The notes beneath the pieces are model-generated. The model made no database searches, was not told where the DNA came from, and saw only the letters and a list, made by a program, of their open reading frames with translations. Both the position numbers and the translations under genes were made by a program. From a bacterium (GTDB taxonomy: Bacteria > Orphanbacterota > Orphanbacteria > Orphanbacterales > Orphanbacteraceae), in assembly GCA_025782575.1 (NCBI GenBank), contig JALGYY010000043.1, positions 142,501 through 206,500 of the forward strand: a DNA stretch of 64,000 nucleotides. The letters are read 5' to 3'. Below are positions 1 to 64,000 of this stretch, piece after piece (the stretch's first letter is position 1; every line of letters begins with the position of its first letter).

Positions 1-1413
1 GAATCAGCGATCAGGCGGCGAAATATCGTTCTCCAGGCGATGGTGGAGACCGGAACGCTGGAGCAACAGGAAGCCGACTCGCTGGCTGCGCTGGAGCTCG
101 GTCTTGGCGAGAGGCAAAAACGGGCTTTCCAGGCGCCCTACTTCGTTGAATATGTCAGGCAGTTACTGCAGGAACTATTCCCGGAAGATGAATTTCGAAG
201 GAGAGGCCTTCATGTAACGACCACCCTCGATCTCCATGTCCAGCGCGCGGCGGAAGTGGCGATGGAGAGCCATCTACAGGATCTGGAGAAGAACTGGTTC
301 TTCGGGGAGAACACGAGAGCGAAGTATCTGGAACTGGAAAAGAAGCCGGAGGTTCCGGGCTATCTGCAGGCGGCGGTGGTGGCGCTCGAGCCTGAGACCG
401 GTGCCGTGCTTGCCCTTGTGGGGGGTCGGGAATACTGGGAGTCCAACTACAATCGGGCCGTGCAGGCGCCACGCCAGCCGGGCTCGGCGTTCAAGCCGTT
501 CGTTTTTACAACAGCCATCGCCGGCGGATTTCGTCCGTCAGATACGATATTGGATTCGCCGGTCGTACTCCCGCAGCCGGATGGAAGTGAGTGGCGGCCA
601 CAGAACTACTACAGGAAATATCATGGCCTGGTTTCGCTCCGGGAGGTGCTGGCAAAATCGATCAACCTCCCCTCGATCAAACTGACGCTGACTGTGGGGC
701 CCGAAAAAGTGGTCGAAATGGCCCGGAAATTCGGCATCTCCTCTCCCCTCCGGGCCGTGCCGTCGCTGGCACTCGGAAGCTCCGAGGTGAATCTCCTGGA
801 ATTGACCACGGCATATAGCGTCTTCCGTAATCAGGGGATCCTCGTCGAACCGAATCCGATCATACGCATCGAAGATCGGAACGGGCGTGTCCTGTTCGAG
901 CCGGAACGGAAAGCGGAGGAGGTAATCCCCGCTTCTCTCGCCTATGTAATGACCGACATGCTGGAAGAGGTCGTAAACGCCGGCACGGCTACTCGAAGGG
1001 TGCGCGGCAAGGGCTGGCTGGGGACGGCCGCGGGGAAGACGGGAACAACCGATGACTACACGGACGCCTGGTTTCTTGGCTTCACACCGGAAATCGTCGT
1101 GGGCGTGTGGGTCGGCTTCGACGAGAGAAAGAGCATCGGACCGGGCATGGCCGGCTCAAGAGCGGCCCTCCCGATCTGGTATGGAACGATGAAATCCCTG
1201 AGCGACTCCACAAATACGGAGCCGTTCTACCTGCCTCCACGAGGAGTAACCAGACGACGGATCTGCAAACCGACCGGTTTTCTCGCATCGGCGTACTGCC
1301 CTTCAACGAGAGAAGAGGTTTTCCTTGAAGGGACGGCGCCTCAAACTCAGTGTCATGAACATGGCGAAGTGGCGGCGAAGAAAGACTGGATCGACTTTGG
1401 AGGGTCGGACTGA
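1..1413 (+). CDS. Penicillin-binding protein 1A, C-terminal part (5' end outside window)
   Basis: Class A penicillin-binding protein that cross-links peptidoglycan in the periplasm. The reading frame is open from base 1, so only about 470 C-terminal codons are visible. The glycosyltransferase (GT51) domain lies upstream except for its exit segment 'RRRNIVLQAM'. Transpeptidase motifs in this frame are SAFK (serine codon near 484), SIN (near 658) and KTG (near 1036), in the expected order and spacing. The C-terminus has four cysteines and no extra domain. The gene converges on the next gene and a hairpin follows its TGA stop. Family assignment is firm. PBP1A versus another class A PBP cannot be decided without the N-terminus. 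Confidence 0.93.
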   Translation, partial: ESAIRRRNIVLQAMVETGTLEQQEADSLAALELGLGERQKRAFQAPYFVEYVRQLLQELFPEDEFRRRGLHVTTTLDLHVQRAAEVAMESHLQDLEKNWFFGENTRAKYLELEKKPEVPGYLQAAVVALEPETGAVLALVGGREYWESNYNRAVQAPRQPGSAFKPFVFTTAIAGGFRPSDTILDSPVVLPQPDGSEWRPQNYYRKYHGLVSLREVLAKSINLPSIKLTLTVGPEKVVEMARKFGISSPLRAVPSLALGSSEVNLLELTTAYSVFRNQGILVEPNPIIRIEDRNGRVLFEPERKAEEVIPASLAYVMTDMLEEVVNAGTATRRVRGKGWLGTAAGKTGTTDDYTDAWFLGFTPEIVVGVWVGFDERKSIGPGMAGSRAALPIWYGTMKSLSDSTNTEPFYLPPRGVTRRRICKPTGFLASAYCPSTREEVFLEGTAPQTQCHEHGEVAAKKDWIDFGGSD

Positions 1414-1448
1414 CAGGCGGAGCGAGCAACCATGCTCTGCCCCGCCTG
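1414..1448. terminator. Imperfect hairpin between convergent genes
   Basis: Arms CAGGCGG (1414-1420) and CCGCCTG (1442-1448) enclose a further AGCA/TGCT pairing. The hairpin sits between the stop codons of two convergent genes and has no clear T-run on either side. A shared terminator is inferred from position only. Confidence 0.35.
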
Positions 1449-1474
1449 CCCGGATTCTTCATGAATTAATAATT

Positions 1475-3889
1475 CTACCGTACGAGCGTCATCCGCCTCG
1501 TCTCGCTTCGCCCGCCCCACTCGAGCCGGTACATATAGACACCGCTTCCCACCGGCGAACCTGAGTCATTTGTACCGTCCCAGATCAGTTCCCCCGTACG
1601 GGCCGGCTGCTCACCGCTCGACAGGGTGCGCACGATTCGTCCCGCCGGATCGAAGATTCGGAGTACGACCGGGAACGTCTCGTCCGGAACGCTGTAACGA
1701 ATCTTCGTCGTCGGATTAAACGGATTCGGCACATTTCGAGAGAGCTGAAACAGACCAGGCGCATTCGGCACTCCCGTAACGGCACCGACTTCCGTCTCGG
1801 TCGACGGATCCCCCTCGTTCTCATGCACATCAACTGCTGTGACCAGGTAATAGTACACGGTGGAAGGTCCAGCGCCGGCGTCGAGGAATGTCGTGTCGGT
1901 GGCGGTCCCGACGAGCAGCCCCGGAACGGGGGAGAGGCCGGTCTGCGTATCCCGGTAAACTCGATAATGATCCAGATCACCGGCATTATCGACCGGCTTC
2001 TTCCAACTGAGCTCCACATCGGAGCCCTGTCGCGCCCCATAGAGATTGAACGGCGCCGCGGGGGCGAGATTGTCCGCAGAATAGCCACTGTCAGGGTTTG
2101 AAGTGAAGGAAAGGAACTGGCTACTCGTATGAGCGAGGACCTGAAAGTAGTGCATTCCCAGATCAACGCTCGTGGAGTCATTGCGAGTGTCAGCGGCGAA
2201 AGAGTAGCCGGCGAACTGATAAGCCGTCTGGGATCCGATCCATTCCCAGTAGTAGTCTCCTGCCTTTTTTCGGTCCACTCGGAAGATCGGTCCATCGAGG
2301 TCGGAGGGGAGATCGGCCAGGTCCTCGACGATGAGAGCACCCGAATGCTTGGCGGCGCCCGCAGTTGTCGACCGCCAGATCGAGTAATCCTGGATCAGAA
2401 ACTGATTCAAGATATCTCGTCCGCTCGCTGTCCAATTGAGGGAGACCGCGCCACCCTGATCGCCCGGGACATCGGAAACCGACTCGATCACCGGTTCCGG
2501 GTGCCCCCAATAGCCGTAGTCGGTCTCGATCCGCTGGGCATGAACGTCAGCTTCTCCGTTTGTTAATTCATACCAGGAAATCACCGCTGCATCGGGGCCG
2601 GTAGAGGCCATGTGCGGAGTTGACGGCGCCTCGTTCGAAATGAGAACACTGGAACTCCAGAAGGTCTTTCCGTCCGGATCGAAATGATGGGCGAGCAAGT
2701 CATTGGGACCGATGACGTCGTCATGATAGGCCACAACCGTCCCCCCGGCTCCATCCGCGATCACCGAACCGGCTGATTGAACCCCCACGCCGGTGACCAG
2801 CGCCTTCCCATTGTCGTCCCATGCAATGGTTCCGGGGCGATGAACTCGCTGTCCGTAGATATCATTATCCCCGTTACGTGTGTCGTTCCACACGATGATG
2901 GCGCCATCCACTCCGTCCGATACGATTTGCGGACCCCTCTGACTGCCCGATCCATTCGCGATCACGAATCCGTCGGTCGTCCATCTCGGTAGCCCGATAG
3001 AGCTCACGTTCTGGGCATAGACGTCTCTGTTTCCGGCCCGGCCATCCGACCATGTGATGAACGCCCCACCAAACCCATCCTCGAGAATGTTCGGAAGTAC
3101 CTGCTCATTCACCGCCGTGCAGATCGCCGTTCCCCCTGCCCCCCAGAGAGAGGCGCCCCCAGCGTTCACTCGCTGAGCATAAACATCCTCCGTGCCGCTT
3201 CGCTCGTCCTGCCAGGCGATGATGGCGCCGCCCAGCCCGTCCGAGGCAAGCTCCCCGAACAGTTGCGCACCCGCCGCCACACCGGCCGCGAGCCCGTTGA
3301 CGGTCCAGAGAGGTGAGCCGGACGCGTCCAGGCGTTGAACGTAGACGTCTCCCGAGGCATCTGATCGATAGTCGACCCAGGCAATGATGGCGCCGCCCGA
3401 ACCGTCCGGAATTATTTCCGTCAAAATCTGGCTGCTCGTTTCCGAACAGACGGGATTGCCGTTCGACGTCCAGAGCTCATTTCCCGATCCATCGAGCCGC
3501 TGAGCATAGATGTCATTGTTCCCGCTTCGCAGATCCACCCAGGCCACGATGGCGCCTCCGGCTCCATCCGAAACGATTTGTGGTGTATCCTGGTTACCGC
3601 TGGCAAAACACGCAGGGATCCCGTCCAGTGTCCAGATCGGATTCCCGAATCGATCCATTCGCTGGGCGTAGATGTCGAAATCCGACGGACCCCAGCGCTC
3701 ATCCCTCCATACCAGGTAGGAACCACCGGAACCGTCGGAGACCACGTCGATCAGAAACTGGTGTGCGTCTTTGACGCAGACTTCCGATCCGTCCTCCCTC
3801 CATCCCGCGTTGGAGCTGGGGGGGGGGAGGAGCATGGCGAAAAGAGTGAAGATCAGAGCAATCGGGGGTCGAGGATTTGGTGCTGTCAT
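1475..3889 (-). CDS. Exported beta-propeller-like repeat protein with FlgD-like C-terminus
   Basis: Protein of about 804 aa. An ATG at 3889 follows AGGAGGTTCC, so the in-frame GTG at 3910 is not needed. A signal peptide covers about residues 1-28. Next come roughly eight divergent repeats of about 50 aa built on 'DG.GGAI.AW.D.R.G..D.YAQR.D..G...W', which look like blades of a beta-propeller. A fibronectin-III-like segment follows ('LSWKKPVDNAGDLDHYRVYR'), then a C-terminal FlgD-like domain with 'NPFNPTTKIRY' and 'GSGVYMYRLEW'. Such C-termini are common on cell-surface proteins of FCB-group candidate phyla. The ligand is unknown. A tract of ten C on the coding strand lies inside the signal peptide codons. 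The gene diverges from the M16 protease. Confidence 0.85.
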   Translation of the reverse strand: MTAPNPRPPIALIFTLFAMLLPPPSSNAGWREDGSEVCVKDAHQFLIDVVSDGSGGSYLVWRDERWGPSDFDIYAQRMDRFGNPIWTLDGIPACFASGNQDTPQIVSDGAGGAIVAWVDLRSGNNDIYAQRLDGSGNELWTSNGNPVCSETSSQILTEIIPDGSGGAIIAWVDYRSDASGDVYVQRLDASGSPLWTVNGLAAGVAAGAQLFGELASDGLGGAIIAWQDERSGTEDVYAQRVNAGGASLWGAGGTAICTAVNEQVLPNILEDGFGGAFITWSDGRAGNRDVYAQNVSSIGLPRWTTDGFVIANGSGSQRGPQIVSDGVDGAIIVWNDTRNGDNDIYGQRVHRPGTIAWDDNGKALVTGVGVQSAGSVIADGAGGTVVAYHDDVIGPNDLLAHHFDPDGKTFWSSSVLISNEAPSTPHMASTGPDAAVISWYELTNGEADVHAQRIETDYGYWGHPEPVIESVSDVPGDQGGAVSLNWTASGRDILNQFLIQDYSIWRSTTAGAAKHSGALIVEDLADLPSDLDGPIFRVDRKKAGDYYWEWIGSQTAYQFAGYSFAADTRNDSTSVDLGMHYFQVLAHTSSQFLSFTSNPDSGYSADNLAPAAPFNLYGARQGSDVELSWKKPVDNAGDLDHYRVYRDTQTGLSPVPGLLVGTATDTTFLDAGAGPSTVYYYLVTAVDVHENEGDPSTETEVGAVTGVPNAPGLFQLSRNVPNPFNPTTKIRYSVPDETFPVVLRIFDPAGRIVRTLSSGEQPARTGELIWDGTNDSGSPVGSGVYMYRLEWGGRSETRRMTLVR
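3818..3827. repeat. G10 homopolymer inside signal-peptide codons
   Basis: Ten consecutive G on the + strand, read as CCC CCC CCC plus one C on the coding strand, at about residues 21-24 of the surface protein. A length change of one base would shift the frame before the mature protein begins. It is either a slippage-prone contingency tract or a neutral run. Confidence 0.6.
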
Positions 3890-4028
3890 GGAACCTCCTA
3901 TGTGTCTCACACGGCGATGGGACGGGGCGATTAATCAGCCTTCAGATCATAGCATGCGGACCGCTGGACTTGCAGGGAGTGCGCGGATAAGATCGGAGGA
4001 TCTTCTTTCAATGTAGCAGGAGGCTCCG

Positions 4029-6815
4029 ATGGACCGATTTTCGTTCAGGTTTTTTGTTCATGCTCTCTTTTGCGTCTTCATGCTTTCCGGGTCGGACAGA
4101 GCGGCCGGTAAACCGGGGAATGCCCTTCCCGATGGTGTCACGTTCGTCACTTCCGTCGAGGGGATAGACGAGTATCGTCTTGAGAACGGCCTCCGTCTGC
4201 TCCTGTTCCCCGATCTCTCCAAGCAGACGACCACGGTCAACATCACCTATCTCGTCGGCTCTCTTCACGAAGGGTATGGCGAGACCGGAATGGCCCACCT
4301 GCTCGAACATCTGGTGTTCAAAGGATCGACGGGTCATCCGGACATCTACCAGGAACTCACTTCCCACGGATGCCGACCTAACGGGTCGACCTGGACCGAC
4401 CGAACGAATTACTTCGAAACATTTCAGGCGACCAGCGAAAACCTCGAGTGGGCACTCGATCTCGAGGCCGACCGAATGGTGAACAGCTTCATTTCCAGGG
4501 AAGACCTCGATTCCGAAATGACTGTGGTTCGCAATGAATTCGAAATGGGAGAGAACCATCCTGAAATGGTCCTCGCAGAGAGGGTCTACTCCACGGCGTT
4601 CCTCTGGCATAACTACGGAAACACGACGATCGGCGCCCGTTCGGATATCGAAAGCGTTCCGATCGATAGACTCCAGGCGTTTTATCGCACCTGGTATCGA
4701 CCGGAGAACGCTGTGCTCGTCGTGGCCGGAAAATTCGACCGGGAGCAGACCCTCAATCTCGTGCATGAGAAGTTCAGCGAGATCGAAAACCCGAGCAATC
4801 CGTTACCTGAAGTGTATACAGTCGAACCGGCCCAGGATGGCGAGCGTTCAGTCACTCTCCGGCGGGTCGGCAACAAACAGGTCGTCGCCCTTGCGTATCA
4901 CATTCCTGCCGGTTCCCATCCGGAGTTCGCCGCCGTGGAGGTGCTGTCGCTCTTACTTGGAGACACACCTTCCGGCCGGCTCCACGAAGCACTCGTCGAA
5001 ACCGGGATGGCCACCTCGACCAGCGCAGTGGCAGACCGCTTTCGCGATGCTTCTCTCCTCTACATGGAGACGGAACTGAGAAAAGAGGGATCGGCGGATC
5101 AGGTTCAGGAAAAGATGGTTCTGCTGGCGGAGACGTTCGCCTCGCGCCCCCCCACAGACGAAGAAGTGTTGCGAGCGAAAGTAAAGCTCCGCAGTAATTG
5201 GGAGAGGACTCTTCGCAATTCCTCTCGTGCCGCAATCCGCCTCAGCGAGTGGGCGGCGCTCGGCGACTGGCGTCTCATGTTCCTGTACCGGGACAGACTG
5301 GATTCGGTCGAGACCGACGATGTGGTCCGCGCCGCGAGAGCGTACCTGCGAACGGAAAACCGAACGGTGGGGACGTATGTCCCGACAGGGGAAACAGCTC
5401 GAGTGGTAATCCCGGCAGCCCCGGATCCGACCGAGCAGCTTGCGGGATACGGCGGCAAAGAAGCCATGGCGGAAGGGGAGGATTTCGACTCCTCTCCGGA
5501 GAACGTGGAAGCGAGCCTCAAACGCTCGACCTTGCCCGGCGGCATGAAGCTGGTGACCCTCCCCAAAAAGACACGGGGAGAGGCGGTGTGGCTGTCGCTG
5601 ACGCTCCACATGGGGAGCGAGGAGAGTCTCCGGGGTTACGGGACAATCGGAGACCTGACCGGGCAGATGCTCATGCGGGGAACCGAGACGAGAACCCGCC
5701 AGGAGATCCAGGACGAAATCGACCGGAGCAATGCCAGAATGCGTCTGATTGCATCCGCGAGCACGGCGAGCGTCAGTGTCGAGGCAACCCGTCAGACCCT
5801 CCCTGATATGATTGAGCTTCTTGGTGATGTTTTGCAAAACCCTGCATTCCCGGCAGCCCAGTTCGAGCAGATTCTCGAAGAGGCCCTTCAGCGCGAAGAG
5901 GAGGCGAAGCGCGATCCATTCAGTCGTTCCGCAAACGTTCTTGACCGCCACATGTCTCCGTGGCCGAAAGAAGATGTGCGGTACTCACACACCCCCGATG
6001 AGGCGATTGAAGAGATGAAGAAGGTCGTACGGGAGGACCTGATCCGCTTCCACCATGATTTCTATGGCGCCTCTTCCGCTGAACTGGTCGTGGTAGGCGA
6101 TTTCGATCCCGAGGTTATCCGGTCTCTTGCCGGTAAAATCTTCACCGACTGGGACGCGCCGAAGAACTACGAGCACCTCGTTGAGCCGTATCTCGATCGG
6201 CCGGCCATTCTCGAGTCAGTAGAAACGCCTGACAAAGAGAGCGCCGTATTTGTGGCACAGCTTCGGATCGAGCTCCGCGACGATCATGCCGACTACCCGG
6301 CATTGGTTCTCGGAAACTTCATGACAGGAGGGGGCTTCCTGAATTCCCGGCTTGCCACCCGAATCCGCCGCCAGGACGGTCTGAGCTACGGTGTAGGTTC
6401 GTTTTTCCGTGCCGATTCGCGAGATGAGAACGCGACATTCGGCGCATACGCCATTTACGCACCCCAAAATGATGAGAAACTTCTTCGGGCTTTCCGCGAA
6501 GAGATTGAGAAGATCCTGGAAAGCGGATTCACAACCAGCGAAGTGAGCGAAGCGAAGTCGGGTTGGGTTCAGTCTAGGCAGGTTTCACGGGCACAGGACA
6601 GAGAGCTTGCCCGACGATTGAAATCGCACGCGGAGATCGACCGCACGATGTTCTGGGATTCGGAATTCGAGCAGCGGGTACAGGAGTTGACCCCAGAAGA
6701 GATCCTCGGTGCGTTCCGTCGCCACATCGACCCGGACAAGATCAGCATAGTAAGGGCAGGAGATTTCCAGAATGCTGGGGAAGAACACGATCAGGTAGGT
6801 GTCGTCACTCCCTGA
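4029..6815 (+). CDS. M16 family zinc protease, two-domain
   Basis: Protein of 928 aa starting at an ATG preceded by AGGAGGCTCC. A signal peptide at the N-terminus predicts a periplasmic or surface location. The first M16 unit carries the inverted zinc motif HLLEH at residues 90-94, with the downstream glutamate expected in 'SEMTVVRNEFEMGEN'. The second M16 unit (from about residue 480) has the fold signature 'GGFLNSRLATRIRRQDGLSYG' but no HXXEH, as in other single-chain M16 proteases whose second half is non-catalytic. The likely role is degradation of short or unfolded peptides in the envelope. It is not in an operon: upstream is a divergent gene, and downstream a hairpin separates it from the convergent peroxiredoxin. 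Confidence 0.93.
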   Translation: MDRFSFRFFVHALFCVFMLSGSDRAAGKPGNALPDGVTFVTSVEGIDEYRLENGLRLLLFPDLSKQTTTVNITYLVGSLHEGYGETGMAHLLEHLVFKGSTGHPDIYQELTSHGCRPNGSTWTDRTNYFETFQATSENLEWALDLEADRMVNSFISREDLDSEMTVVRNEFEMGENHPEMVLAERVYSTAFLWHNYGNTTIGARSDIESVPIDRLQAFYRTWYRPENAVLVVAGKFDREQTLNLVHEKFSEIENPSNPLPEVYTVEPAQDGERSVTLRRVGNKQVVALAYHIPAGSHPEFAAVEVLSLLLGDTPSGRLHEALVETGMATSTSAVADRFRDASLLYMETELRKEGSADQVQEKMVLLAETFASRPPTDEEVLRAKVKLRSNWERTLRNSSRAAIRLSEWAALGDWRLMFLYRDRLDSVETDDVVRAARAYLRTENRTVGTYVPTGETARVVIPAAPDPTEQLAGYGGKEAMAEGEDFDSSPENVEASLKRSTLPGGMKLVTLPKKTRGEAVWLSLTLHMGSEESLRGYGTIGDLTGQMLMRGTETRTRQEIQDEIDRSNARMRLIASASTASVSVEATRQTLPDMIELLGDVLQNPAFPAAQFEQILEEALQREEEAKRDPFSRSANVLDRHMSPWPKEDVRYSHTPDEAIEEMKKVVREDLIRFHHDFYGASSAELVVVGDFDPEVIRSLAGKIFTDWDAPKNYEHLVEPYLDRPAILESVETPDKESAVFVAQLRIELRDDHADYPALVLGNFMTGGGFLNSRLATRIRRQDGLSYGVGSFFRADSRDENATFGAYAIYAPQNDEKLLRAFREEIEKILESGFTTSEVSEAKSGWVQSRQVSRAQDRELARRLKSHAEIDRTMFWDSEFEQRVQELTPEEILGAFRRHIDPDKISIVRAGDFQNAGEEHDQVGVVTP

Positions 6816-6823
6816 TCGAACAG

Positions 6824-6859
6824 TGCGGCGGGCCTGATACGCGACAGGCCCCCCGCACA
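6824..6859. terminator. Bidirectional hairpin between convergent genes
   Basis: A 14-bp stem with one mismatch (6824-6837 with 6846-6859) and an 8-base loop lies immediately after the M16 stop and before the end of the convergent peroxiredoxin gene. There is no long T-run, so terminator function is inferred from structure and position. Confidence 0.5.
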
Positions 6860-6862
6860 CCG

Positions 6863-7339
6863 TTATCCGTCGATCGCGGCCCTGTCCCGCAACACCTCAC
6901 CCGCATGATCCCCCGGCTTTACTTTCTCATAAACGCGGGCGACCTTCCCTTCCGGGTCGATCAGGAATGACATGCGACTCGTCCCCTCATACGCCCGGCC
7001 CATGAATTTCTTGGGGCCCCAGACGCCGTACTTCTTCACGACTTCTTTTGATTCATCGGCGAGCAGCGTGAACGGCAGATCGTACTTGTTCACGAACTTC
7101 AAATGCCTGGCGACCGGATCAACGCTGACACCGAGAACCTCGATGCCCGCCTTCGTGAGCTCCGGAAAGAGATCACGAAAAGCGCATGCTTCCTTCGTTC
7201 AGCCAGGGGTATCGTCCTTCGGATAAAAGAAAAGGATGACCCACTTCCCCTTGTAGTCGGAAAGCCGTCTTTTCTCTCCCGTCTGGTCCGGCAAGTGAAA
7301 TGCGGGCGCCTTCCTGCCGATTTCCGGTAATCCTGCCAC
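6863..7339 (-). CDS. bcp: Selenocysteine-containing peroxiredoxin (Bcp/PrxQ type), in-frame TGA at codon 47
   Basis: Thiol (selenol) peroxidase of the Bcp/PrxQ class, 158 codons when the internal TGA is read through. The GTG start at 7339 follows AAGGAGGAG and overlaps the upstream stop by one base (TAGTG). The N-terminal half reads 'FFYPKDDTPG', then TGA at 7201-7199, then 'TKEACAFRD'. The TGA occupies exactly the peroxidatic cysteine position of the family (Cys45 of E. coli Bcp), and the second cysteine is kept five residues later (Cys52). The frame stays open to TAA/TGA-free conserved C-terminal sequence ('SRMSFLIDPEGKVARVYEKVKPGDHA'). This is the pattern of bacterial Sec-peroxiredoxins, and a hairpin follows the TGA. 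Alternative: a Cys codon mutated or misread, leaving a pseudogene. A shorter TTG-initiated ORF at 7102 would lack the active site. Confidence 0.88.
7175..7198 (-). promoter_or_regulatory. Hairpin directly after the TGA, candidate SECIS element
   Basis: In the mRNA, the 24 bases right after the UGA fold as ACGAA, a GG bulge, AAGC, loop AUGC, GCUU, UUCGU, giving nine Watson-Crick pairs. Bacterial SECIS hairpins lie in this position inside the coding sequence. The apical loop starts only 11 bases after the UGA and its G is third in the loop, so it does not match the usual bacterial consensus well. A longer alternative pairing (GGAAG with the UUUCC 22 bases on) is also possible. Confidence 0.5.
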
Positions 7340-7836
7340 TACTCCTCCTTCTGATCCGGTGTGGGGTCGTTCTGGAAGTGTTTTCCCCAGAGAATTAACC
7401 AGGCGCCGATCAGGACGAACAGGAGTGGCCAGCCGATGGAGAGAAGTCTCGCCACCTGATCACTCCGCTGGGCCAGACCGGAAAAGATGAGAAAACCGCC
7501 CGGAATGAGCGGCCACCAGACCGTCTGTCTCTCTTTGAACTGCTGGATTATGGCAATGGCGATGAAGCCGACACCCAGACCGATCTGTCCCATTTCTCCT
7601 GAATCGATGCGGAGCTGCTCGATCAGTTTCCCGACACCCAATCCGGATAGAATGCAGCCCGGTATGAGAAAACCGAGCTGGCCGCGATTGAAATAGAGAG
7701 CCAGAAAGACCCCCCCAAGAAAGATGAGCGTGATCTCCCCTCCCAGGTCTTCAGCGAACTGCAGAATGAATAGTCCGAGACCCAGGGCGATCAGAATCGA
7801 GCCGGTTACGACGTTACTTCGTTTCTTCGCGCTCAC
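7339..7836 (-). CDS. Small multi-spanning membrane protein, function unknown
   Basis: Protein of 165 aa with a GTG start preceded by AGAAGGAGGCTGCC. About five hydrophobic segments follow one another ('GSILIALGLGLFIL', 'LIFLGGVFLALYF', 'LIPGCILSGLGVG', 'IGLGVGFIAIAII', 'WPLLFVLIGAWLIL'), with a short charged C-terminal tail. The Gly-rich spacing resembles the membrane domains of LiaF/DUF5668-type proteins, but no catalytic motif is visible. It overlaps the start of the peroxiredoxin by one base, so the two are almost certainly co-translated. Whether it takes part in redox defence is not shown by its sequence. Confidence 0.8.
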   Translation of the reverse strand: MSAKKRSNVVTGSILIALGLGLFILQFAEDLGGEITLIFLGGVFLALYFNRGQLGFLIPGCILSGLGVGKLIEQLRIDSGEMGQIGLGVGFIAIAIIQQFKERQTVWWPLIPGGFLIFSGLAQRSDQVARLLSIGWPLLFVLIGAWLILWGKHFQNDPTPDQKEE

Positions 7837-7877
7837 GGCAGCCTCCTTCTTACGGAAAAGACTATACCGCAGACGGA

Positions 7878-8753
7878 TCAGTCCGCCGGAACATAGATTC
7901 CGTCGAACCAGACATACCAGCTCTCCCCCCCATCTTTCGATTGCTCGATAAGCTGGTGAACATGTCCCTCGTCGTTCGGCCGGAGAACCATACGGGATAG
8001 CTCCCCCTCCCCTTCGAGCGGCACGCTTTCCCCCTCAAAAAAGAGAGCGCCGTCCCGAAACTCGCCGGAATAGCTGATCACATGACCTGACCAGTCGACC
8101 CACTGCTGCTTCCAGAGAGAATCTTTAGGATCAAAATAATTCAGACTCTTGCCTTCCGTTCCGTTGGCGGAAGTCCAATTCTCCTGAATGAGACACCCGT
8201 TTACCTTCTTCTCTATTACATTCCCCCCCACTCTCGTGCCGGATTGATCAAATACGTCCCACGTTCCGATCCAGAAATCGAGACGGCGATGACGATCGTC
8301 ATACTCGCACGGGCGGCTGTTTCGATCGGCCGATAGTACCAGTGCGACAAAACGGGGGTCGTTTCGTATCGGGTCGAGATCCGTGTCGGATTCGAGATTC
8401 TTTAAGCCCCCGAATCCTGAGTCGATCGCCTTGTCATGGTTACCGCTCCTGGAATAGGTGCATGCAAGATTGAATGCGGCTAGCGGCTTGCTCCATCCGA
8501 GGCGATGGGCAGCTTCGTAAGCTTCCGCCGCACGATCGTAGTCTTCAAGTTGATGAAGGGAATAGCCGAGGCGGAACCAGGTGCGACCGTCCTCCGGCGC
8601 CTGCTCCGCCAGCGCGCGATAGGCTTCCGCCGCAGCCGGCCAGTCTCCGTTTTTGAAATGGGAGTTCGCCTCGTCCCCCGCATCGGCATGAGAATCGCGC
8701 GGAACAGCCAGTAGCAGGAGAACAAGAACGGAGAGTACGAGCTTTTGAAACAT
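7878..8753 (-). CDS. Exported TPR protein with a lipocalin-like (DUF1579-type) C-terminal domain
   Basis: Protein of about 291 aa. ATG at 8753 is preferred because GGAGG lies 8 bases upstream, while the in-frame GTG at 8762 abuts that site. The signal peptide is 'LVLSVLVLLLLAVPRDSHA'. Residues 25-125 form two or three TPR units ('WFRLGYSLHQLEDYDRAAEAYEAA'). The C-terminal half begins 'RRLDFWIGTWDVFDQSG' and continues with alternating beta strands, as in DUF1579/THAP4-like beta-barrels that describe themselves by 'FxxGxWxv'. It probably acts in the periplasm. No enzymatic residue can be named. Confidence 0.75.
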   Translation of the reverse strand: MFQKLVLSVLVLLLLAVPRDSHADAGDEANSHFKNGDWPAAAEAYRALAEQAPEDGRTWFRLGYSLHQLEDYDRAAEAYEAAHRLGWSKPLAAFNLACTYSRSGNHDKAIDSGFGGLKNLESDTDLDPIRNDPRFVALVLSADRNSRPCEYDDRHRRLDFWIGTWDVFDQSGTRVGGNVIEKKVNGCLIQENWTSANGTEGKSLNYFDPKDSLWKQQWVDWSGHVISYSGEFRDGALFFEGESVPLEGEGELSRMVLRPNDEGHVHQLIEQSKDGGESWYVWFDGIYVPAD

Positions 8754-8861
8754 GGATTGCACCTCCCGGGGTTTGAGTCAACCCATCCTGCCCCCGGCGA
8801 GGCTCCCTCCGAGCGGCCCGGTCGGGGAACACCAGATTCAGGCAGGACCGTCAGAACGCCG

Positions 8862-9449
8862 TCACTTCGGCCGCCGGGATTTCGGGATGAGGGCACGGAG
8901 AACAGGGCTGCTCACCAGTCGGGCTGACGACTCGAAGAAATGGTCGAGCCCCTCAAGCCCTTCCCTCTCGTAGAGCGCAGCCTGCAGACCCATCTCGAGT
9001 TTGTCGATATCATTCACGAACCGCGCTTCCGGCGTCTCCCCGGCCTCGAACTCTTCCCAGAGTGCGCGGTATTCTTCCGCCCCCGGCAGATCGCGCAGGG
9101 ACTCGATCATCGATTCCCGTTCCCGCCGCTCCTTCTCATCGGGTGAGATACCGTCGAAGGGCGTGATATCTCCGGCGCCGATCTCACCGAGCTCGTGCAG
9201 CAGCGCCATCTTGGCAACATGAAAAGCATCGAGCTCAGGAAAATGATCCCTGGCGAGAAAGAGGGCGAGAATGGCGACAGCGAACGAATGCTCGGCCACG
9301 CTCTCGCATCGTTCCGCCGGCACATCACAGCGAAGCCACCCCTGTCGTAGGAGTCGCTTCAGCTGGCTGAGCGCGTAGTACGTGCGAATAACAGGTGGGA
9401 GGTCTTCCCCTTCAATCAACTTTGACGGATGATCCCCTTTGGTCTTCAC
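8862..9449 (-). CDS. HD-domain 5'-nucleotidase, YfbR/HDDC2 family
   Basis: Protein of 195 aa, the usual length for YfbR/HDDC2 deoxyribonucleoside 5'-monophosphatases. Family motifs are 'ESVAEHSFAVA' (first metal His), 'LLHELGEIGAGDITPFDG' and 'VNDIDKLEM' (last Asp). The central HD pair reads His-Glu instead of His-Asp. Glu could still bind metal, but the change is unusual for this site. The GTG start at 9449 has no good ribosome binding site and lies 22 bases after the stop of the upstream gene, so translation may be coupled. Expected substrate is dNMPs; the role is in nucleotide salvage or pool control. Confidence 0.85.
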   Translation of the reverse strand: MKTKGDHPSKLIEGEDLPPVIRTYYALSQLKRLLRQGWLRCDVPAERCESVAEHSFAVAILALFLARDHFPELDAFHVAKMALLHELGEIGAGDITPFDGISPDEKERRERESMIESLRDLPGAEEYRALWEEFEAGETPEARFVNDIDKLEMGLQAALYEREGLEGLDHFFESSARLVSSPVLRALIPKSRRPK

Positions 9450-9471
9450 CGTCGACGGCCGCCCCAGCAGA

Positions 9472-10626
9472 TCATACCGGAGAGCCGATCCACTTCTTGA
9501 AGTAATAAGGACTATCCGGATCTTCGTTCAACCGGCTGACGACTTCATAGAACCAGAGCTCCAGAGGCGACTCATGGGCATCGAGCATGGGAAACGGATT
9601 GTACTGCCTGGTCTGGAGAGCGCGGCCCAGATAATCGAGCGTGGCGAGCGCCAGTTCGGGGATGTCAATCCTCCCCACTTTTTCCAGATTCATCAGCTTG
9701 TCATACACCTGGGACATGGCCCGGCCACCCGGAATGAATCCGAGCGCCCGTGTCCGCATGATGGGATAGAAGAAATCGAGCACCACACGTTCGGTACCGT
9801 AGGCGCGGGCGGCTTCTTCCTGAAGAAAGTCTTTGGGGGTGGCAAGGCTTGCCGAGTAGGCGCCGTTCCGGCCGTATTCCATAGATTGGGGATGTCGACT
9901 CTCGCGGTGCAGGCTCCCTCGCCAATCGGCGAATACCGTCGCTTCTACGGGGATACCCTCCTGCTCGAGTATATGGCCGAAGTGAACGGCAAGCTCACCC
10001 ATCGTGTAGCGCGTCCAGTCGAGCATGCGGCTGTCAAGCGGCTCCAGTTTCCACTGGTACAGACCTTCATCGTCGATGTCCTTGACATAGATCGGCGGGC
10101 AATCGGGTAGCAGACCGGAATGCGCGGCGGCAACGGTATTGATGTAAATGACCTTGTCGGCACCTGCCTCGCGAAGCATCTGGAGTGTGTTTTCCAGATC
10201 CTTTCCCTCGATCTTGAGCCCCTTGTTCACCCAGTGAAACCGGTCGCCCAGGCCGACCTCTTCGGCATACTCCTGCGTGCGGAGACCGGTCTCGTAACCG
10301 GGTGACCGTGTCAGATCACGGGATATGATGGTCACACTGCCCCGATCTCCGAGGTTATGAATCACAGCGGCCGCGAGAGCTCCGCCGATCCCGGCGCCGG
10401 TAGCCCCGGCCAGCAGGAAATGTTTATCCCCCAGCCAGCTCAGATCGTACTCGTGCCTGTCCAGGAGCACTTCCTGGGCCGCCCAGGTCCGCCTGGTCAG
10501 GTGGTCGGATTCAGACTCGTGGCGTGCGATCTCCTCCTTGGTCGGCTTATGTAGCGCGGGCGCCCCATTCTTGATCCGAAGAAGAGGATCGGGTCTGGCA
10601 AAAGGGCTCGGGCTGTCCTGCATCAT
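9472..10626 (-). CDS. Rossmann-fold NAD(P)-binding protein, possible enoyl-CoA/acyl reductase
   Basis: Protein of about 384 aa from ATG at 10626, with AGGGAG upstream; an in-frame GTG at 10686 would add 20 residues. Around residue 75 is a dinucleotide-binding signature 'LLAGATGAGIGGALAAAV', followed by 'VTIISRDLTRSPG' where SDR-like proteins bind the ribose. Later come 'KVIYINTVAAAHSG' and a Tyr-rich region 'EYGRNGAYSASLA'. The overall size and order recall FabV/trans-2-enoyl-CoA reductases, but the typical Y-X8-K motif is not evident. It lies 71 bases downstream of an acyl-CoA dehydrogenase in the same direction, which suggests acyl-CoA metabolism. The exact reaction is unknown. Confidence 0.55.
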   Translation of the reverse strand: MMQDSPSPFARPDPLLRIKNGAPALHKPTKEEIARHESESDHLTRRTWAAQEVLLDRHEYDLSWLGDKHFLLAGATGAGIGGALAAAVIHNLGDRGSVTIISRDLTRSPGYETGLRTQEYAEEVGLGDRFHWVNKGLKIEGKDLENTLQMLREAGADKVIYINTVAAAHSGLLPDCPPIYVKDIDDEGLYQWKLEPLDSRMLDWTRYTMGELAVHFGHILEQEGIPVEATVFADWRGSLHRESRHPQSMEYGRNGAYSASLATPKDFLQEEAARAYGTERVVLDFFYPIMRTRALGFIPGGRAMSQVYDKLMNLEKVGRIDIPELALATLDYLGRALQTRQYNPFPMLDAHESPLELWFYEVVSRLNEDPDSPYYFKKWIGSPV

Positions 10627-10697
10627 AACTCTCTCCCTCGCTGGGTCGTCCGGGTTGAATGCCGGTCGGAGAACCGAATCCGGCACACCACCCCCTC

Positions 10698-11861
10698 TCA
10701 GGATTGTCTTTCGAGCTGGCCACTCTCCTTGATGAGCGCTGATGCGATCACGCTCCTCTGAATCTGGTTCGTCCCCTCGTATATTTGGGTGATTTTGGCG
10801 TCACGCATCATTTTCTCGAGGGGATACTCGCGCATGTATCCGTAGCCCCCGAGAATCTGCAATGCGTCAGTGGTGACTTTCATGGCAGTATCGGAAGCGA
10901 ACGTTTTCGCCATTGCGCTTATTTTTGCAATGTTCTTCGCTCCGGAATCGACCACCCGGGATGCGTAGTAGACCAGATTACGAGCCGCCTCGATCTGGAT
11001 AGCCATGTCGGCCAGCATATGTTGGATCGCCTGAAACTGTGTGATCGACTTCCCGAATTGCTCGCGATGTCTCGCGTACTTGATCGCCTCGTCAAACGCA
11101 CCCTGCGCGATGCCGACCGCCTGAGCAGCCACGCCCGGTCGCGACTTGTCGAACGTCGCCATGGCGACCATGAATCCGAGTCCTTTCCGGCCGAGCAGAT
11201 TTTTCGCAGGCACCCGGCAGTTTTCGAAGATGAGTTCCCTCGTAGCAGAGGCGCGGATCCCCATTTTGTCTTCTTTTTTGCCGAATCCGAAGCCGGGCGT
11301 CCCTTTTTCCACGATAAACGTACTCAAACCGCGGACACCAGCTCCGCCGGTTCTTGCAACGACTGTGTAGATCTCAGCGTCGCCCCCGTTCGTGATCCAT
11401 TGTTTCGTACCGTTCAAAATGAAGTCGTCGCCATCCTCTTCCGCTGTCGTCCGAATGGCGGCGGCATCACTTCCCGCGCCCGACTCGGTCAGGGCGAATG
11501 CGCAGAGTCTCTTTCCGGCGGCAATATCAGGGAGGTACTTCTGTTTTTGCTCCTCATTCCCGAACAGAAGGATCGGATAGGCTCCGAGCGCCGAGGCGGC
11601 GAACGCGAGTGCAATGCCGCCGCACACTTTCGAAATCTCTTCCGTGGCGATACTCATCTCCATGACACCGCCGCCGAACCCGCCGTATTCTTCCGGAATG
11701 AAAACAGCGTAGATATCCGCCTCGGCCATCGCTTCTACGACCGCCCAGGGAAACTCCCCCGTTCGGTCGAGCTCCGCGCGAAGAGGCAACGCTTTTTCCC
11801 GCGCGATCTTCGCGCAAAGATCTCGAATCATCAACTGTTCGTCTGTAAGGAAATAATCCAA
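10698..11861 (-). CDS. Acyl-CoA dehydrogenase
   Basis: FAD-dependent acyl-CoA dehydrogenase of 387 aa, a full-length single-domain member. It starts 'MDYFLTDEQLMIRD' at a TTG codon with GAGGGAG eight bases upstream; no better ATG fits the conserved N-terminus. Family signatures seen are 'CAFALTESGAGSDAAA' and 'QWITNGGDAE' (FAD and substrate binding) and 'QIYEGTNQIQRSVIA', which holds the catalytic glutamate. It converts acyl-CoA to trans-2-enoyl-CoA and passes electrons to ETF. The chain-length preference cannot be read. It is followed in the same direction by a NAD(P)-binding protein. Confidence 0.95.
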   Translation of the reverse strand: MDYFLTDEQLMIRDLCAKIAREKALPLRAELDRTGEFPWAVVEAMAEADIYAVFIPEEYGGFGGGVMEMSIATEEISKVCGGIALAFAASALGAYPILLFGNEEQKQKYLPDIAAGKRLCAFALTESGAGSDAAAIRTTAEEDGDDFILNGTKQWITNGGDAEIYTVVARTGGAGVRGLSTFIVEKGTPGFGFGKKEDKMGIRASATRELIFENCRVPAKNLLGRKGLGFMVAMATFDKSRPGVAAQAVGIAQGAFDEAIKYARHREQFGKSITQFQAIQHMLADMAIQIEAARNLVYYASRVVDSGAKNIAKISAMAKTFASDTAMKVTTDALQILGGYGYMREYPLEKMMRDAKITQIYEGTNQIQRSVIASALIKESGQLERQS

Positions 11862-12061
11862 TGTATAGGCTCCCTCTTCTTTCCGGGAAGCGCCTATGCC
11901 GGCGCCGGTACGTTATCTCGATACAGATGGCGGTATGAACTGATCCCGCCCGATTGACGGCCCTCCGGCCGAATCAGGGGCAAAGTGTAGCACAATCCAG
12001 ATCCTACGGGGATCGAGATAACAAGGGCGGGAGAGGCCGCCTCTTTTACCGGCATACTGGT

Positions 12062-12453
12062 TCAGGACTGCTCGAGCGGCGCAGCGAACGCGAGAACATA
12101 TCCGTCGACATCAATCGAATACGCGACACGGTGGCCCCAGCTTCTCTCTTCCAAATCGCTGATCTCCCGAGCACCCGCTTCGATCGCCCGTCTGTGATAG
12201 GAGAGCGGATCGTCGACCACCAAGTAGATTTCCGCTCGCGATTCTCCCTGTCGAGGAGATGGGTCGGGCAACTCTTCCCCGAGCAGTTTCCGAATTCCGG
12301 CAGCGGGCATGATCCCGAGTACTGCACTTCCGACAAGATCAAACTCTGTCATGCCAGGTACGTCGAGGCGTGGGGGGCGCCCAGCACTTCACGGTAGAAA
12401 CGGGCACTCGACTCTTGATCGTCGACATATATAATGATGTGAAAAGCGTTCAT
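12062..12453 (-). pseudogene. VOC-family (glyoxalase/bleomycin-resistance) protein, frameshifted
   Basis: The gene begins with ATG at 12453 (GAGG upstream), reading 'MNAFHIIIYVDDQESSARFYREVLGAP', the normal N-terminus of a VOC metalloprotein. Its frame then runs into TGA. The rest, starting 'RLDVPGMTEFDLVGSAVLGIMP', is in the neighbouring frame to 12062. Adding one C to the C6 run near 12376-12381 restores a continuous 130-residue domain. It is therefore either a real frameshift or a homopolymer sequencing error. It starts 8 bases after the ScfR-type regulator and is probably in its transcript. An ORF starting at the internal ATG (12352) would lack the first beta-alpha unit. Confidence 0.8.
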
Positions 12454-12461
12454 CCTGTCCC

Positions 12462-13898
12462 TCAATCGGTTTCGATGGGGGCATAAAACGAAACGCCCCG
12501 TACGTTCTCATCAACACGGATCGGAATCTGAAGTGGGGGAAACGCGCGGGCCTTGCAGTCCATCAACTCACATAGCCTGCAGGTGATTCCCACCGGAACG
12601 GCTGTCTCGGGATGGGCGAGATCGACACCGTCGGCGTAGACAAGCTGCCGCGCCGAATCGAGGTCACACCCCAATCCGATCGCATAATGTACTTCCCGTG
12701 CATGATATCCACCCCGGTGCTTCAGGATGGTACGGGAGATGGAAAAGAATCTGGTGCCGTCGGCCATCCGGGAGACCTGCACCCGGATTCGTCCCGGCTG
12801 CAGAAAGGCGGCATGGACATTCCATAGGGGACAGAGACCGCTGAATCGGGGAAAGTGGATTCCGCCCGAATTAAATCGCTTGGAAATGTTCCCCGCCAGG
12901 TCAACTCGAACCATGTGAAACGGTACGCCCTCCGCACCGGGCCTGTGAAGTGAAGTGAGTCGATGACAGACCTGCTCCGCGCTGACGCGGAAACGGTGAC
13001 CAAGAAGGTCGAGGTCGTACCGCACCTCCTCTGCGTCAGCCAGAAACTCCCGATACGGCATGAGTACAGCGGCGGCAAAGTAGTTCGCCAGCGCCACACG
13101 AGCGAGAACCCGTGACTCCGCCGATGTCAGACGGGATGCACCGGTCAGGCGCTCGAGGACCTCGGGACATCGCAACAGACCGATCTGATAGGCGATCTGA
13201 AAGTTGCGTGAACCCCGGCGCAACAGCTCGGAGATCAGCAGCTCCTTCTTCCTGGGATCGAAGCGCCTGACAGCCCCTCCCATCTCATCGAGCTTGAGAA
13301 CTCTCACCGTTACGCCGTGTCTCTTCTCGAGATAGAGGGGAAGTCCGGCAAATAGATCCTCACCGGTCAGTTGAGCCTCCCGCCAGACCATCTCGGCCTG
13401 TTCTTCCAGTTCGGGAAAATAGTTGTTATTGCTCTGGAGAAAATCGGATACCTCTTCGGGTGACAATCGTGACCTTTCGATATCGGGCAGGTCTCCGTCG
13501 TCGAGCAGTTTTTCCGTGAGCGCTTCAGCGGAATCATGCGCCCCGTTATAGGCGTGAAAGAGATGAAGCACCGCGCGAGCGCCCTCCGGACTTGCAGCGA
13601 CCATGTCCCGGATATCCTCCTCCGGAACTGGTCGATCATCGAAAAGCGGATCGCCGAACACCTCTCTCAGCGCCGCCTCGAGCCTCGTCTCCTCACCAAC
13701 CGAGAGCGACCCGAGATCGAGAGAGAAGATCGTGGCGAGGCGGATGAGGAGATCCGCACTGAGAGGCCGCCGATCATGTTCGATCAGGTTGAGATAGCTC
13801 GCTGAAATCTCCATCCGCTCAGCCAGCGCCGCCTGGGTGAGCTTTTCCTTCATCCGAAGGCTACGAATCTTCCTGCCGAAACGGGTCCGCCTGGCCAC
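12462..13898 (-). CDS. ScfR/RamB/PrpR-type XRE transcriptional regulator
   Basis: Protein of about 478 aa. GTG at 13898 is preferred since GGGGGGAAG precedes it, whereas the ATG at 13919 has none. The N-terminus is an XRE helix-turn-helix ('LTQAALAERMEISASYLNLIEHDRRPLS'-like, about residues 20-55). The centre resembles the IrrE/DUF955-DUF2083 segment. The C-terminus has the family hallmark 'CRLCELMDCKARAFPP'; in mycobacterial PrpR equivalent cysteines hold a cluster. RamB and PrpR control glyoxylate and methylcitrate genes in response to acyl-CoA. Here it is divergent from aceB-aceA, which supports the same role. It may repress or activate, and may also control itself. Confidence 0.88.
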   Translation of the reverse strand: MARRTRFGRKIRSLRMKEKLTQAALAERMEISASYLNLIEHDRRPLSADLLIRLATIFSLDLGSLSVGEETRLEAALREVFGDPLFDDRPVPEEDIRDMVAASPEGARAVLHLFHAYNGAHDSAEALTEKLLDDGDLPDIERSRLSPEEVSDFLQSNNNYFPELEEQAEMVWREAQLTGEDLFAGLPLYLEKRHGVTVRVLKLDEMGGAVRRFDPRKKELLISELLRRGSRNFQIAYQIGLLRCPEVLERLTGASRLTSAESRVLARVALANYFAAAVLMPYREFLADAEEVRYDLDLLGHRFRVSAEQVCHRLTSLHRPGAEGVPFHMVRVDLAGNISKRFNSGGIHFPRFSGLCPLWNVHAAFLQPGRIRVQVSRMADGTRFFSISRTILKHRGGYHAREVHYAIGLGCDLDSARQLVYADGVDLAHPETAVPVGITCRLCELMDCKARAFPPLQIPIRVDENVRGVSFYAPIETD

Positions 13899-14034
13899 TT
13901 CGCTTCCCCCCTTTCTCATCGAAGAGCACGATCATTCGCTCTTTTTGATTGGAACAGATCAATTCTTTTGCAGATATTAACAGACTTTACTGATTTTCAC
14001 AATTTCTTTACAATCTCTATTTACCCTAACTTAT

Positions 14035-14057
14035 TGTCAATACATACGTTATTGACA
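14035..14057. promoter_or_regulatory. Inverted repeat over the aceB -35 box, candidate operator
   Basis: TGTCAATA (14035-14042) and TATTGACA (14050-14057) are perfect inverted copies separated by 7 bases, in the AT-rich 241-base region between the regulator gene and aceB. The right arm contains TTGACA, the apparent -35 box of aceB. A regulator dimer bound here would block or recruit polymerase. Binding by the adjacent ScfR-type protein is inferred. Confidence 0.55.
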
Positions 14058-14079
14058 TATCATCTCTTCTTGTGATACC
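14052..14079 (+). promoter_or_regulatory. Probable sigma-70 promoter of aceB-aceA
   Basis: TTGACA (14052-14057), a 16-base spacer and GATACC (14074-14079), the latter preceded by an extended TG. The -10 matches only partly. The leader to the aceB ATG is about 55 bases. Confidence 0.5.
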
Positions 14080-14139
14080 ATTTGTTATCTAGTCATACTC
14101 AATTTCACAGCCCTCTATCCCGGAGGGTGGAGGGCCCTG

Positions 14140-15750
14140 ATGGAAAGTCACGCCCAAATCAAGTCAAACGGAAATCGGGTTGAAATCCTCGGAGCCATGC
14201 CACCCCCGTACGCCGAGGTCCTCTCCTCGGAGGCAGCCGCCTTTCTCGCCCACCTCCATCGACGGTTTGCGGGAGAGATCGATCGGGCACTCCTGAAGAG
14301 AGAAACACGAAGAGAACGCCTTGCCGCCGGTGAGCCGCTACGCTTTCGAGCGGAAACCGCGTCCATTAGAAATACCGACTGGAAGGCCGCCCCCCTCCCT
14401 GCCGATCTTTCCCGCCGGATAGTCGAGATCACAGGACCGGTAGACCGCAAAATGATCATCAATGCGCTGAACTCCGGCGCCGACGTATTCATGGCGGACT
14501 TCGAGGATTCGACCTCGCCTACCTGGGCGAATCTGGTGGAAGGACAACTTCATCTTCGCGATGCCGTTCGAAGAACCATCCGCTTTGAAGATCCCGCTCG
14601 AAAGAAGACCTATCAATTGAACGAGAAGACAGCCACACTTCTCGTTCGCCCCCGAGGCTTTCATCTCATGGAGAATCACTTCCGGGTCGACGGGCGTCCG
14701 ATCCCGGGAAGTCTTTTCGATTTCGGTCTCTATTTTTTTCACAATGCAGCCGAGTTGATATCCCGCGGTTCCGGTCCCTACTTCTACCTGCCCAAACTGG
14801 AATGCCACGAAGAAGCGCGCCTCTGGAATTCCGTTTTTCTGGAGGCGCAGAAGTCGCTCGGTATTCCGCAGGGAACGATCAAGGCGACCGTTTTGATCGA
14901 GACCCTGCCTGCTGCATTCGAGATGAATGAAATCCTTTATGAACTGAAGGAGCATTCTTCCGGACTGAATTGCGGCAGGTGGGATTACATCTTCAGCTTC
15001 ATCAAGACGATGCGGAACGATCCACATGCGATCCTTCCGGATCGGTCCCAGGTCACAATGGAGCAGCCATGCATGCGCGCTTATACCCAGCTGGTGGTGA
15101 AGACATGCCACAGGCGAGGTGTACACGCCATGGGAGGAATGGCGGCCCAGATCCCCATCAAAGGCGATCCGAAAGCGAACGAAGCAGCACTGACAAAAGT
15201 ACGGGACGACAAGATGCGGGAGGTACGGGACGGGCATGACGGCACATGGGTCGCCCACCCGGGCCTCGTCCAGCTGGCACGGGAAATTTTCGAGTCAAAT
15301 ATGACCGGTGACAACCAACTCGATTGTCGGCGGGAGGATGTGTCGGTGGGAGAAGAAGACCTACTCGAGATTCCGACCGGGACCAGGACCGAGCATGGTT
15401 TAAGACTGAACGTTCGAGTCGGGATTCAATACATCGAGGCATGGCTTCGCGGCAACGGCTGTGTCCCCCTCTACAACTTAATGGAAGACGCTGCTACAGC
15501 CGAAATATCGAGGTCCCAGATCTGGCAGTGGATACGGCACGGCGCCACGCTGGATGATGGCCGGCCGATTACGACCGAGCTGCTGAACCAGGTGATCGAT
15601 GAGGAACTTCAGCACATGTTGGATGATGTGGGGAGTGATCGATTCCGGTCCGGCCGGTTCGACGAAGCGCGCGAACTCTTTGCCCGGCTTTCGAGTTCAG
15701 AGATCCTGGAGGAATTTCTTACGCTTTCCGCTTACGGACAGCTTGACTGA
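14140..15750 (+). CDS. aceB: Malate synthase A
   Basis: Condenses glyoxylate and acetyl-CoA to malate, the second step of the glyoxylate shunt, in the cytoplasm. The 536 aa match isoform A length. The start ATG has GGAGGG about 12 bases upstream and a second GGAGGG closer. Signatures seen are 'NSGADVFMADFEDSTSPTW' (Mg/acidic site), 'LLVRPRGFHLMENH', 'KATVLIETLPAAFEMNEILY' and the malate synthase signature 'KTMRNDPHAILPDRSQVTM'. The gene is followed 81 bases later by aceA in the same direction and is divergent from an ScfR/RamB-type regulator, so the shunt genes form one regulated unit. Confidence 0.97.
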   Translation: MESHAQIKSNGNRVEILGAMPPPYAEVLSSEAAAFLAHLHRRFAGEIDRALLKRETRRERLAAGEPLRFRAETASIRNTDWKAAPLPADLSRRIVEITGPVDRKMIINALNSGADVFMADFEDSTSPTWANLVEGQLHLRDAVRRTIRFEDPARKKTYQLNEKTATLLVRPRGFHLMENHFRVDGRPIPGSLFDFGLYFFHNAAELISRGSGPYFYLPKLECHEEARLWNSVFLEAQKSLGIPQGTIKATVLIETLPAAFEMNEILYELKEHSSGLNCGRWDYIFSFIKTMRNDPHAILPDRSQVTMEQPCMRAYTQLVVKTCHRRGVHAMGGMAAQIPIKGDPKANEAALTKVRDDKMREVRDGHDGTWVAHPGLVQLAREIFESNMTGDNQLDCRREDVSVGEEDLLEIPTGTRTEHGLRLNVRVGIQYIEAWLRGNGCVPLYNLMEDAATAEISRSQIWQWIRHGATLDDGRPITTELLNQVIDEELQHMLDDVGSDRFRSGRFDEARELFARLSSSEILEEFLTLSAYGQLD

Positions 15751-15831
15751 TATGAGACTGAAACTCACAAGACGAATTCACCTCGATTCCGGAATATACG
15801 AATCCAGGCAACTTGCTCGAGGAGGAACACG

Positions 15832-17112
15832 ATGAACGCCACGCCTGCCTACCATCATCCGTCTCCTGACCCGAATGAAGATTCGAAGCGCTGGGAGGGG
15901 ATCTCGAGAAATTACAGCCAGGAAGATGTAGATCGGTTGCGGGGCTCGATTCGCATCGAGCATACCCTTGCCGATCTGGGTGCGAGACGGCTGTGGGATC
16001 TACTGCACTCAGAGGACTACGTCCACGCCCTCGGCGCCGTGACCGGGAATCAGGCGATGCAGCAGGTGCGGGCGGGGTTGAAAGCGATCTACGTCAGCGG
16101 ATGGCAGGTAGCCGCAGACGCCAATCTGTCAGGACATACATACCCGGATCAGAGTCTCTATCCCGCGAACAGCGTGCCCCAGCTGGTGAAGCGGATCAAC
16201 GCCTCACTCCAGAGGGCGGATCAGATCGAACATGCCGAGGGGAACAGCGACAATTACTGGTTCGCTCCGATCGTCGCGGACGCGGAAGCGGGATTCGGCG
16301 GTCCGCTGAACGCATTCGAGCTCATGAAAGCGATGATTGAGGCGGGCGCGGCCGGTGTGCATTTCGAAGACCAGCTCTCCTCTGAAAAAAAATGCGGCCA
16401 CCTGGGAGGCAAGGTACTTATTCCTACGAGCCAGTTCGTGCGAACGTTGACGGCCGCCCGTCTCGCGGCGGATGTACTCGGCGTGCCGACTCTGGTGATC
16501 GCCAGAACCGATGCGAACAGTGCCCATCTACTGACGAGCGACATCGATCCGTATGACCACCAGTTCCTGACAGGTGAGCGAACTCCCGAAGGATTCTTCC
16601 GTATTCGTGGCGGCCTGGACTCGGCGATCGCCCGCGGACTTGCCTATGCTCCCTATGCGGACCTGATCTGGTGCGAAACCGGTCATCCGGACATCGAGGA
16701 AGCGAGGCGATTCGCCGACGCGATTCACAAAGAGTATCCGGGTAAGCTCCTCGCCTATAACTGCTCACCATCGTTCAACTGGAAGGCCAATCTGGACGAC
16801 CGATCAATCGCCACATTCCAAAGTGACCTCGGTGCGATGGGGTACAAATATCAGTTCGTGACTCTTGCCGGATTCCACCAACTGAATCACGGCATGTACG
16901 AACTCGCACGCGCCTACAATGAACAGGACATGGCGGCCTACTCCAGGCTTCAGCAGGCGGAGTTCGCGTCCGAAAAAGATGGCTACACCGCCACCAGGCA
17001 CCAGCGCGAAGTCGGCACCGGCTACTTTGACGACGTGAATCGGGTGATCGCCCACAATGAATGCTCCACGCTGGCGCTTCAGGAATCTACTGAGAACGAG
17101 CAGTTCGAATAG
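15832..17112 (+). CDS. aceA: Isocitrate lyase
   Basis: Cleaves isocitrate to succinate and glyoxylate, opening the glyoxylate shunt for growth on acetate or fatty acids. The protein is 426 aa, the size of the short bacterial form (E. coli type). The active-site cysteine lies in the signature KKCGH at residues 186-190; '[20 protein letters not shown]' supplies the Mg-binding acidic residues and '[12 protein letters not shown]' is also conserved. ATG follows GAGGAGGAACACG. It is downstream of aceB with an 81-base gap that shows no terminator. The acyl-CoA dehydrogenase nearby fits a fatty-acid or acetate diet. Confidence 0.97.
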
Positions 17113-17188
17113 ACAGCGCGCCGATGTGAGTGTGATGGGCGTCTGGCGAAGTTTAAAGGGGCAAGGGAACAGCAGCATCGATCGGGGT

Positions 17189-17530
17189 TCACTCGTCGCG
17201 GAGTCGCTTTCCCATACTGACACGATCTTCGATGGCGTAGCCGAGCCGCTCGTAGAATTTGATCGCTCCACGATCGGAAGGACGGATCTGCAGGTTCAGT
17301 TTGTGACATCCTGCATGGATCAGTGAGCGCTCAACGGCTCCCACGAGCTCCCCGCCTATCCCGATTCGCCGATGATCGGGGTGAACCGCCACGCGGTAGA
17401 CCCATCCCCTGTGTCCATCAAAACTTCCCATGGCCGTACCAACAATCTCTCCTCGCCCGTCTCGGGCGACAAAGATATGGGGGCTGTCCGGAGACGTATG
17501 CGTTTCTCTCTCGCCTCGCCCCCCCCCCGA
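17189..17530 (-). pseudogene. YpeA-like GNAT acetyltransferase, N-terminus missing
   Basis: The frame is open from just after the HNH gene's TGA to 17189. From 'SPDSPHIFVARDGRGEIVGTAM' to 'FYERLGYAIEDRVSMGKRL' it matches the C-terminal two thirds of YpeA-type GNAT proteins, including the acetyl-CoA loop 'AVHPDHRRIGIGGELV' (Arg/Gly-rich). About 40 N-terminal residues, which normally hold the first strand and 'LW..CGL..PWNDP', are absent because the HNH gene occupies that position. The only ATG inside (17431) would start after strand 3. The junction is a run of ten C on the + strand. The fragment looks truncated by insertion or deletion. Confidence 0.72.
17519..17528. repeat. C10 homopolymer at gene junction
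   Basis: Ten C on the + strand, three bases past the stop of the HNH gene and at the broken 5' edge of the acetyltransferase fragment. It may mark a rearrangement point or an assembly weak spot. Confidence 0.6.
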
Positions 17531-18649
17531 TCAACGGTTCGTCAGTGACATTTCCCGAGCCGCCAATCGGTTGTGTTTGCCGCACAGGAGACGCAGATTC
17601 TCGAGGGAGTGCTCACCACCCAGGCAAAATGGCGTGATGTGATCGATTTGCAGGTGAGCGGTTGAGTCGCACTGTATGCCGAGAGAACCGGTGTACGTGC
17701 AGCGCCCATTGTCGCGCGTGAACACCGCGTCCCGTAATTGGGCAGGAATATGTCGCGAGCGGCCGGGCGATGCCTGCACGCCCTTGCCCGAGGGCCTCAT
17801 CTCGGTTGTTGCCCTTGCCCCTCGCAAAGTTGCCGGCCTGTTCGGTGATTGGCTCCGCAACTTGCCCTCCGACTGGTCTCGCGACTGGCCCTGCTTTCTG
17901 GCTTCTCTCTTTTTCCGTTGCGCCTCTTTCCGGTCGGGATCACGCTTCTCCAGCAGGTCTTTGATCGCTCTCCCCATGATCGCCTCCAGATTCCAGCCCC
18001 GGGAACAGACCGCTTTCGCCCGTTCCAGATCCCGGCAGAATTCTTCGCTCGCCGAGAACCTGATCTCATAGCGGTGCTCCGGCTCTTCTTGCAGATCCTG
18101 TTGCGGACCACGCCCAACGTGGGTGTCATTCTGAGATTCTTTGGTCTGTAACAGGTCGCCATCCTCTTCCCGGTTCGGGGCATTGTCAGCCGGTTCTTTC
18201 AAGCCGATCGGCCGAACGGATTCTCGTACAGTCGGCGCAGTCTGATGGGAAGCCACAATCTTTTCAATCTCGGCAAATGTCTTTCCGGAAACCGACCGGA
18301 GGATCTCTACCGGATTGCCCTCCACAAGAAGGCGGGCGATCTTCGCGAGGCCACACACGGTGATCTTCCTTTCAGCCAGAAGCCTCCTGGCCGCAGGAAA
18401 CTTAACTATACTTCTGGCAGCCGCTATGAACCTCCCCGCTTTAGATGGGGAGTAACGCCAGCGAAAGGTGCAGAAGGCATACAGCGATGAGTAGCCTTCC
18501 TTCAAGTAGAGAGATCTTCTTTCGATTTCATTCAGACATTCAAGAATGGAAATCAGCAATACATGCTCGTTCCGAACCGCCCGATCTCCTTCCTGAATGA
18601 CCGCGTTGTTGGAAAGCTGCTCAATCGATCGCTTCATCTTCGACATCAT
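17531..18649 (-). CDS. DUF222/13E12-type HNH endonuclease
   Basis: Protein of about 372 aa. AGGAGG stands just before three successive ATG codons (18652, 18649, 18646), so one of the last two is the likely start rather than the upstream TTG at 18739. The N-terminal half is helical, with 'SSLYAFCTFRWRYSPSKAGRFI' and 'RKITVCGLAKIARLL' as in DUF222 proteins. The middle is a charged low-complexity linker rich in Arg, Lys and Gln. The C-terminal HNH domain has 'RDNGRCTY', 'QIDHITPFCLGGEHSLENLRLLC' and 'KHN', so metal-binding and catalytic His are kept. Such proteins are often in mobile or strain-specific loci. Here it directly abuts a truncated acetyltransferase. Its target is unknown. Confidence 0.82.
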   Translation of the reverse strand: MMSKMKRSIEQLSNNAVIQEGDRAVRNEHVLLISILECLNEIERRSLYLKEGYSSLYAFCTFRWRYSPSKAGRFIAAARSIVKFPAARRLLAERKITVCGLAKIARLLVEGNPVEILRSVSGKTFAEIEKIVASHQTAPTVRESVRPIGLKEPADNAPNREEDGDLLQTKESQNDTHVGRGPQQDLQEEPEHRYEIRFSASEEFCRDLERAKAVCSRGWNLEAIMGRAIKDLLEKRDPDRKEAQRKKREARKQGQSRDQSEGKLRSQSPNRPATLRGARATTEMRPSGKGVQASPGRSRHIPAQLRDAVFTRDNGRCTYTGSLGIQCDSTAHLQIDHITPFCLGGEHSLENLRLLCGKHNRLAAREMSLTNR

Positions 18650-19014
18650 CATCTCCTCCTGGCGATCCACCCTGATCGTTCCGTGCCCCACAGACATTCT
18701 ACCACCCCCTTTTTCGGCTCCGTGAGAGGCGCTACACAAGGAGCCGCAAGCGATTCTGAAACACCAACGAGAAAATCGATCCCAAACCGATCACGACAAT
18801 GAGACTTCTTCTGATGGGGATCCGGAGAGGCACTCGCGATATTGGAGACCTGCGGGCTCCAGAACATGTCAAGCAATATTTATTGAAATCAGTAGAAAAT
18901 CCAAACTAATCGAAAGAGAAGCGGCGGAACTACGATCGGCAGGCGGCCCCGCCTGTGGTACGCTCCGCCGGGACCCTGCCTGACCAGCAGGAGCGAACCC
19001 CGGGGAGACGATCG

Positions 19015-19848
19015 ATGGATGGGGACAGCCGAGAAGAACCGACAGAAGAACGGGCCGCCAGGCTCTTCGGAGAGCTGGTGGAAATGACGGCCCATCTCCG
19101 CGGACCTGACGGCTGCCCGTGGGACCGCAAACAGACCTACGACACGATTCTCCCTCATTTTCTGGAAGAGGCTCACGAAGCGGCCGAAGAGCTGGCCGAA
19201 GGAGACTTCGACGGGTTCCGGGAAGAACTGGGGGACACTCTATTCCTCACGGTGTTTCTGCTTCGCCTGGCTGAAGAAGAAGGTCGCTTCACGATCGCCG
19301 ACTCGATCGCCTCTATTCTGGAAAAGATGTACCGGCGCCATCCCCATGTGTACGGGGATAAGACCTATGAGAGTGATGAGGCGCTCCACAACGCCTGGGA
19401 AGAGGCAAAGCGCCGGGAAAAGGGGAAAGAAGACAGGGAGTCTCTGCTCGACGGAATTCCTGCCTCCCTCCCCGCGCTTCTCCGGGCGCGACGGATTCAG
19501 CAGAAAGCGGCGAGCATCGGCTTCGACTGGCAGAAGGCGCCCCCGATTCTGGGTAAGATTGAGGAGGAGCTGGGCGAACTCCGGGTCGAGGTGGAGCGAA
19601 CGATCTCACACTCGACGGATGGGTCTCAGACGAACAGGGACGCTATAGAGGACGAAATAGGAGATCTCCTCTTCTCCGTAGTCAACCTGGCCCGTTTCCT
19701 CGATGTAGACCCGGAAAAAGCTCTTGGAAAGACGAACCGGAAATTCAGACGGAGATTCGTGAAGATTGAAGAGCGGATCGACACCGCCTCCCCCCCTCCT
19801 CTCGATGTACTGGACCGGTACTGGAATGAAGCCAAGGAGGAAGAATGA
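19015..19848 (+). CDS. mazG: Nucleoside triphosphate pyrophosphohydrolase MazG
   Basis: House-cleaning NTP pyrophosphatase of 277 aa with both MazG domains. The ATG at 19015 follows GGGGAG; an in-frame GTG at 18955 lies further upstream. The first domain has 'CPWDRKQTYDTILPHFLEEAHEAAEEL' and 'FREELGDTLFLTVFLLRLAEE', the paired acidic EEXXE...EXXD metal sites. The second has 'IEEELGELRVEVE' and 'IEDEIGDLLFSVVNLARFLDVDPEKAL'. It hydrolyses (d)NTPs to monophosphates and pyrophosphate, and in E. coli also modulates ppGpp. It overlaps the next gene by 4 bases (ATGA). Confidence 0.96.
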   Translation: MDGDSREEPTEERAARLFGELVEMTAHLRGPDGCPWDRKQTYDTILPHFLEEAHEAAEELAEGDFDGFREELGDTLFLTVFLLRLAEEEGRFTIADSIASILEKMYRRHPHVYGDKTYESDEALHNAWEEAKRREKGKEDRESLLDGIPASLPALLRARRIQQKAASIGFDWQKAPPILGKIEEELGELRVEVERTISHSTDGSQTNRDAIEDEIGDLLFSVVNLARFLDVDPEKALGKTNRKFRRRFVKIEERIDTASPPPLDVLDRYWNEAKEEE

Positions 19849-21074
19849 TTCGGGCCCGGATTGCGCTCGGTCTGTTCGCGGTGGTGGTGCTGAGTCTGAC
19901 GCCCGGCTGCCGATGGGAGTCGCGGAGTGACACCCCGGGGGAAGCCGGTTCGTACGGGCGCCCCTGCTCGGACCGTCTTACAAGAGAGGTTCTCGATCAA
20001 TCTCTCGAACTCGGAATACTCCATATCCTGAACAACCAGAAACCGGAAGGGAATTTCCATTACCAGTATGACTGGAAAGAGAAATCGATCGCCCGTGAGG
20101 ACAACCCGGTACGGCAGTCGGGCACGGTCTGGGCGCTCGGGCTTCTCTATGCTGAAAAACCGGAGTCGGAAGAAATTCGCGGGGCACTGATCCGGGCGAT
20201 CGATTTCTTCGACAATCACTCGCGAGTCACCGAGGACGGCCGCTATCTGATCGCTTACCCGGGAGAGACGAGAGGGGACCTGGGAGCGGTGGCACTCATC
20301 GCACTCGGCCACATCGAGCTCCTCATCGTCGATCGAGGCCGGCTCCCCGAGGAGGAGCTTCGCCCGTTCGAAAGACGGCTCGAGCATCTTCTTGCCACGC
20401 TCGTCTCGGCAAGACGCAATGAAGGCCTCTTCTACCGATCCTATTCGCTTGACGATGGTGCCCCGTTCGGATCGCCCACGCCCTACTTTGACGGGGAATC
20501 TCTGCTCGCTCTCGTCAAGGCGGCCCGCTATCTGGGCCGTGACGACCTGTGGGAAATCGTCATGCAGGAAGCCGAAGCGGGCTACCAGCAGAACGTTCGG
20601 CGCGCACTCGAAAAGGACCCCGACTCGAAAACTACCAAAGGCTACTATCAGTGGAGCTCGATGTCCTGGTTCGAGATCGCAACTTCAGGCAGGGCGAATG
20701 GGGAGATCTTCGGCCCCCGCCTGATCGAGTTCGCGGACTGGATGATCGACGTCCATCGAACTCTCGATCGAACCAGGAACACCGCCTACGCTTATGAGGG
20801 CATCATACACGCCTGGAGAATGGCGGAGCTGCTCGGTGACGCGGAACATGTCGAAAAACTGGGCTGTGTGATCGAAAAGGGACTCGAAAAGCTCACTTCC
20901 TGGCAGGTGGGCGGTCCGATTCCGAACCGGTACATCGGCGACGACGGCAAAGACGATCCTCTGGCGATCGGGGGCGTCCAGAATCATGCGAGAGAAGCGC
21001 CTCTCCGAATCGATGTTACCCAGCACCAGATGCATGCCGTGATCCTTGCACGGCGCTACTACTTTACGGAGTAG
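19845..21074 (+). CDS. Lipoprotein with alpha/alpha-toroid-like repeats, function unknown
   Basis: Protein of 409 aa that starts inside the mazG stop (ATGA) behind AAGGAGGAAG. The N-terminus is a lipoprotein signal ending in the lipobox 'LTPGC'. The body alternates amphipathic helices with conserved turns such as 'VRQSGTVWALGLLY', 'RGDLGAVALIALGHIELL', 'FYRSYS', 'TPYFDGESLLALVKAARYLG', in the manner of an alpha/alpha barrel (six-hairpin glycosidase or terpene-cyclase-like). It shares these motifs with the convergent gene at 21064-22347, so the two are paralogues. The 3' ends overlap by 11 bases. No catalytic residues can be assigned with confidence. Confidence 0.7.
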   Translation: MIRARIALGLFAVVVLSLTPGCRWESRSDTPGEAGSYGRPCSDRLTREVLDQSLELGILHILNNQKPEGNFHYQYDWKEKSIAREDNPVRQSGTVWALGLLYAEKPESEEIRGALIRAIDFFDNHSRVTEDGRYLIAYPGETRGDLGAVALIALGHIELLIVDRGRLPEEELRPFERRLEHLLATLVSARRNEGLFYRSYSLDDGAPFGSPTPYFDGESLLALVKAARYLGRDDLWEIVMQEAEAGYQQNVRRALEKDPDSKTTKGYYQWSSMSWFEIATSGRANGEIFGPRLIEFADWMIDVHRTLDRTRNTAYAYEGIIHAWRMAELLGDAEHVEKLGCVIEKGLEKLTSWQVGGPIPNRYIGDDGKDDPLAIGGVQNHAREAPLRIDVTQHQMHAVILARRYYFTE

Positions 21075-22347
21075 CCTGCGCCGGCGCTCGCGTCTCCGTC
21101 ATCCGGATTTCATACGCGATCATCGCCGAGAGAGCGTGCTGCACGTAGTCGATCCTGACCTCCCTCACCTGATTGTTGAACTCCCTGGTGAAATCGGGAT
21201 GGTCGGGAGGCAGCGGCGCGATCGCATGGGGAATGGCCCCGGCATAGCGTCCTTCTTTCACCTGTGACCGGAGGAGGAACGCGATTCCATCCTGGCAGAC
21301 CTGCTCGATCCGGGCGCGCAGATCCTCTTCGCTATCAGGGAGATACGGGAGCGCCGCCTGGAGTCCTTCGAGACGGGTCGATGTGGGTGTGGTCGTCCCG
21401 TCACGCCTGAGCCCTCCCTGTCGGGGCGAATCGGCCGGATACTCTTCCCGGCTTTCCAGAATCTCCTTTACGATCTGAATGGCGTGTCGGATGACCCCTT
21501 CCCGGGGGATCGGGGGAGTACATTCGTCGTAAACGGGCAGAAGTCGCGCTGTTGCTAACAATGCCCAGTGATCCGCTTCGACGTTCCTCTTCCCCGCCCG
21601 CTTCCGCGCAAGATAACCGATCGCGTCGGCCGCTCCCTGAAGCCAGACACTGTCGGGGTCGAGCTCATAGAGGAGTACCAGGCCGAGCGCCGCTTCACCC
21701 GGGTAGTAGAGCGACGTCCACTCGTCATTCCGCCCACCTTCTTTGGGAATGTACTTGGAGTAGAAGCTGCCGTCGTCCTTTTGCATGTAAAGAATAAATC
21801 GGGCAAGCCGGCGAAGGTCATCGAGAGGGACAGTCCCCTTGAAGAGCGTTTCCACCTGGGTGAGCGCGACAAGAGCAAGCCCGGCACCCCCCAGCTTCGC
21901 CTGAACGGGAGAGCTGCCCCGTGTGATTTCGGGATGGCTCCAGACGGCGAGAAGATCACTCCGGAGGGGAATGGGCGCCATCGTTTCGCGGCGTAGAAAA
22001 CCGGTGGCTCTAAGAATGGCGGCGGCTGTTTCGGCGTGGGGCGATCGTTTCTGATACTCAGTCATGGCGTAGATCGTGCCGGCATGACGAAGAGTGTTGT
22101 AGGCGGGTGCGGGGCGTTTGTCCAGATCGAGGTCGACCAGGTAGACGAACTGACCCGTTTTGCCGGACGCGTCAGTCAGATAAGCGGCGGCTGAGTCAAT
22201 TGCCGAGGCAAGCTCCTCAGCTGTGGGCGGCTCGATCGATGGATCGGCCCCGTCGCCGGAAGAAGTGGGCACATGGTTCGGCGTCCCACCCTCCGAGCAG
22301 GAGAGCAGAAGAGAGATCACTAGGGGTAGGAGCAGCAAGACCCGCAT
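21064..22347 (-). CDS. Lipoprotein, paralogue of the convergent toroid-like protein
   Basis: Protein of about 427 aa from ATG at 22347 (GGAG seven bases upstream); an upstream in-frame start at 22404 would run through the terminator hairpin and is unlikely. The N-terminus is a lipoprotein signal ending 'SLLLSC'. Matching motifs to the neighbour are 'TLRHAGTIYAMTEY', 'LGGAGLALVALTQVETL', 'DDGSFYSKYIP' and 'YYPGEAALGLVLLYE'. The repeated 'AL.YL' helices suggest an alpha/alpha barrel acting on a carbohydrate or lipid at the envelope, but this is inference. Transcription probably starts from its own short upstream region, as a terminator stands 20 bases before the start. Confidence 0.7.
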   Translation of the reverse strand: MRVLLLLPLVISLLLSCSEGGTPNHVPTSSGDGADPSIEPPTAEELASAIDSAAAYLTDASGKTGQFVYLVDLDLDKRPAPAYNTLRHAGTIYAMTEYQKRSPHAETAAAILRATGFLRRETMAPIPLRSDLLAVWSHPEITRGSSPVQAKLGGAGLALVALTQVETLFKGTVPLDDLRRLARFILYMQKDDGSFYSKYIPKEGGRNDEWTSLYYPGEAALGLVLLYELDPDSVWLQGAADAIGYLARKRAGKRNVEADHWALLATARLLPVYDECTPPIPREGVIRHAIQIVKEILESREEYPADSPRQGGLRRDGTTTPTSTRLEGLQAALPYLPDSEEDLRARIEQVCQDGIAFLLRSQVKEGRYAGAIPHAIAPLPPDHPDFTREFNNQVREVRIDYVQHALSAMIAYEIRMTETRAPAQATP

Positions 22348-22366
22348 TTTCAAGCTCCAGGAAAAA

Positions 22367-22387
22367 GGCCCCGAACCGGTCGGGGCC
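22367..22387 (-). terminator. Rho-independent terminator
   Basis: Perfect 8-bp stem GGCCCCGA (22367-22374) with TCGGGGCC (22380-22387), 5-base loop. On the minus strand it is followed by TTTTT, so it ends the Asp-tailed lipoprotein transcript. The + strand side has TTTT too. Confidence 0.85.
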
Positions 22388-22452
22388 TTTTCACACTGAA
22401 TCAATTCATTGCTCAGTGCTGATCTGTCATCCGATCGAATGGCCGTTCAGCT

Positions 22453-23334
22453 TCAGTCATTGTCATCATCATCGTCGTCGTCGCCGGAATCGTCGTCCCG
22501 CGTATCGTCCTCGTCATGCGTATTGTCTTCGCCGTGTGTAGGAGGCCCATTATCATCGTCGTCATCGCCGACTGCGTCGTCATCATCATCGCCATTGTCG
22601 TCGTTGTCGTCGTCGTCATCGCCGACCGCGTCGTCATCGTCGTCGCCCACATCGATGTTGTCAATCACCGGGTCACAATCACGGGGAGGCCCGCGGAACC
22701 GCCTCGCTTCTCCTCTGAAGATCATCGGCAGATAGGTCTGCCTCGGCCCGTCAGAATCGTCACCGGGTTCTACAAAACATTCCTCGCGATTGAATGTCTC
22801 GAGCGTGACCGTGATAGCCGTGTTGCCGCCCCTGACCATGGCCTGCATATTACACAGGAGTTCGGGGGGACAGTTATCCATTATGCCCCGCGCAATTTCC
22901 CTTCCCGCAGGGGTATTTGCAAGCGCCATGACAGGATCGATATCCGTGATAACGGCCGATCCTTGATATCCGGCTTGATCGCCATCGAACAACCACCTGC
23001 TCTGGATGCCCAGAAGCCGCGTTTCCGCACCGTCTTCACAGATAACAAATCTAACATCCAGAAAAACCTGCTGAGGCTCAATATCAGACCTCTTGCCGAC
23101 TGTGCCGGGGATAGTGGCGGTTAAAGTCCCCCCCCAGACACCCTGCCATTGAGGTGGCGCTGACGTTGTACCTGCCAGCTCGTTCCCGGCGGGGTCCCCA
23201 CTTCCATCACCTGATCCTGCGCCATCTGCAAGACTGATCGGATTATCAAAAGGCTTGTCGTCTGACCCGCAGCTCAACACAAAGAGTAACGTCGCCGCCA
23301 TGAAGAGCGGGATCTGCCACCACTTCACTTTCAT
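22453..23334 (-). CDS. Lipoprotein with poly-aspartate C-terminal tail
   Basis: Protein of about 293 aa. ATG at 23334 has AGGAGG six bases upstream. The lipoprotein signal ends 'LLFVLSC'. A Gly/Ser/Asp-rich linker is followed by a globular domain of about 150 residues with strands such as 'WQGVWGGTLTATIPG' and 'FLDVRFVICEDG' and paired cysteines ('NCPPELLC'). The last 65 residues are almost only Asp with Asn, Gly and a few Val/Ala, in blocks of five to eight Asp. Such a tail would bind divalent cations, probably Ca2+, outside the cell. No family is recognised. Confidence 0.72.
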   Translation of the reverse strand: MKVKWWQIPLFMAATLLFVLSCGSDDKPFDNPISLADGAGSGDGSGDPAGNELAGTTSAPPQWQGVWGGTLTATIPGTVGKRSDIEPQQVFLDVRFVICEDGAETRLLGIQSRWLFDGDQAGYQGSAVITDIDPVMALANTPAGREIARGIMDNCPPELLCNMQAMVRGGNTAITVTLETFNREECFVEPGDDSDGPRQTYLPMIFRGEARRFRGPPRDCDPVIDNIDVGDDDDDAVGDDDDDNDDNGDDDDDAVGDDDDDNGPPTHGEDNTHDEDDTRDDDSGDDDDDDDND

Positions 23335-23429
23335 TGGGATCCTCCTGATCGCCATCTCCCCACGCGGGGGGCAGTTCAAATTCAAAAACGAGGTTTACTG
23401 CCCCGTACAAATACCTTCAGCTATGGATG

Positions 23430-23457
23430 CTTATACCATATTCCTTGCGGGAGTCCA
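23430..23457 (-). promoter_or_regulatory. Possible sigma-70 promoter of the Asp-tailed lipoprotein gene
   Basis: On the minus strand TGGACT (23457-23452), 16 bases, then TATAAG (23435-23430), about 95 bases before the start codon. The -35 box is a partial match. The rest of this 294-base gap shows no gene. Confidence 0.35.
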
Positions 23458-23573
23458 GAGAAATCCACAGAGTCCCCCGGATCGCCCAAGAGTCGTAACC
23501 CCAAATTAATCAACTCGATACACAGCGGGGAGAGGGCTTTATGTTGATCTGTCAAAACTCGTTTTGGGAAAAA

Positions 23574-23596
23574 GGGGGCGCCAGGTCGGCGCCCCC
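23574..23596 (-). terminator. Rho-independent terminator of the PorV-OmpA gene
   Basis: A 9-bp GC stem (GGGGGCGCC with GGCGCCCCC), loop of 5, flanked by A5 on the left, which is T5 on the minus strand. It lies 33 bases after the stop at 23629. Confidence 0.88.
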
Positions 23597-23628
23597 TTTT
23601 GATAGTCCCTGAATGAGAGGAGAGAATA

Positions 23629-25320
23629 TTAGTTGATACGGATAACCTCCACCCGACGGTTCTCCAGGCGTCCCTCAGCCGTATCGTTCGAAGCGATCGG
23701 CTTCTCTTCGCCGTAACCGACTGAAGAGAGACGGGAGGCGTTGATGTCGTGATTGACGATGTAGTTCATCACGGTGGTCGCACGTGCCTGGGAAAGCTGC
23801 TTGTTGTACGCAGCGTCACCCACGGCGTCCGTGTGCCCCTGGATCTCGATCTTTACATCGGGGTTCGCAGCGAGTGCACGAACAAGCTCGTCAAGGATCT
23901 GCTGGGAACCGAGCTTGAGCTTGGCCGAGTTGAACTCGAAATGGACGCCGTTCAGGTTTTCGCGCGGCGCGATGTCCGGGCAGCCGTCGTCGTCCATATA
24001 GCCGTTATAAGTCTCGGCATTGTTCATGCACCGGTCCTTCGTGTCCGGAATACCATCCTCGTCATTGTCGAGGTCCGGGCAACCGTCAGCGTCCTCGAAA
24101 CCGTCGAAGTCTTCCGGTTCATGGATACACTGGTCATCCACGTCGAGGATGCCGTCGCCGTCCTGGTCGTCCATTTCCGGGCAGCCGTCAGCGTCGTCGA
24201 CGCCGTCGAAGTCTTCCGCCTCATCGGGGCAGGAGTCGAGCTCGTCAATGATGCCGTCGCCGTCATTATCCAGGTCCGGGCAACCATCTTCGTCTTCGAA
24301 TCCGTCAAAATCCTCAGCGGAATTCGGGCAGCCGTCATCGTAATCCGGGATGCCGTCGCCGTCACGATCGCGCTCACGCTCGCCGAAGCCGAGGTTGAGC
24401 GAAATCCGGTGGTTCTCACCGAGGAACTCTTCCATTTCATTTACAAAGGCGTAGTCAATACCGATGCCCCACATCTTCGGTACCTTGAGACCGATACCGA
24501 GCGAGTAGCCTTCGTCCTGATGATCACGACCGAGGTCGCTCACACCGGCACGGAGCGCCATCATGTAACCCGGATGGTACTCAAACCAGGATTCGACGCC
24601 GAGATGGAATACGGTCTCGCTGTCCTCACCATGCTCGATATCAGCCGCGATCGTAAGATCGCCGATCGGATGGAGAGCAACTCCTGAACGGATGTTGAAC
24701 GGGACCTCTTCCTCGTCGATCTCCGACCAGAGATCCTGGATCGCGAGACCGAAGGTGACGAAGCTGTTCGGCTCGAAGAATGAACCTACATCAACACCGC
24801 CGCCGGACTGCGACTCGTCATCGATCTCCTGGTCGAAGATCTTGCCTGCCACGCCGAATCCGAACGGACCGTACTGGCGGGCGACAACGAGATGAATCAG
24901 GTTGTCGGTGAGATCGAAGTTTCCTCCGAACGTATTATCGCTGCCGTAACGATCGAAATCGTCCCAGCCGGCGTTAGTCCAACCGATTCCGATGGAAGCC
25001 ATCGAAAAGGACTGGGCATAGCCGAAGAAGTTGTGACTACGGTCGTAGTCGTATGAGCCGGTATACATGAACGTGAAGTTCAGGTTGTCGACTCGAGCAA
25101 TACCGGCCGGGTTCCACATGCTTGCTGTCGCGTCATCTGCCACTGCCGTGTACGCACCACCCATACCCAAGGCTCGAGCACCAACACCGATGCGACTGAA
25201 TGCCGCCGCACTGTTGTCGCTGCCGTTACCGTCCTGGGCGAATGCGGGGCCTGTGGAGCCAACGATTAGAGCAAGGGACCCGAGCGCAAGAGCTGCAAGG
25301 GCTTTGCCTCGAAAGCGCAT
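23629..25320 (-). CDS. PorV/PorQ-like barrel fused to TSP3 repeats and an OmpA domain
   Basis: Protein of 563 aa from ATG at 25320 (AGGAGG nine bases upstream). A signal peptide ends at 'PAFAQ'. Residues 35-330 are a beta-barrel of the PorV/PorQ kind, opening with 'FSRIGVGARALGMGGAYTAV'. Residues 335-450 hold four thrombospondin-type-3 units ('D.DGDGI.D..D.CP...EDFDG..D.DGCPD'), which bind Ca2+. Residues 460-563 form an OmpA C-terminal domain with 'IQGHTDAVGDAAYNKQLSQA' and 'SRLSSVGYGEEKP', which anchors to peptidoglycan. PorV proteins carry type IX cargo in Bacteroidetes; here the barrel may instead link the outer membrane to the wall. It is probably expressed alone, between a strong terminator and a possible sigma-54 promoter. 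Confidence 0.9.
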   Translation of the reverse strand: MRFRGKALAALALGSLALIVGSTGPAFAQDGNGSDNSAAAFSRIGVGARALGMGGAYTAVADDATASMWNPAGIARVDNLNFTFMYTGSYDYDRSHNFFGYAQSFSMASIGIGWTNAGWDDFDRYGSDNTFGGNFDLTDNLIHLVVARQYGPFGFGVAGKIFDQEIDDESQSGGGVDVGSFFEPNSFVTFGLAIQDLWSEIDEEEVPFNIRSGVALHPIGDLTIAADIEHGEDSETVFHLGVESWFEYHPGYMMALRAGVSDLGRDHQDEGYSLGIGLKVPKMWGIGIDYAFVNEMEEFLGENHRISLNLGFGERERDRDGDGIPDYDDGCPNSAEDFDGFEDEDGCPDLDNDGDGIIDELDSCPDEAEDFDGVDDADGCPEMDDQDGDGILDVDDQCIHEPEDFDGFEDADGCPDLDNDEDGIPDTKDRCMNNAETYNGYMDDDGCPDIAPRENLNGVHFEFNSAKLKLGSQQILDELVRALAANPDVKIEIQGHTDAVGDAAYNKQLSQARATTVMNYIVNHDINASRLSSVGYGEEKPIASNDTAEGRLENRRVEVIRIN

Positions 25321-25388
25321 CACAGTGATCCTCCTCTCACAGGGATCGAATGAGTCATTTCTCTGGTCTCTCGACCTGAAGCTCATCC

Positions 25389-25403
25389 ACTGTTTATGTG
25401 CCA
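25389..25403 (-). promoter_or_regulatory. Possible sigma-54 promoter (weak -12) of the PorV-OmpA gene
   Basis: Minus strand TGGCAC ATAAA CAGT: a perfect -24 element with correct spacing, but GT in place of the invariant -12 GC. It is about 70 bases upstream of the start codon. Compare the exact matches at 43923 and 54867. Confidence 0.35.
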
Positions 25404-25506
25404 CCAAACTTCCTACCTTCCTATTTCAATCCTACCGAAGAAGAACCCCGGCTCTCCGGGACCCTCCTCCTCTTCGAGAACCGCTGAGGCCCTCGAAGGG
25501 AAGGAC

Positions 25507-25539
25507 GGCCCGGGGGGGAGAAAACTCCCCCCCAGGGCC
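25507..25539 (-). terminator. Strong GC hairpin after the giant surface-protein gene
   Basis: Nine-bp stem (GGGGGGGAG with CTCCCCCCC), AAAA loop, one bulged A and five further pairs (GGCCC/GGGCC), beginning 5 bases after the stop of the giant gene. No T-run follows on the minus strand, so it may stabilise the 3' end or act with Rho. Confidence 0.6.
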
Positions 25540-25544
25540 AACTC

Positions 25545-28500
25545 CTAGTTGTCGTCGCCGAACCGGCGGACGGCAATCTTGACGGTGGCTGCCTGTGAGC
25601 CCGAGCCGTCGTTGGCAACGATGCGGGCGATGTAACCGCCGCTCGCTACCGGAGTGCCACCCGAAGTGGTTCCGCGCCATTCGATTGATCCGCCATTCAC
25701 ATGACCGGGGGAGACATCGCTGTACGACTGCCGCCAGACCAGGTCACCGGCGAAGTCGAAGATACTCACTTCGACCATCGCAGGACGGGATCCACCAAGA
25801 TTGAAGTCGAACTTCGCCGCGCCATCCGTCGCCGGATTGAACGGGTTCGGCCAGACATGTGCATTAGTGATCTGTAGCACTGTCGCACCGATCGTGAAGT
25901 TATGCGTCTTCGAGAACTCGTTACCAATGTGATCCGCTCCGCTCAGCTTGAGAGCGTAGTTACCGATCACGTCCAGACCCACGAGGGTCAGGTGGAACTG
26001 ATCATCGTCGACGCCGACTTCCATGATGTTGTCGTCATCATTCGGAACGTATGTGGCCGGGTTGATCGAGAAGACCTCACCCTCAGGTCCGACCAGCGTG
26101 GCTGTAAGACTGTTGGCGTCGATACCGGCGCCACTGATCGTCTCACTTCCGTCACTAAGATCGGCCCAGACCGGGATCTCGCTTCCAGGAGCGACCACTG
26201 AGTTCTCCACCGGTGTGGTGAACGCCACATCAGGAGCGCTCGTGTCAACGATGAACCGGCGCGCCACGTACTGCGAACCGACGTTACCTACACAGTCGAA
26301 CGGGCCGAAGATGTACTTGGTGAACTCTTCATCGTCGTCCTCGCCGTTGGTGTCATCACCAAAGTCGACGTCAAGGCCGATGTGCTCGACCTTGGACGAG
26401 TAGAGAACCACTTCGATCTCACGTCCGTCCCACTGTTTCATATTTGCCGTAAGCGGCAGCGTAACCCAGAGCTCGTCACTCGGATCGTAGAAGACCGAGT
26501 CGTCACAAGCATCCGCGTCCGAGTGCGGGCAGATCTCCGGAGCGAAGGTCAGCATCGCAGGGGTTGCGGCCTGAATCAGCAGGCGCTCACTGTACTCATC
26601 AATATCGAACTGATCGTCTTCGTCATCGATCAGCCAGACGTCAACCTTCAGACCCATGTCCTGGATCGGAATGCTGAAAGATGTATTAGCTGTCGTAACG
26701 TTAACGGTCACGTTGATGTCACCAAACGCATCCGGATTCGTTGCGTTATCCTGATCCGTTTCGATCTCGTTGACGATCTCGATGTCGATGTTGCTGGCAC
26801 CGTTATTGAATCCACCGAAGATGATGTTCAGGATCGCGGAGATCGAGGTGGCTTCTGTAAAGACACCCGACTCCCAATCAGTGATCTTCAGGCGAATTCC
26901 GTCGCTACCTTCACCGACGAAGCAATCAGCCGTTCCGACACACGGACCGTTGATGAATCCGCCATCCCATTCGATACGAGGAGCGACGACGTCGACCATG
27001 ATCTCCTTGGTCAAGGAGTACCAGAAGTCTTCATCGCCATCTCTCCACTCGAGACGAACCGTGTGCGGTCCGCCGGCCAGGAGATCCCTGGTGAGTGTGG
27101 AGTGCCTGTAGCTGAATGTGTGCGGATAGTCATCCTCGTCTTCGGTCTGGAAGAGCAGGGATCCGTTACCAAGGACGCCGTCATCGGCGGCCACGAGAAT
27201 CCCATCAATCCAGATCTTGAGATCATCCTCATCGATGTCGTCATTCCCGTCGCCGTCCGCAAGGAACGGAGCGAGGGTGAAGACGATCTGCGGTGTCTGG
27301 TTCGTGTATCCGTCGCACCACGGAGTAATGATGCAGTCTGCACCATTCACAACACCCACCAGGCTCCAGACTCCGTAGGAGCAGAGATTCTGGACGTCGA
27401 ATGTCACGGTGTTGGTTGCCGTGTCGACCATCACTTCACCGATGAATCCGGCCTCCCAGTGATCATCTTCCCACCAGGCGGGATAGATTCCGTCGGCTTC
27501 ATTGATGGTCACCATCTCACCGTAGGCGTTCTTCACTGTCAGGTCTTCATCGTTGTATTTCAGCGTTACCGTAGCCCAGTAGCCGTCGGTAAAGCTGGAG
27601 CAGCCGCTTCCATCGAAGCAGTCCGTAATCCGAATGTCATAAGCCGGACCGAACGGACGGACGAAGAAGCGCTGAGACTGGTCGTTACGGTAGTTAGGCG
27701 TGCGGGTGCCGGTCATGAGAAGGCCACCGTATGTACCGCTACCGCGCGGAACCGAAACCGTCAAGTTGTCATCACCAGGTATCGCGACCCAACCGTTAGA
27801 GCCGGTGCCCGCGTTCACCTCGTGAACAGCAATTACGTGACGGATGATATCGATCCGTGCCGGCTCATCGTTGAACTCACCAGCATCACCGCTGTCAGCT
27901 ACGACCGCAGCGTTCACGTAGACGAACCCGCCACAGCCGATGGAATCAAGCAGGCTGCGAGCGGTGAATCCGGCCCAGCGGTAAGGATCGAGTCCGGCAC
28001 CGGCGTTCATCGGATCCATTTCGACGATCTCGGAGAAGTTCGGCTCTTCGTCGTCACCACCAGGCGTCACGGTCCGGTCGCCGGTTACCAAGACCCAAGG
28101 CTTGGCAATGGCTGACCAGTCAGCCGCGATGTTCGAGTCGATCACAACTTCAATGTAGAAGTCGGAATCGAGATCGCCGGTGCCTCCCGGAAGGAGCTGC
28201 ACTTCGTCGTAAGCAAGCCACGGAGTCCCGTCCGGATGGACCGGCTCGAGATCCCGGTTGAAGCGATCGGATACGACCTCAGCCACCGTGTACGGCGGGT
28301 TGGTGTCGTAGTAGAGGACATCGCCGGACTGACCGGAGTTGTCCAGCGTGATCGCGACGGCACGGAGTTCCATCTGATCGCCAATGCTCCAGATGGTTCC
28401 GGGGCCGATCTCCAGTTCCGAGCACCAGAGTGAATCGGGGCTGTCACCGTCGGGGTTTCCGATCGGCTGCGACTGCAGACCGAAGGTGACCCATGCATCG

Positions 28501-31500
28501 GAGACCTTACCGGCGGCGTTGTCGTCACCGTTATCCCCACCCTGGCCTGCATCAATCCGCTTGTACTGGAACATCACCTCATCGACACGCTGCTGGCACC
28601 ACTTGGTCGCGTAGACCTTGACCTTGGTCGTGCCGTTGATGTCGTTGAGAATGTCCGGCTCCCAGCAGATGATCGCGGCACGCGGCTGCGCGCTGTCAAG
28701 CACGTTCACCGGCACCCAGACCGAGAGTCCTTCGTTACCACACTCATCGAATGCACGGGCACGGACCCAGTAGGTACCAGGATCGAGAGCCGTGGTATTC
28801 CAATGTGCGGCGTAAATATTCGGGCCCTCATCGTCATCGGGGTAACCGAGGTCGATGTGGTAAATCGTTTCTGTCGTATCGACAGCCACCTCGAACTCGA
28901 CAGAAGTAATACCCGTCTCATGCGATTCAGGTAGATCCTGCTCGTCGTCGGTGACGGTCGCGTAGAGATTGACCGGCTCGCCGGCGGCGATGTCGATTAT
29001 GACACCGTTGTTGACCGGGAAGAGCACGGTGGTCTCTACACCGTTCACAACGCGAATGACATCCAGTCTGGTCATGGCGACTTCAGGTGCGTCGACATCG
29101 ATTTCGACCTCGGTGGCGAGAACGTGAACCGTCTCGTTGCACGCGCTGTCGAGAACCGTGACGCGGAAGTCGTATTTGCCGCTCGTGCGGCCATCAACGA
29201 GCCAGGTACCGGTGTAGTAACCGGTGCCGGCATCGTAGAGCCACTCCTGGATACCGTCGCTGCTCCACTCGTCGTCATCGTCCACGTCGACCGACTTCTT
29301 CCACTCGAAGGAGACTCCGGCAGGATCCTGCCAGATGTCCTTCGGATCGTCGGTCTGCACGAAGATGAGCGGCACCACCGGGTCGCCGTCCTCATTGAAG
29401 AGGAAGGGACAGACACCGTCACCCGGAGCGACAGTCGCCAATGTCGGCGCGACCTGATCGATCACCAGATGGATAGGTGCGGAGCATGCTGCCGCGTCGT
29501 CGGAGTTCCCGGCATCGTCCTGGGCAACCGCCTTGAACCAGAGGTCACCGTTGGGAAGCATATCGCTGTCCCAGTTGTTCAGATACCAGAACCAACCATC
29601 GCTGGAAACCAGATCCTGATCAGCAAGCAACCAGTTCTGATTGTCCGTGCTGTACCAGAACGCCACGTCCTGAACATCGGTCTCGCCGCCCTTGATCGTT
29701 GCGGTCAGGTCAATAGAACCATGAACCCGCTCGTTCTCAGGCTGCTCGATCTCGCCGTCACCGCAAGCGTGACGTATCAGGTGCGTGATGGTCGCGCACG
29801 GCGCCGAATTATCCTCGACACAGAATGTGAGGCCACGGCCGTCGTACCACGCGGTCTCGATATTGTCGCTGTTGCAGAGCAGATCGCTCGCGATCGCGAC
29901 GATGTCGTAGCAGGCGCCGACTTCAAGAGCCGGGCTCTGCTGACCGGTCGACCAGTCAAAGCTGTATGGACGGCTCGAGTCAGGATTCGTCGTCCAGTTA
30001 AGGAGCTCGAAACCCATGCTCGCGTCCATCAGCCACCAGGCATCTTCGCCCGGAGTGTCATCATAATGGTGGCGCATCCACCAGGTGACCGTGATGTCTT
30101 CGGTGTCGTCGCCATTTGTCGTGGCGCCCACCTCGACGGCCGAGCCACGCTCGAGCGTGATATCGGTCGCGTTGACACCGTCAAGTGTAGCCGTCGCCAG
30201 CGGAGCCGTCTTGTCGAGCACGAACGTGTATTCCATAGTCGGAATCTCCACGTTGTCCTCTACATCGACCGCCCACGCACGCACCTGGTAGGTGCCTTCG
30301 GGCCACTTGTAGTCACCGGTGATGTGATCGAGCTCGTTGCAGTCCCAGTCGGTATCCCAGATCGTCACCGTATGATGACCCTGGGTCTCGTTGCTCGGTA
30401 CTTCATCGATATCGATCGTCTTCCACTCACTCCACGTGGAGTGCATGGCTTCGAACGTCACCTGCGCGATACCGCTATCACCGATCGCCGTCTGCGCGTG
30501 CAGATGGACAGTGCTCGTCCACCAGATGGTCTGCTCGTTCAGAACAGTCTCATCCACGTCGGCAGGATAGAGTTCGCAGTCACCAGCCGTAGCTTCCACG
30601 AGCCGCGTACCGGTCGGTGCGTGACGATCCTCGATGCGCACATCGGTTTCACAATATGTGTAGTTCCACGGCGTGTCCCAGGCCTTGGCGATGATCGTGA
30701 AGTCACGATCCTTCACGAGCCAGTCAGGCGAGGTCCACGTCATCGTAGAGGTCCACTTGGTTCCCGGAGTATCGAGCTGATCCGGTACCGGATTATTGTC
30801 CGTGCCGATGAGCACGGTATCACCGGTAATCGGAGCCACGTACCAGTAGGTAACGTGCTCGATATCGGTCTTGAAACCGTTGTTATTCGGGTTGTCCTGG
30901 CCGAACCAGGTGAAGGTGACGTCGTCACCGGCCGCGTACTGTGCGATATCTCCGTCCTCCGCGTTATCCGCGTCGAAGAAGAGGCACGTCGGGTCGGTTA
31001 CATCGACGCCGGCCAACTCGAATGTCGGGTCCAGAATGTTCGTATTACATGCCCAGTCAGTGGCCACTACGCGCCATCTGTAGACACCGTCACCGTCCGT
31101 GATATTCGCGGCGGCGAAGGAAGTCCAGCTGTCCACGTCGAGCCACCAGAAATTCTCACCGTTCGGACCGCTGAACTGCGGTTCGAAGTCGAGAGAACCT
31201 GCATCGTCCCAGGAACCGAGGACACCCCACCACGTCGAGTCCTTGCGGACCTGAAGTGTCATGGAGGCGACATCGTCGTCCGCAGTGTAGACGCGGAACG
31301 CGACGTCATCGGTGTAGATGTTCGGCTTCACGACTCGCGATGAATCGTTCTCTACGCCGTCATCGTCGTACCACTCAACGTCATCGATGAACTGGGTGAT
31401 CGTGTAGTCCACGCTCGGAGCGACACGATCGATGCGGACGCGCACCTTGAGCGGAGTCTGGTCGGGGTTACCGTCCAGGTCGCGGGCGAGCATCCAGATA

Positions 31501-34500
31501 TCAACCGAAGTCTCCTCACCAGGATCGGCGAACTGGTTCGCGTCCCAGAGGATCGTAAGGCTGGTTCCACTGGTGAACTCATTGGTCACGGCAACCGGCT
31601 CGGTGGCGGCTGCGCCACCTACCTCCTCGACCCAGAGCTCGACCAGTGATACCTGGCTCGCGCTCCCTGCGAGAATCTTACCGGAGACAGTAACCGAGTC
31701 ACCCTGAATAGCGAGATTCGGTGATGCGATCGACAGCGCGGATCCGCAATCCTCAGAGGTAAGCTCCAGTATGCAGGCTGCCGGCCCGACTGTGTCGTTC
31801 ACGGCCACGATGACCGGTTCGACGTCGTCCAGATCGGTCGCGTTACACGCTGAATCCACACCGACGGCAAGGAACTGTACGTACTGATCCTGCTCGAGGG
31901 TCAGCCAGTCCGTCGAGAACTGGACGCACACTTCGTTCGTACCGTTAGCTGGCACCCACGGATTGTCACTGTTGTCGATCGGGGTCGGATCGATCACCCG
32001 CCACTGTCCGACCGAGTCGGAGAAGTAGAAGATGTAGTAATCGAGACCGATCGCGTCCTCATCCGTCGCGGGCTTGGCGCAGACTTCGAAACTGTCTCCG
32101 AAGACGGCGACGCTACCCTGAAGCGGCGAGGTCATGACGACCAGCGGCGGATCGAGGTCGACCCGGATGGCGCGATCGAGAGTCGAGATCGTGGTGTTCC
32201 ACGCATCGTCACTCGCCACGACACGAATCGAGAAGGTGTAGTCCCTCTCATCCGGCTCATCAGTTTCACCGTCAACGTCATTATCGATGTTGTCGGTCCC
32301 CGGGTTGTAGATGGTCGGCCAAACGGTCTTGAGCGCCCATCCGTTCTCCCAGTCGAACCAGTTATCCGATCCGAGTTCAACCCAACGCGTCTTGTGGTCG
32401 TCGGTTGCGAACTGGAAGGAAACCTCGCTGTTCTCGAGGATGTCCTGGATTTCATTGCCGCTGTCGCGGAGCACCACGAAGATCGTGAAGCTGTCGCACG
32501 GCGCGCTGTTCGAAACGATCGTCGGATCGATGTAGATCTCTTCGATCGCCGGACCCGTGCAGTCAATGATGAAGACTACCGGACCCTGCGCGCTCGTCAG
32601 GTTCGTACCCTGGCGGCCGAAGTTGCCCCACGCACTCGCGACGGCGTTATGCACGCCCTCTCCGAGCTCGGAGTCGGTGTAGTTCCGGTGCCAGAAGTCG
32701 GACCGGACCGTCACCTTGGAACCTCCTGAGGAAGCACCGTTGGTATCGTTTCTACGATCGTCGGAAACGATGAACTCGTCGCCCGACATATCGATATCGA
32801 AGAAGTAAGTGTACGGAACGGTACTGCCCGTCACGACGATCGGTACCTGAGCACCCCACCAGCCGTCATCGGCTGCGCCGTCGTTGTGAGTTCCGTCATC
32901 GTACATCTGGTACGGCGTTCCGGCCCACTGCAGGAACACGTTCTCAATCGAGTCACCGAAGATGGCTACGCTGTCCTGCAGGTAGTCAGATTCGTTCATC
33001 GTGACCGTGAGGAGAAGCGTGTCACCCTCTACGTAGTGAGTCAGATCCGAAGGCGTTCCCGAATCGAAGCTGAGCTTCACCGAGTCCGCCACTACCGAAT
33101 CCACGTAGACGAACGCATCGTACTCGACGCCGCAGAGCTTGCTCTTGCGGTGATCGCCGTCCGTCCGGCGGAGCGGGTTACCGGAATCGTTATACCGGGT
33201 GAACGGAGCCGCCTCATCATGGAAGAAACCATGAAGGGTGACTTCGGGACCGGCAATGCTCTCTATGATGACAACTTTGCCTTCTGAGCAATCGGGCTCG
33301 GTCAGGCAATCGTCGGCACCACCGAAGTCGTAGTCCACGGTCGCGATCAGATCGTAGGCATCCGTGTAATCGGTTTTCGTATCCGGTACCGGTACGGTCG
33401 GATCCCACGCGCTGGTGAAGAATCCGTTCTCGTCGACGTCATCGTCGGGCGAGTCCTGGATCGTTCCCCAACCACCGTAGTTATAGCTGACCCATGCTCC
33501 GTCGGTAGCCGAGAGCTGGGCGCCGAACTGAATCTTCCGTCCGGCGTTCATGACTTTGTAGTCGTACTTGGTCGGACTGGCAAGCGCGGCGAAAGCAGCC
33601 GCTGTGTGGAACGTGGCGAGGCTGTCATTAACGAGAACCTCGACGTCACACGCCCAGTTTGCCTCTCCGCCGAACATCGTGAATCCTGAAAGAGTCACGT
33701 TGACCGAATCGGAAAGATACGGATAGAAGCTCTGAACTGTGAGCTTCTCACCAAGCACTCGGTCGGAATACTTAAACCAGACCGCTGCCGCTGCCGGATC
33801 CGGCGGTGTGCCCAGATCAACCAACTCGGCGCGGATCCAAAGCTCAGCACCCTTCTGTACTGAATCCAGAACCACGGAGCGATGCTTGTCGAGATTGCCC
33901 GCCTTGGTCCAGTTCAACGGACGCGCGGCCGCTTCGATTTCCGCGGTCGTGGTCAGCTTGCTGAATTCGTAAGGGTTCAGACGGTTCACCGACGTGTTGC
34001 ACTTGTCGTTCTCCGCGATCACCTGGAACTGGTAGCAACCGTCGATAAGTCCGGCGATTCCCCAATCGAGGTGGTACGGGTAGACGAAGTCGGTTGCCAC
34101 CGGACCCTGCCACGGATTGTTCAGATTCGTGAGGCCCGCATAGGCGCGCGGATCGTTCCGGTACCAGATGTTGACCGACTGAGTCGCGCTGGTATCTTCG
34201 ACTGTCACATGGAGCTTCAGGGTATCGACGGTCGGACCGAACTGGTCACCGCCGTCCGTATCCTGAGTACTCGGATAGACGTCGACCGTGTCGCCGTCTT
34301 CCGTGGTCGCCCATACGACATCCGTCTCAGGCGCCACATTCTCCATGATCGTGAACTGCGTCACCGTCGGACTCGGGTCCGAATTGCCGTTCACATCCTG
34401 GGCGAGGGCACGCACGAAGAAGAGCGTGCTCGTCCGGAAGAGTGTGTCGCTTGTCAGTGCATCGATATCGATGAATACGCAGTACGGCGAGCGGAAATCG

Positions 34501-35621
34501 CGCGCTTCTACTGTGTCTTCATCGGCGTTGCCGTCTCCGTCATTGTCGAGACCGTCAGCCATATCTTCTCCGACGAGAGGATGAAGCTTCCGACCGGTGA
34601 GATCACCCAACTCGCCGGCGATGCCATTGCGAAGAAGGAGGTCACCGGCGTCGACTGTGAAGGTCTGGTCAACGGAGTAATCGTCACGAACGATGGGGTC
34701 GCCACCGGAGAACCCGAGTGTGTCATCCACGTCCGCGAACATATCGTCGTCATCGTTCACGTCCAGATCGTTCCAGTCGATGTTGTTCGTCGACCACTGG
34801 AACTTGATCCAGTCGAGATCATCATAGTCAGCAGCATCGTTCAGCGACGCCCAGACCTTCACGAAGCCGTGGTTACCGCAGACCGAGCTGTCGAGCGGCA
34901 TCATGCAGGATGAATCAGCATTCATCCATACCTGGCCACCGTCACCCAGCGCGACCTTCCAGACGCACGCTTCGGGGAAGTCATTGTCGATCCCGCAACA
35001 GATGAACGGAATCGGAGTGTTGCTGTCGATATCGCTGTTACCGAGCTCGTCGGTCGCCACGGCGCGGACAAGGAAGCTGCCCGAAAGGTCAGCGATGTCC
35101 CACATGGCACTCCATGTCTCGAGCGCGGTCGTACCGAACGAACCGCCGAGATTATCGCCGAAGATCCAGTCTTCGCCGGTAAAGCCGTCAGCGGCCCCAT
35201 CGGTGTAGAACTCGGTGGCGAGGAACGCGGTCACAGCGAATGAATCCGCCGCGCCCACTACCGAACCGACGATTACCGTGTCTCCGGCGCCTGTGCTGTA
35301 GAAGCCGCTGGCGTCGAGATCAGCAACCACCGGATCGAGAGGTGAGTAGCCGTCACCGTCATAGTCGATGAATCCGATCGTCGCCGGGAACGTGTTGTGG
35401 CGTGCGCCACCGGTCAGGAGCGACACATCGTGATACGTGCCGTCGCCGACGCGGAGGGTTACGTCACCACCCGGATCCGTGCTGCTCGAATCATCATTGT
35501 CATCGTTCGCGATAGTGAGCCACGTCGCATTTTCATCGGCGAGGCAGTTCGCGTTTGAATCGGGCCAGGTCTGGAATTCCACATGGTCAAACCTGAGCGT
35601 GGAGCTGCATGGTGCTGTCAT
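25545..35621 (-). CDS. Giant surface protein, second part (after +1 frameshift), FlgD-like C-terminus
   Basis: Open frame of 3358 codons. The ATG at 35621 is a poor start: it is preceded directly by TGA, has no good ribosome binding site and would give no signal peptide. The frame is best read as the continuation of the ORF at 35587-40404 after a +1 shift, giving one protein of about 4,950 aa. The body is a long array of Ig/FN3-like beta domains of about 100 aa, with recurring 'W....LP.G.Y..RA.A.D..GN' strands followed by 'D...AP.....P..G'. Asp-rich Ca-binding loops such as 'DNIDNDVDGETDEPD' are scattered through it. The C-terminal 100 residues hold 'NAHVWPNPFNPATDG' and a FlgD-like sandwich. 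Probable adhesin, stalk or S-layer-like surface fibre. Confidence 0.85.
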   Translation of the reverse strand: MTAPCSSTLRFDHVEFQTWPDSNANCLADENATWLTIANDDNDDSSSTDPGGDVTLRVGDGTYHDVSLLTGGARHNTFPATIGFIDYDGDGYSPLDPVVADLDASGFYSTGAGDTVIVGSVVGAADSFAVTAFLATEFYTDGAADGFTGEDWIFGDNLGGSFGTTALETWSAMWDIADLSGSFLVRAVATDELGNSDIDSNTPIPFICCGIDNDFPEACVWKVALGDGGQVWMNADSSCMMPLDSSVCGNHGFVKVWASLNDAADYDDLDWIKFQWSTNNIDWNDLDVNDDDDMFADVDDTLGFSGGDPIVRDDYSVDQTFTVDAGDLLLRNGIAGELGDLTGRKLHPLVGEDMADGLDNDGDGNADEDTVEARDFRSPYCVFIDIDALTSDTLFRTSTLFFVRALAQDVNGNSDPSPTVTQFTIMENVAPETDVVWATTEDGDTVDVYPSTQDTDGGDQFGPTVDTLKLHVTVEDTSATQSVNIWYRNDPRAYAGLTNLNNPWQGPVATDFVYPYHLDWGIAGLIDGCYQFQVIAENDKCNTSVNRLNPYEFSKLTTTAEIEAAARPLNWTKAGNLDKHRSVVLDSVQKGAELWIRAELVDLGTPPDPAAAAVWFKYSDRVLGEKLTVQSFYPYLSDSVNVTLSGFTMFGGEANWACDVEVLVNDSLATFHTAAAFAALASPTKYDYKVMNAGRKIQFGAQLSATDGAWVSYNYGGWGTIQDSPDDDVDENGFFTSAWDPTVPVPDTKTDYTDAYDLIATVDYDFGGADDCLTEPDCSEGKVVIIESIAGPEVTLHGFFHDEAAPFTRYNDSGNPLRRTDGDHRKSKLCGVEYDAFVYVDSVVADSVKLSFDSGTPSDLTHYVEGDTLLLTVTMNESDYLQDSVAIFGDSIENVFLQWAGTPYQMYDDGTHNDGAADDGWWGAQVPIVVTGSTVPYTYFFDIDMSGDEFIVSDDRRNDTNGASSGGSKVTVRSDFWHRNYTDSELGEGVHNAVASAWGNFGRQGTNLTSAQGPVVFIIDCTGPAIEEIYIDPTIVSNSAPCDSFTIFVVLRDSGNEIQDILENSEVSFQFATDDHKTRWVELGSDNWFDWENGWALKTVWPTIYNPGTDNIDNDVDGETDEPDERDYTFSIRVVASDDAWNTTISTLDRAIRVDLDPPLVVMTSPLQGSVAVFGDSFEVCAKPATDEDAIGLDYYIFYFSDSVGQWRVIDPTPIDNSDNPWVPANGTNEVCVQFSTDWLTLEQDQYVQFLAVGVDSACNATDLDDVEPVIVAVNDTVGPAACILELTSEDCGSALSIASPNLAIQGDSVTVSGKILAGSASQVSLVELWVEEVGGAAATEPVAVTNEFTSGTSLTILWDANQFADPGEETSVDIWMLARDLDGNPDQTPLKVRVRIDRVAPSVDYTITQFIDDVEWYDDDGVENDSSRVVKPNIYTDDVAFRVYTADDDVASMTLQVRKDSTWWGVLGSWDDAGSLDFEPQFSGPNGENFWWLDVDSWTSFAAANITDGDGVYRWRVVATDWACNTNILDPTFELAGVDVTDPTCLFFDADNAEDGDIAQYAAGDDVTFTWFGQDNPNNNGFKTDIEHVTYWYVAPITGDTVLIGTDNNPVPDQLDTPGTKWTSTMTWTSPDWLVKDRDFTIIAKAWDTPWNYTYCETDVRIEDRHAPTGTRLVEATAGDCELYPADVDETVLNEQTIWWTSTVHLHAQTAIGDSGIAQVTFEAMHSTWSEWKTIDIDEVPSNETQGHHTVTIWDTDWDCNELDHITGDYKWPEGTYQVRAWAVDVEDNVEIPTMEYTFVLDKTAPLATATLDGVNATDITLERGSAVEVGATTNGDDTEDITVTWWMRHHYDDTPGEDAWWLMDASMGFELLNWTTNPDSSRPYSFDWSTGQQSPALEVGACYDIVAIASDLLCNSDNIETAWYDGRGLTFCVEDNSAPCATITHLIRHACGDGEIEQPENERVHGSIDLTATIKGGETDVQDVAFWYSTDNQNWLLADQDLVSSDGWFWYLNNWDSDMLPNGDLWFKAVAQDDAGNSDDAAACSAPIHLVIDQVAPTLATVAPGDGVCPFLFNEDGDPVVPLIFVQTDDPKDIWQDPAGVSFEWKKSVDVDDDDEWSSDGIQEWLYDAGTGYYTGTWLVDGRTSGKYDFRVTVLDSACNETVHVLATEVEIDVDAPEVAMTRLDVIRVVNGVETTVLFPVNNGVIIDIAAGEPVNLYATVTDDEQDLPESHETGITSVEFEVAVDTTETIYHIDLGYPDDDEGPNIYAAHWNTTALDPGTYWVRARAFDECGNEGLSVWVPVNVLDSAQPRAAIICWEPDILNDINGTTKVKVYATKWCQQRVDEVMFQYKRIDAGQGGDNGDDNAAGKVSDAWVTFGLQSQPIGNPDGDSPDSLWCSELEIGPGTIWSIGDQMELRAVAITLDNSGQSGDVLYYDTNPPYTVAEVVSDRFNRDLEPVHPDGTPWLAYDEVQLLPGGTGDLDSDFYIEVVIDSNIAADWSAIAKPWVLVTGDRTVTPGGDDEEPNFSEIVEMDPMNAGAGLDPYRWAGFTARSLLDSIGCGGFVYVNAAVVADSGDAGEFNDEPARIDIIRHVIAVHEVNAGTGSNGWVAIPGDDNLTVSVPRGSGTYGGLLMTGTRTPNYRNDQSQRFFVRPFGPAYDIRITDCFDGSGCSSFTDGYWATVTLKYNDEDLTVKNAYGEMVTINEADGIYPAWWEDDHWEAGFIGEVMVDTATNTVTFDVQNLCSYGVWSLVGVVNGADCIITPWCDGYTNQTPQIVFTLAPFLADGDGNDDIDEDDLKIWIDGILVAADDGVLGNGSLLFQTEDEDDYPHTFSYRHSTLTRDLLAGGPHTVRLEWRDGDEDFWYSLTKEIMVDVVAPRIEWDGGFINGPCVGTADCFVGEGSDGIRLKITDWESGVFTEATSISAILNIIFGGFNNGASNIDIEIVNEIETDQDNATNPDAFGDINVTVNVTTANTSFSIPIQDMGLKVDVWLIDDEDDQFDIDEYSERLLIQAATPAMLTFAPEICPHSDADACDDSVFYDPSDELWVTLPLTANMKQWDGREIEVVLYSSKVEHIGLDVDFGDDTNGEDDDEEFTKYIFGPFDCVGNVGSQYVARRFIVDTSAPDVAFTTPVENSVVAPGSEIPVWADLSDGSETISGAGIDANSLTATLVGPEGEVFSINPATYVPNDDDNIMEVGVDDDQFHLTLVGLDVIGNYALKLSGADHIGNEFSKTHNFTIGATVLQITNAHVWPNPFNPATDGAAKFDFNLGGSRPAMVEVSIFDFAGDLVWRQSYSDVSPGHVNGGSIEWRGTTSGGTPVASGGYIARIVANDGSGSQAATVKIAVRRFGDDN
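35586..35592 (-). other. Candidate +1 frameshift site GUU-UGA-C
   Basis: The upstream ORF ends CAG GTT TGA, and the next frame continues GTT (T) GAC CAT. Skipping one T joins both ORFs with no lost sequence. The heptamer GUU UGA C is the prfB-type +1 shift arrangement (CUU UGA C) except for the first base; the AGGGGG helper sequence of prfB is not present upstream. A miscounted T in TTT would give the same picture. Confidence 0.6.
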
Positions 35622-38600
35622 TCAGCACGACCTGCGGCTCGATGTACGCCCGGAGACCGAGCGTATCGATCGTCACGCTGACGATCTTGGTGAACTTGAT
35701 ATTGGAATTGCCTTCGCAGTCGATACCGATCGCGCGGATGTCGTAGTTAGCGGCAGCCAGTGTATCGGTGCGCCACTTCACGTCTACCGGCGGCATCGAG
35801 TCGAACGGCGTAGCTGTGGACCCGATGGTGTACCAGGTACCAGGCGTGCCGTCGCCCGAATTGGTCCGACGCTGCTGGAATTCGATCGACACGATGTCGT
35901 TCGTCAGCGGATTGCCGTCCCGGTCATCAAGGTCAGTGCCACCGACCGTAAGATGGACCGAAGAATCCGACGGAACGATCGCGCCGTTTACGAGATTCGA
36001 ATCAAGTCCGACACTCGTAAGATTGGTCTTCGGGAAGACATGGTCAACCACTTCGACCACCAATTCGGCGAACACCGTGTCCGTGTCGGCAAGAGCCGGC
36101 TCGAAGACGCCGGTGGCGCCGAACGCCTGGCAGTAGAAGTAGTAACGCAGTGTCAGATCGCACGGATGGTTCTCGACGATCGGTGCGGTCCAGTCCACAT
36201 CGTACGGAAGCCCATCGCTATCCGCTCCGACGCGAGTCCAGGTACCGAGCCACGTGCCGAGTGAATCATCCCAGACCTGGGTGTAGAAGACGACCGAGTC
36301 GATCGCCGCACCCGTTCCGATTGCCTCGAGCGTGTAGCTGAGAGGCGCGGCAGGCGAAGTGAAGCTCGAGTCGTCAGAATCCCAGACCGTGTAGTCGGTG
36401 TTGGCGGCAATCGCGCTGTCCGCTCCGGTGTTCTCACCGAACTTGACCAGATCGATCACGCAATCCACACCCGTCGTATCAACGGTCAGGCAGATCGTGT
36501 TGGCAATCGCGTTGTTGTGATTACCGGTCCGATTGCCCTCGTTCTCCGTCAACGGAGGCGAGTATTTAGGACCGATGAATCCGCCCCGCATGTCGTACGG
36601 AACCGCGCGGAGCAGGAACTCCGTGTTGTTCGAGATGCTGTACAGGTTCTGCACGAGGCGCATGTTCAGGTTGAAGCCCATCAGGTCACAGTAAGTGTAG
36701 ACCAAAGGACTGCCGGTCGGCCCCGGTGCGATCACTTCCTGCAGATGCGGGAAGAGGAGATCGCGCTCATCACCGGCGATGCCGGCTGTGGTGTCCGAAG
36801 CATCGACACCGGCGACGTGCAGCAGGTAGGGCCAGTAGTTCACACCGACACCCTGCGTGCCGTCGATATGATCGTTGGCGAGCACGGATGCGTCGGCGAG
36901 TGTCCAGGCCGTTGTGGCCATGGTCGTACCGTCCCACATGCCGTCTTCATCATCATCATCGACCCAGAGGTTGTTCTCTGCGTAGAGCGTATCCTCAGGG
37001 TTATCGATGATGCCGTCGTTGTTGTTATCGATCCCGTCGTTCTGACAGTGGATGCCGTCACCACCGGTAAATGAACTGGTGTCGGCTGCGTCCGCGGCGG
37101 CATCTTTCGTCATCGCCGTCCGGACCTGAATGTCCAGCGTATCAGCCAGGCCGTCCCAGTCATCATCGATGCCACCCCAACCCGGGAGGCCGTCGGCGCC
37201 GATCGCGCCCGGAGGATCGAGATGCAGATCCGACCAGCCTGCGCCGGTGTTGATCTGCAGAACGAGGTAATCAATGTCATTCGAGTCACTGAATGCGGTG
37301 ACATCGAAGTTCGCGTAGTTCGAAAGAACGTAGCATTCGCTCTCGCTCGCCACTTCGGGAAGGAGGTTACCGGACCCTGTCGAATCGACGAGGCCGTTCC
37401 GGCGGACCATCTTCGTGAACTGGCTCTGCTCGGGAGCGAGATTATCGAAGACCACCATGAACGAGTCTTCAACGACGGTCATGTTGTCGTTGATATCCGT
37501 GATCATGATGATTGACTTCAGCCACTGTACCGGCTCCGGATTCGCGAGCGCTGCATCGAGGTTCGCGATCGTAGCCTTGTAGATGTGGTTCTCGCGACGG
37601 ACGAACGGACCGGGCGTACCCGGGAATTCATCTGTCTGGACGGGCGAGGTGTCAAGATAATCGAGGGCAGGATCGCCACCCGCATCGTGCACTTTGTTGC
37701 CGTTCAGATCGTTGAACGGCTCGCCCTTGGTGTAGGTACCACTTCCGTCTTCATCGACATACGCTTCCGCGTAATCTCTCTGGCCTACCTCACACGAATC
37801 GTTCGGGAGGTGGTAAGGCCAGCAGTCCGTAAAGTACGGATCGGTCGGCGGGTTTGTCAGTGCTCCCGCACCGATATCACCGAAACCGCCGAATGAAGAG
37901 TCGGCGATCCAGTCGGCGTCATTGTCCGTCTGATCGTTACCCCAGGAGGTAAAGACTGCGGAAGCAATCGTATCGGCCGGCTGGTGAAGCGTCACGATGG
38001 TGATCGAAGCGGACATAATTGAAGAGTTAACGTCCGAAACCACCGAAACAGCCGTGGTGATGTCCGTTACGTCCATGAAGACGCAGACTGAATCACCAGG
38101 GCCATAGATCCGCTCCGGATTGGCCGGATCCCAGACCATGATCGGGAAGTCCGGATTCGTCCTATCGTTCAGGATAGTCGTGGAGCCACCGCAATCGTTG
38201 CCCCATTGATCAACCGAGGTCAGATAGAGGAAGCCGTTGGCATCACCCGCGTCTGAAGGAAGCGCGAAGGTGAACATACCGAATTCGTTCGAGGGGCCTG
38301 CCGCGACCGAATCGGTAAGGCCGGCATCCTGGTAGACCACCACGATGTCGAACGGATCGACGGCAAGCGTGTCACCGACGAGTGTGTCCGGCTCGGGAGC
38401 CTTGTGCCCCAGAATCCAGATATTGTCATCCGTAACGACTGTGTCTGTAGCGGTGAGCGAAGTCAGGAGGCCGTCAGACGGCAAGATGACATCACGCGGA
38501 CAGGCTACAGGACCGGCCACGAGCGCCTGCGGGAACCCGGTACAGGAACCGAGGTTTCCATCGCAGTTCACAGGGGCTACGCCGAAGAAGACCTCGCGGC

Positions 38601-40404
38601 CCTGCTCGATTTCCGTTCCCGAAACATCGAAAATGCCTGGCGTGAAATCTACGATTACACGAATCGTGTCGAGCACGCCCTTGTTCGGGTTCGGTATCGG
38701 AATCGCGCCGACAACGTTGATCCTCGTCTCGCAGTATGTCTGCGTGATCGCGCCGTCCACTCTGGTATAGAGAAGATAGTAGTCGGCGTTATCCGACGTT
38801 TCGACGAACTCGATATAGGCATGTGAGCTGGTCGGCGAAAAGCCGGGATTCAGCTCGGAGATCGATGTCTCCTGGAGCCCGGCGCTCGCGTCATTCGCGT
38901 CCATGATCGGTACCAGACCCGTACCGTCGTCACGGACCGCGATGACATCATCAGTCGCGTCGGTTGAAATGGCTCCGGTCCATGTGGCCGCGGAGTCAAC
39001 ACCGATCCGGCAACCATGAATGAATCCGACGCCACCCGCATCCGGCGCCCAGAGACCGACTAACGGGCCGCCAGCCGTGCCGGCCACGATTGACCAACCG
39101 GCGGTCGCAGCATCGAGGCTATCAATGTTGAAATCGGCGGGCACGGCGGCAATTGCGAGAGCCTCCGAGAGCCTGACCCAGATGGTGTCTGCTATGAGGC
39201 CCGATCCGTTGACCCCCCACGCCTGAACAACACCGGGACCTACACCGACCGGTACCGAAGTAGTCAGCACGTTTCCGATCGAGTCGATGGAACTCACGAC
39301 ATCCCCGGCAGCCGCAAATGCGATGAGATCGCCGGCACCAGGAATCGCAGTACCCGCATTCATCGTGGTTCTCAGATAGTTGCGATTCTGGTGAGCGTTC
39401 AGCGAGTCCCGCAGATCGATCACGAAGTTCTCGCCACCACCGGCAGACCAGCCGGTCGGAACAACAATCGTCGCGAAGGAGTTAGATCCTCCAAGCGGGA
39501 AGCCGATGTCCTGGTTGGTCACCAGGAAGAACTCATCGTCCGTCACGCCAGGCCCGGCGTTGTTCGAATTATAGAGACCGAACAGCGCTTTGGGACCGGT
39601 CACACCGGCACGATCGATGATCCGGACGTTATTGTTGCTGGTCGCCTGAGCGCCGCCGACGCCGGCAACCGTGGCAGCCGTATCGGTACCAGGTGTCGTA
39701 TTCAGATTAAGGGCGATCTTCGACATACCGGCCTGAATCGCCTTGTGGACCGTAGTGTCCTTCCAGGCGATGTAAACCGTATCCGGATTGGCGCCGCCCG
39801 GATTCGGGGCGATCACCGTGTAACCGGTGTCGGAGAGCTCAGCCATCGTGAAGAGTGAATCCGCGGCAAAAGCGAGCGGGTGCGAGAGCTGGACACAGAG
39901 AGTGTCGTTACCCGCATCGGCATCGCCATGCCCACCAGCCGCCGTGCCGATACCACCGGGGAATGCCCCGACGATCACCGGACCGACATGGATCTCCGCG
40001 AAGGAGTAATCCACCGAGCTGGTAGCAGTACCTGTTCCCCACTCCGTACCAGCGATCTGGCCAAGAGTATCCTCGATTGCGACCATCGAGGTACCGGGAA
40101 CCGGTGCCAGCGTGAAGCCGGTAATAGTGACTACATTGGCATAGCCTGTAGCAGCCACACCAGCGGCCACGGCGGCCCCTGCCGGATCCGTAGCATCACT
40201 GAAGCTGAAGTCGGTCAGCGCGGGGGTCCCAGTGACCGGCCGGCTGAAGACAAGGGTAAGTGTCGTCCCGTTGTAGGTTGCGTCCTCGATCGACAGGCTT
40301 CCGATTCCCGGTAGCGCTTGCGCTGAACCAGCGAAAAGCGTTCCGAGAAGGAAGAGCGCGACGAGAGACACGGACGTCAGCCGTCCCTTCCCACGACTAT
40401 GCAT
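35587..40404 (-). CDS. Giant surface protein, N-terminal part with signal peptide
   Basis: ORF of about 1,605 codons from ATG at 40404 (AGAAGGAGGG seven bases upstream), starting 'MHSRGKGRLTSVSLVALFLL' with cleavage near 'GSAQA'. An alternative GTG at 40509 also has a good site (AAGGAGG) and would add 35 basic residues before the signal, like the extended signal peptides of very large exported proteins. Residues 30-600 have bacterial Ig/SbsA-like strands ('YNGTTLTLVFSRPVTG'). Later come Ig-like repeats and Asp-rich loops ('NDGIDNNNDGIIDN'). It stops at TGA 35587-35589 in the middle of a domain and has no C-terminal sorting domain of its own, so it belongs with the ORF at 25545-35621. Confidence 0.88.
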   Translation of the reverse strand: MHSRGKGRLTSVSLVALFLLGTLFAGSAQALPGIGSLSIEDATYNGTTLTLVFSRPVTGTPALTDFSFSDATDPAGAAVAAGVAATGYANVVTITGFTLAPVPGTSMVAIEDTLGQIAGTEWGTGTATSSVDYSFAEIHVGPVIVGAFPGGIGTAAGGHGDADAGNDTLCVQLSHPLAFAADSLFTMAELSDTGYTVIAPNPGGANPDTVYIAWKDTTVHKAIQAGMSKIALNLNTTPGTDTAATVAGVGGAQATSNNNVRIIDRAGVTGPKALFGLYNSNNAGPGVTDDEFFLVTNQDIGFPLGGSNSFATIVVPTGWSAGGGENFVIDLRDSLNAHQNRNYLRTTMNAGTAIPGAGDLIAFAAAGDVVSSIDSIGNVLTTSVPVGVGPGVVQAWGVNGSGLIADTIWVRLSEALAIAAVPADFNIDSLDAATAGWSIVAGTAGGPLVGLWAPDAGGVGFIHGCRIGVDSAATWTGAISTDATDDVIAVRDDGTGLVPIMDANDASAGLQETSISELNPGFSPTSSHAYIEFVETSDNADYYLLYTRVDGAITQTYCETRINVVGAIPIPNPNKGVLDTIRVIVDFTPGIFDVSGTEIEQGREVFFGVAPVNCDGNLGSCTGFPQALVAGPVACPRDVILPSDGLLTSLTATDTVVTDDNIWILGHKAPEPDTLVGDTLAVDPFDIVVVYQDAGLTDSVAAGPSNEFGMFTFALPSDAGDANGFLYLTSVDQWGNDCGGSTTILNDRTNPDFPIMVWDPANPERIYGPGDSVCVFMDVTDITTAVSVVSDVNSSIMSASITIVTLHQPADTIASAVFTSWGNDQTDNDADWIADSSFGGFGDIGAGALTNPPTDPYFTDCWPYHLPNDSCEVGQRDYAEAYVDEDGSGTYTKGEPFNDLNGNKVHDAGGDPALDYLDTSPVQTDEFPGTPGPFVRRENHIYKATIANLDAALANPEPVQWLKSIIMITDINDNMTVVEDSFMVVFDNLAPEQSQFTKMVRRNGLVDSTGSGNLLPEVASESECYVLSNYANFDVTAFSDSNDIDYLVLQINTGAGWSDLHLDPPGAIGADGLPGWGGIDDDWDGLADTLDIQVRTAMTKDAAADAADTSSFTGGDGIHCQNDGIDNNNDGIIDNPEDTLYAENNLWVDDDDEDGMWDGTTMATTAWTLADASVLANDHIDGTQGVGVNYWPYLLHVAGVDASDTTAGIAGDERDLLFPHLQEVIAPGPTGSPLVYTYCDLMGFNLNMRLVQNLYSISNNTEFLLRAVPYDMRGGFIGPKYSPPLTENEGNRTGNHNNAIANTICLTVDTTGVDCVIDLVKFGENTGADSAIAANTDYTVWDSDDSSFTSPAAPLSYTLEAIGTGAAIDSVVFYTQVWDDSLGTWLGTWTRVGADSDGLPYDVDWTAPIVENHPCDLTLRYYFYCQAFGATGVFEPALADTDTVFAELVVEVVDHVFPKTNLTSVGLDSNLVNGAIVPSDSSVHLTVGGTDLDDRDGNPLTNDIVSIEFQQRRTNSGDGTPGTWYTIGSTATPFDSMPPVDVKWRTDTLAAANYDIRAIGIDCEGNSNIKFTKIVSVTIDTLGLRAYIEPQVVLNDSTMQLHAQV

Positions 40405-40509
40405 GCTCAAGCCCTCCTTCTGACGGGTGGCTGTATCGCCCCCGCGAGGTTTCTTCTTCCGAATCTGGAAAAGCGGGAAAACGCTTCGTAACCACTGACC
40501 GTTCTCCAC

Positions 40510-41028
40510 TTGCAGTCCTCCTTGACGATTTATTGTGATCTAAAAGGTATCTCACACTCACTCCATATAGAAATAGGGGACGCTTCCCCGTAATGCGGCT
40601 TTCGCCCGGGAAAGTGGACCCATTCAACTACTTATGATTTATTTCACTTTCAAAGTTTTACGTTCGCGCTACCCCTTCTCGGAGCTGACGATGAAAGGAA
40701 AATTCGCGGAAAACTTCCCATCTGTCGCCAAGCTTGTCAAGAAAAAATTCCTTTTGCGCATACGGCCCATCTTTCGGCGTATTTCGAAAAAGATTGAGTC
40801 TTTTCTTTATATCCGTCCAACCTTTCTCCAATGGCTGAACAGGCCTCTCACGGCCGGAAAAGAGAGTCTGAGGGGTCAGAAGCCGGGCTGTCCCGGCCGA
40901 TCAGACACCTCAAGCCCCCCCCTGAATCGATCAAATTCAGAGCGGCCATCAAGCTATCAACGCCCCCAGAGGGTGTCAAGAGAAAACACCCAAAACGGCT
41001 CAGGAATCCGGAACCGGCCTAAGACCGG
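40510..41028. other. Non-coding leader region of the giant gene
   Basis: About 520 bases, AT-rich near 40540-40700, upstream of the giant gene. On the minus strand CTATATGG near 40565 could be part of a promoter, and GGGGAAGCGTCCCC can form a small hairpin. ACCGG/CCGGT at about 41013-41029 forms a short hairpin right after the stop of the TSP3 outer-membrane gene. I see no convincing gene on either strand. Confidence 0.5.
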
Positions 41029-42330
41029 TCAATTCCCACTCTCCACAGGCGGGCCGGAATCCTCCGGGCACCCGTCTTCATCCCTGTCACCGTCCATATC
41101 CTCCGGGTCATCCGGGCAATAGTCTTCAATATCAGGGATCCCGTCCTGATCGTTATCCCAATCGGGGGCGCCATCCTCATCCTCGAACCCGTCGAAGTCC
41201 TCCGGATCGTATGGTGCTTTATCCCAGGTATCCAGGATCCCGTCCCTGTCATTGTCGATATCAGGGCAGCCGTCCTCATCGAGGTATCCGTCATAGTCTT
41301 CCGGTGCGTCCGGGCAATCATCGAACGGATCATCGATCCCGTCATCATCTCGATCTTCCGCCCCTATGGTGCTGGTCAGGTGGATCCCGAGAGACGCGGT
41401 CCAATCGGGATAGAGCACCTCGACAGGGTAATCGAAGCCCTCCAGCGCTATACCATCCGGGTTGCTTCGGGCAAGGCTGAATCCCAGGCTGCCTGACAGG
41501 AACAATCCGCGGCGCATACGTACTCTCACGCCTGGAGTAATCTGGACGGGGTTTTCAGTTGTTCGGACGCGGTCGCGCTGGTGTATGAGCTGGTCAGCGA
41601 AGATTTCGGCGTATAAATCAACCCCCGGTGTGGACACTTCCACCCCTGCCCTCAGAATCAAGGCATCGTTGCTGGTATCGTCATCGCCGGGCCGGACTTT
41701 AGGGTAGACGAGGGGATAAAGAAAGACGCCGTCCGATTCATTTCTGTTGAGACGGTAGCCGGTCTGTAAGTGGACCCGAAAACCAGGCCGCTTCAGGCTG
41801 AGCCCCAGAATGGTCCCGTAATCCGTTTCGTGGCTCGAGAAGTCTTTGTCCCGGTTTCCCGTGGGGATCGTCAGGAATGCTTCGATCGAAGCGACAACTG
41901 CTGTAGACGGCGTCGGAATGGCCACACGGAGCCCCACGCGGCTATCCCCCACATCCCCTGTAGACGTGTTCCGCTGCTCTTCACGCCCCTCAGAGGACCC
42001 CGGGCGGAACCAGGCACCGTATGTGTCGATTGCGCCTGAAAGATCCGCCCTGCCCCCCAGGATACCGTAGCCAAGGAACAAGCGCCCTCGCAGCGTCGAC
42101 TGGAGATCAGATACGGGAAACCCGGTGGCGGGAATATGGCGACGGTAAAAATCGGACCGGACCATGACGTAGTACTCACCGCCCCATAAAATCGATGGGT
42201 CGCGAAGATACTCGAGATGCAGCCCGCGACTCTGCCGTGAGGGGGGGCGTAATGTAGTCGGAAAGTCCTTCGCGCCGGCCGGAGCGACCAGGCAGGCGAA
42301 CAGCAGGAGGGCCGGTATGGTGGGCTTCAC
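41029..42330 (-). CDS. Outer-membrane protein with C-terminal thrombospondin type 3 repeats
   Basis: Protein of 433 aa, GTG start at 42330 behind GAAGGGTAGCC. The signal peptide is 'IPALLLFACLVAPAGA'. Residues 30-320 alternate hydrophobic and polar residues like a beta-barrel ('GRLFLGYGILGGRADLSGA', 'VGLRVAIPTPSTAVVASIEAFLTIP', 'RLNRNESDG'). Residues 325-430 hold three TSP3 units ('DRDDDGIDDPFDDCPDAPEDYDG'), which are Ca2+-binding. There is no OmpA domain, unlike the PorV fusion at 23629. It begins 6 bases after the DUF1844 gene ends, so the two share a transcript. Function unknown. Confidence 0.82.
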   Translation of the reverse strand: MKPTIPALLLFACLVAPAGAKDFPTTLRPPSRQSRGLHLEYLRDPSILWGGEYYVMVRSDFYRRHIPATGFPVSDLQSTLRGRLFLGYGILGGRADLSGAIDTYGAWFRPGSSEGREEQRNTSTGDVGDSRVGLRVAIPTPSTAVVASIEAFLTIPTGNRDKDFSSHETDYGTILGLSLKRPGFRVHLQTGYRLNRNESDGVFLYPLVYPKVRPGDDDTSNDALILRAGVEVSTPGVDLYAEIFADQLIHQRDRVRTTENPVQITPGVRVRMRRGLFLSGSLGFSLARSNPDGIALEGFDYPVEVLYPDWTASLGIHLTSTIGAEDRDDDGIDDPFDDCPDAPEDYDGYLDEDGCPDIDNDRDGILDTWDKAPYDPEDFDGFEDEDGAPDWDNDQDGIPDIEDYCPDDPEDMDGDRDEDGCPEDSGPPVESGN

Positions 42331-42336
42331 AAACGG

Positions 42337-42699
42337 CTACCCTTCGGCGTCATCCTCATCACCCTCCGAAGGAGACGCCAGCTCTTCGTCAGGGGTTTCA
42401 GCTTCCGCAGCTTCCGCAGCCTCCGCAGCCTCCGCCTTTGCCTCGTCGACGTAGTTCAGACGGAGCGTGGAAAGAGTCTGCTCAAGAAAGCCCCGTTCAG
42501 CGTCAGTCAGATTACCGGAGGTTTTCTCCTGCAGAGCGGCCAGGACATCGATGTGCCACTGGGCCAGGCGGAGGTTGCGGTGGGTCTCGCCGGTCCGGGG
42601 ATCGGCGGTCTTGCCGAGAAATGCCATAGTGGTCTGACCGATCGACCCTAAGAGCTCGAGGAAGCGGATGCTGTGGATATCCTTCGGCTGGTCGTTCAC
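42337..42699 (-). CDS. DUF1844 domain protein
   Basis: Small cytoplasmic protein of 120 aa. GTG at 42699 (GGGAGGAG five bases upstream) begins 'VNDQPKDIHSIRFLELLGSI', the normal N-terminus of DUF1844; the longer frame to 42948 has no conserved sequence and crosses a promoter and a terminator. The domain runs through 'TMAFLGKTADPRTGETHRNLRLAQWHIDVL' (Leu-Gly then Pro-X-Thr-Gly motif) and 'LQEKTSGNLTDAE'. The C-terminus is a low-complexity Ala-Glu-Ala repeat and an acidic tail. Function of DUF1844 is unknown. Confidence 0.88.
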   Translation of the reverse strand: MNDQPKDIHSIRFLELLGSIGQTTMAFLGKTADPRTGETHRNLRLAQWHIDVLAALQEKTSGNLTDAERGFLEQTLSTLRLNYVDEAKAEAAEAAEAAEAETPDEELASPSEGDEDDAEG

Positions 42700-42748
42700 G
42701 TCCACTCCTCCCGGATACGACGGTTCCGGCTGGTTGAGCGGACGGCAG

Positions 42749-42776
42749 TTTATCATCGCCCCCTTCCGGCTGTCAA
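42749..42776 (-). promoter_or_regulatory. Sigma-70 promoter of the DUF1844-OMP operon
   Basis: TTGACA (42776-42771), 16-base spacer, GATAAA (42754-42749), about 50 bases before the GTG start. Confidence 0.6.
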
Positions 42777-42799
42777 GCGGGCCGGGGCGCATACAGAAA

Positions 42800-42825
42800 G
42801 CCGGCGGCCCAGGTGGACCGCCGGC
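42800..42825 (-). terminator. Hairpin terminator after the beta-helix gene
   Basis: Perfect 8-bp stem GCCGGCGG/CCGCCGGC with a 10-base loop, followed on the minus strand by TTTCT. It lies 33 bases past the beta-helix gene stop. Confidence 0.7.
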
Positions 42826-42857
42826 TCGAAAAGGAGAGTGAAGTGCGAGTGAGGCTG

Positions 42858-43871
42858 CTAGCGGAAAATGCTCTTCACACTCCCCCAGGAGGTCGCTTCC
42901 GTGCGGGTAAGCGCACAGCCGACCGGGAGGGCTCCTATCAGACCACACTCGGCGTTAGTCGCCGCAGGACTCTCACCACCGAGCGTGAGATCGCACTCCG
43001 CAAGAGCGCAGAACTGGGGATCGGCCGAGATGTCGCTCTCAGAGGCGTTGATCCCCGAGTGGTTGCCGTCGTTATTTCCGTAGATGTCATTGCAACCTGA
43101 ATCGATCCATGAGTTGGTAGCCAGCACACCCATACCACCTGAGTTGAAGGCGACGATGCAGTTGGTGATCGATCCGAGTGAGTTGGAGAAGTTGACGCCG
43201 GCGCCGTAGCTTCCGCCGGCCGTATTGCTGACAACGGAGCAATTGGAGATCGTGACCCCTTCGACGCCGCTGATATTGATCCCGCCACCGGCGATCGCCG
43301 CCTGATTGCTGCAGATCACGCTGAACCGGATGACCACGTTCGTCTGGGCCGAGCCGCCCTGCACGTAGATTCCGGCGCCATCCTGGGCCGTATTCCCGAT
43401 GATCGTGCAGAACTCGATCGTGGGACTCGAGCTGTTGCCCACATAGATCCCGCCGCCATAGTTACCACTGTTATTGCCTCGTATCACGCAGTTGGAGATG
43501 ACGGGCGATCCGCCGGAGGTCACTTTAATGCCACCGCCGTAGTATCCGTCGCCGCCGATAATGCTCAGCCCCTCGATCCTTGTCGAGCCGGACGCATTGG
43601 CAGGCACGTAGATCGTGACGTCATTGGTGAGACTGCCGTCGATGATGGTGAACTCCGGACCTGCCCCGCGAAGGACCACCCCCGACTTCATCTGGATGTT
43701 CTCTGAGAACGTCCCGGCCTGGATCCTGACGACGTCGCCGCCGGATGCAGCATTGATCGCCGTCTGGACAGATGAGCCGGCACTCACGAGATACGTGGTC
43801 GCCGATGCGCTCGCGACCAGCGCAAGCGAGAGCGCCGGGATGAGGAGGAGAGCTCGTAGATGTCGTTTCAT
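42858..43871 (-). CDS. Exported right-handed beta-helix protein
   Basis: Protein of about 337 aa. ATG at 43871 follows CCAGGAGGTAACACC. Signal peptide 'LLLIPALSLALVASASA'. The mature start 'TTYLVSAGSSVQTAINAAS' is the usual N-cap of right-handed parallel beta-helix proteins. Next are eight or more coils of about 22 aa with 'GGGI.V...SPTI..C.I.GN.A..GAGIY', as in pectate-lyase-like or adhesin folds. The C-terminus ends in 'DISADPQFC...CDLTL...SPA' and 'CGLIGALPVGC', a pattern of FCB-group secreted proteins. No active site is visible, so a binding role is more likely than catalysis. An exact sigma-54 promoter stands about 52 bases upstream. Confidence 0.88.
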   Translation of the reverse strand: MKRHLRALLLIPALSLALVASASATTYLVSAGSSVQTAINAASGGDVVRIQAGTFSENIQMKSGVVLRGAGPEFTIIDGSLTNDVTIYVPANASGSTRIEGLSIIGGDGYYGGGIKVTSGGSPVISNCVIRGNNSGNYGGGIYVGNSSSPTIEFCTIIGNTAQDGAGIYVQGGSAQTNVVIRFSVICSNQAAIAGGGINISGVEGVTISNCSVVSNTAGGSYGAGVNFSNSLGSITNCIVAFNSGGMGVLATNSWIDSGCNDIYGNNDGNHSGINASESDISADPQFCALAECDLTLGGESPAATNAECGLIGALPVGCALTRTEATSWGSVKSIFR

Positions 43872-43922
43872 GGTGTTACCTCCTGGTGAAATCGATTCAT
43901 GGTGCCTCGCCCGATGTAGAAA

Positions 43923-43937
43923 GCAAGTCAGGTGCCA
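43923..43937 (-). promoter_or_regulatory. Sigma-54 promoter of the beta-helix gene
   Basis: Minus strand TGGCAC CTGAC TTGC, an exact match to the -24/-12 consensus TGGCAC-N5-TTGC with correct spacing, placing the transcript start about 40 bases before the ATG. Confidence 0.8.
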
Positions 43938-44220
43938 AAGGAAGCGGGGGGAGTGCCCCAACAGGGACAGCGCTCCAAGTGATTGCCGCAAAACGAGTAA
44001 CAGAGATCGCTCGCATGCATGTCTTTGCCGGGAGGGACGGCGGTTGGGGAATCCGACCCTTCAGGCGGGTCAAATCCCCAGTTCCGGTTGCATTTTGATA
44101 CCGGATCACATGTGTCTATCTGACACTTTTTATGAGGGAGAACGGGAGACGGTCGGGGGCAGGATTCCCTATCCGCTTATACTATATTGCATTATGAGCA
44201 AACTGCATACCCCGGGTCCC

Positions 44221-44235
44221 TGGCACGCCTCTTGT
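44221..44235 (+). promoter_or_regulatory. Probable sigma-54 promoter of the mini CXXCH lipoprotein gene
   Basis: TGGCAC GCCTC TTGT: exact -24 box and spacing, with GT instead of GC at -12. It lies 70 bases before the ATG at 44306. TATACTATAT at about 44179 could be part of another promoter. Confidence 0.55.
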
Positions 44236-44305
44236 AAGCAAAACAGATGATTCCTCCAGGGAGAGGAGTCTGAATCTCAGACATATGAAGGGGGGCGAGA
44301 GTCAC

Positions 44306-44506
44306 ATGAAACGGCTGGCAATCGTGATCGGCTGCGCGGGAGTGCTCATTTTTACAGGATGTGTCATCGAGATCGTGGAGACCGATCACCACGGGTACTA
44401 CACCTACGACCTTCACTCGGACTCGCATTACGGAAGCTGCGGTTCCTGCCACAGTACGGTATTACGTGTAGAGGTAGGAACTCCTGGATGCTGGGGATGT
44501 CACTAG
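44306..44506 (+). CDS. Mini lipoprotein with two CXXCH motifs
   Basis: Only 66 aa. ATG at 44306 gives a clean lipoprotein signal 'MKRLAIVIGCAGVLIFTGC'; an ATG at 44285 would add seven residues. The mature part is about 47 aa and contains 'YGSCGSCHS' and the very C-terminal 'GCWGCH', two CXXCH motifs of the kind that bind c-type haem, plus several His and Tyr. The spacing of about 17 residues between the motifs fits a two-haem fold or a metal site. It could be an envelope electron carrier, or simply a zinc/iron-binding peptide; no family is recognised. Confidence 0.7.
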   Translation: MKRLAIVIGCAGVLIFTGCVIEIVETDHHGYYTYDLHSDSHYGSCGSCHSTVLRVEVGTPGCWGCH

Positions 44507-44510
44507 AAAA

Positions 44511-44587
44511 TGGCGGGGCCGACGGGACTCGAACCCGCGACCTCTGGCTTGACAGGCCAGTGTGCTAACCGGCTGCACCACGACCCC
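44511..44587 (-). tRNA. tRNA-Asp (anticodon GUC)
   Basis: 77 bases on the minus strand. Acceptor GGGGTCG pairs with CGGCCCC (one G-U), discriminator G and encoded CCA. D arm with GGTTAG loop, anticodon stem CTGGC/GCCAG with loop CTGTCAA giving GUC, T arm GCGGG-TTCGAGT-CCCGT. Both ends and the G discriminator agree with aspartate identity. Confidence 0.95.
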
Positions 44588-44631
44588 GCTGAAGAGCAGA
44601 AGGGAAATGTAACAGACCCTCTGACAATATG

Positions 44632-46131
44632 TCAACGGGAGGAGAGCGGAAGTTTTCCTCCCGTTTTCTCATGATTCAGAAGGGATCGGAACAGCGCTTC
44701 AAGCGTCTCCGGCCTGAAATCAAATGTATGAAATGACTCGGGAAGGTCCTCCCGGATCAGAGGCTCCGGGTCAAGAAGAGAGACCGCGATCAGCCTCTGC
44801 CCGAGGCGTTTCAGGCGACTGAGAAGAAGGCGCTGCCCCGGGGGATAGTCTCCCCTTCCGATCAGTCCCAGAACGACAGTATGGAAGCGTCCTGCTCTTC
44901 GGATCAGTGAGGCTACCCGCTGCCGGCCGGGGTTCCAGGAATAGCTGACGAGCGCGGCCCCCTCCCGGCGAGCGACGAGCGCCCGCGGCCCCTCCCAGTC
45001 GAGCGGTGCGGAGATCCGCCCCCCCAGTCGCCGGGGAACGATCGCCAGCAAAGGACCGGCGTCAATCGGTCGGAACCGGCCCCGGCCATGTCTGGCGATC
45101 CCCTCGCTCTCCCTTCCGCCAGGAGGCCGGACGAGCCTTCCCTGCGGCGGAACGGTCTTGAGGAGCCTGCCGATCCGGGCCGCGCTCCTCTCCGCCCTCT
45201 CCCTGTCAATTCGGCCCTCCCGGAGAGCGCTACCGAGCGATCGGGCAATCCTGGCGCCTGCGGCGATGGAACGGCCACTGCAGAAGAGATCAATTCCCGC
45301 CTGGAAACTCTCCTCCACCATGCTTCCTCCCCCATGACCTGCCATCTCGATCGCATCGGAAACGCAGACCCCCTCGAAGCCGAGGCGCTCTCGGAGCAAA
45401 GTCCGGATGACAGCCGGTGAAGCACTCGCCGGCCGGTTCCGGCCGGTCCCCCATGCCGGGACCGCCACATGAGCGATCATCACAGCTTCGACCCCCCCTT
45501 CCCGGATGGCATCCCGGAAGGGGAGAAGATCGCTTCGGGTGAGCTCGGCTGCCGAGCGATCATCTCTCGGCAAGCGGATGTGAGAATCGGAACGCACCCC
45601 GCCATGACCGGGGAAGTGCTTGATAACCGAATGAACTCCCCCCTTCCGGTAGCCCCGCATGGCCGCCCGACCGTGAAGGGAAACGAGCCGGGGCATTCCG
45701 CCGAATGAACGGGTTCCGATCACGGCGCTGCCGCCGGACGCCTGCACATCAAGACAGGGGGCAAACACCATATGAAATCCGGCCGCCCGGAGCCGGGCTC
45801 CCTGGGAGCGGCACCACAGCTCCGTCAGATCGGGATCACCGGCCGCTCCGAGGTGCATGGGTGAAGGAGCCCGGCCGACGATCCGGGCTGCAAATGAAAC
45901 GAGCCCCCCTTCGTGGTCAACGCCCACAAGGCCCGGACTGGGTTGATACGACCGGGCCTCACGTAGGAGGGCAGCGGACTGCTCGCCTGACTTCAGATTA
46001 GGTGGGAAGAGAATGAGATGCCCCACGAGCCCATCTTCCAGGGCACGCTTTTCATTCTCTCCGAGTGCGGCGGCGCGGGGCGGGGCCATGACCAGGCGGC
46101 CGGCCAGACGATCCCACCTGTCAGCGGCCAT
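44632..46131 (-). CDS. nagZ: Glycoside hydrolase family 3 beta-N-acetylhexosaminidase (NagZ-like)
   Basis: Protein of about 499 aa. ATG at 46131 has GGGGAAG upstream and overlaps the preceding stop by 11 bases. The GH3 catalytic domain has 'GLVGVDHEGGLVSFAAR' (substrate pocket), 'HMVFAPCLDVQ', the NagZ signature 'KHFPGHG' (about residues 171-177), 'SDSHIRLPRDDRS' with the acid/base His loop, and 'GVCVSDAIEMAG' holding the nucleophile Asp. A C-terminal domain of about 150 residues follows, which short NagZ enzymes lack but longer GH3 enzymes have. It should remove GlcNAc from muropeptides. No signal peptide is visible, so it is probably cytoplasmic like NagZ. Last gene of the recycling operon. 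Confidence 0.9.
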   Translation of the reverse strand: MAADRWDRLAGRLVMAPPRAAALGENEKRALEDGLVGHLILFPPNLKSGEQSAALLREARSYQPSPGLVGVDHEGGLVSFAARIVGRAPSPMHLGAAGDPDLTELWCRSQGARLRAAGFHMVFAPCLDVQASGGSAVIGTRSFGGMPRLVSLHGRAAMRGYRKGGVHSVIKHFPGHGGVRSDSHIRLPRDDRSAAELTRSDLLPFRDAIREGGVEAVMIAHVAVPAWGTGRNRPASASPAVIRTLLRERLGFEGVCVSDAIEMAGHGGGSMVEESFQAGIDLFCSGRSIAAGARIARSLGSALREGRIDRERAERSAARIGRLLKTVPPQGRLVRPPGGRESEGIARHGRGRFRPIDAGPLLAIVPRRLGGRISAPLDWEGPRALVARREGAALVSYSWNPGRQRVASLIRRAGRFHTVVLGLIGRGDYPPGQRLLLSRLKRLGQRLIAVSLLDPEPLIREDLPESFHTFDFRPETLEALFRSLLNHEKTGGKLPLSSR

Positions 46132-47446
46132 TGGCTTCCCCGGTCCCGGCGCCCAAGTCGACCAGTCGAACACCCGGATAGTAATGCGACAGGATCTGTT
46201 CGAAGGAGTACCCCGCTTCTGCAAGTCCCATCGCTCCCCACTGGCACATGCCGATCCCGTGGCCGAAACCGCGCCCTTCGATCTGAATCTCCCTGACAAA
46301 CCCCCTCGACCGATTCACTTTCAATCGGATCCAACTGCTCCTCAGGATTCCGCCGTCCGACGGCCGCCGAAGAACCCAGCGTACGCGGTCACCCCTGATC
46401 GGGATCTCTCCCCCTTCGGTTTCAAACAGGACGGTATGGACCCGGCCAGATCTCCCCCGCCGTTCCACCCGGACATTCCGCAGCCTGCCGAGTTCGTCCT
46501 GGTCCCGGTCCGATTCGCGGGCCAATTCCTTCATGACTGAATCGATCGCATCGAAACCGTTGATCTCTACGGACCAGCTGAACCGGGGGGATGCCCGGCA
46601 ATAGGCGCGTTCGGGATCAGGTGAACGACCGGGAGCATCATGAACACCTCGGAGATAGGGGGCGGGCTCCCGGTCGAACCAGATCTCCTCGAGAGGGGCC
46701 GTCCGGCCGCCACATGTGGAGGAGTAGTATGTGCGGAGCAACTCATTCCCGTAGGCTGCTACGATCCCGGCAGTCTCATCAATCGCCCTGTCGACGACCC
46801 GGTCCGTCTTTTCCAGCCCCCGATAGACCTGGTCCTGCTCGTCACTTCTAAGATCCCAGAGCTCGCCGGAGTCATCGATCTGAGAGAGAGCGTACGTTCG
46901 GGCGGCGACAGCCTGGGCCTTCAGGGCCTCTATCTTCTCTTCCTTCAAGAAACCGATCTCCCAGGGAACGACCCCCCGAAGATAGGATTCGAGGCCGATG
47001 CGATTGATGGCCACGAGCCCCGTGCTGTCGGCAAAGACGTCGAGTGTGCCGGCATAGGGCCTCCCACGAAAGTGGAATGGCTCACCGGCAACCGGTAGCA
47101 CGCTGACGGCGGGGGGGAGTACCCGCGATTCCCCCTCCCCCCTCAGCATTAGATTGTGAATGTTTCTCCATTGAATCGTCAGGTCCCCCTCGGGGGGAAT
47201 CTCCATGGAGCCCCCCTCCCAGATCAGCCTTCCCCCCGTCGGGAGAAGAACCGACAGGGACTCCCCGTCGACCAGAAGAGCGATCCGCAGGGGGGCGACC
47301 ACGCGGGCCGGAGTCGACAGGATTGCAGGCGGCCTCTCCCGCGCAGGGGAACCAAGTGGAGAGGGTGAGCGGGGTGTGCACGCCGTGCTCAGAAGAGCGG
47401 CGCTGATGAACGCGAGTAGAGCTTGCCTGCTGATCGGTTGTTTCAT
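46121..47446 (-). CDS. SpoIID/LytB-family lipoprotein
   Basis: Protein of 441 aa with a lipoprotein signal ('LLSTAC'). Its ATG at 47446 overlaps the AnmK stop (ATGA). SpoIID landmarks are 'LESYLRGVVPWEIGF', 'ALKAQAVAARTYAL', 'TYYSSTCGGRT' and 'GRGFGHGIGMCQWGAMGLAEAG' followed by 'ILSHYYPG'. SpoIID of Bacillus is a lytic transglycosylase that cuts glycan strands stripped of peptides; LytB is its amidase enhancer relative. Here it would sit in the periplasm and release anhydro-sugar fragments. Being in one operon with AnmK and NagZ-like enzymes fits this directly. Confidence 0.93.
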   Translation of the reverse strand: MKQPISRQALLAFISAALLSTACTPRSPSPLGSPARERPPAILSTPARVVAPLRIALLVDGESLSVLLPTGGRLIWEGGSMEIPPEGDLTIQWRNIHNLMLRGEGESRVLPPAVSVLPVAGEPFHFRGRPYAGTLDVFADSTGLVAINRIGLESYLRGVVPWEIGFLKEEKIEALKAQAVAARTYALSQIDDSGELWDLRSDEQDQVYRGLEKTDRVVDRAIDETAGIVAAYGNELLRTYYSSTCGGRTAPLEEIWFDREPAPYLRGVHDAPGRSPDPERAYCRASPRFSWSVEINGFDAIDSVMKELARESDRDQDELGRLRNVRVERRGRSGRVHTVLFETEGGEIPIRGDRVRWVLRRPSDGGILRSSWIRLKVNRSRGFVREIQIEGRGFGHGIGMCQWGAMGLAEAGYSFEQILSHYYPGVRLVDLGAGTGEANGR

Positions 47447-48624
47447 TGACTCACTCTCGAAGGGATTGTGATTCGTGTTGGACCGTCACCCGGAATAAGC
47501 TCCCCCAGCAATGGCGCACCCCGGGCGCCCGTGATCCTTTTCATTGGATAGCGGCGGCCGAGGACCATCTCCCTGGCGAGCACGGCAAAACCGATCGCCT
47601 CACGGGCCTCTGACCTATGGCCGAGCTCCTCGAAGCGTCGGTGATTCCGGCCTGGCAAGAGCTGCTCGATCAGGGAGACCAGATAGAGGTTCCGGGTACC
47701 GCCACCACAAAGATAGACTTCGGTCCCTTTTACTGTATGCCGCCTGATCGCCCTGGCGGCGCACTCCGCTGTAAACCTGGTGACCGTAGCCAGCAGATCA
47801 CGAGTGGACCGGCCGTTTTTCCTACCATTCATCATGATCGTCTCGGCAAGTTCATCGCCGAACTCCTCGGTGCCGGTCGACTGAGGGGGGCGTCTCCTGA
47901 GATAGGGATGGGCCATGAGCTCACGCAGAATTTCTTCGTCCACACGGCCGGTCCGGGCGAGCTTCCCCCCCCTGTCCATCCGGAGGCGGCCGGAACTCGA
48001 AAGCCGCGAGATCCGATCGATAAGAGAGTTCCCGGGTCCCGTATCATAGGAGAGGACATCCTCCCAGACCCCACCCGCAGGAAGATAGGTGAAGTTGGCG
48101 ATCCCCCCGATGTTCAACAGGACGCGATCCACCTTTTCCGAACGATAGAGAAGCCAGTCGGAGAGTGGGAGCAGGGGCGCACCCTGTCCGCCGCTGGCGA
48201 TGTCGGCCGCGCGGAAACGGGCGACTGTTGGGAGGCCTGTGACAACGGCTATGGTGGCCGGATCCCCGATCTGCCATGAAGCGCCGTGGCGCCCCCGGGG
48301 AGCGTGAAGAATCGTCTGGCCGTGGCTCCCGATGAGATCGGCTTTCCGATGTTCTTTCTTCCCTATGAGGCGATTCGCAGCGGCGGCGAACCGTTCGCCG
48401 AGCGCCCGATCGAGCCGGGCCATTCTCTCGGAATCAATTGCGCCTCCGGTGGTTGCATCCGCCAGCTCTCTTCGCATGGCAACGGAAAACGGAGTCGACC
48501 GAAAGGATTCCAGTTCGGCTCGAACCTGCCCGGCTCTCTCATGAAAACGGACGAGGGCGGCGTCAATCCCATCCATCGACGTGCCGGACAACAGCCCGAT
48601 CACCCGGCGGGGGCGCCCGATCAT
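47443..48624 (-). CDS. anmK: Anhydro-N-acetylmuramic acid kinase
   Basis: Converts 1,6-anhydro-MurNAc and ATP to MurNAc-6-phosphate. The protein is 393 aa. The start ATG at 48624 is followed by 'VIGLLSGTSMDGIDAALVRF', the family's N-terminal signature. Other landmarks are 'DLIGSHGQTILHAP', 'PTVARFRAADIASGGQGAPL', 'VLLNIGGIANFTYLP' and 'GTEEFGDE'. The start overlaps the stop of the transporter gene (ATGA), and its own stop overlaps the SpoIID-like start. The usual next enzyme, a MurQ etherase, is not in the window. Confidence 0.97.
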   Translation of the reverse strand: MIGRPRRVIGLLSGTSMDGIDAALVRFHERAGQVRAELESFRSTPFSVAMRRELADATTGGAIDSERMARLDRALGERFAAAANRLIGKKEHRKADLIGSHGQTILHAPRGRHGASWQIGDPATIAVVTGLPTVARFRAADIASGGQGAPLLPLSDWLLYRSEKVDRVLLNIGGIANFTYLPAGGVWEDVLSYDTGPGNSLIDRISRLSSSGRLRMDRGGKLARTGRVDEEILRELMAHPYLRRRPPQSTGTEEFGDELAETIMMNGRKNGRSTRDLLATVTRFTAECAARAIRRHTVKGTEVYLCGGGTRNLYLVSLIEQLLPGRNHRRFEELGHRSEAREAIGFAVLAREMVLGRRYPMKRITGARGAPLLGELIPGDGPTRITIPSRVSQ

Positions 48625-50318
48625 TCCATTCCCTCCTCGTCGAGCGATCGCAGCAGATACCAGCCTCCGACCATGGAGACGATGATGGAGAGAACGCCGA
48701 GTCCCGCCTGGCCGAACAGCAGCCACCCGGTTCCGAATAGGAAGAAGTAGAGCGACATCGTTGCGATGAACCAGAGGAAGAGCCACCGGGAGAGCGCGTT
48801 CGGCTCCCCTTTTTCCCGGAATGGCCCCCAGAACCCGACCGGTCTTACTTTCGCGCAGAATGCGCGGAGCCGTTCCTCATCTACAGGTGAGGTGAGAAAC
48901 GTGACCGGCACCCAGACAGCGGCCGAGAGGCCGACGATCACCGGGATGCTGTAAGGGAACACCAGCTCGGGGAACCAGACGCGAATCACTATATTCGCGA
49001 GGATCGAGGCGAGGATGGCCGAGAGTTCCGACCAGGCGTTCACCCGCCACCAGATCCAGCGGAGGACATAGACGAGGCCGGCGCCGGCGCCGAGAGAAAT
49101 CGTGAGAATCCACGCACCGGTGATCGTGTTGTAGCGAAGAGCGACCAGTCCTCCAAGTACCATGAGGAGAACGGTGGAGATCCTCGAAACCAGAATAAGC
49201 CGGCGCTCGCCAGCACTCTTGTGAATAAATCGCCGGTAAATGTCGTTTACAAGATACGAGGCTCCCCAGTTCAAGTGCGTGTCGATCGTGGACATGAACG
49301 CGGCGAGCAGCGATGCAACGAGTATCCCCTTCCAGACTGACGGCAGGACCGCCAGCGCGGTGAGAGGATAGGCGGCCTTGTGATCGGCCAGATCGGGATA
49401 GAGGACGAGGGAGGCGAGAGCGACCAGAACCCACGGCCATGTTCGGAGACCGTAATGCGCGAAGTTGAACCAGATCGTCGCCCGAAGCGCCTCGCGATCA
49501 TTTTTTGACGCCGCCATCCGCTGGATAATAATACCGCCGCCGTCGGCATTGTCGGTACACCACCATAGAAATGTGATGTAGAGAAGAAAAGCTGATGCAG
49601 GTAAGAATGAGTCCCCCCCCATGGCCGGGAAGAAGCGCATGAACGCCTCCCCTTCTGCAGGGCCGATCGATTCCAGAAAGCCGGTACGCCCCCCGATCTC
49701 TCGCCAGGCGAAGAAGCCGGCCGCTCCGGCGCCCGTCATGGCGAGGAGGAACTGAACCAGATCGGTGACGACGACCCCCCAGAATCCTGACAGAACGGCG
49801 TAGCTGAGGGCGATCGCGCAGGAGACTGAAACGGCCATCACTTTGCTGACGTCGGGGAAAATACTGCTCACCAGAGTAGCCATGGCGAGAATCACGAATC
49901 CCATCACCAGGCAGTTCTTGACAGTGGAATAGTAGAAGCCACGAAATCCGCGGAGGATTGCGGCCCCACGGCCGGAATAGCGGATCTCGGTCACTTCAGC
50001 GTCAGTCATCACACCGGCCCGGCGCCAGAAGCGGGCGAACAGCAGGGCGGATAGCATGCCTCCCACCGCATAGGTCCACCAGAACCAGTTTCCGGCGATA
50101 CCATGTTTCCTAACAAGTTCGGTCACGGCGAGAGGTGTATCGGCGGCAAAGGAGGTAGCCACCATAGATGTACCTGCGAGCCACCAGGGGAGGCTCCGGC
50201 CGGACAGGAAGTACTCCTCTATCCCTTTACCCGCCCGGCGGGCGAAGAAGATCCCGACAGCCAGGGCGAAGAGCACATAGCCCCCCACAATGACCCAATC
50301 GATCGTAGCGAGCCCCAA
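48621..50318 (-). CDS. Sodium:solute symporter (SSS family)
   Basis: Membrane transporter of 565 aa with about 13 to 14 hydrophobic segments. TTG start at 50318 with GGGGAGG four bases upstream; the first helix is 'WVIVGGYVLFALAVGIFFAR'. The family signature region 'FFARRAGKGIEEYFLSGRSLPWW' is followed by 'GTSMVATSFAADTPLAVTELV' (Na+ site). It is the first gene of a four-gene operon with AnmK, a SpoIID-like enzyme and a NagZ-like enzyme. The inferred substrate is therefore a peptidoglycan sugar such as anhydro-MurNAc or a disaccharide. The sequence alone does not prove this; SSS members also carry sialic acid, glucose or proline. Confidence 0.93.
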   Translation of the reverse strand: MGLATIDWVIVGGYVLFALAVGIFFARRAGKGIEEYFLSGRSLPWWLAGTSMVATSFAADTPLAVTELVRKHGIAGNWFWWTYAVGGMLSALLFARFWRRAGVMTDAEVTEIRYSGRGAAILRGFRGFYYSTVKNCLVMGFVILAMATLVSSIFPDVSKVMAVSVSCAIALSYAVLSGFWGVVVTDLVQFLLAMTGAGAAGFFAWREIGGRTGFLESIGPAEGEAFMRFFPAMGGDSFLPASAFLLYITFLWWCTDNADGGGIIIQRMAASKNDREALRATIWFNFAHYGLRTWPWVLVALASLVLYPDLADHKAAYPLTALAVLPSVWKGILVASLLAAFMSTIDTHLNWGASYLVNDIYRRFIHKSAGERRLILVSRISTVLLMVLGGLVALRYNTITGAWILTISLGAGAGLVYVLRWIWWRVNAWSELSAILASILANIVIRVWFPELVFPYSIPVIVGLSAAVWVPVTFLTSPVDEERLRAFCAKVRPVGFWGPFREKGEPNALSRWLFLWFIATMSLYFFLFGTGWLLFGQAGLGVLSIIVSMVGGWYLLRSLDEEGME

Positions 50319-50461
50319 TCGTCCTCCCCTCTCCCCAGGCCGGGAAACGACTTCGGAGCCTTTCCGCCGTGCGATTCGGTTTCCCGGGGGGTCACGGTGA
50401 GGGATGGTAACACAACGGGAGGCGCGACGCGCCCCCCGGGAAACCGAAATATTTCTTCTAT

Positions 50462-50489
50462 ATTATAGTATGCAGTTAGCGGTCCCTAA
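50462..50489 (-). promoter_or_regulatory. Possible promoter of the peptidoglycan-recycling operon
   Basis: Minus strand TATAAT (50467-50462), an exact -10 box, with TTAGGG at 50489-50484 (16-base spacing), a weak -35. It lies about 145 bases upstream of the TTG start. Confidence 0.4.
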
Positions 50490-50519
50490 CATGGAAAAGG
50501 ACGATAAGCCGCCCCCTCA

Positions 50520-50667
50520 CGAACCGGGCTGTCTCCCTTTGAAGGAGGCCTAAGCGGGACGAGGCGGGGCGGGACCCGCTTAATTCTGGGGACACAATAC
50601 TCAATTCTACCGCTCCGCTTTGGCGGAATTGAGTATTGTGTCCCCAGAATTAATTGAGCCCGGTTCG
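50520..50667. mobile_element. Nested palindromic element (REP/MITE-like)
   Basis: 148 bases of nested inverted repeats. Outer arms CGAACCGGGCT and AGCCCGGTTCG (11 bp, 50520-50530 and 50657-50667). Inside is a hairpin TAAGCGGG/CCCGCTTA (50551-50558, 50575-50582), then a perfect 28-bp hairpin (50580-50607 with 50626-50653, loop 18 bases) whose arms read AATTCTGGGGACACAATACT. From memory, a 'TTCTGGGGACAC.ATACTTAATT' motif recurs with REP-associated tyrosine transposases (RAYT) in many genomes. No transposase is in this window, so it would move in trans. It lies between two same-strand genes, downstream of the C25 gene. Confidence 0.75.
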
Positions 50668-50691
50668 CGGGGGGCTTTTGCAGGTCGCCTC

Positions 50692-53600
50692 CTAAAGATC
50701 TTCTTCCCCAACCCGAAGGGACCGGATAACCGCCTTGCCCAGCTGCTCGGCCGAGTCCCCTCCCCTTCTGGCCCGGAGCCGGTAAATATAGACGCCATTT
50801 GCAATCTGGTCGCCATCTGCGTCCCTTCCGTCCCACATGTCGGGGTTCTCATTGTATCCGGCCCTGGCCGACAGTCCGCGGATCGTGCGGATCCGCTTAC
50901 CGGTAACAGTGAAGATCTCCACCTGTACATTGTCGGCGTTATCAGTGAGGTCATAGTAAAACCCGGTACGCCCCCGGAAAGGATTGGGGTAATTCAGCAG
51001 GTCGAGAATCCGGAAACCGGTATCCACATCGAATGAGTACGTCTTCGTCTGGCCGAGAACGCTGACCTTCAAGACGTGGTTCCCGGAGCCGAGCGAGGGA
51101 GTGAGCGAAACGACCCACAGATTCCCGTTTACCTGAAAGAGGGAATCGTGATCTATCGGGATGTCGTCGATGCTCACAAGCAGAGACGAATCGGCTACCG
51201 CGAGAGGGGTGGTGATCTCGATGCGGATCTCCGGGTTTGGTGAGACATAACCGCCCGGGGGAACAGTCTCGCCGTCGAAAGTCACATCGACGTTAATGCG
51301 GACGCTCAGCACGAACTCGGTTACCCGTTGATTGCTGTCCACCGCCCGGAACACGACATCGTACTCACCCTCCTGCACGCTCGTTTCATAGGTCAGTACC
51401 CAGGCCCGCTGATCGGTAGAAAGCGCGCTATCCAATTCAAGAGCATACCCACTCGTATCCACGAGGCCGATCCGGTCAAACACCCGGATAGAATCGGGAT
51501 CCAGTCTTGTTTCGTCGTGAATTCTGGCGACGATCTGCACAGGTGATCCGTCGACATGGCCGATCAGTGTGGAACCGTTCTCCACGTCCACGCCGTCTAC
51601 GGTCACGTCGAATGTCGGCTCGAGAGCGTCGAGTTGAAGAGCCGGATCGCCGAACAGCGCATAGCGGCGGATCACTTCGGCGCTCCCGCGTGACTGGAAC
51701 AGGACGAAGTCAGACAGACCGAGTGCGAGAGCTTCACCGAGCGACCAGCGGGGCACTCCGGCGAACCAGGGTGGCGGGTTCTCGGGGGCGACCCCGGGGA
51801 TCACACCGGGGGTCTTGAAAAAATACTTGAGAATAGAATCATTCAACTGTAGATTAGGCTGAAGAAACTCGATCCCCGTCGATCCGAATGTGGCGACCGA
51901 ACCTCCATTGGTACTCTTCATCATCTCTTCCGTCACCGCTTCGAAGCTCTGAGATTGCCAGCGATCGAACTCGGAGATGGAACATCCATAGGCCATGAAG
52001 ATATAGGGTCTCCCGGCGTTCTCCGTCTTCTCATCGAGATCAAAAGAAATTCGATTCCGGTAGTCGACGCCGTTACGGAGGATGATCTCATGGGTCAGCA
52101 CCATACGGTTGCCGTGGCCCTGAAAATTAACGAGCAGAACACCCTCGTTCAGCTCCTGGAAGATCTTCTCCGTCACCGTGGCCCGGGAGTCTCGAATCGT
52201 GCAGTCCACGTCCGCCTGGTTCGAATCAGTGAGCGCGGAACTGCAGGGACATCCAGCATGAACCGGGTCCGTCCAGGAAGAGAGAAACACATTTACCGTG
52301 TCAATCCCCTGAGCGGCGCTCAGTTTCAGATCTTCCGCGTACTCACGCGTCTTCGTTTCGAACTGGGTCTGGAGCCGGTTCCGAATACAACCCGACTCAA
52401 ACGTCCAGGCATCATCAGAAATGAACATGACCCGTCCACGCCAGGCGTCGTCTGAACCGTATTCTTCATAGGCCATTGTCTTAGCCGTCATCGCGGCGAC
52501 ATCTTCAGGCGTGTCGGCCGGAAAGCGGCCGATCAGAAGCTCTGCAAGATGGTCATGGTCACCGTCGAGCAGACCGAACCATGGATCGCTGGCGTCCCAG
52601 TGATCGCCGCTTCCGTAGATCACCCGCTGATAGTCTGGAAAGGAGGGCACGTAGTCGAAATCATCACGGTTATTGAACGCCCCCCCCCTATTGGTCGCCT
52701 TGTCCTTGTAATCTTCAAAGCCGTCACCCACCAGCAACACCCAACCGGGCGTCATCCCCCATCTCTCGAACCCGTAGCGCAGGTAATTCTGGATGGCGAG
52801 GGGATCCTTGATCCCGCCATGGAATTCATCGTACACATCGCTGATCCGTGCCCGCTGCACCGTGTACCCCGTGCTGTTCCTGTAATCGACAAAGGGCTGG
52901 AGTGATTCGTAGAAGTCATCCCAGGTGACGACCAGATAGTCCCCCTCCGTCTCAGCCAGCCTGGTCGGGTCGTCCGGTTCAATGTCATTTTCGTCCACAA
53001 GGAGAAGAGCGGAAACACTCGCCGCAGCATATCGGCGTCTACTCGAAACGGAATCCTGAAGGGTCACCCGAAACCGGCCGCTTCCATCACTCAGAGGATT
53101 CACTACAAGAGCGCGGGAATCATATCTGTCCGTTACGTCGAACAGATAGATCTCGTCCTCGTCAAAGCCGTCGATCTCCATTTCAACATCGCCCATGGCA
53201 GGCCCGTTCGAGAAATCGAGGGCGCCGTCGTGGGCGCGATAGAGAAAGTTCGCATGGATCTCGTACCAGTCAAGATATCCGTATGCTCCGGCTATGGTCG
53301 TGCTTGCATCATTTCCCCTGGAACCGAAGAAGCGGAACTGGTTAGTCCCTTCCGAGAGGGTCGAGGCGTCGCGGTTCCTCTCCTCACGGAATAGATGTGC
53401 CTTTTCGTTTAGAACGAGAAGATTGAGTACCGTATCCCCCTCTGCCTCACTCCGGAGAACGAAACGATGGAATGTCTGTCGGTTGTTCGTCCTAAGGTGG
53501 GTTAGCACCTTGGCCTTCACTGCAAACGGCACCGATGGATCGGGATGGGGGAGATCAACCTCGGTTACACGGTTGTTCCCCAGTTCATTCATGGCGAAAT

Positions 53601-54798
53601 AACTGTCAGTCGTATCGGTAGGCACGTTCCACTCATAGATCGTGTCGATTTCCCACCGGATGGAATCCGGATAAGACTGGAGCGGGGTCGCACCGGAAAC
53701 TCCCAGATCAGCCACCCGGTGCGCCGATTCGAGAGCGGTTCCTTCTGTGGACAGGAAGAAGACGTTCTTGTAGGCGAAGCGATCGTCGTAGTCTTTGATC
53801 ATGCGATCATCACGAAAACCGGGGAGCCAGGCGAGGATCCAATCGTCGCCGTCGAAAAAGCCGTTCCCATTTTCATCCATCAGCTCGACCGGCATCTGCC
53901 GTTCGGTAAAGGGGCTCGCTCCGGCATCCAGAAGGTCCCGTGAGAACCCTCGACGATAAAGGGCGATCGAACCGTTCGAGATGCCGGAGGGGAAGCCGTC
54001 TTTCGCCAGCTCGGAGAACGGGATTCTGTAGATGCCGCTCTTCTCGATCGAAATCTTGTATTCGGTTTCCGTTCGCGCCGTCTTGTGAGCGGGGGGCGCG
54101 GGCGGGGAGATCCGTGTCCGGAACCGGGCCGCCTGATCATAATTCAAGACCGCCCCTTGATAGATCCCTTCCCAGCGGCCGTCCGGCCTCGCCGGGATCC
54201 GTGTCCGGGGAGACTTAAGACGATCACTCCCGTCGGGCACGAAAGTGATTTCGATTTCAATCGATCGATATCGGCGCAGAAGGCCGGATGCCGGCTGAAT
54301 TTGAAAAGGGGCGACCCGAAGGGGGACCATTCGCTGGTGACGGAGACGCTCAGGCTCACCCGTAGTGACCAGTTCGGCCGGATACCAGGCCGCGCTCCGA
54401 TAGAACACTTCGTCATAGACAGGAACCATAATGGCCAGGTTTTCCCGACCGACCGCCGTATCTCTGGCAGCCGGTTTCACCGGGAGGCCGGGCAGTTCTT
54501 CATACTGGACGTCCTTCACGCGGGCGACGGCGATCATTCCGTCGGGCACGCCGATCCAGCTCCCTTCAACAGGTAAAACAGGCCGACCGGCTTCCGCGAG
54601 ATTCCCTGCGCCAAGACCTCGTATCTCTCTGAAATGCCTATCGTTCTCACTGGTTTCGCCGATCTCATAGGAACGGGGAGTCCAGGTAACTGTGAACCCT
54701 GTGTCCCCTTTTTGAGTCACATTTGCGACGAGAGGCGTGGCCGCAAAGATCGCCAGCCCGACCAGGGCGGCAGCAATGGACTTGTAACCCATTCCCAT
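50692..54798 (-). CDS. Gingipain-like C25 cysteine peptidase with FlgD-like C-terminal domain (PorU-like)
   Basis: Exported protein of about 1,368 aa; ATG at 54798 (AAAGGA upstream; a second ATG is two codons later) precedes a signal peptide 'SIAAALVGLAIFAATPLVA'. The N-terminal third resembles PorU/gingipain propeptide regions, including 'YKISIEKSGIYRIPFSELA'. The catalytic domain begins 'YLVVTWDDFYESLQPFVDYR', with 'WVLLVGDGFEDY'. The catalytic pair is His895 in 'NFQGHGNRM' and Cys939 in 'MAYGCSISEFD'. Ig-like domains follow, then the C-terminal sorting-type domain 'LNYPNPFRGRTGFYY' to 'NGVYIYRLRARR'. It may process or anchor exported proteins in a type-IX-like manner, or be a secreted protease. 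An exact sigma-54 promoter lies upstream. Confidence 0.9.
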   Translation of the reverse strand: MGMGYKSIAAALVGLAIFAATPLVANVTQKGDTGFTVTWTPRSYEIGETSENDRHFREIRGLGAGNLAEAGRPVLPVEGSWIGVPDGMIAVARVKDVQYEELPGLPVKPAARDTAVGRENLAIMVPVYDEVFYRSAAWYPAELVTTGEPERLRHQRMVPLRVAPFQIQPASGLLRRYRSIEIEITFVPDGSDRLKSPRTRIPARPDGRWEGIYQGAVLNYDQAARFRTRISPPAPPAHKTARTETEYKISIEKSGIYRIPFSELAKDGFPSGISNGSIALYRRGFSRDLLDAGASPFTERQMPVELMDENGNGFFDGDDWILAWLPGFRDDRMIKDYDDRFAYKNVFFLSTEGTALESAHRVADLGVSGATPLQSYPDSIRWEIDTIYEWNVPTDTTDSYFAMNELGNNRVTEVDLPHPDPSVPFAVKAKVLTHLRTNNRQTFHRFVLRSEAEGDTVLNLLVLNEKAHLFREERNRDASTLSEGTNQFRFFGSRGNDASTTIAGAYGYLDWYEIHANFLYRAHDGALDFSNGPAMGDVEMEIDGFDEDEIYLFDVTDRYDSRALVVNPLSDGSGRFRVTLQDSVSSRRRYAAASVSALLLVDENDIEPDDPTRLAETEGDYLVVTWDDFYESLQPFVDYRNSTGYTVQRARISDVYDEFHGGIKDPLAIQNYLRYGFERWGMTPGWVLLVGDGFEDYKDKATNRGGAFNNRDDFDYVPSFPDYQRVIYGSGDHWDASDPWFGLLDGDHDHLAELLIGRFPADTPEDVAAMTAKTMAYEEYGSDDAWRGRVMFISDDAWTFESGCIRNRLQTQFETKTREYAEDLKLSAAQGIDTVNVFLSSWTDPVHAGCPCSSALTDSNQADVDCTIRDSRATVTEKIFQELNEGVLLVNFQGHGNRMVLTHEIILRNGVDYRNRISFDLDEKTENAGRPYIFMAYGCSISEFDRWQSQSFEAVTEEMMKSTNGGSVATFGSTGIEFLQPNLQLNDSILKYFFKTPGVIPGVAPENPPPWFAGVPRWSLGEALALGLSDFVLFQSRGSAEVIRRYALFGDPALQLDALEPTFDVTVDGVDVENGSTLIGHVDGSPVQIVARIHDETRLDPDSIRVFDRIGLVDTSGYALELDSALSTDQRAWVLTYETSVQEGEYDVVFRAVDSNQRVTEFVLSVRINVDVTFDGETVPPGGYVSPNPEIRIEITTPLAVADSSLLVSIDDIPIDHDSLFQVNGNLWVVSLTPSLGSGNHVLKVSVLGQTKTYSFDVDTGFRILDLLNYPNPFRGRTGFYYDLTDNADNVQVEIFTVTGKRIRTIRGLSARAGYNENPDMWDGRDADGDQIANGVYIYRLRARRGGDSAEQLGKAVIRSLRVGEEDL

Positions 54799-54866
54799 TC
54801 TTGAAGTTGTCCTTTCGGTTGTTCGGAGTCCAAGGGGGGGAATCGAGGTAGCAATGAGGGAAACTC

Positions 54867-54881
54867 GCAAGTAGGGTGCCA
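54867..54881 (-). promoter_or_regulatory. Sigma-54 promoter of the C25 peptidase gene
   Basis: Minus strand TGGCAC CCTAC TTGC, an exact match to the -24/-12 consensus, about 70 bases before the ATG. Confidence 0.82.
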
Positions 54882-55036
54882 CCATATCCTCTATCCCGAT
54901 GGAATGACTATACTAAGGGGTGACGATGCTGGGAAGAGGATTACGCCCCCTTCTAATGAGATGACAGTTTCCCGGCTTTGGTTGTAAAATCCGCCCAGTT
55001 TTGAGGCTCTCGGCAAATGTGATCGAAAGGATTTAC

Positions 55037-56575
55037 GTGAGAAAGCTCATTCTGATATTCGCTCTACTTCCGTCCCTGGTGAACGCAGAGCAGATTGATC
55101 TCCAGACTGACGAGCGGACTGTCTTCTACGGCGAGCACCGGGGAAGCAAGCTGGGCGAAGGGGTGACCGCCGGTGATTTTGACGGCGATGGAATCGATGA
55201 CCTCCTGATCGGCGCGTCCTGGGCGGACGGTAATGACGCGGGAGATCGGAAAGACTGCGGACGTTGTTATGTCTTTTTCGGGTCCCCCGAGCGATCGGCT
55301 CCAGAGGGGGCAGTCGCCCTCGCCGAGGCTGACATCCTGTTCATCGGAATCGATGCCGGTGATCAGCTCGGCCGGCGTGTTCTCGCGGGAGACATGGACG
55401 GCGACGGATTCGACGAGATCATTCTTGCCACCATGTACGCCGACGGCCCCGACCGGGACCGGGAAAGCTGCGGGGAGGCGTATGTATTCTTCGGCAGAAA
55501 TCGGGATGCCTTTCCGGACACGATCGACTTAAGCCACGTTCCCGCGGATTTCACCGTTTCCGGCGCGGGTATGAAGGACTTTCTTACCGGCGAAGCGACC
55601 ACAGGTGATCTCGATGGCGATCAGAAGATCGACCTCATTCTCGGTGCGTTCTATGGTGACGGCCCGGGTGACGAGCGTTATCACGCCGGTGAAGTGGCGA
55701 TCATCTTCGGCCGTGAGCGAGGGGATTTTCCCAAACGGATCGATCTCTCCACCGATCCGGTCCCGACGGTTTATGGAGCCGAGCCGAGCGATACATTCGG
55801 CCGGGCCATTGCATGCGGCGATCTGGACGGAGACGGTTTCGAAGAGTTGATCGTCGGCGCCTACTATGGCGACGGTCCGGGCAACATACGAATCAACGCC
55901 GGTGAAACCTATGTGATCTGGGGCAGGCAGGGCAATGAATTCCCGATGGAAATCGATCTGGCAGACGGCGAACAGACGGTGATCTACGGCGAGTGGGATG
56001 GTGATGTATCCGGCCGTTCAGTCGCCTCCTGCGATCTGGACGGTGACGGCAAGGATGAAGTCCTGATCAGCGCCCACCTCGCCTCAATCGATCGGGAAGC
56101 AAATGACAGGAGCGACGAGGGAATGGTCTACATCCTGTTCGGCGGGAGCAGAGACCGCTTCTCCGGACAGCTGGACCTGCGGGTGGACGCCGACTGCAGG
56201 ATCACCGGCACCGCGTCGATCGACAACCTCGGCTGGCCGGTCGTCCCGTGCAACTGGAATGATGACGGGCGAGAGGATCTGCTGATCATCGCCAAACAAT
56301 CTCGGGGAGGTGTGATTGATCGTCGCCACTGTGGACAGGCCTATATACTTACCGGACGAGCTCGTGGCGATTTCCCCGAGTATCTCTCGATCGATGGTCA
56401 CGCGGAGGTCTCAGTTGCCGGGGCGAATGAGGGGGACCTGCTCGCGTTCGACGCCGTGGTTCTCGACTGGAATGGCGACGGCAAGCCGGAAATCGCTCTT
56501 GGAGTTCCCGAGTCCAAAGGTGCCACTTCCCACGATCCGCGAACCGGAGAGGTTAACGTCGTCTACACCCGTTGA
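55037..56575 (+). CDS. Exported FG-GAP (integrin alpha-like) beta-propeller protein
   Basis: Protein of 512 aa. GTG at 55037 with GAAAGG six bases before is preferred over the upstream in-frame start at 55001, because it starts the signal peptide 'VRKLILIFALLPSLVNA'. The mature part has seven FG-GAP units of about 65 aa with 'GEGVTAGDFDGDGIDDLLIGA', 'RVLAGDMDGDGFDEIILA' and similar Ca2+-binding loops, each followed by 'G.AYV.FGR'. This is the seven-bladed propeller of integrin alpha heads and of bacterial VCBS/FG-GAP proteins. No C-terminal anchor is seen. It is divergent from the C25 peptidase and convergent with the TPR gene, 11 bases apart. Confidence 0.9.
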   Translation: MRKLILIFALLPSLVNAEQIDLQTDERTVFYGEHRGSKLGEGVTAGDFDGDGIDDLLIGASWADGNDAGDRKDCGRCYVFFGSPERSAPEGAVALAEADILFIGIDAGDQLGRRVLAGDMDGDGFDEIILATMYADGPDRDRESCGEAYVFFGRNRDAFPDTIDLSHVPADFTVSGAGMKDFLTGEATTGDLDGDQKIDLILGAFYGDGPGDERYHAGEVAIIFGRERGDFPKRIDLSTDPVPTVYGAEPSDTFGRAIACGDLDGDGFEELIVGAYYGDGPGNIRINAGETYVIWGRQGNEFPMEIDLADGEQTVIYGEWDGDVSGRSVASCDLDGDGKDEVLISAHLASIDREANDRSDEGMVYILFGGSRDRFSGQLDLRVDADCRITGTASIDNLGWPVVPCNWNDDGREDLLIIAKQSRGGVIDRRHCGQAYILTGRARGDFPEYLSIDGHAEVSVAGANEGDLLAFDAVVLDWNGDGKPEIALGVPESKGATSHDPRTGEVNVVYTR

Positions 56576-56586
56576 CCCGCGCCCGG

Positions 56587-57948
56587 CTACTGCCCCTTTT
56601 TCTTCGCCGCTTCTTCGCGGAGCTTCTCGACCTCTTCCCGGGACATCGCTTGAAGTGGTTGCTTGAATTCGAGTTTGTCCCAGACCTGCGCCGGGACCTC
56701 ACCCTTCTCCAGATAGCCCATTGTCTCACGGGCTTCTTTAGCCTCCCAGCCATAGGGCGCCATGCCGATCACTCGATTCCAGGTTTCAATAGCCCCGTCG
56801 AACTGTTCGGTTTTCCCGAGCAGGCGAGCGAGATCGACCCATCCGATCAGATAGTCCGGATCCACCTCGAGCGATCGGCGGACATACTTCTCGGCTTGGA
56901 CGAAGTCCCCCTTGTCCCCGTAGCTCAGACCCAGATTACGCCAGGCAAGCTGGTTCATTTGCCCCTCATCGATTTCGGTGGCCTTTGTATACACGGCAAT
57001 CGCCTCGTCCGTCTCCTTTTTAATCCGGTGGAGAATTCCCAGTTGCATGTACGCTTCCAGGTGGGTCGGATTCAGGTCGATCACGATCTGGAACAGGCGG
57101 ACCGCCTCATTATGCTGATCCGTGCTTCTTGCTTTGATTCCCTGGTAAACCAGTTGGTCAAACAGACCGGGGGTGCGTCTGAGGGCCAACTCCTTCCCCG
57201 CGGCCGCGTCGTCCGTCTGACCGAGTCGATAGCACGCCTGAGCATGAACCGCCGCGGCATAACCATCGGACTCCATTTCGGCCATTACAGGTATCAGGAT
57301 CTCCTTTGCTTTCTCCGCGTTTCCATTGCTCAGTTCCGTGACGCCCATCTCCAGTCCGATCGATGCGTCATCAGGCATCCGTCCGTAGGCAATTCGGAGC
57401 GCCGCTGTCTCCTGCTCGAGATCGCCGAGCGCTCGCTGGGCGAGCCCGATATAGAGGTGGGGCCTCGGACGGTCCGGATCGAGAGCAAGGGCCTTTTCGA
57501 GCGGCGGGATTGCCATTCGGGGCTTCCAGCCATTCAGAAGGTACTTCCCGAACTCCTCCCATCCCCGGGCGAAGTCAACATTGTCATCGAGGAACATTTC
57601 GTACGCTTTCTGCTTCAGCGTCGATTGGGCGAAGAGATAGATCTGCGCGAGCCGGATCGCCCTGCTTTCCGGATCGGATTTCGCCAGATCACTGTAATCC
57701 TTCCGTACCTTCTGGGCCTCTCCAAGCGCGATCCTGGAATCGCAATACAGTAGGTGGGCATCAATGTCCTCGGGATTCCCAGCCAGCCAGGCGGCAAGCA
57801 TGTCACGAGCCGCTTCGCGCTCACCTTTCCAGAAGAGCTTAACCGCGTCATCGGTCACCCCCGCGCTCGCGGCGAGAGGGGTGGTCAATGCGAAAATAAC
57901 CGTTAGAATCGGGCCCCCAATATATTTCATGCCGTTTATGCCGATCAT
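56587..57948 (-). CDS. Exported TPR-repeat protein
   Basis: Protein of about 453 aa. ATG at 57948 has GGAGG six bases upstream and overlaps the preceding stop (ATGA). A signal peptide ends 'PLAASAG'. At least eight TPR or TPR-like pairs follow ('RPHLYIGLAQRALGDLEQETAAL', 'EAYMQLGILHRIKKETDEAIAVYTKA', 'AWRNLGLSYGDKGDFVQAEKYV'). The C-terminus is a basic, helical tail rich in Lys and Glu. It is the last gene of a four-gene operon in which the two preceding enzymes also carry TPR arrays, so it probably scaffolds the same periplasmic complex. No enzymatic domain. Confidence 0.87.
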   Translation of the reverse strand: MIGINGMKYIGGPILTVIFALTTPLAASAGVTDDAVKLFWKGEREAARDMLAAWLAGNPEDIDAHLLYCDSRIALGEAQKVRKDYSDLAKSDPESRAIRLAQIYLFAQSTLKQKAYEMFLDDNVDFARGWEEFGKYLLNGWKPRMAIPPLEKALALDPDRPRPHLYIGLAQRALGDLEQETAALRIAYGRMPDDASIGLEMGVTELSNGNAEKAKEILIPVMAEMESDGYAAAVHAQACYRLGQTDDAAAGKELALRRTPGLFDQLVYQGIKARSTDQHNEAVRLFQIVIDLNPTHLEAYMQLGILHRIKKETDEAIAVYTKATEIDEGQMNQLAWRNLGLSYGDKGDFVQAEKYVRRSLEVDPDYLIGWVDLARLLGKTEQFDGAIETWNRVIGMAPYGWEAKEARETMGYLEKGEVPAQVWDKLEFKQPLQAMSREEVEKLREEAAKKKGQ

Positions 57949-60365
57949 CCGGTGCCTCCAATCTGGGCTCGGGCCCGCCTGATGTTGTCGCTTGCCGTTG
58001 TAGCCGTGGGTGTTCCCGGCGCCAGCTTCGCCGCCCGATCCCACGACTGAATGGCGTCACCCAGTAGGCCGAGCCCCGCCTGCGCCACCCCGATATTGAG
58101 GTGATAATCGGGGTCGTTGGGTTCCAGTCGAATGGCGGTCCCATAGTTCTCCACCGCCTTGGTCAGCAGGTTTGATTCTCTGTACAGATTGCCCAGTCCG
58201 TAATATCCCTTTGCGAAATTCGGCTTCCGACGTACGGACTCCTGAAGGAGTTCAAAGGCCTGCTGTCCTTCCCCCAGTTTCTTGGCCAGAAGGGAATAGT
58301 TATAGTAGGCCTCCACAAGCATCGGATCGTTCTCAATGGACTTTCTGAAATGGGCGAGCGCCAGGTCGATCTTACCCAGTTTCTCGTAGAGATTCCCCAG
58401 GTTGTACATGGCTTCCGCATAATCCGAACGACACTCGAGGGCCTTCTTATAGTATTTGGCCGCCTCATCGAGCCGATCCATCTTGCGATACACTTTCCCC
58501 AACCCGTTATAGGCTGTCGGGGATTGTGGATAGATCTGAAGCTCCTTCTGGTATTCTTCGATCGCTTCGTCACGGCGTCCGAGGAGAAGAAGAGCTTCCC
58601 CTTTCCTGGTGTGACCGTTTTCGAAGCGAGGATCGGTTTCGAGAATGCGCTCCAGTATGACGAGCGACCCCTCCCAATCGCCCTTTTTGAAGGCGAGCGT
58701 GGAAAACAAACCTTGAAGCCCCAGATCGTTCGGTACCATTTGGTACACCCTCAACAGTATTTCTTCCGCCTCCTGGAGTTCGTCCACCTCCATGAGAGCC
58801 TTGCCCAGACCCTTTGCGATCTCCGGATTATTGGGCTCCTTCATGAACAGTTCACGTAACTCATTCGTGGCCGATTCCAGGTCCCCCGCCTCCAAACGGG
58901 TTCTAGCATCGAAAAACTGCTGCAACAGACCGATCTTGTCTTTGGGATCTGGAAGATCTCCCGTTCCTCCCGTGGTCCCTTTCGATCGAGTGACATATCC
59001 GAGAGCCTCGAGCTTCGCCCGGCCCTCTTCATCTATTTCGATTTTCTTATCCTCGCTCTTTCGCGCTCGATCCTCCTGCAGTTTTTCATCCAGGAGCGCT
59101 CGAAGTCTCTTCTCTTCTTCCGGGTATTCGCCGAGAACATTCACTTTCTCATCGGGATCGGCCCGGAGATCATAGAATTCCTCCCGGGGAACACTGATGA
59201 ACTTCCAGTCTTCTGTCCGGATCGAACGCACTTCACTCCAGCCCCAGCTTTCGAGAGAGGCGAGTGACTCCGAGTAGTTGACGAGTCCGAGATCGGTCTC
59301 TGTTCCGGCCATCAGCGGCGCGAGACTGACTCCTTCCATGTCGTCAAGAGGGGTGATCCCTACCAGATTGAGCACGGTGGGAGCGATATCGACCGCACGA
59401 ACCATCGACTCAACAGTGCGACCACGCAGAAACCCCGCCCCGGTAAACGAGGGGCGTTCCGGCCACTCAACAATGAGCGGGATCCTTATAGTGGCGTCGT
59501 ATACGAAGACACTATGAGTATGTTCGCCATGTTCTCCGAGTGATTCCCCGTGGTCACCTGTCAGGACGATCAGCGTTCGATCTTTCATCCCGAAGTCGTC
59601 GAGCGCTTCGAACAGCCTGCCGATTTCCTGATCCACAAACGAGATCTCGCCGTCGTACGGGCGGTCAGGGTAGCGGGAACGGAACGGTTCCGGCGGTTCG
59701 TATTTCCAATGAGGATCGAAGAAATGAACGAACAGGAAAAACCGGCCCTTCTTGTTTTCACTCAGCCAGTGAATGGAGAGATTCACCACATCATCGGCTG
59801 TCCGCTCGGCACTGTCTCCGGAATCATTCACTTTTCGGGGGGGAAAGAAATCATCGTAATGATCGAAACCCTGGTTCAGTCCGAATCGACTGTCCAGAGG
59901 AAAAGCTCCGACTATCGCTCCTGTCTTATATCGTTCGCGCTTCAGTACTTCCGCAAGAGTCGTTTTCTCTTCGGCAAGCTGATACGTCCCGTTGTTCCGG
60001 ACACGGTGCCGGTAGGGAGCCTGACCGGTCATGATGGTTGAGTGAGATGGCAGGGTAAGCGGCGCCGCACCGATTGCCCGGTCGAATCTCACCCCCCGGG
60101 TAGCCATGGCATCAATATTGGGCGTCTCGATGTCCTGGTACCCGTAGCACCCTATGTGATCGGGCCGGCAGGTATCGATGGAAATCAGCAGCACGGACAA
60201 ATCCGCGGCTCCGATCGAAGAGCCGTCGGACATTCCGACTGCGCCGGTCCCCCCTCCCCCGTCAGCCATTCTCTCGTTTTCACCGCCACACCCAGGCATC
60301 AGGCAAAGCATGGCCGTCAGAACCGGCGCAATCAAACCTGAAAACGGTGATCGTCTGCGTCTCAC
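57945..60365 (-). CDS. Sulfatase-like alkaline-phosphatase-superfamily enzyme with C-terminal TPR array
   Basis: Protein of about 806 aa. GTG at 60365 overlaps the upstream stop (GTGA) and follows GAGGAGGAAGGACC. The N-terminal signal is lipoprotein-like ('AMLCLMPGCG'). The sulfatase fold has 'LLISIDTCRPDHIGCYGY' (metal Asp), then 'PLTLPSHSTIMTG' at the nucleophile position and 'IVLTGDHGESLGEHGEHTHS' (second metal site). Classical sulfatases have Cys/Ser-X-Pro-X-Arg for formylglycine; here Thr-X-Pro-Ser-His replaces it, so the enzyme is more likely a Thr-nucleophile hydrolase or transferase of phosphate esters. The C-terminal 330 residues are about nine TPR units ('AEAMYNLGNLYEKLGKIDLALAHF'). 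It may modify surface glycans made by the neighbouring glycosyltransferase. Confidence 0.9.
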   Translation of the reverse strand: MRRRRSPFSGLIAPVLTAMLCLMPGCGGENERMADGGGGTGAVGMSDGSSIGAADLSVLLISIDTCRPDHIGCYGYQDIETPNIDAMATRGVRFDRAIGAAPLTLPSHSTIMTGQAPYRHRVRNNGTYQLAEEKTTLAEVLKRERYKTGAIVGAFPLDSRFGLNQGFDHYDDFFPPRKVNDSGDSAERTADDVVNLSIHWLSENKKGRFFLFVHFFDPHWKYEPPEPFRSRYPDRPYDGEISFVDQEIGRLFEALDDFGMKDRTLIVLTGDHGESLGEHGEHTHSVFVYDATIRIPLIVEWPERPSFTGAGFLRGRTVESMVRAVDIAPTVLNLVGITPLDDMEGVSLAPLMAGTETDLGLVNYSESLASLESWGWSEVRSIRTEDWKFISVPREEFYDLRADPDEKVNVLGEYPEEEKRLRALLDEKLQEDRARKSEDKKIEIDEEGRAKLEALGYVTRSKGTTGGTGDLPDPKDKIGLLQQFFDARTRLEAGDLESATNELRELFMKEPNNPEIAKGLGKALMEVDELQEAEEILLRVYQMVPNDLGLQGLFSTLAFKKGDWEGSLVILERILETDPRFENGHTRKGEALLLLGRRDEAIEEYQKELQIYPQSPTAYNGLGKVYRKMDRLDEAAKYYKKALECRSDYAEAMYNLGNLYEKLGKIDLALAHFRKSIENDPMLVEAYYNYSLLAKKLGEGQQAFELLQESVRRKPNFAKGYYGLGNLYRESNLLTKAVENYGTAIRLEPNDPDYHLNIGVAQAGLGLLGDAIQSWDRAAKLAPGTPTATTASDNIRRARAQIGGTG

Positions 60366-62476
60366 GGTCCTTCCTCCTCGGCGAGAGCGTCCTCCGCCAT
60401 CATGATATTCGATATGATGGGGCTCTCCGGATCGTATTCCAGAATCGTTCGCCATGTGGCAATCGCATCACGCAGCTCCCCCCTGTGGAACTGAACCAGG
60501 CCGATGTTACAGATTGCGGATGAGTGGCGCGGGTCGAGAGAAACAGCATTGTTGTACTCCGCTAAGGCGTTCTCTTCGGCCCCCTGCTTTTCCAGTAAAT
60601 CGCCGAGCCTGTTCCTAAGATCGGCATCTTCACCGCAACGCACCAGCGCCTCCCTTATGGCGTTTTCAGCCTCGGAGAGTTTGTTTTGGCGCTCCAGCGC
60701 ATTACTCAGATTCCAGGCGAAGCGGACATTGGTCTGTTCGATTCGTACGGACTTCCTGTACTCATCAGCCGCCTCTTTGAAACGCCCGAGATCGTATAGG
60801 GTGTTCCCGAGATTGTATCGCGCGGTACTCCAGTCCGGACGGAGACGAATCGCCTCCCGGAGCTCCACGACCCCCTGCTCGTCTTCACCCATGGCATGAT
60901 AAGCGGTTCCCAGATTGAGATAAGCTTCCGCGAATGAAGGGATCGACTTCACAGCCGCCCGATACTGGCCGACCGCTTCCTCCTGCCTCCCTTCCAACTG
61001 GTAGAGCCTTCCCAGTCCATAATGCGCCGAGGCGTGGCCGGGACTGAGATTGAGCGCCTCCTGATATGTCTCTTCCGCGCCGCGAGAATCTCCCATCTCC
61101 AGAAGACTTCCAGCCAGATGAGTGAGCGAGTAGGCACGAGCTTGAGTGCCGGCGAATCCGACCGGCTGGTGATTCATCAGCACGAATAGAAGTGCCGTTC
61201 CGGCAACCACCCAGAGTTTCCGAGGGAGCGACCATCTTCGGAATTGCAGGGCGATCGAATGAACCGCCAGTGCCGCCGGAACAATCAACCCTACCGCCAT
61301 CGGAATCCGGTATCGGGAGTGAGTGTAGAAGAGGAGGGCCGAGAGAAATTGAGAGGCCAGAAACAGAATGAGAACGATCCCTCCCCGCCTCCTGCCAAGA
61401 TAGAACAGACCGAACAGGCCGAGCGGACCGACCAGGCCGAACATGATCGGAGTCCAGCGAAGAACGGGGAGTCGCTCCTGGTAAAAATAGAGATCGGCGT
61501 TGTCGGGGATTTCATAGCTGTTCCAGAAAAGGAACGCTTTTCTCGCCGTCAGGAGAGCGTAATCAGCGGGGTGGCTCCGGATCCAATCCCATCCCCTTCC
61601 AAACCAGTATTTTGAAATCTGTGACGGCGTGAGCTTCCGGCCGGCCGCCTTCTCCGCCAATCGTCTGGATTCATGAATGTTGATGTTCTCAGGTGTCAGC
61701 AGGATCCCCTCGGGAAACGAAAAGACACCGGTTGCCGATTCGTTGTTTCCCATATAGAAATTGACCCCCCCGTGCGCTGAAACGAGGACGAACTCTCCTC
61801 CCCTGGTCCAGTTACGAAGCGTGGCCGGAGAGAGGGCCAGAAGAACACCTAAGACGAGTGGGATGGAGATACCGACCGACCGGCGATTGCCCGATCGAAA
61901 GAACAGCCAGATCAGCAGCACCGGCAGCAGAAGAAGGAGATTACCCTGCACAAGCGTACCGAGTCCCAGAACGAGACCCGCACCGAAGAGAGGAATCGCC
62001 CGGGGGCGCTTTTCCAACCGGAGAAACTGATAGATAAGAAGAAGGTTCAGGAATACGCCCACGGAGGTGGGGATCAGAAACGTGTCAAAGAAGAGAAGGG
62101 GCTTGTAGAAGCCACCGATCAGCATGGCGATCAGGCCCACCGGCCGGCCGGCGATACGACTCCCGATCAGATAGAGCAACCAGATCGATCCGAGCCCCAG
62201 AAGCATCTGAAAGATTACGACAGGCAAAACCGATCGACCGAATACTTTATAGAACGCACCTAAAAAGTATGGATAAAAAGGATTGGAAGCGAATACCGGC
62301 AGGGGATAGCCGTCCCCCTCCGCGATCCGGGCGCCCAGCTCGTCATAAACCTGTGCGTCTACCATGGGATGGTGAAAGAGAGGCTGTTGCCAGGAGTTTA
62401 TCAGATAGGCGGCTTTCCATCCGCCAAAGAACAGCAGAAGCACAGCGACAAGAACAGGTGGTCTCAGGACTTTCAC
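60362..62476 (-). CDS. Membrane glycosyltransferase (GT39/PMT-like) with C-terminal TPR domain
   Basis: Protein of 704 aa. GTG start at 62476 overlaps the upstream stop (GTGA) and has AGGTGG nearby. Residues 1-430 have about ten to eleven transmembrane helices. The first periplasmic loop carries 'HHPMVDAQVYDELGARIAEG' with an Asp at the site where GT-C enzymes keep their catalytic acidic residue, and 'SNPFYPYFLGAFYKVFG' follows. Residues 455-700 are about seven TPR units ('SAHYGLGRLYQLEGRQEEAVGQY', 'STARYNLGNTLYDLGRFKEAADEY'). GT39-like proteins use lipid-linked sugars to glycosylate proteins or lipids on the outer face of the inner membrane. The TPR part may recruit the substrate or the sulfatase-like partner. 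Confidence 0.87.
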   Translation of the reverse strand: MKVLRPPVLVAVLLLFFGGWKAAYLINSWQQPLFHHPMVDAQVYDELGARIAEGDGYPLPVFASNPFYPYFLGAFYKVFGRSVLPVVIFQMLLGLGSIWLLYLIGSRIAGRPVGLIAMLIGGFYKPLLFFDTFLIPTSVGVFLNLLLIYQFLRLEKRPRAIPLFGAGLVLGLGTLVQGNLLLLLPVLLIWLFFRSGNRRSVGISIPLVLGVLLALSPATLRNWTRGGEFVLVSAHGGVNFYMGNNESATGVFSFPEGILLTPENINIHESRRLAEKAAGRKLTPSQISKYWFGRGWDWIRSHPADYALLTARKAFLFWNSYEIPDNADLYFYQERLPVLRWTPIMFGLVGPLGLFGLFYLGRRRGGIVLILFLASQFLSALLFYTHSRYRIPMAVGLIVPAALAVHSIALQFRRWSLPRKLWVVAGTALLFVLMNHQPVGFAGTQARAYSLTHLAGSLLEMGDSRGAEETYQEALNLSPGHASAHYGLGRLYQLEGRQEEAVGQYRAAVKSIPSFAEAYLNLGTAYHAMGEDEQGVVELREAIRLRPDWSTARYNLGNTLYDLGRFKEAADEYRKSVRIEQTNVRFAWNLSNALERQNKLSEAENAIREALVRCGEDADLRNRLGDLLEKQGAEENALAEYNNAVSLDPRHSSAICNIGLVQFHRGELRDAIATWRTILEYDPESPIISNIMMAEDALAEEEGP

Positions 62477-63690
62477 TGGCCACCTGTCTGAACGAGAGCG
62501 GGTTCACCGGACGGAGGATCCTCGCCGCAACTTACGGAATAGCAACCGACCGGCGTCTCACCGGCGCAAGGGGATCCGGGACGGAGCCGCTGGTCGTTCT
62601 GCTCGTCGCAGAGGAGCGGATCGGCCCATGTAGCCTGAACGTCATCGAGCGCACCCTCTGCCTCGCCGGCGCCGAACAGGATGTTCCTCCGCGTTTCGAT
62701 CGCGCTCTCCCCATCCCGGTAGAACCAGGGACCGGAAGTGCGGACGATCAGGTTTCCTTCGATGCGCGTCTCCCCTTCCTCGTCGATCCGAATCCCCCCT
62801 GTCAGGGCACTGTAGTTCCGGACCAGGGTGTTCCGGATGATCCGGGGAGAGCTCTTCCAGGAATAGATCGCTCCTCCTTTGTAGCCGCAATCGTTATATA
62901 TCATCAGGTTCCGATCCAGTTCCACTTCAACGCCCTGGAGAAAGGAGACGGCGCCCCCTCTCATCATCGCCTTGTTTTCAACGAAAGTGTTTCCCCGGAT
63001 CACCCCTTTTGAGAATTTCAACATGGCGATTCCTCCACCGGAATCGAATACGACCAGGTTGTTCCGGAATATGTTCCCCGTGATTTCCGCTACGGCATTA
63101 TCGATCATGCCGATCCCGCCACCATGAAAGACTGCGGAATTGCCATCGAACAGATTGTTTCTGATTTCACCACTCGCACCGTGCATCAGACAGACGCCCC
63201 CACCATGGAAGCGGGCATAGTTATTGTAGAACCGATTATTGGTAATCGTAGAGCTCAGCTTCCCCATAACAAGCACGCCGCCACCGTTGCCGATATCGAA
63301 CCAGGCGTTTCGGAGTGTGAACCCGTCAATTGTGACATGATCCCCTTCCTGCCCCCGGCACTGGAAACAGGCACTCTCAAGCCCCTCACCATCAACGGTG
63401 GTCGTCCACTGATCGGTGTCTCTCACTGTGAACTCGTTGTTCCAGCCGCCAAGGAGCGTAAGCCCCTGCTGAATACGAACCGCTTCGTTATAGGTGCCAT
63501 GGGCGACGAGAATCGTGTCGCCGCCCGATGAGGCGTCGACAGCAGACTGAATTGTGGGGAACTGGACCGGAACTGTGTGGGTGGCTCCATGAGCAGGGAG
63601 GCAGTACAGCAGCACGCCAATAAGTGATAAGAGCGGCACCCCGATCCGGCATGAGAGAGGGGATCTCGACTGGAATTCTCGATGTGCCAT
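62473..63690 (-). CDS. Exported right-handed beta-helix protein, first gene of the TPR operon
   Basis: Protein of 405 aa starting at ATG 63690, with a signal peptide ending 'LPAHG'. The mature part begins 'ATHTVPVQFPTIQSAVDASSGGDTILV', the N-cap of right-handed beta-helix proteins, then 10 or more coils with 'GGGI.M....EITGNIFRNN', and ends 'DPLLCDEQ...RLRPGSPCAG...VGCYSVSCGE' with paired cysteines. The fold is shared with the protein at 42858. Its stop overlaps the start of the GT39-like gene by 4 bases, so the two are translated together. It might be a glycan-binding or secreted substrate protein of the operon. Confidence 0.88.
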   Translation of the reverse strand: MAHREFQSRSPLSCRIGVPLLSLIGVLLYCLPAHGATHTVPVQFPTIQSAVDASSGGDTILVAHGTYNEAVRIQQGLTLLGGWNNEFTVRDTDQWTTTVDGEGLESACFQCRGQEGDHVTIDGFTLRNAWFDIGNGGGVLVMGKLSSTITNNRFYNNYARFHGGGVCLMHGASGEIRNNLFDGNSAVFHGGGIGMIDNAVAEITGNIFRNNLVVFDSGGGIAMLKFSKGVIRGNTFVENKAMMRGGAVSFLQGVEVELDRNLMIYNDCGYKGGAIYSWKSSPRIIRNTLVRNYSALTGGIRIDEEGETRIEGNLIVRTSGPWFYRDGESAIETRRNILFGAGEAEGALDDVQATWADPLLCDEQNDQRLRPGSPCAGETPVGCYSVSCGEDPPSGEPALVQTGGQ

Positions 63691-64000
63691 GGGAGCGTCA
63701 TTCTATCAGGAGCCAGGGCGACCGACAAGGTGAGTGAAGTCATGGTTGCCGCGTTAGAGGGGGCCCGCCCCCTCCCGAGCAGAGGTCTCCTCCTCCCGAG
63801 GAGCCGCTGCGGGACTCCGACTGTCGTCCCTCGCTGGCTCGTTCGACCGGCCCATTTAGTTCCGGGGGGGTCTCGTCTCTCTAATTCTCCCGGGAGAAGG
63901 AGGCCTCTGCTCGGGGGGGGAAGGGGGCGCTCTACCGTGTCAGTGTGCGGGAAGGGCGCCAGAGATACTCTGTGGGCGCGGGCGAAATACACTGGCACTC
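63691..64000. repeat. Gene-free end region with a 25-bp imperfect inverted repeat
   Basis: Arms at 63774-63798 and 63891-63915 (CCCGAGCAGAGGTCTCCTCC and its inverted near-copy, two mismatches in 25) with about 90 bases between, flanked by GC-rich runs (G8 at 63913-63920). No ORF here has a ribosome binding site or a recognised protein. It may be a large hairpin, a short mobile-element end or a structured leader. Confidence 0.5.

Follow-up and report, generated by a model that had tools for sequence, protein, structure and literature searches.

A Bcp/PrxQ-type peroxiredoxin gene with an in-frame TGA codon and a predicted selenocysteine at the peroxidatic position

Introduction

Selenocysteine (Sec)-containing peroxiredoxins are assigned to COG1225 (Bcp), with the motif TxxU, in the part of PMC9312934 drawn on here. 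They are listed as a family in the corresponding part of PMC13188914, where the importance of the PxxxTxxU motif is also stated. Twelve cases are counted in the portion of PMC1794560 that was available, and 43 cases in Sargasso Sea data in that of PMC1088965. The same portion of PMC1794560 counts five changes from cysteine (Cys) to Sec in the peroxiredoxin family and no changes from Sec to Cys.

The locus reported here agrees with the published Sec peroxiredoxins of COG1225, as the available parts of these papers present them, in the domain, in the position of Sec within PxxxTxxU and in the need for Sec machinery. It was set beside them by description, not by sequence. A preliminary description of the DNA stated that Sec peroxiredoxins with this motif occur in some bacteria, in accord with the parts of PMC9312934, PMC1794560 and PMC1088965 that were available. 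The Sec-Bcp family is already known from other bacteria and the gene does not alter knowledge of the family. What is mildly new is that no close Bcp is found in six genomes of the same family and that the protein is positioned among Cys forms in a tree.

Cys-containing Bcp/PrxQ proteins (NCBIfam NF006960) share with the locus a near-full profile match as well as Pro40, Thr44, Arg122 and Cys52, but carry Cys at the peroxidatic position where Sec is predicted here. PrxU (NF040737), which we take to be a selenocysteine peroxiredoxin, belongs to the same superfamily and gives a weak match of 77 bits. Since this is far below the cut-off of 270, the protein is not a member of this longer peroxiredoxin type.

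The window analyzed is a stretch of 64,000 nucleotides (C46:142501-206500) from a draft genome that is 95% complete (4,880,233 bases, 49 contigs).

Results and Discussion

The open reading frame and its in-frame TGA codon

The peroxiredoxin frame (6863..7339, minus strand) extends from a GTG start at 7339 to a TAA stop at 6863 and consists of 158 codons plus the stop, with Sec predicted at residue 47 of the 158 aa chain. Codon 47 is an in-frame TGA (7199..7201, minus strand) situated at the peroxidatic position of PxxxTxxU and aligned with the Cys of homologues. The surrounding sequence reads TPG-TGA-TKEACAFRD, which gives the motif PxxxTPG-U-TKEAC, and no other internal stop is present in the frame. 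Cys52 (7184..7186, minus strand), which apart from position 47 is the protein's sole Cys, is the proposed resolving cysteine, a role that we assume by analogy with Bcp proteins bearing a second Cys five residues on. The preliminary description gave the same frame and one TGA in it, at codon 47, took this codon as the peroxidatic Cys position and regarded the resolving cysteine as kept. Frame and TGA were re-read from the sequence and are the same, the alignment with Cys homologues agrees with the assigned position, and Cys52 is present in TKEAC.

A Shine-Dalgarno-like AAGGAGG (7344..7350, minus strand) is read directly ahead of the GTG. The upstream open reading frame (7339..7836, minus strand, from the list of open reading frames) appears membrane-protein-like by eye and matches neither Pfam nor NCBIfam profiles at E <= 0.001. 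Its TAG stop shares one base with the peroxiredoxin GTG, and the upstream frame is perhaps translationally coupled to the peroxiredoxin. Inside the gene there is a TTG-started open reading frame of 79 residues (6863-7102); an annotation that treats TGA as a stop would leave this fragment, which is without the active site. As read from the sequence, 6863-7339 is a complete Bcp/PrxQ peroxiredoxin gene, intact save for the TGA.

The read-through protein matches Pfam AhpC-TSA (AhpC/TSA, PF00578) over residues 7-135 with 153.5 bits (cut-off 26), and NCBIfam NF006960 (thioredoxin-dependent thiol peroxidase) over residues 7-150 with 173.4 bits (cut-off 140). Thus a profile match above the curated cut-off over almost the entire protein places it in Bcp/PrxQ (COG1225). 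The active-site motif PxxxTxxC/U and the conserved Arg are present as P40, T44, U47 and R122. In both solved Bcp-type sequences whose alignments were inspected, residue 47 is aligned with the Cys of TPGCT, and the counterpart of codon 47 is Cys in 80/80 relatives from named genomes (the best 80 of at least 573 confirmed). The nearest Cys homologue among the matches listed, L165 (genome G326), shares identity at 29/44 positions upstream and 66/111 positions downstream of codon 47. Five more Cys relatives are identical at 22-30 of 43-44 positions before the codon and at 58-63 of 107-111 positions after it.

Selenocysteine machinery in the genome

Searches for tRNA-Sec, selB and selD yield matches in all 14 control genomes as well, and the cut-off is exceeded in 5, 2 and 2 of them, respectively; therefore only matches above the curated cut-off were counted. 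By this measure the draft genome contains tRNA-Sec on contig C21 (72.7 bits, cut-off 47; ARAGORN anticodon tca, i.e. UCA), selA on C2 (524.6 bits, profile positions 1-454 of 455), selB on C2 (378.6 bits, profile positions 2-577 of 581) and selD on C46 (379.1 bits). The genes for selA, selB and tRNA-Sec are thus on contigs that differ from that of the peroxiredoxin, C46. The organism had been proposed in the preliminary description to have the Sec pathway, with a lack of selB or selC named beforehand as the observation that would speak against it; tRNA-Sec(UCA), selA, selB and selD are all found in the same draft genome.

The selD gene (L013:1468-2529) is situated approximately 122 kb from the peroxiredoxin gene and carries an in-frame TGA of its own, in the context FATKAG-U-AAK, presumably the usual Sec/Cys site of SelD. 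With selD and the peroxiredoxin sharing the contig, at least two genes of C46 call for Sec decoding.

The gene that follows selB overlaps it by four bases (L009:419-1444 and 1441-3375) and, named by eye from the open reading frame, resembles a low-specificity threonine aldolase. A coupling of this gene with SelB is possible.

The same TGA codon in other genomes

A sample of 386 genomes, seven of the same family and the others spread across the domain, was surveyed with the read-through protein as query. Matches are found in 170 of the 386 at E <= 1e-25. At least six genomes (this one, G156, G181, G340, G069 and G210) show one TGA in the matched frame, and in 6/6 it is at the peroxidatic codon. 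The Sec machinery of the five other genomes was judged from selD only; in each of the five, selD contains a single in-frame TGA, located at the Sec site of SelD (GU(A/G)xK). The Sec-Bcp sequences of G181, G340, G069 and G210 (L166-L169) form one clade spanning four families.

A strict DNA motif pattern matches in two of the 386 genomes, this one and G156; the phylum of G156 comprises two genomes, and G156 is the one that has the pattern. The pattern also matched 21 viral-contig stretches, none of which is a peroxiredoxin on translation (0/21), and these were taken as chance matches. A tblastn search of plasmids gave 488 records, every one below 60% identity, and megablast found no plasmid match to the region's DNA.

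Reading of the TGA codon

UGA at codon 47 is very probably read as Sec by the SelB/tRNA-Sec system of the cell, in a thioredoxin-type (atypical 2-Cys) Bcp/PrxQ protein. The reading has to be weighed against an error of sequencing or assembly, in which the codon is truly TGC or TGT and the gene an ordinary Cys-Bcp. The nearest homologues do carry Cys, namely the 80/80 named-genome loci (again the best 80 of at least 573) and those of G326, G206 and G035. However, out of 158 codons a single error would have had to strike precisely that for which a change to Sec is known, and the genome it struck carries the Sec machinery genes. The same TGA is also present in five other genomes with a Sec-type selD. 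An error is accordingly very unlikely.

Still less probable, to a degree that makes either one hardly credible, are the two readings in which the TGA is genuine but Sec is not inserted. A pseudogene, or a truncated protein started from the TTG at 7102 with the TGA as a genuine stop, would fit the formal interruption of the frame and the 79-residue open reading frame. The absence of any other stop and the substantial identity to homologues on either side of the TGA argue against both, and the short form would be without the active site. No supporting point was found for TGA read as another amino acid, e.g. Trp, whether under an altered genetic code or by way of a suppressor tRNA. Against it, a tRNA-Sec with UCA anticodon is present, and TGA terminates other genes of the window, e.g. 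the M16 peptidase open reading frame 4029-6815 and open reading frame 14140-15750. In addition, 147 other TGA-interrupted frames of the window passed a loose redox-motif filter, and in a scan of ten of the longer ones, read through, no Pfam domain extends across the TGA (0/10).

A SECIS hairpin downstream of codon 47 is plausible. The weakly supported candidate obtained by folding (7153..7178, minus strand) has its apical loop approximately 31 nt past the TGA. When a 50-nt stretch is compared with dinucleotide shuffles, z = −1.37. Comparison of five stretch lengths with 400 synonymous-codon versions gives z values of 0.05, −1.29, −1.64, −2.10 and −1.40; overall, z against such controls lies between about 0.05 and −2.2 according to the stretch chosen, and the hairpin does not clearly outdo them. 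Cys genes treated alike are as extreme in 15/123 and 5/123 cases at two lengths. Over the first 39 nt past the codon, the folding of six Sec genes taken jointly is somewhat superior to that of 123 Cys genes (one-sided p = 0.043), a signal to which this gene contributes nothing (z = 0.06) and in which L166 goes in the opposite direction. The bacterial SECIS consensus has a G within the opening bases of its apical loop; by eye, the candidate hairpin is without a G there. The selD of the same genome shows a strong hairpin after its TGA, which at one length takes rank 5 among 400 synonymous controls.

Proposed catalysis

That Sec is inserted, that a SECIS element is present, how the enzyme cycles and what reduces it in the cell are all inferred. 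The SelB/tRNA-Sec system would decode UGA at codon 47 as selenocysteine, and Thr44 together with Arg122 would position the peroxide. Sec47 would then attack the O-O bond of the peroxide and become a selenenic acid, which would react with Cys52 to give a selenenylsulphide, and reduction of the selenenylsulphide by thioredoxin would recycle the enzyme. Positioning of the peroxide by Thr and Arg, oxidation, resolution and recycling by thioredoxin are established Bcp/PrxQ chemistry.

Distribution within the family

A selA above the cut-off is found in five of the seven family genomes including this one, i.e. in 4/6 of the others; the two without selA are G005 (82% complete) and G006 (91% complete). 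At E <= 1e-50, selD is found in 5/6 of the other family genomes. It has TGA at the Sec site in three of the six (G001, G002 and G004), and in the relative G003 the site is Cys (LGCACK). Sec decoding thus appears widespread in the family, because selA is present in 4/6 and a Sec-type selD in 3/6 of the other genomes.

Each of the six other family genomes lacks a Bcp match at E <= 1e-25, and of the seven genomes this one alone has the Sec peroxiredoxin. The preliminary description considered the Sec pathway a notable trait for this lineage. This holds only in part: Sec decoding as such is widespread in the family, and what sets this genome apart from the other six is the Sec peroxiredoxin. The absence of Bcp at this threshold from six family genomes fits horizontal gain or repeated loss. 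The flanking M16 peptidase was considered as a marker of the orthologous site and set aside, as its matches in the six family genomes reach only 29-35% identity.

Origin of the Sec form

A tree built from 129 Bcp proteins unites four Sec forms in a clade (support 100/98) and groups the gene reported here with the Cys forms of G206, G035 and G326 (99/73). The Sec form of G156 is a long branch in this tree and its position is unsure; L170 is a long branch of unsure placement. A tree of 42 rows is in agreement (87/95), and three state changes are needed on the 129-protein and the 42-row trees alike. A single Sec clade is not rejected (p-AU = 0.0719 with 42 rows, six of them Sec, and p-AU = 0.0967 when L170 and L126 are left out), although the best trees separate the Sec forms. 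The 42- and 40-row sets were hand-chosen from the 129, and the groups for the clade test were named after the sequences were seen. The position of this gene in the tree suggests, but does not prove, that its Cys-to-Sec switch was independent (p-AU 0.07-0.10 for a single clade).

A Cys five residues after position 47 is found in this gene, in its Cys neighbours and in the Sec form of G156. The four clustered Sec forms (L166-L169) have no Cys anywhere in the aligned core and thus look like a one-Sec type dependent on an outside thiol. The present gene differs from these four, which are without a second thiol, in that it sits among Cys forms and keeps Cys52.

On balance we favour, with reservations, an independent origin of the Sec form by a Cys-to-Sec change in a horizontally acquired Bcp gene. 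This reading is preferred because six family genomes show no Bcp at E <= 1e-25, the nearest relatives found in other lineages carry Cys at position 47 and share the second Cys of this protein, and the four clustered Sec forms, placed elsewhere in the tree, lack a core Cys. The five Cys-to-Sec changes counted in the available part of PMC1794560 are in keeping with an independent switch. If such an origin is true, Sec was gained where the machinery pre-existed, and an enzyme with two chalcogens, Sec and Cys, exists beside a separate one-Sec type. The gene adds a client enzyme in a Sec-decoding lineage, and Cys and Sec seem to have been repeatedly exchanged at this enzyme.

A Cys-Bcp and a Sec-Bcp are both present in the genome of G156 (G156:C11:92740-95180 and G156:C15:68335-70760), and the two are separate in the tree.

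Follow-up and report, generated by a model that had tools for sequence, protein, structure and literature searches.

A 20-nt deletion, rather than prfB-like recoding, interrupts the gene of a predicted giant surface protein in an Eisenbacteria-type bacterium

The autoregulatory +1 frameshift of prfB, the gene of RF2, takes place at a site made up of a Shine-Dalgarno-like element, a CTTT, a TGA and a C (PMC12421855). Other interruptions of reading frames have more ordinary causes. Isolated and unconserved frame breaks, such as the GeneTack singletons, should be taken for indels or errors and not for recoding (PMC3711429), and many of the frame-broken genes annotated as pseudogenes in assemblies are in fact assembly errors (PMC11017572). 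As for the protein described here, homologous giant Ig-like proteins with a FlgD-like tail are encoded in MAGs of Candidatus Eisenbacteria (JAJRWB010000052.1, JAGMBO010000057.1, WJJG01000290.1) and in an entry labelled Gemmatimonadetes (JAGUYC010000283.1). Where complete, these homologues have about 4,900-5,150 aa. A literature search on FlgD surface proteins of Eisenbacteria found nothing relevant.

The locus lies within a window of 64,000 nt (contig JALGYY010000043.1; the coordinates below are those of the window) taken from a 4.88-Mb assembly of 49 contigs, called G000 hereafter, of an uncultured Eisenbacteria-type bacterium. Two large ORFs are found on the minus strand. ORF1 starts at ATG 40404, with an alternative in-frame GTG at 40509, and stops at TGA 35589-35587. 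ORF2, in another frame, runs from ATG 35621 to 25545 and encodes 3358 aa. The two frames overlap by 35 bases and the minus-strand bases 35592-35586 read GTTTGAC, as the initial annotation had it. That annotation had also joined the two ORFs by skipping one T and assigned them to one giant gene, which is borne out: the joined frame has 4952 codons counted from ATG 40404, and the alignments indicate that ORF1 and ORF2 belong to a single gene, of about 4,950 aa. The features of the locus are the following.

40405..40520, minus strand: conserved leader, with a Shine-Dalgarno sequence and an in-frame GTG (40509), then a second Shine-Dalgarno sequence ahead of ATG 40404 (family alignment, motif match)
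35587..40404, minus strand: first piece, with a signal-peptide-like N-terminus and an Ig-like region, 1605 codons from ATG to TGA (ORF reading, codon alignment)
35586..35592, minus strand: scar GTTTGAC; compared with the relatives, 20 nt are lacking between 35589 and 35588 (codon alignment)
25545..35621, minus strand: second piece, carrying the other two thirds of the gene in a different frame, in register with the relatives from 35588 on (ORF reading, codon alignment)
25605..25829, minus strand: FlgD Ig-like C-terminal domain, PF13860, just under the Pfam cut-off (Pfam match)

The two ends of the predicted protein had been described as a signal peptide on ORF1 and a FlgD-like domain on ORF2. 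The N-terminus of ORF1 does resemble a signal peptide, as judged by eye, and the second piece is devoid of one. At the other end, residues 3265-3339 of ORF2 match PF13860 at the right position (E 1.6e-5), with a score of 25.2 bits that remains below the Pfam cut-off of 27. Directly adjoining the giant gene, the minus strand encodes, at 23629-25407, a protein of the OmpA family that includes a thrombospondin type 3-like stretch. A similar Asp-rich ORF adjoins the giant gene in two relatives, G002 and G004, and on this basis the OmpA-family protein and the giant protein may be functionally linked.

The relatives used for comparison are MAGs, mostly of Candidatus Eisenbacteria. Searches with the first piece (1640-residue query) located the gene once each in five of the six further family genomes and gave a single match in the source genome itself, so that a mis-join from a paralogue was rejected. 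In G002, G003 and G006 the gene is uninterrupted, measuring 4944, 4956 and 4959 codons between stops, respectively, and it is in frame across the point in G004, up to the end of the contig, and in the nearest relative, G001 (70% identity). Three distant loci, L052 (5158 aa), L054 (5001 aa) and L053 (cut by a contig end), also cross the point in frame. The same break was looked for and is absent: in each of the eight relatives that cover the point, a single frame continues across it, an outcome that the initial annotation had held to speak for an error. Taken together, these comparisons indicate a single-copy gene conserved in Eisenbacteria-type MAGs, whose predicted product is a secreted surface protein of giant size, Ig-like and ending in a FlgD-like tail. 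Elsewhere in the gene, G001 (L017, G001:C34) has an in-frame TAA at codon 3386 of 4942 (GTC GAT CTT TAA GAG), where the others have Glu, and a TGA at codon 5 of the leader.

What distinguishes the gene in the window from its homologues, which resemble it around the junction and are continuous there, is a loss of 20 nt. In the codon alignment, five family relatives have seven extra codons, [F/W]IHDxxV/I, between the codon matching the GTT of the window and the match to DHVEF. The relatives thus read QV[F/W]IHDxxV/I-DxVxF where the window reads QV-T-DHVEF. Ile-His-Asp is invariant in the seven aligned sequences and present in L053 too. The window has one base, a T, where the relatives carry 21. 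The difference of 20 nt is not a multiple of three and the homologues are intact, as befits a frame-breaking deletion; with 20 nt lost, the reading frame is displaced just as by one extra base. On this alignment, GTT-TGA-C reads as the seam of the deletion, GTT + T + GAC, and the TGA would be whatever stop the new frame happens to meet. The initial annotation had offered an indel in TTT as its second option. An indel is indeed the cause, but an inserted T was rejected since the relatives differ by 20 nt and not by one; the contrast of 21 bases with one is evident only from the relatives and hence could not be seen from the window alone.

In an AlphaFold model of the corresponding G001 segment, of modest quality (pLDDT 62.7) and used only for this placement, the lost residues form the loop that connects strands 123-130 and 137-147 in an Ig-like domain. 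The deletion would thus both shift the frame and take out the turn FIHDxxV, which joins two predicted beta strands. A hairpin at the deleted segment, considered in G001 as a possible cause of the deletion, was no better than in shuffled sequences. On both sides of the junction, pN/pS relative to G001 is about 0.3-0.4, and purifying selection is also seen relative to G002. There has therefore been no long decay, and any real loss must be recent.

A non-programmed deletion of 20 nt, of assembly or mutational origin, very probably accounts for the split of the giant gene. Its likeness to the GeneTack singletons (PMC3711429) and assembly-derived pseudogenes (PMC11017572) lies in an isolated, unconserved site within an otherwise conserved gene having intact homologues; it differs from them in that the indel is of 20 nt rather than 1 nt. 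To place the break among others, 1.09 Mb of G000 and 1.2 Mb of G002 were compared in both directions. In G000, where the aligned conserved coding sequence amounted to 480 kb, three genes had a frame break: the giant gene, priA and an amidohydrolase-like gene. In the opposite direction, G002 yielded no convincing break, the only candidates being a short, doubtful case and a stop within a weak alignment. Most of the internal stops of the first survey passes were not breaks but shadow ORFs or upstream extensions. The break in the amidohydrolase-like gene (L093, G000:C2, about 7483) is an apparent 1-nt one relative to G002. That of priA (L096 and L177, G000:C2, about 65111) is a 19-nt loss near the C-terminus, which removes a conserved IRDRYRW-type motif; priA is unbroken in six of six relatives, matching to the last residue in one frame, and the DNA of the motif was read in G001, G002, G003 and G005.

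Losses of 19 and 20 nt in one assembly, one of them in the housekeeping gene priA, suggest a shared technical cause. We infer that the deletion is probably an assembly-level error, and favour this origin over a real recent mutation. The latter, in which the 20-nt deletion would have truncated the protein in the population, or in a strain variant, as one of several independent gene losses, is possible but the less probable of the two. A clean loss of 20 nt is atypical for base-calling or sequencing errors, and the independent TAA of G001, together with the TGA in its leader, makes repeated real loss conceivable. Moreover, a scan of the conserved stretches of G000 for in-frame losses of 6-7 residues found none, so that there is no sign of a general, systematic deletion artefact. 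Against a real mutation stand the 10 kb downstream, still fully open, and the similar loss in priA. A stronger version, in which the break is genuine and these populations time and again truncate the giant surface protein or switch it off, as the independent TAA of G001 might illustrate, possibly under phage or grazing pressure, is unlikely.

Programmed +1 frameshifting at GUU-UGA-C, the prfB-type recoding put forward in the initial annotation, is highly improbable. The site shares with prfB the heptamer shape xTT TGA C, with UGA followed by C, and the second frame is open and under selection. In prfB of the same genome the site is canonical, GAAGGGTAT CTTTGAC, in agreement with the published consensus (PMC12421855), and relatives have the same arrangement. 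In contrast, the codon before the TGA of the giant gene, at 35592-35590, is GTT and neither CTT nor poly-T, and the sequence upstream, CTCCACGCTCAG, contains no match of at least 4 bases to AGGAGG, where a prfB-type site would have a Shine-Dalgarno-like sequence of the AGGGGG type some 3 nt ahead of its slippery codon. According to the usual decoding rules, the valine tRNA re-pairs poorly at UUU. RNA structure around the site is ordinary (z -0.43). The site is not conserved in any of the eight relatives, all of which are in frame with seven extra codons, and it appears to have been made by the deletion. Finally, as the conserved turn is missing, a +1-shifted protein would still be without it. 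Recoding was thus rejected on the grounds of the site itself, the Shine-Dalgarno-like element, conservation and product. That the locus represents two genuine genes, with ATG 35621 as the start of the second, is equally hard to credit: this ATG lies just upstream of the stop, making reinitiation possible in principle, but it has no Shine-Dalgarno match, whereas AGGAGG precedes both ATG 40404 and GTG 40509, the second piece has no signal peptide and none of the relatives is split at this point.

The start of the gene deserves a separate description, and its conserved leader is a more interesting loose end than the frame break. Family-wide conservation extends over some 115 nt ahead of ATG 40404. 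GTG 40509 has an AGGAGG at 7 nt and is in frame with ATG 40404, 35 codons before it, and ATG 40404 is itself preceded by an AGGAGG, at 8 nt. Within the family, gaps in the alignment from the GTG to the ATG have lengths divisible by three. A GTG that is in frame and preceded by AGGAGG can likewise be seen by eye in L052, L053 and L054. In the consensus fold, an invariant CCUC pairs with the second Shine-Dalgarno sequence, with covariation almost absent (one of 21 pairs, covariation term +1.16); this predicted pairing could mask the second Shine-Dalgarno sequence. An Rfam search with the leader matched no family. The leader could correspond to an N-terminal extension, to a leader peptide controlling translation, or merely to a conserved 5' region.

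In conclusion, the giant gene is real and so is the frame break in the assembly, and its cause is an ordinary deletion of 20 nt, not recoding. This eliminates what would have been a false candidate, a second bacterial recoding site of the prfB type. The case also illustrates that an apparent one-base shift can conceal a longer deletion, which becomes visible only when relatives are aligned. Were the sequence real, the ribosome would stop after residue 1605; as no ribosome-binding site precedes ATG 35621 and the second piece is devoid of a signal peptide, only the first third of the protein would be made, and the rest, its C-terminal two thirds, would be unlikely to arrive at the surface. The giant protein family is real, single-copy and conserved, and merits annotation as one gene.
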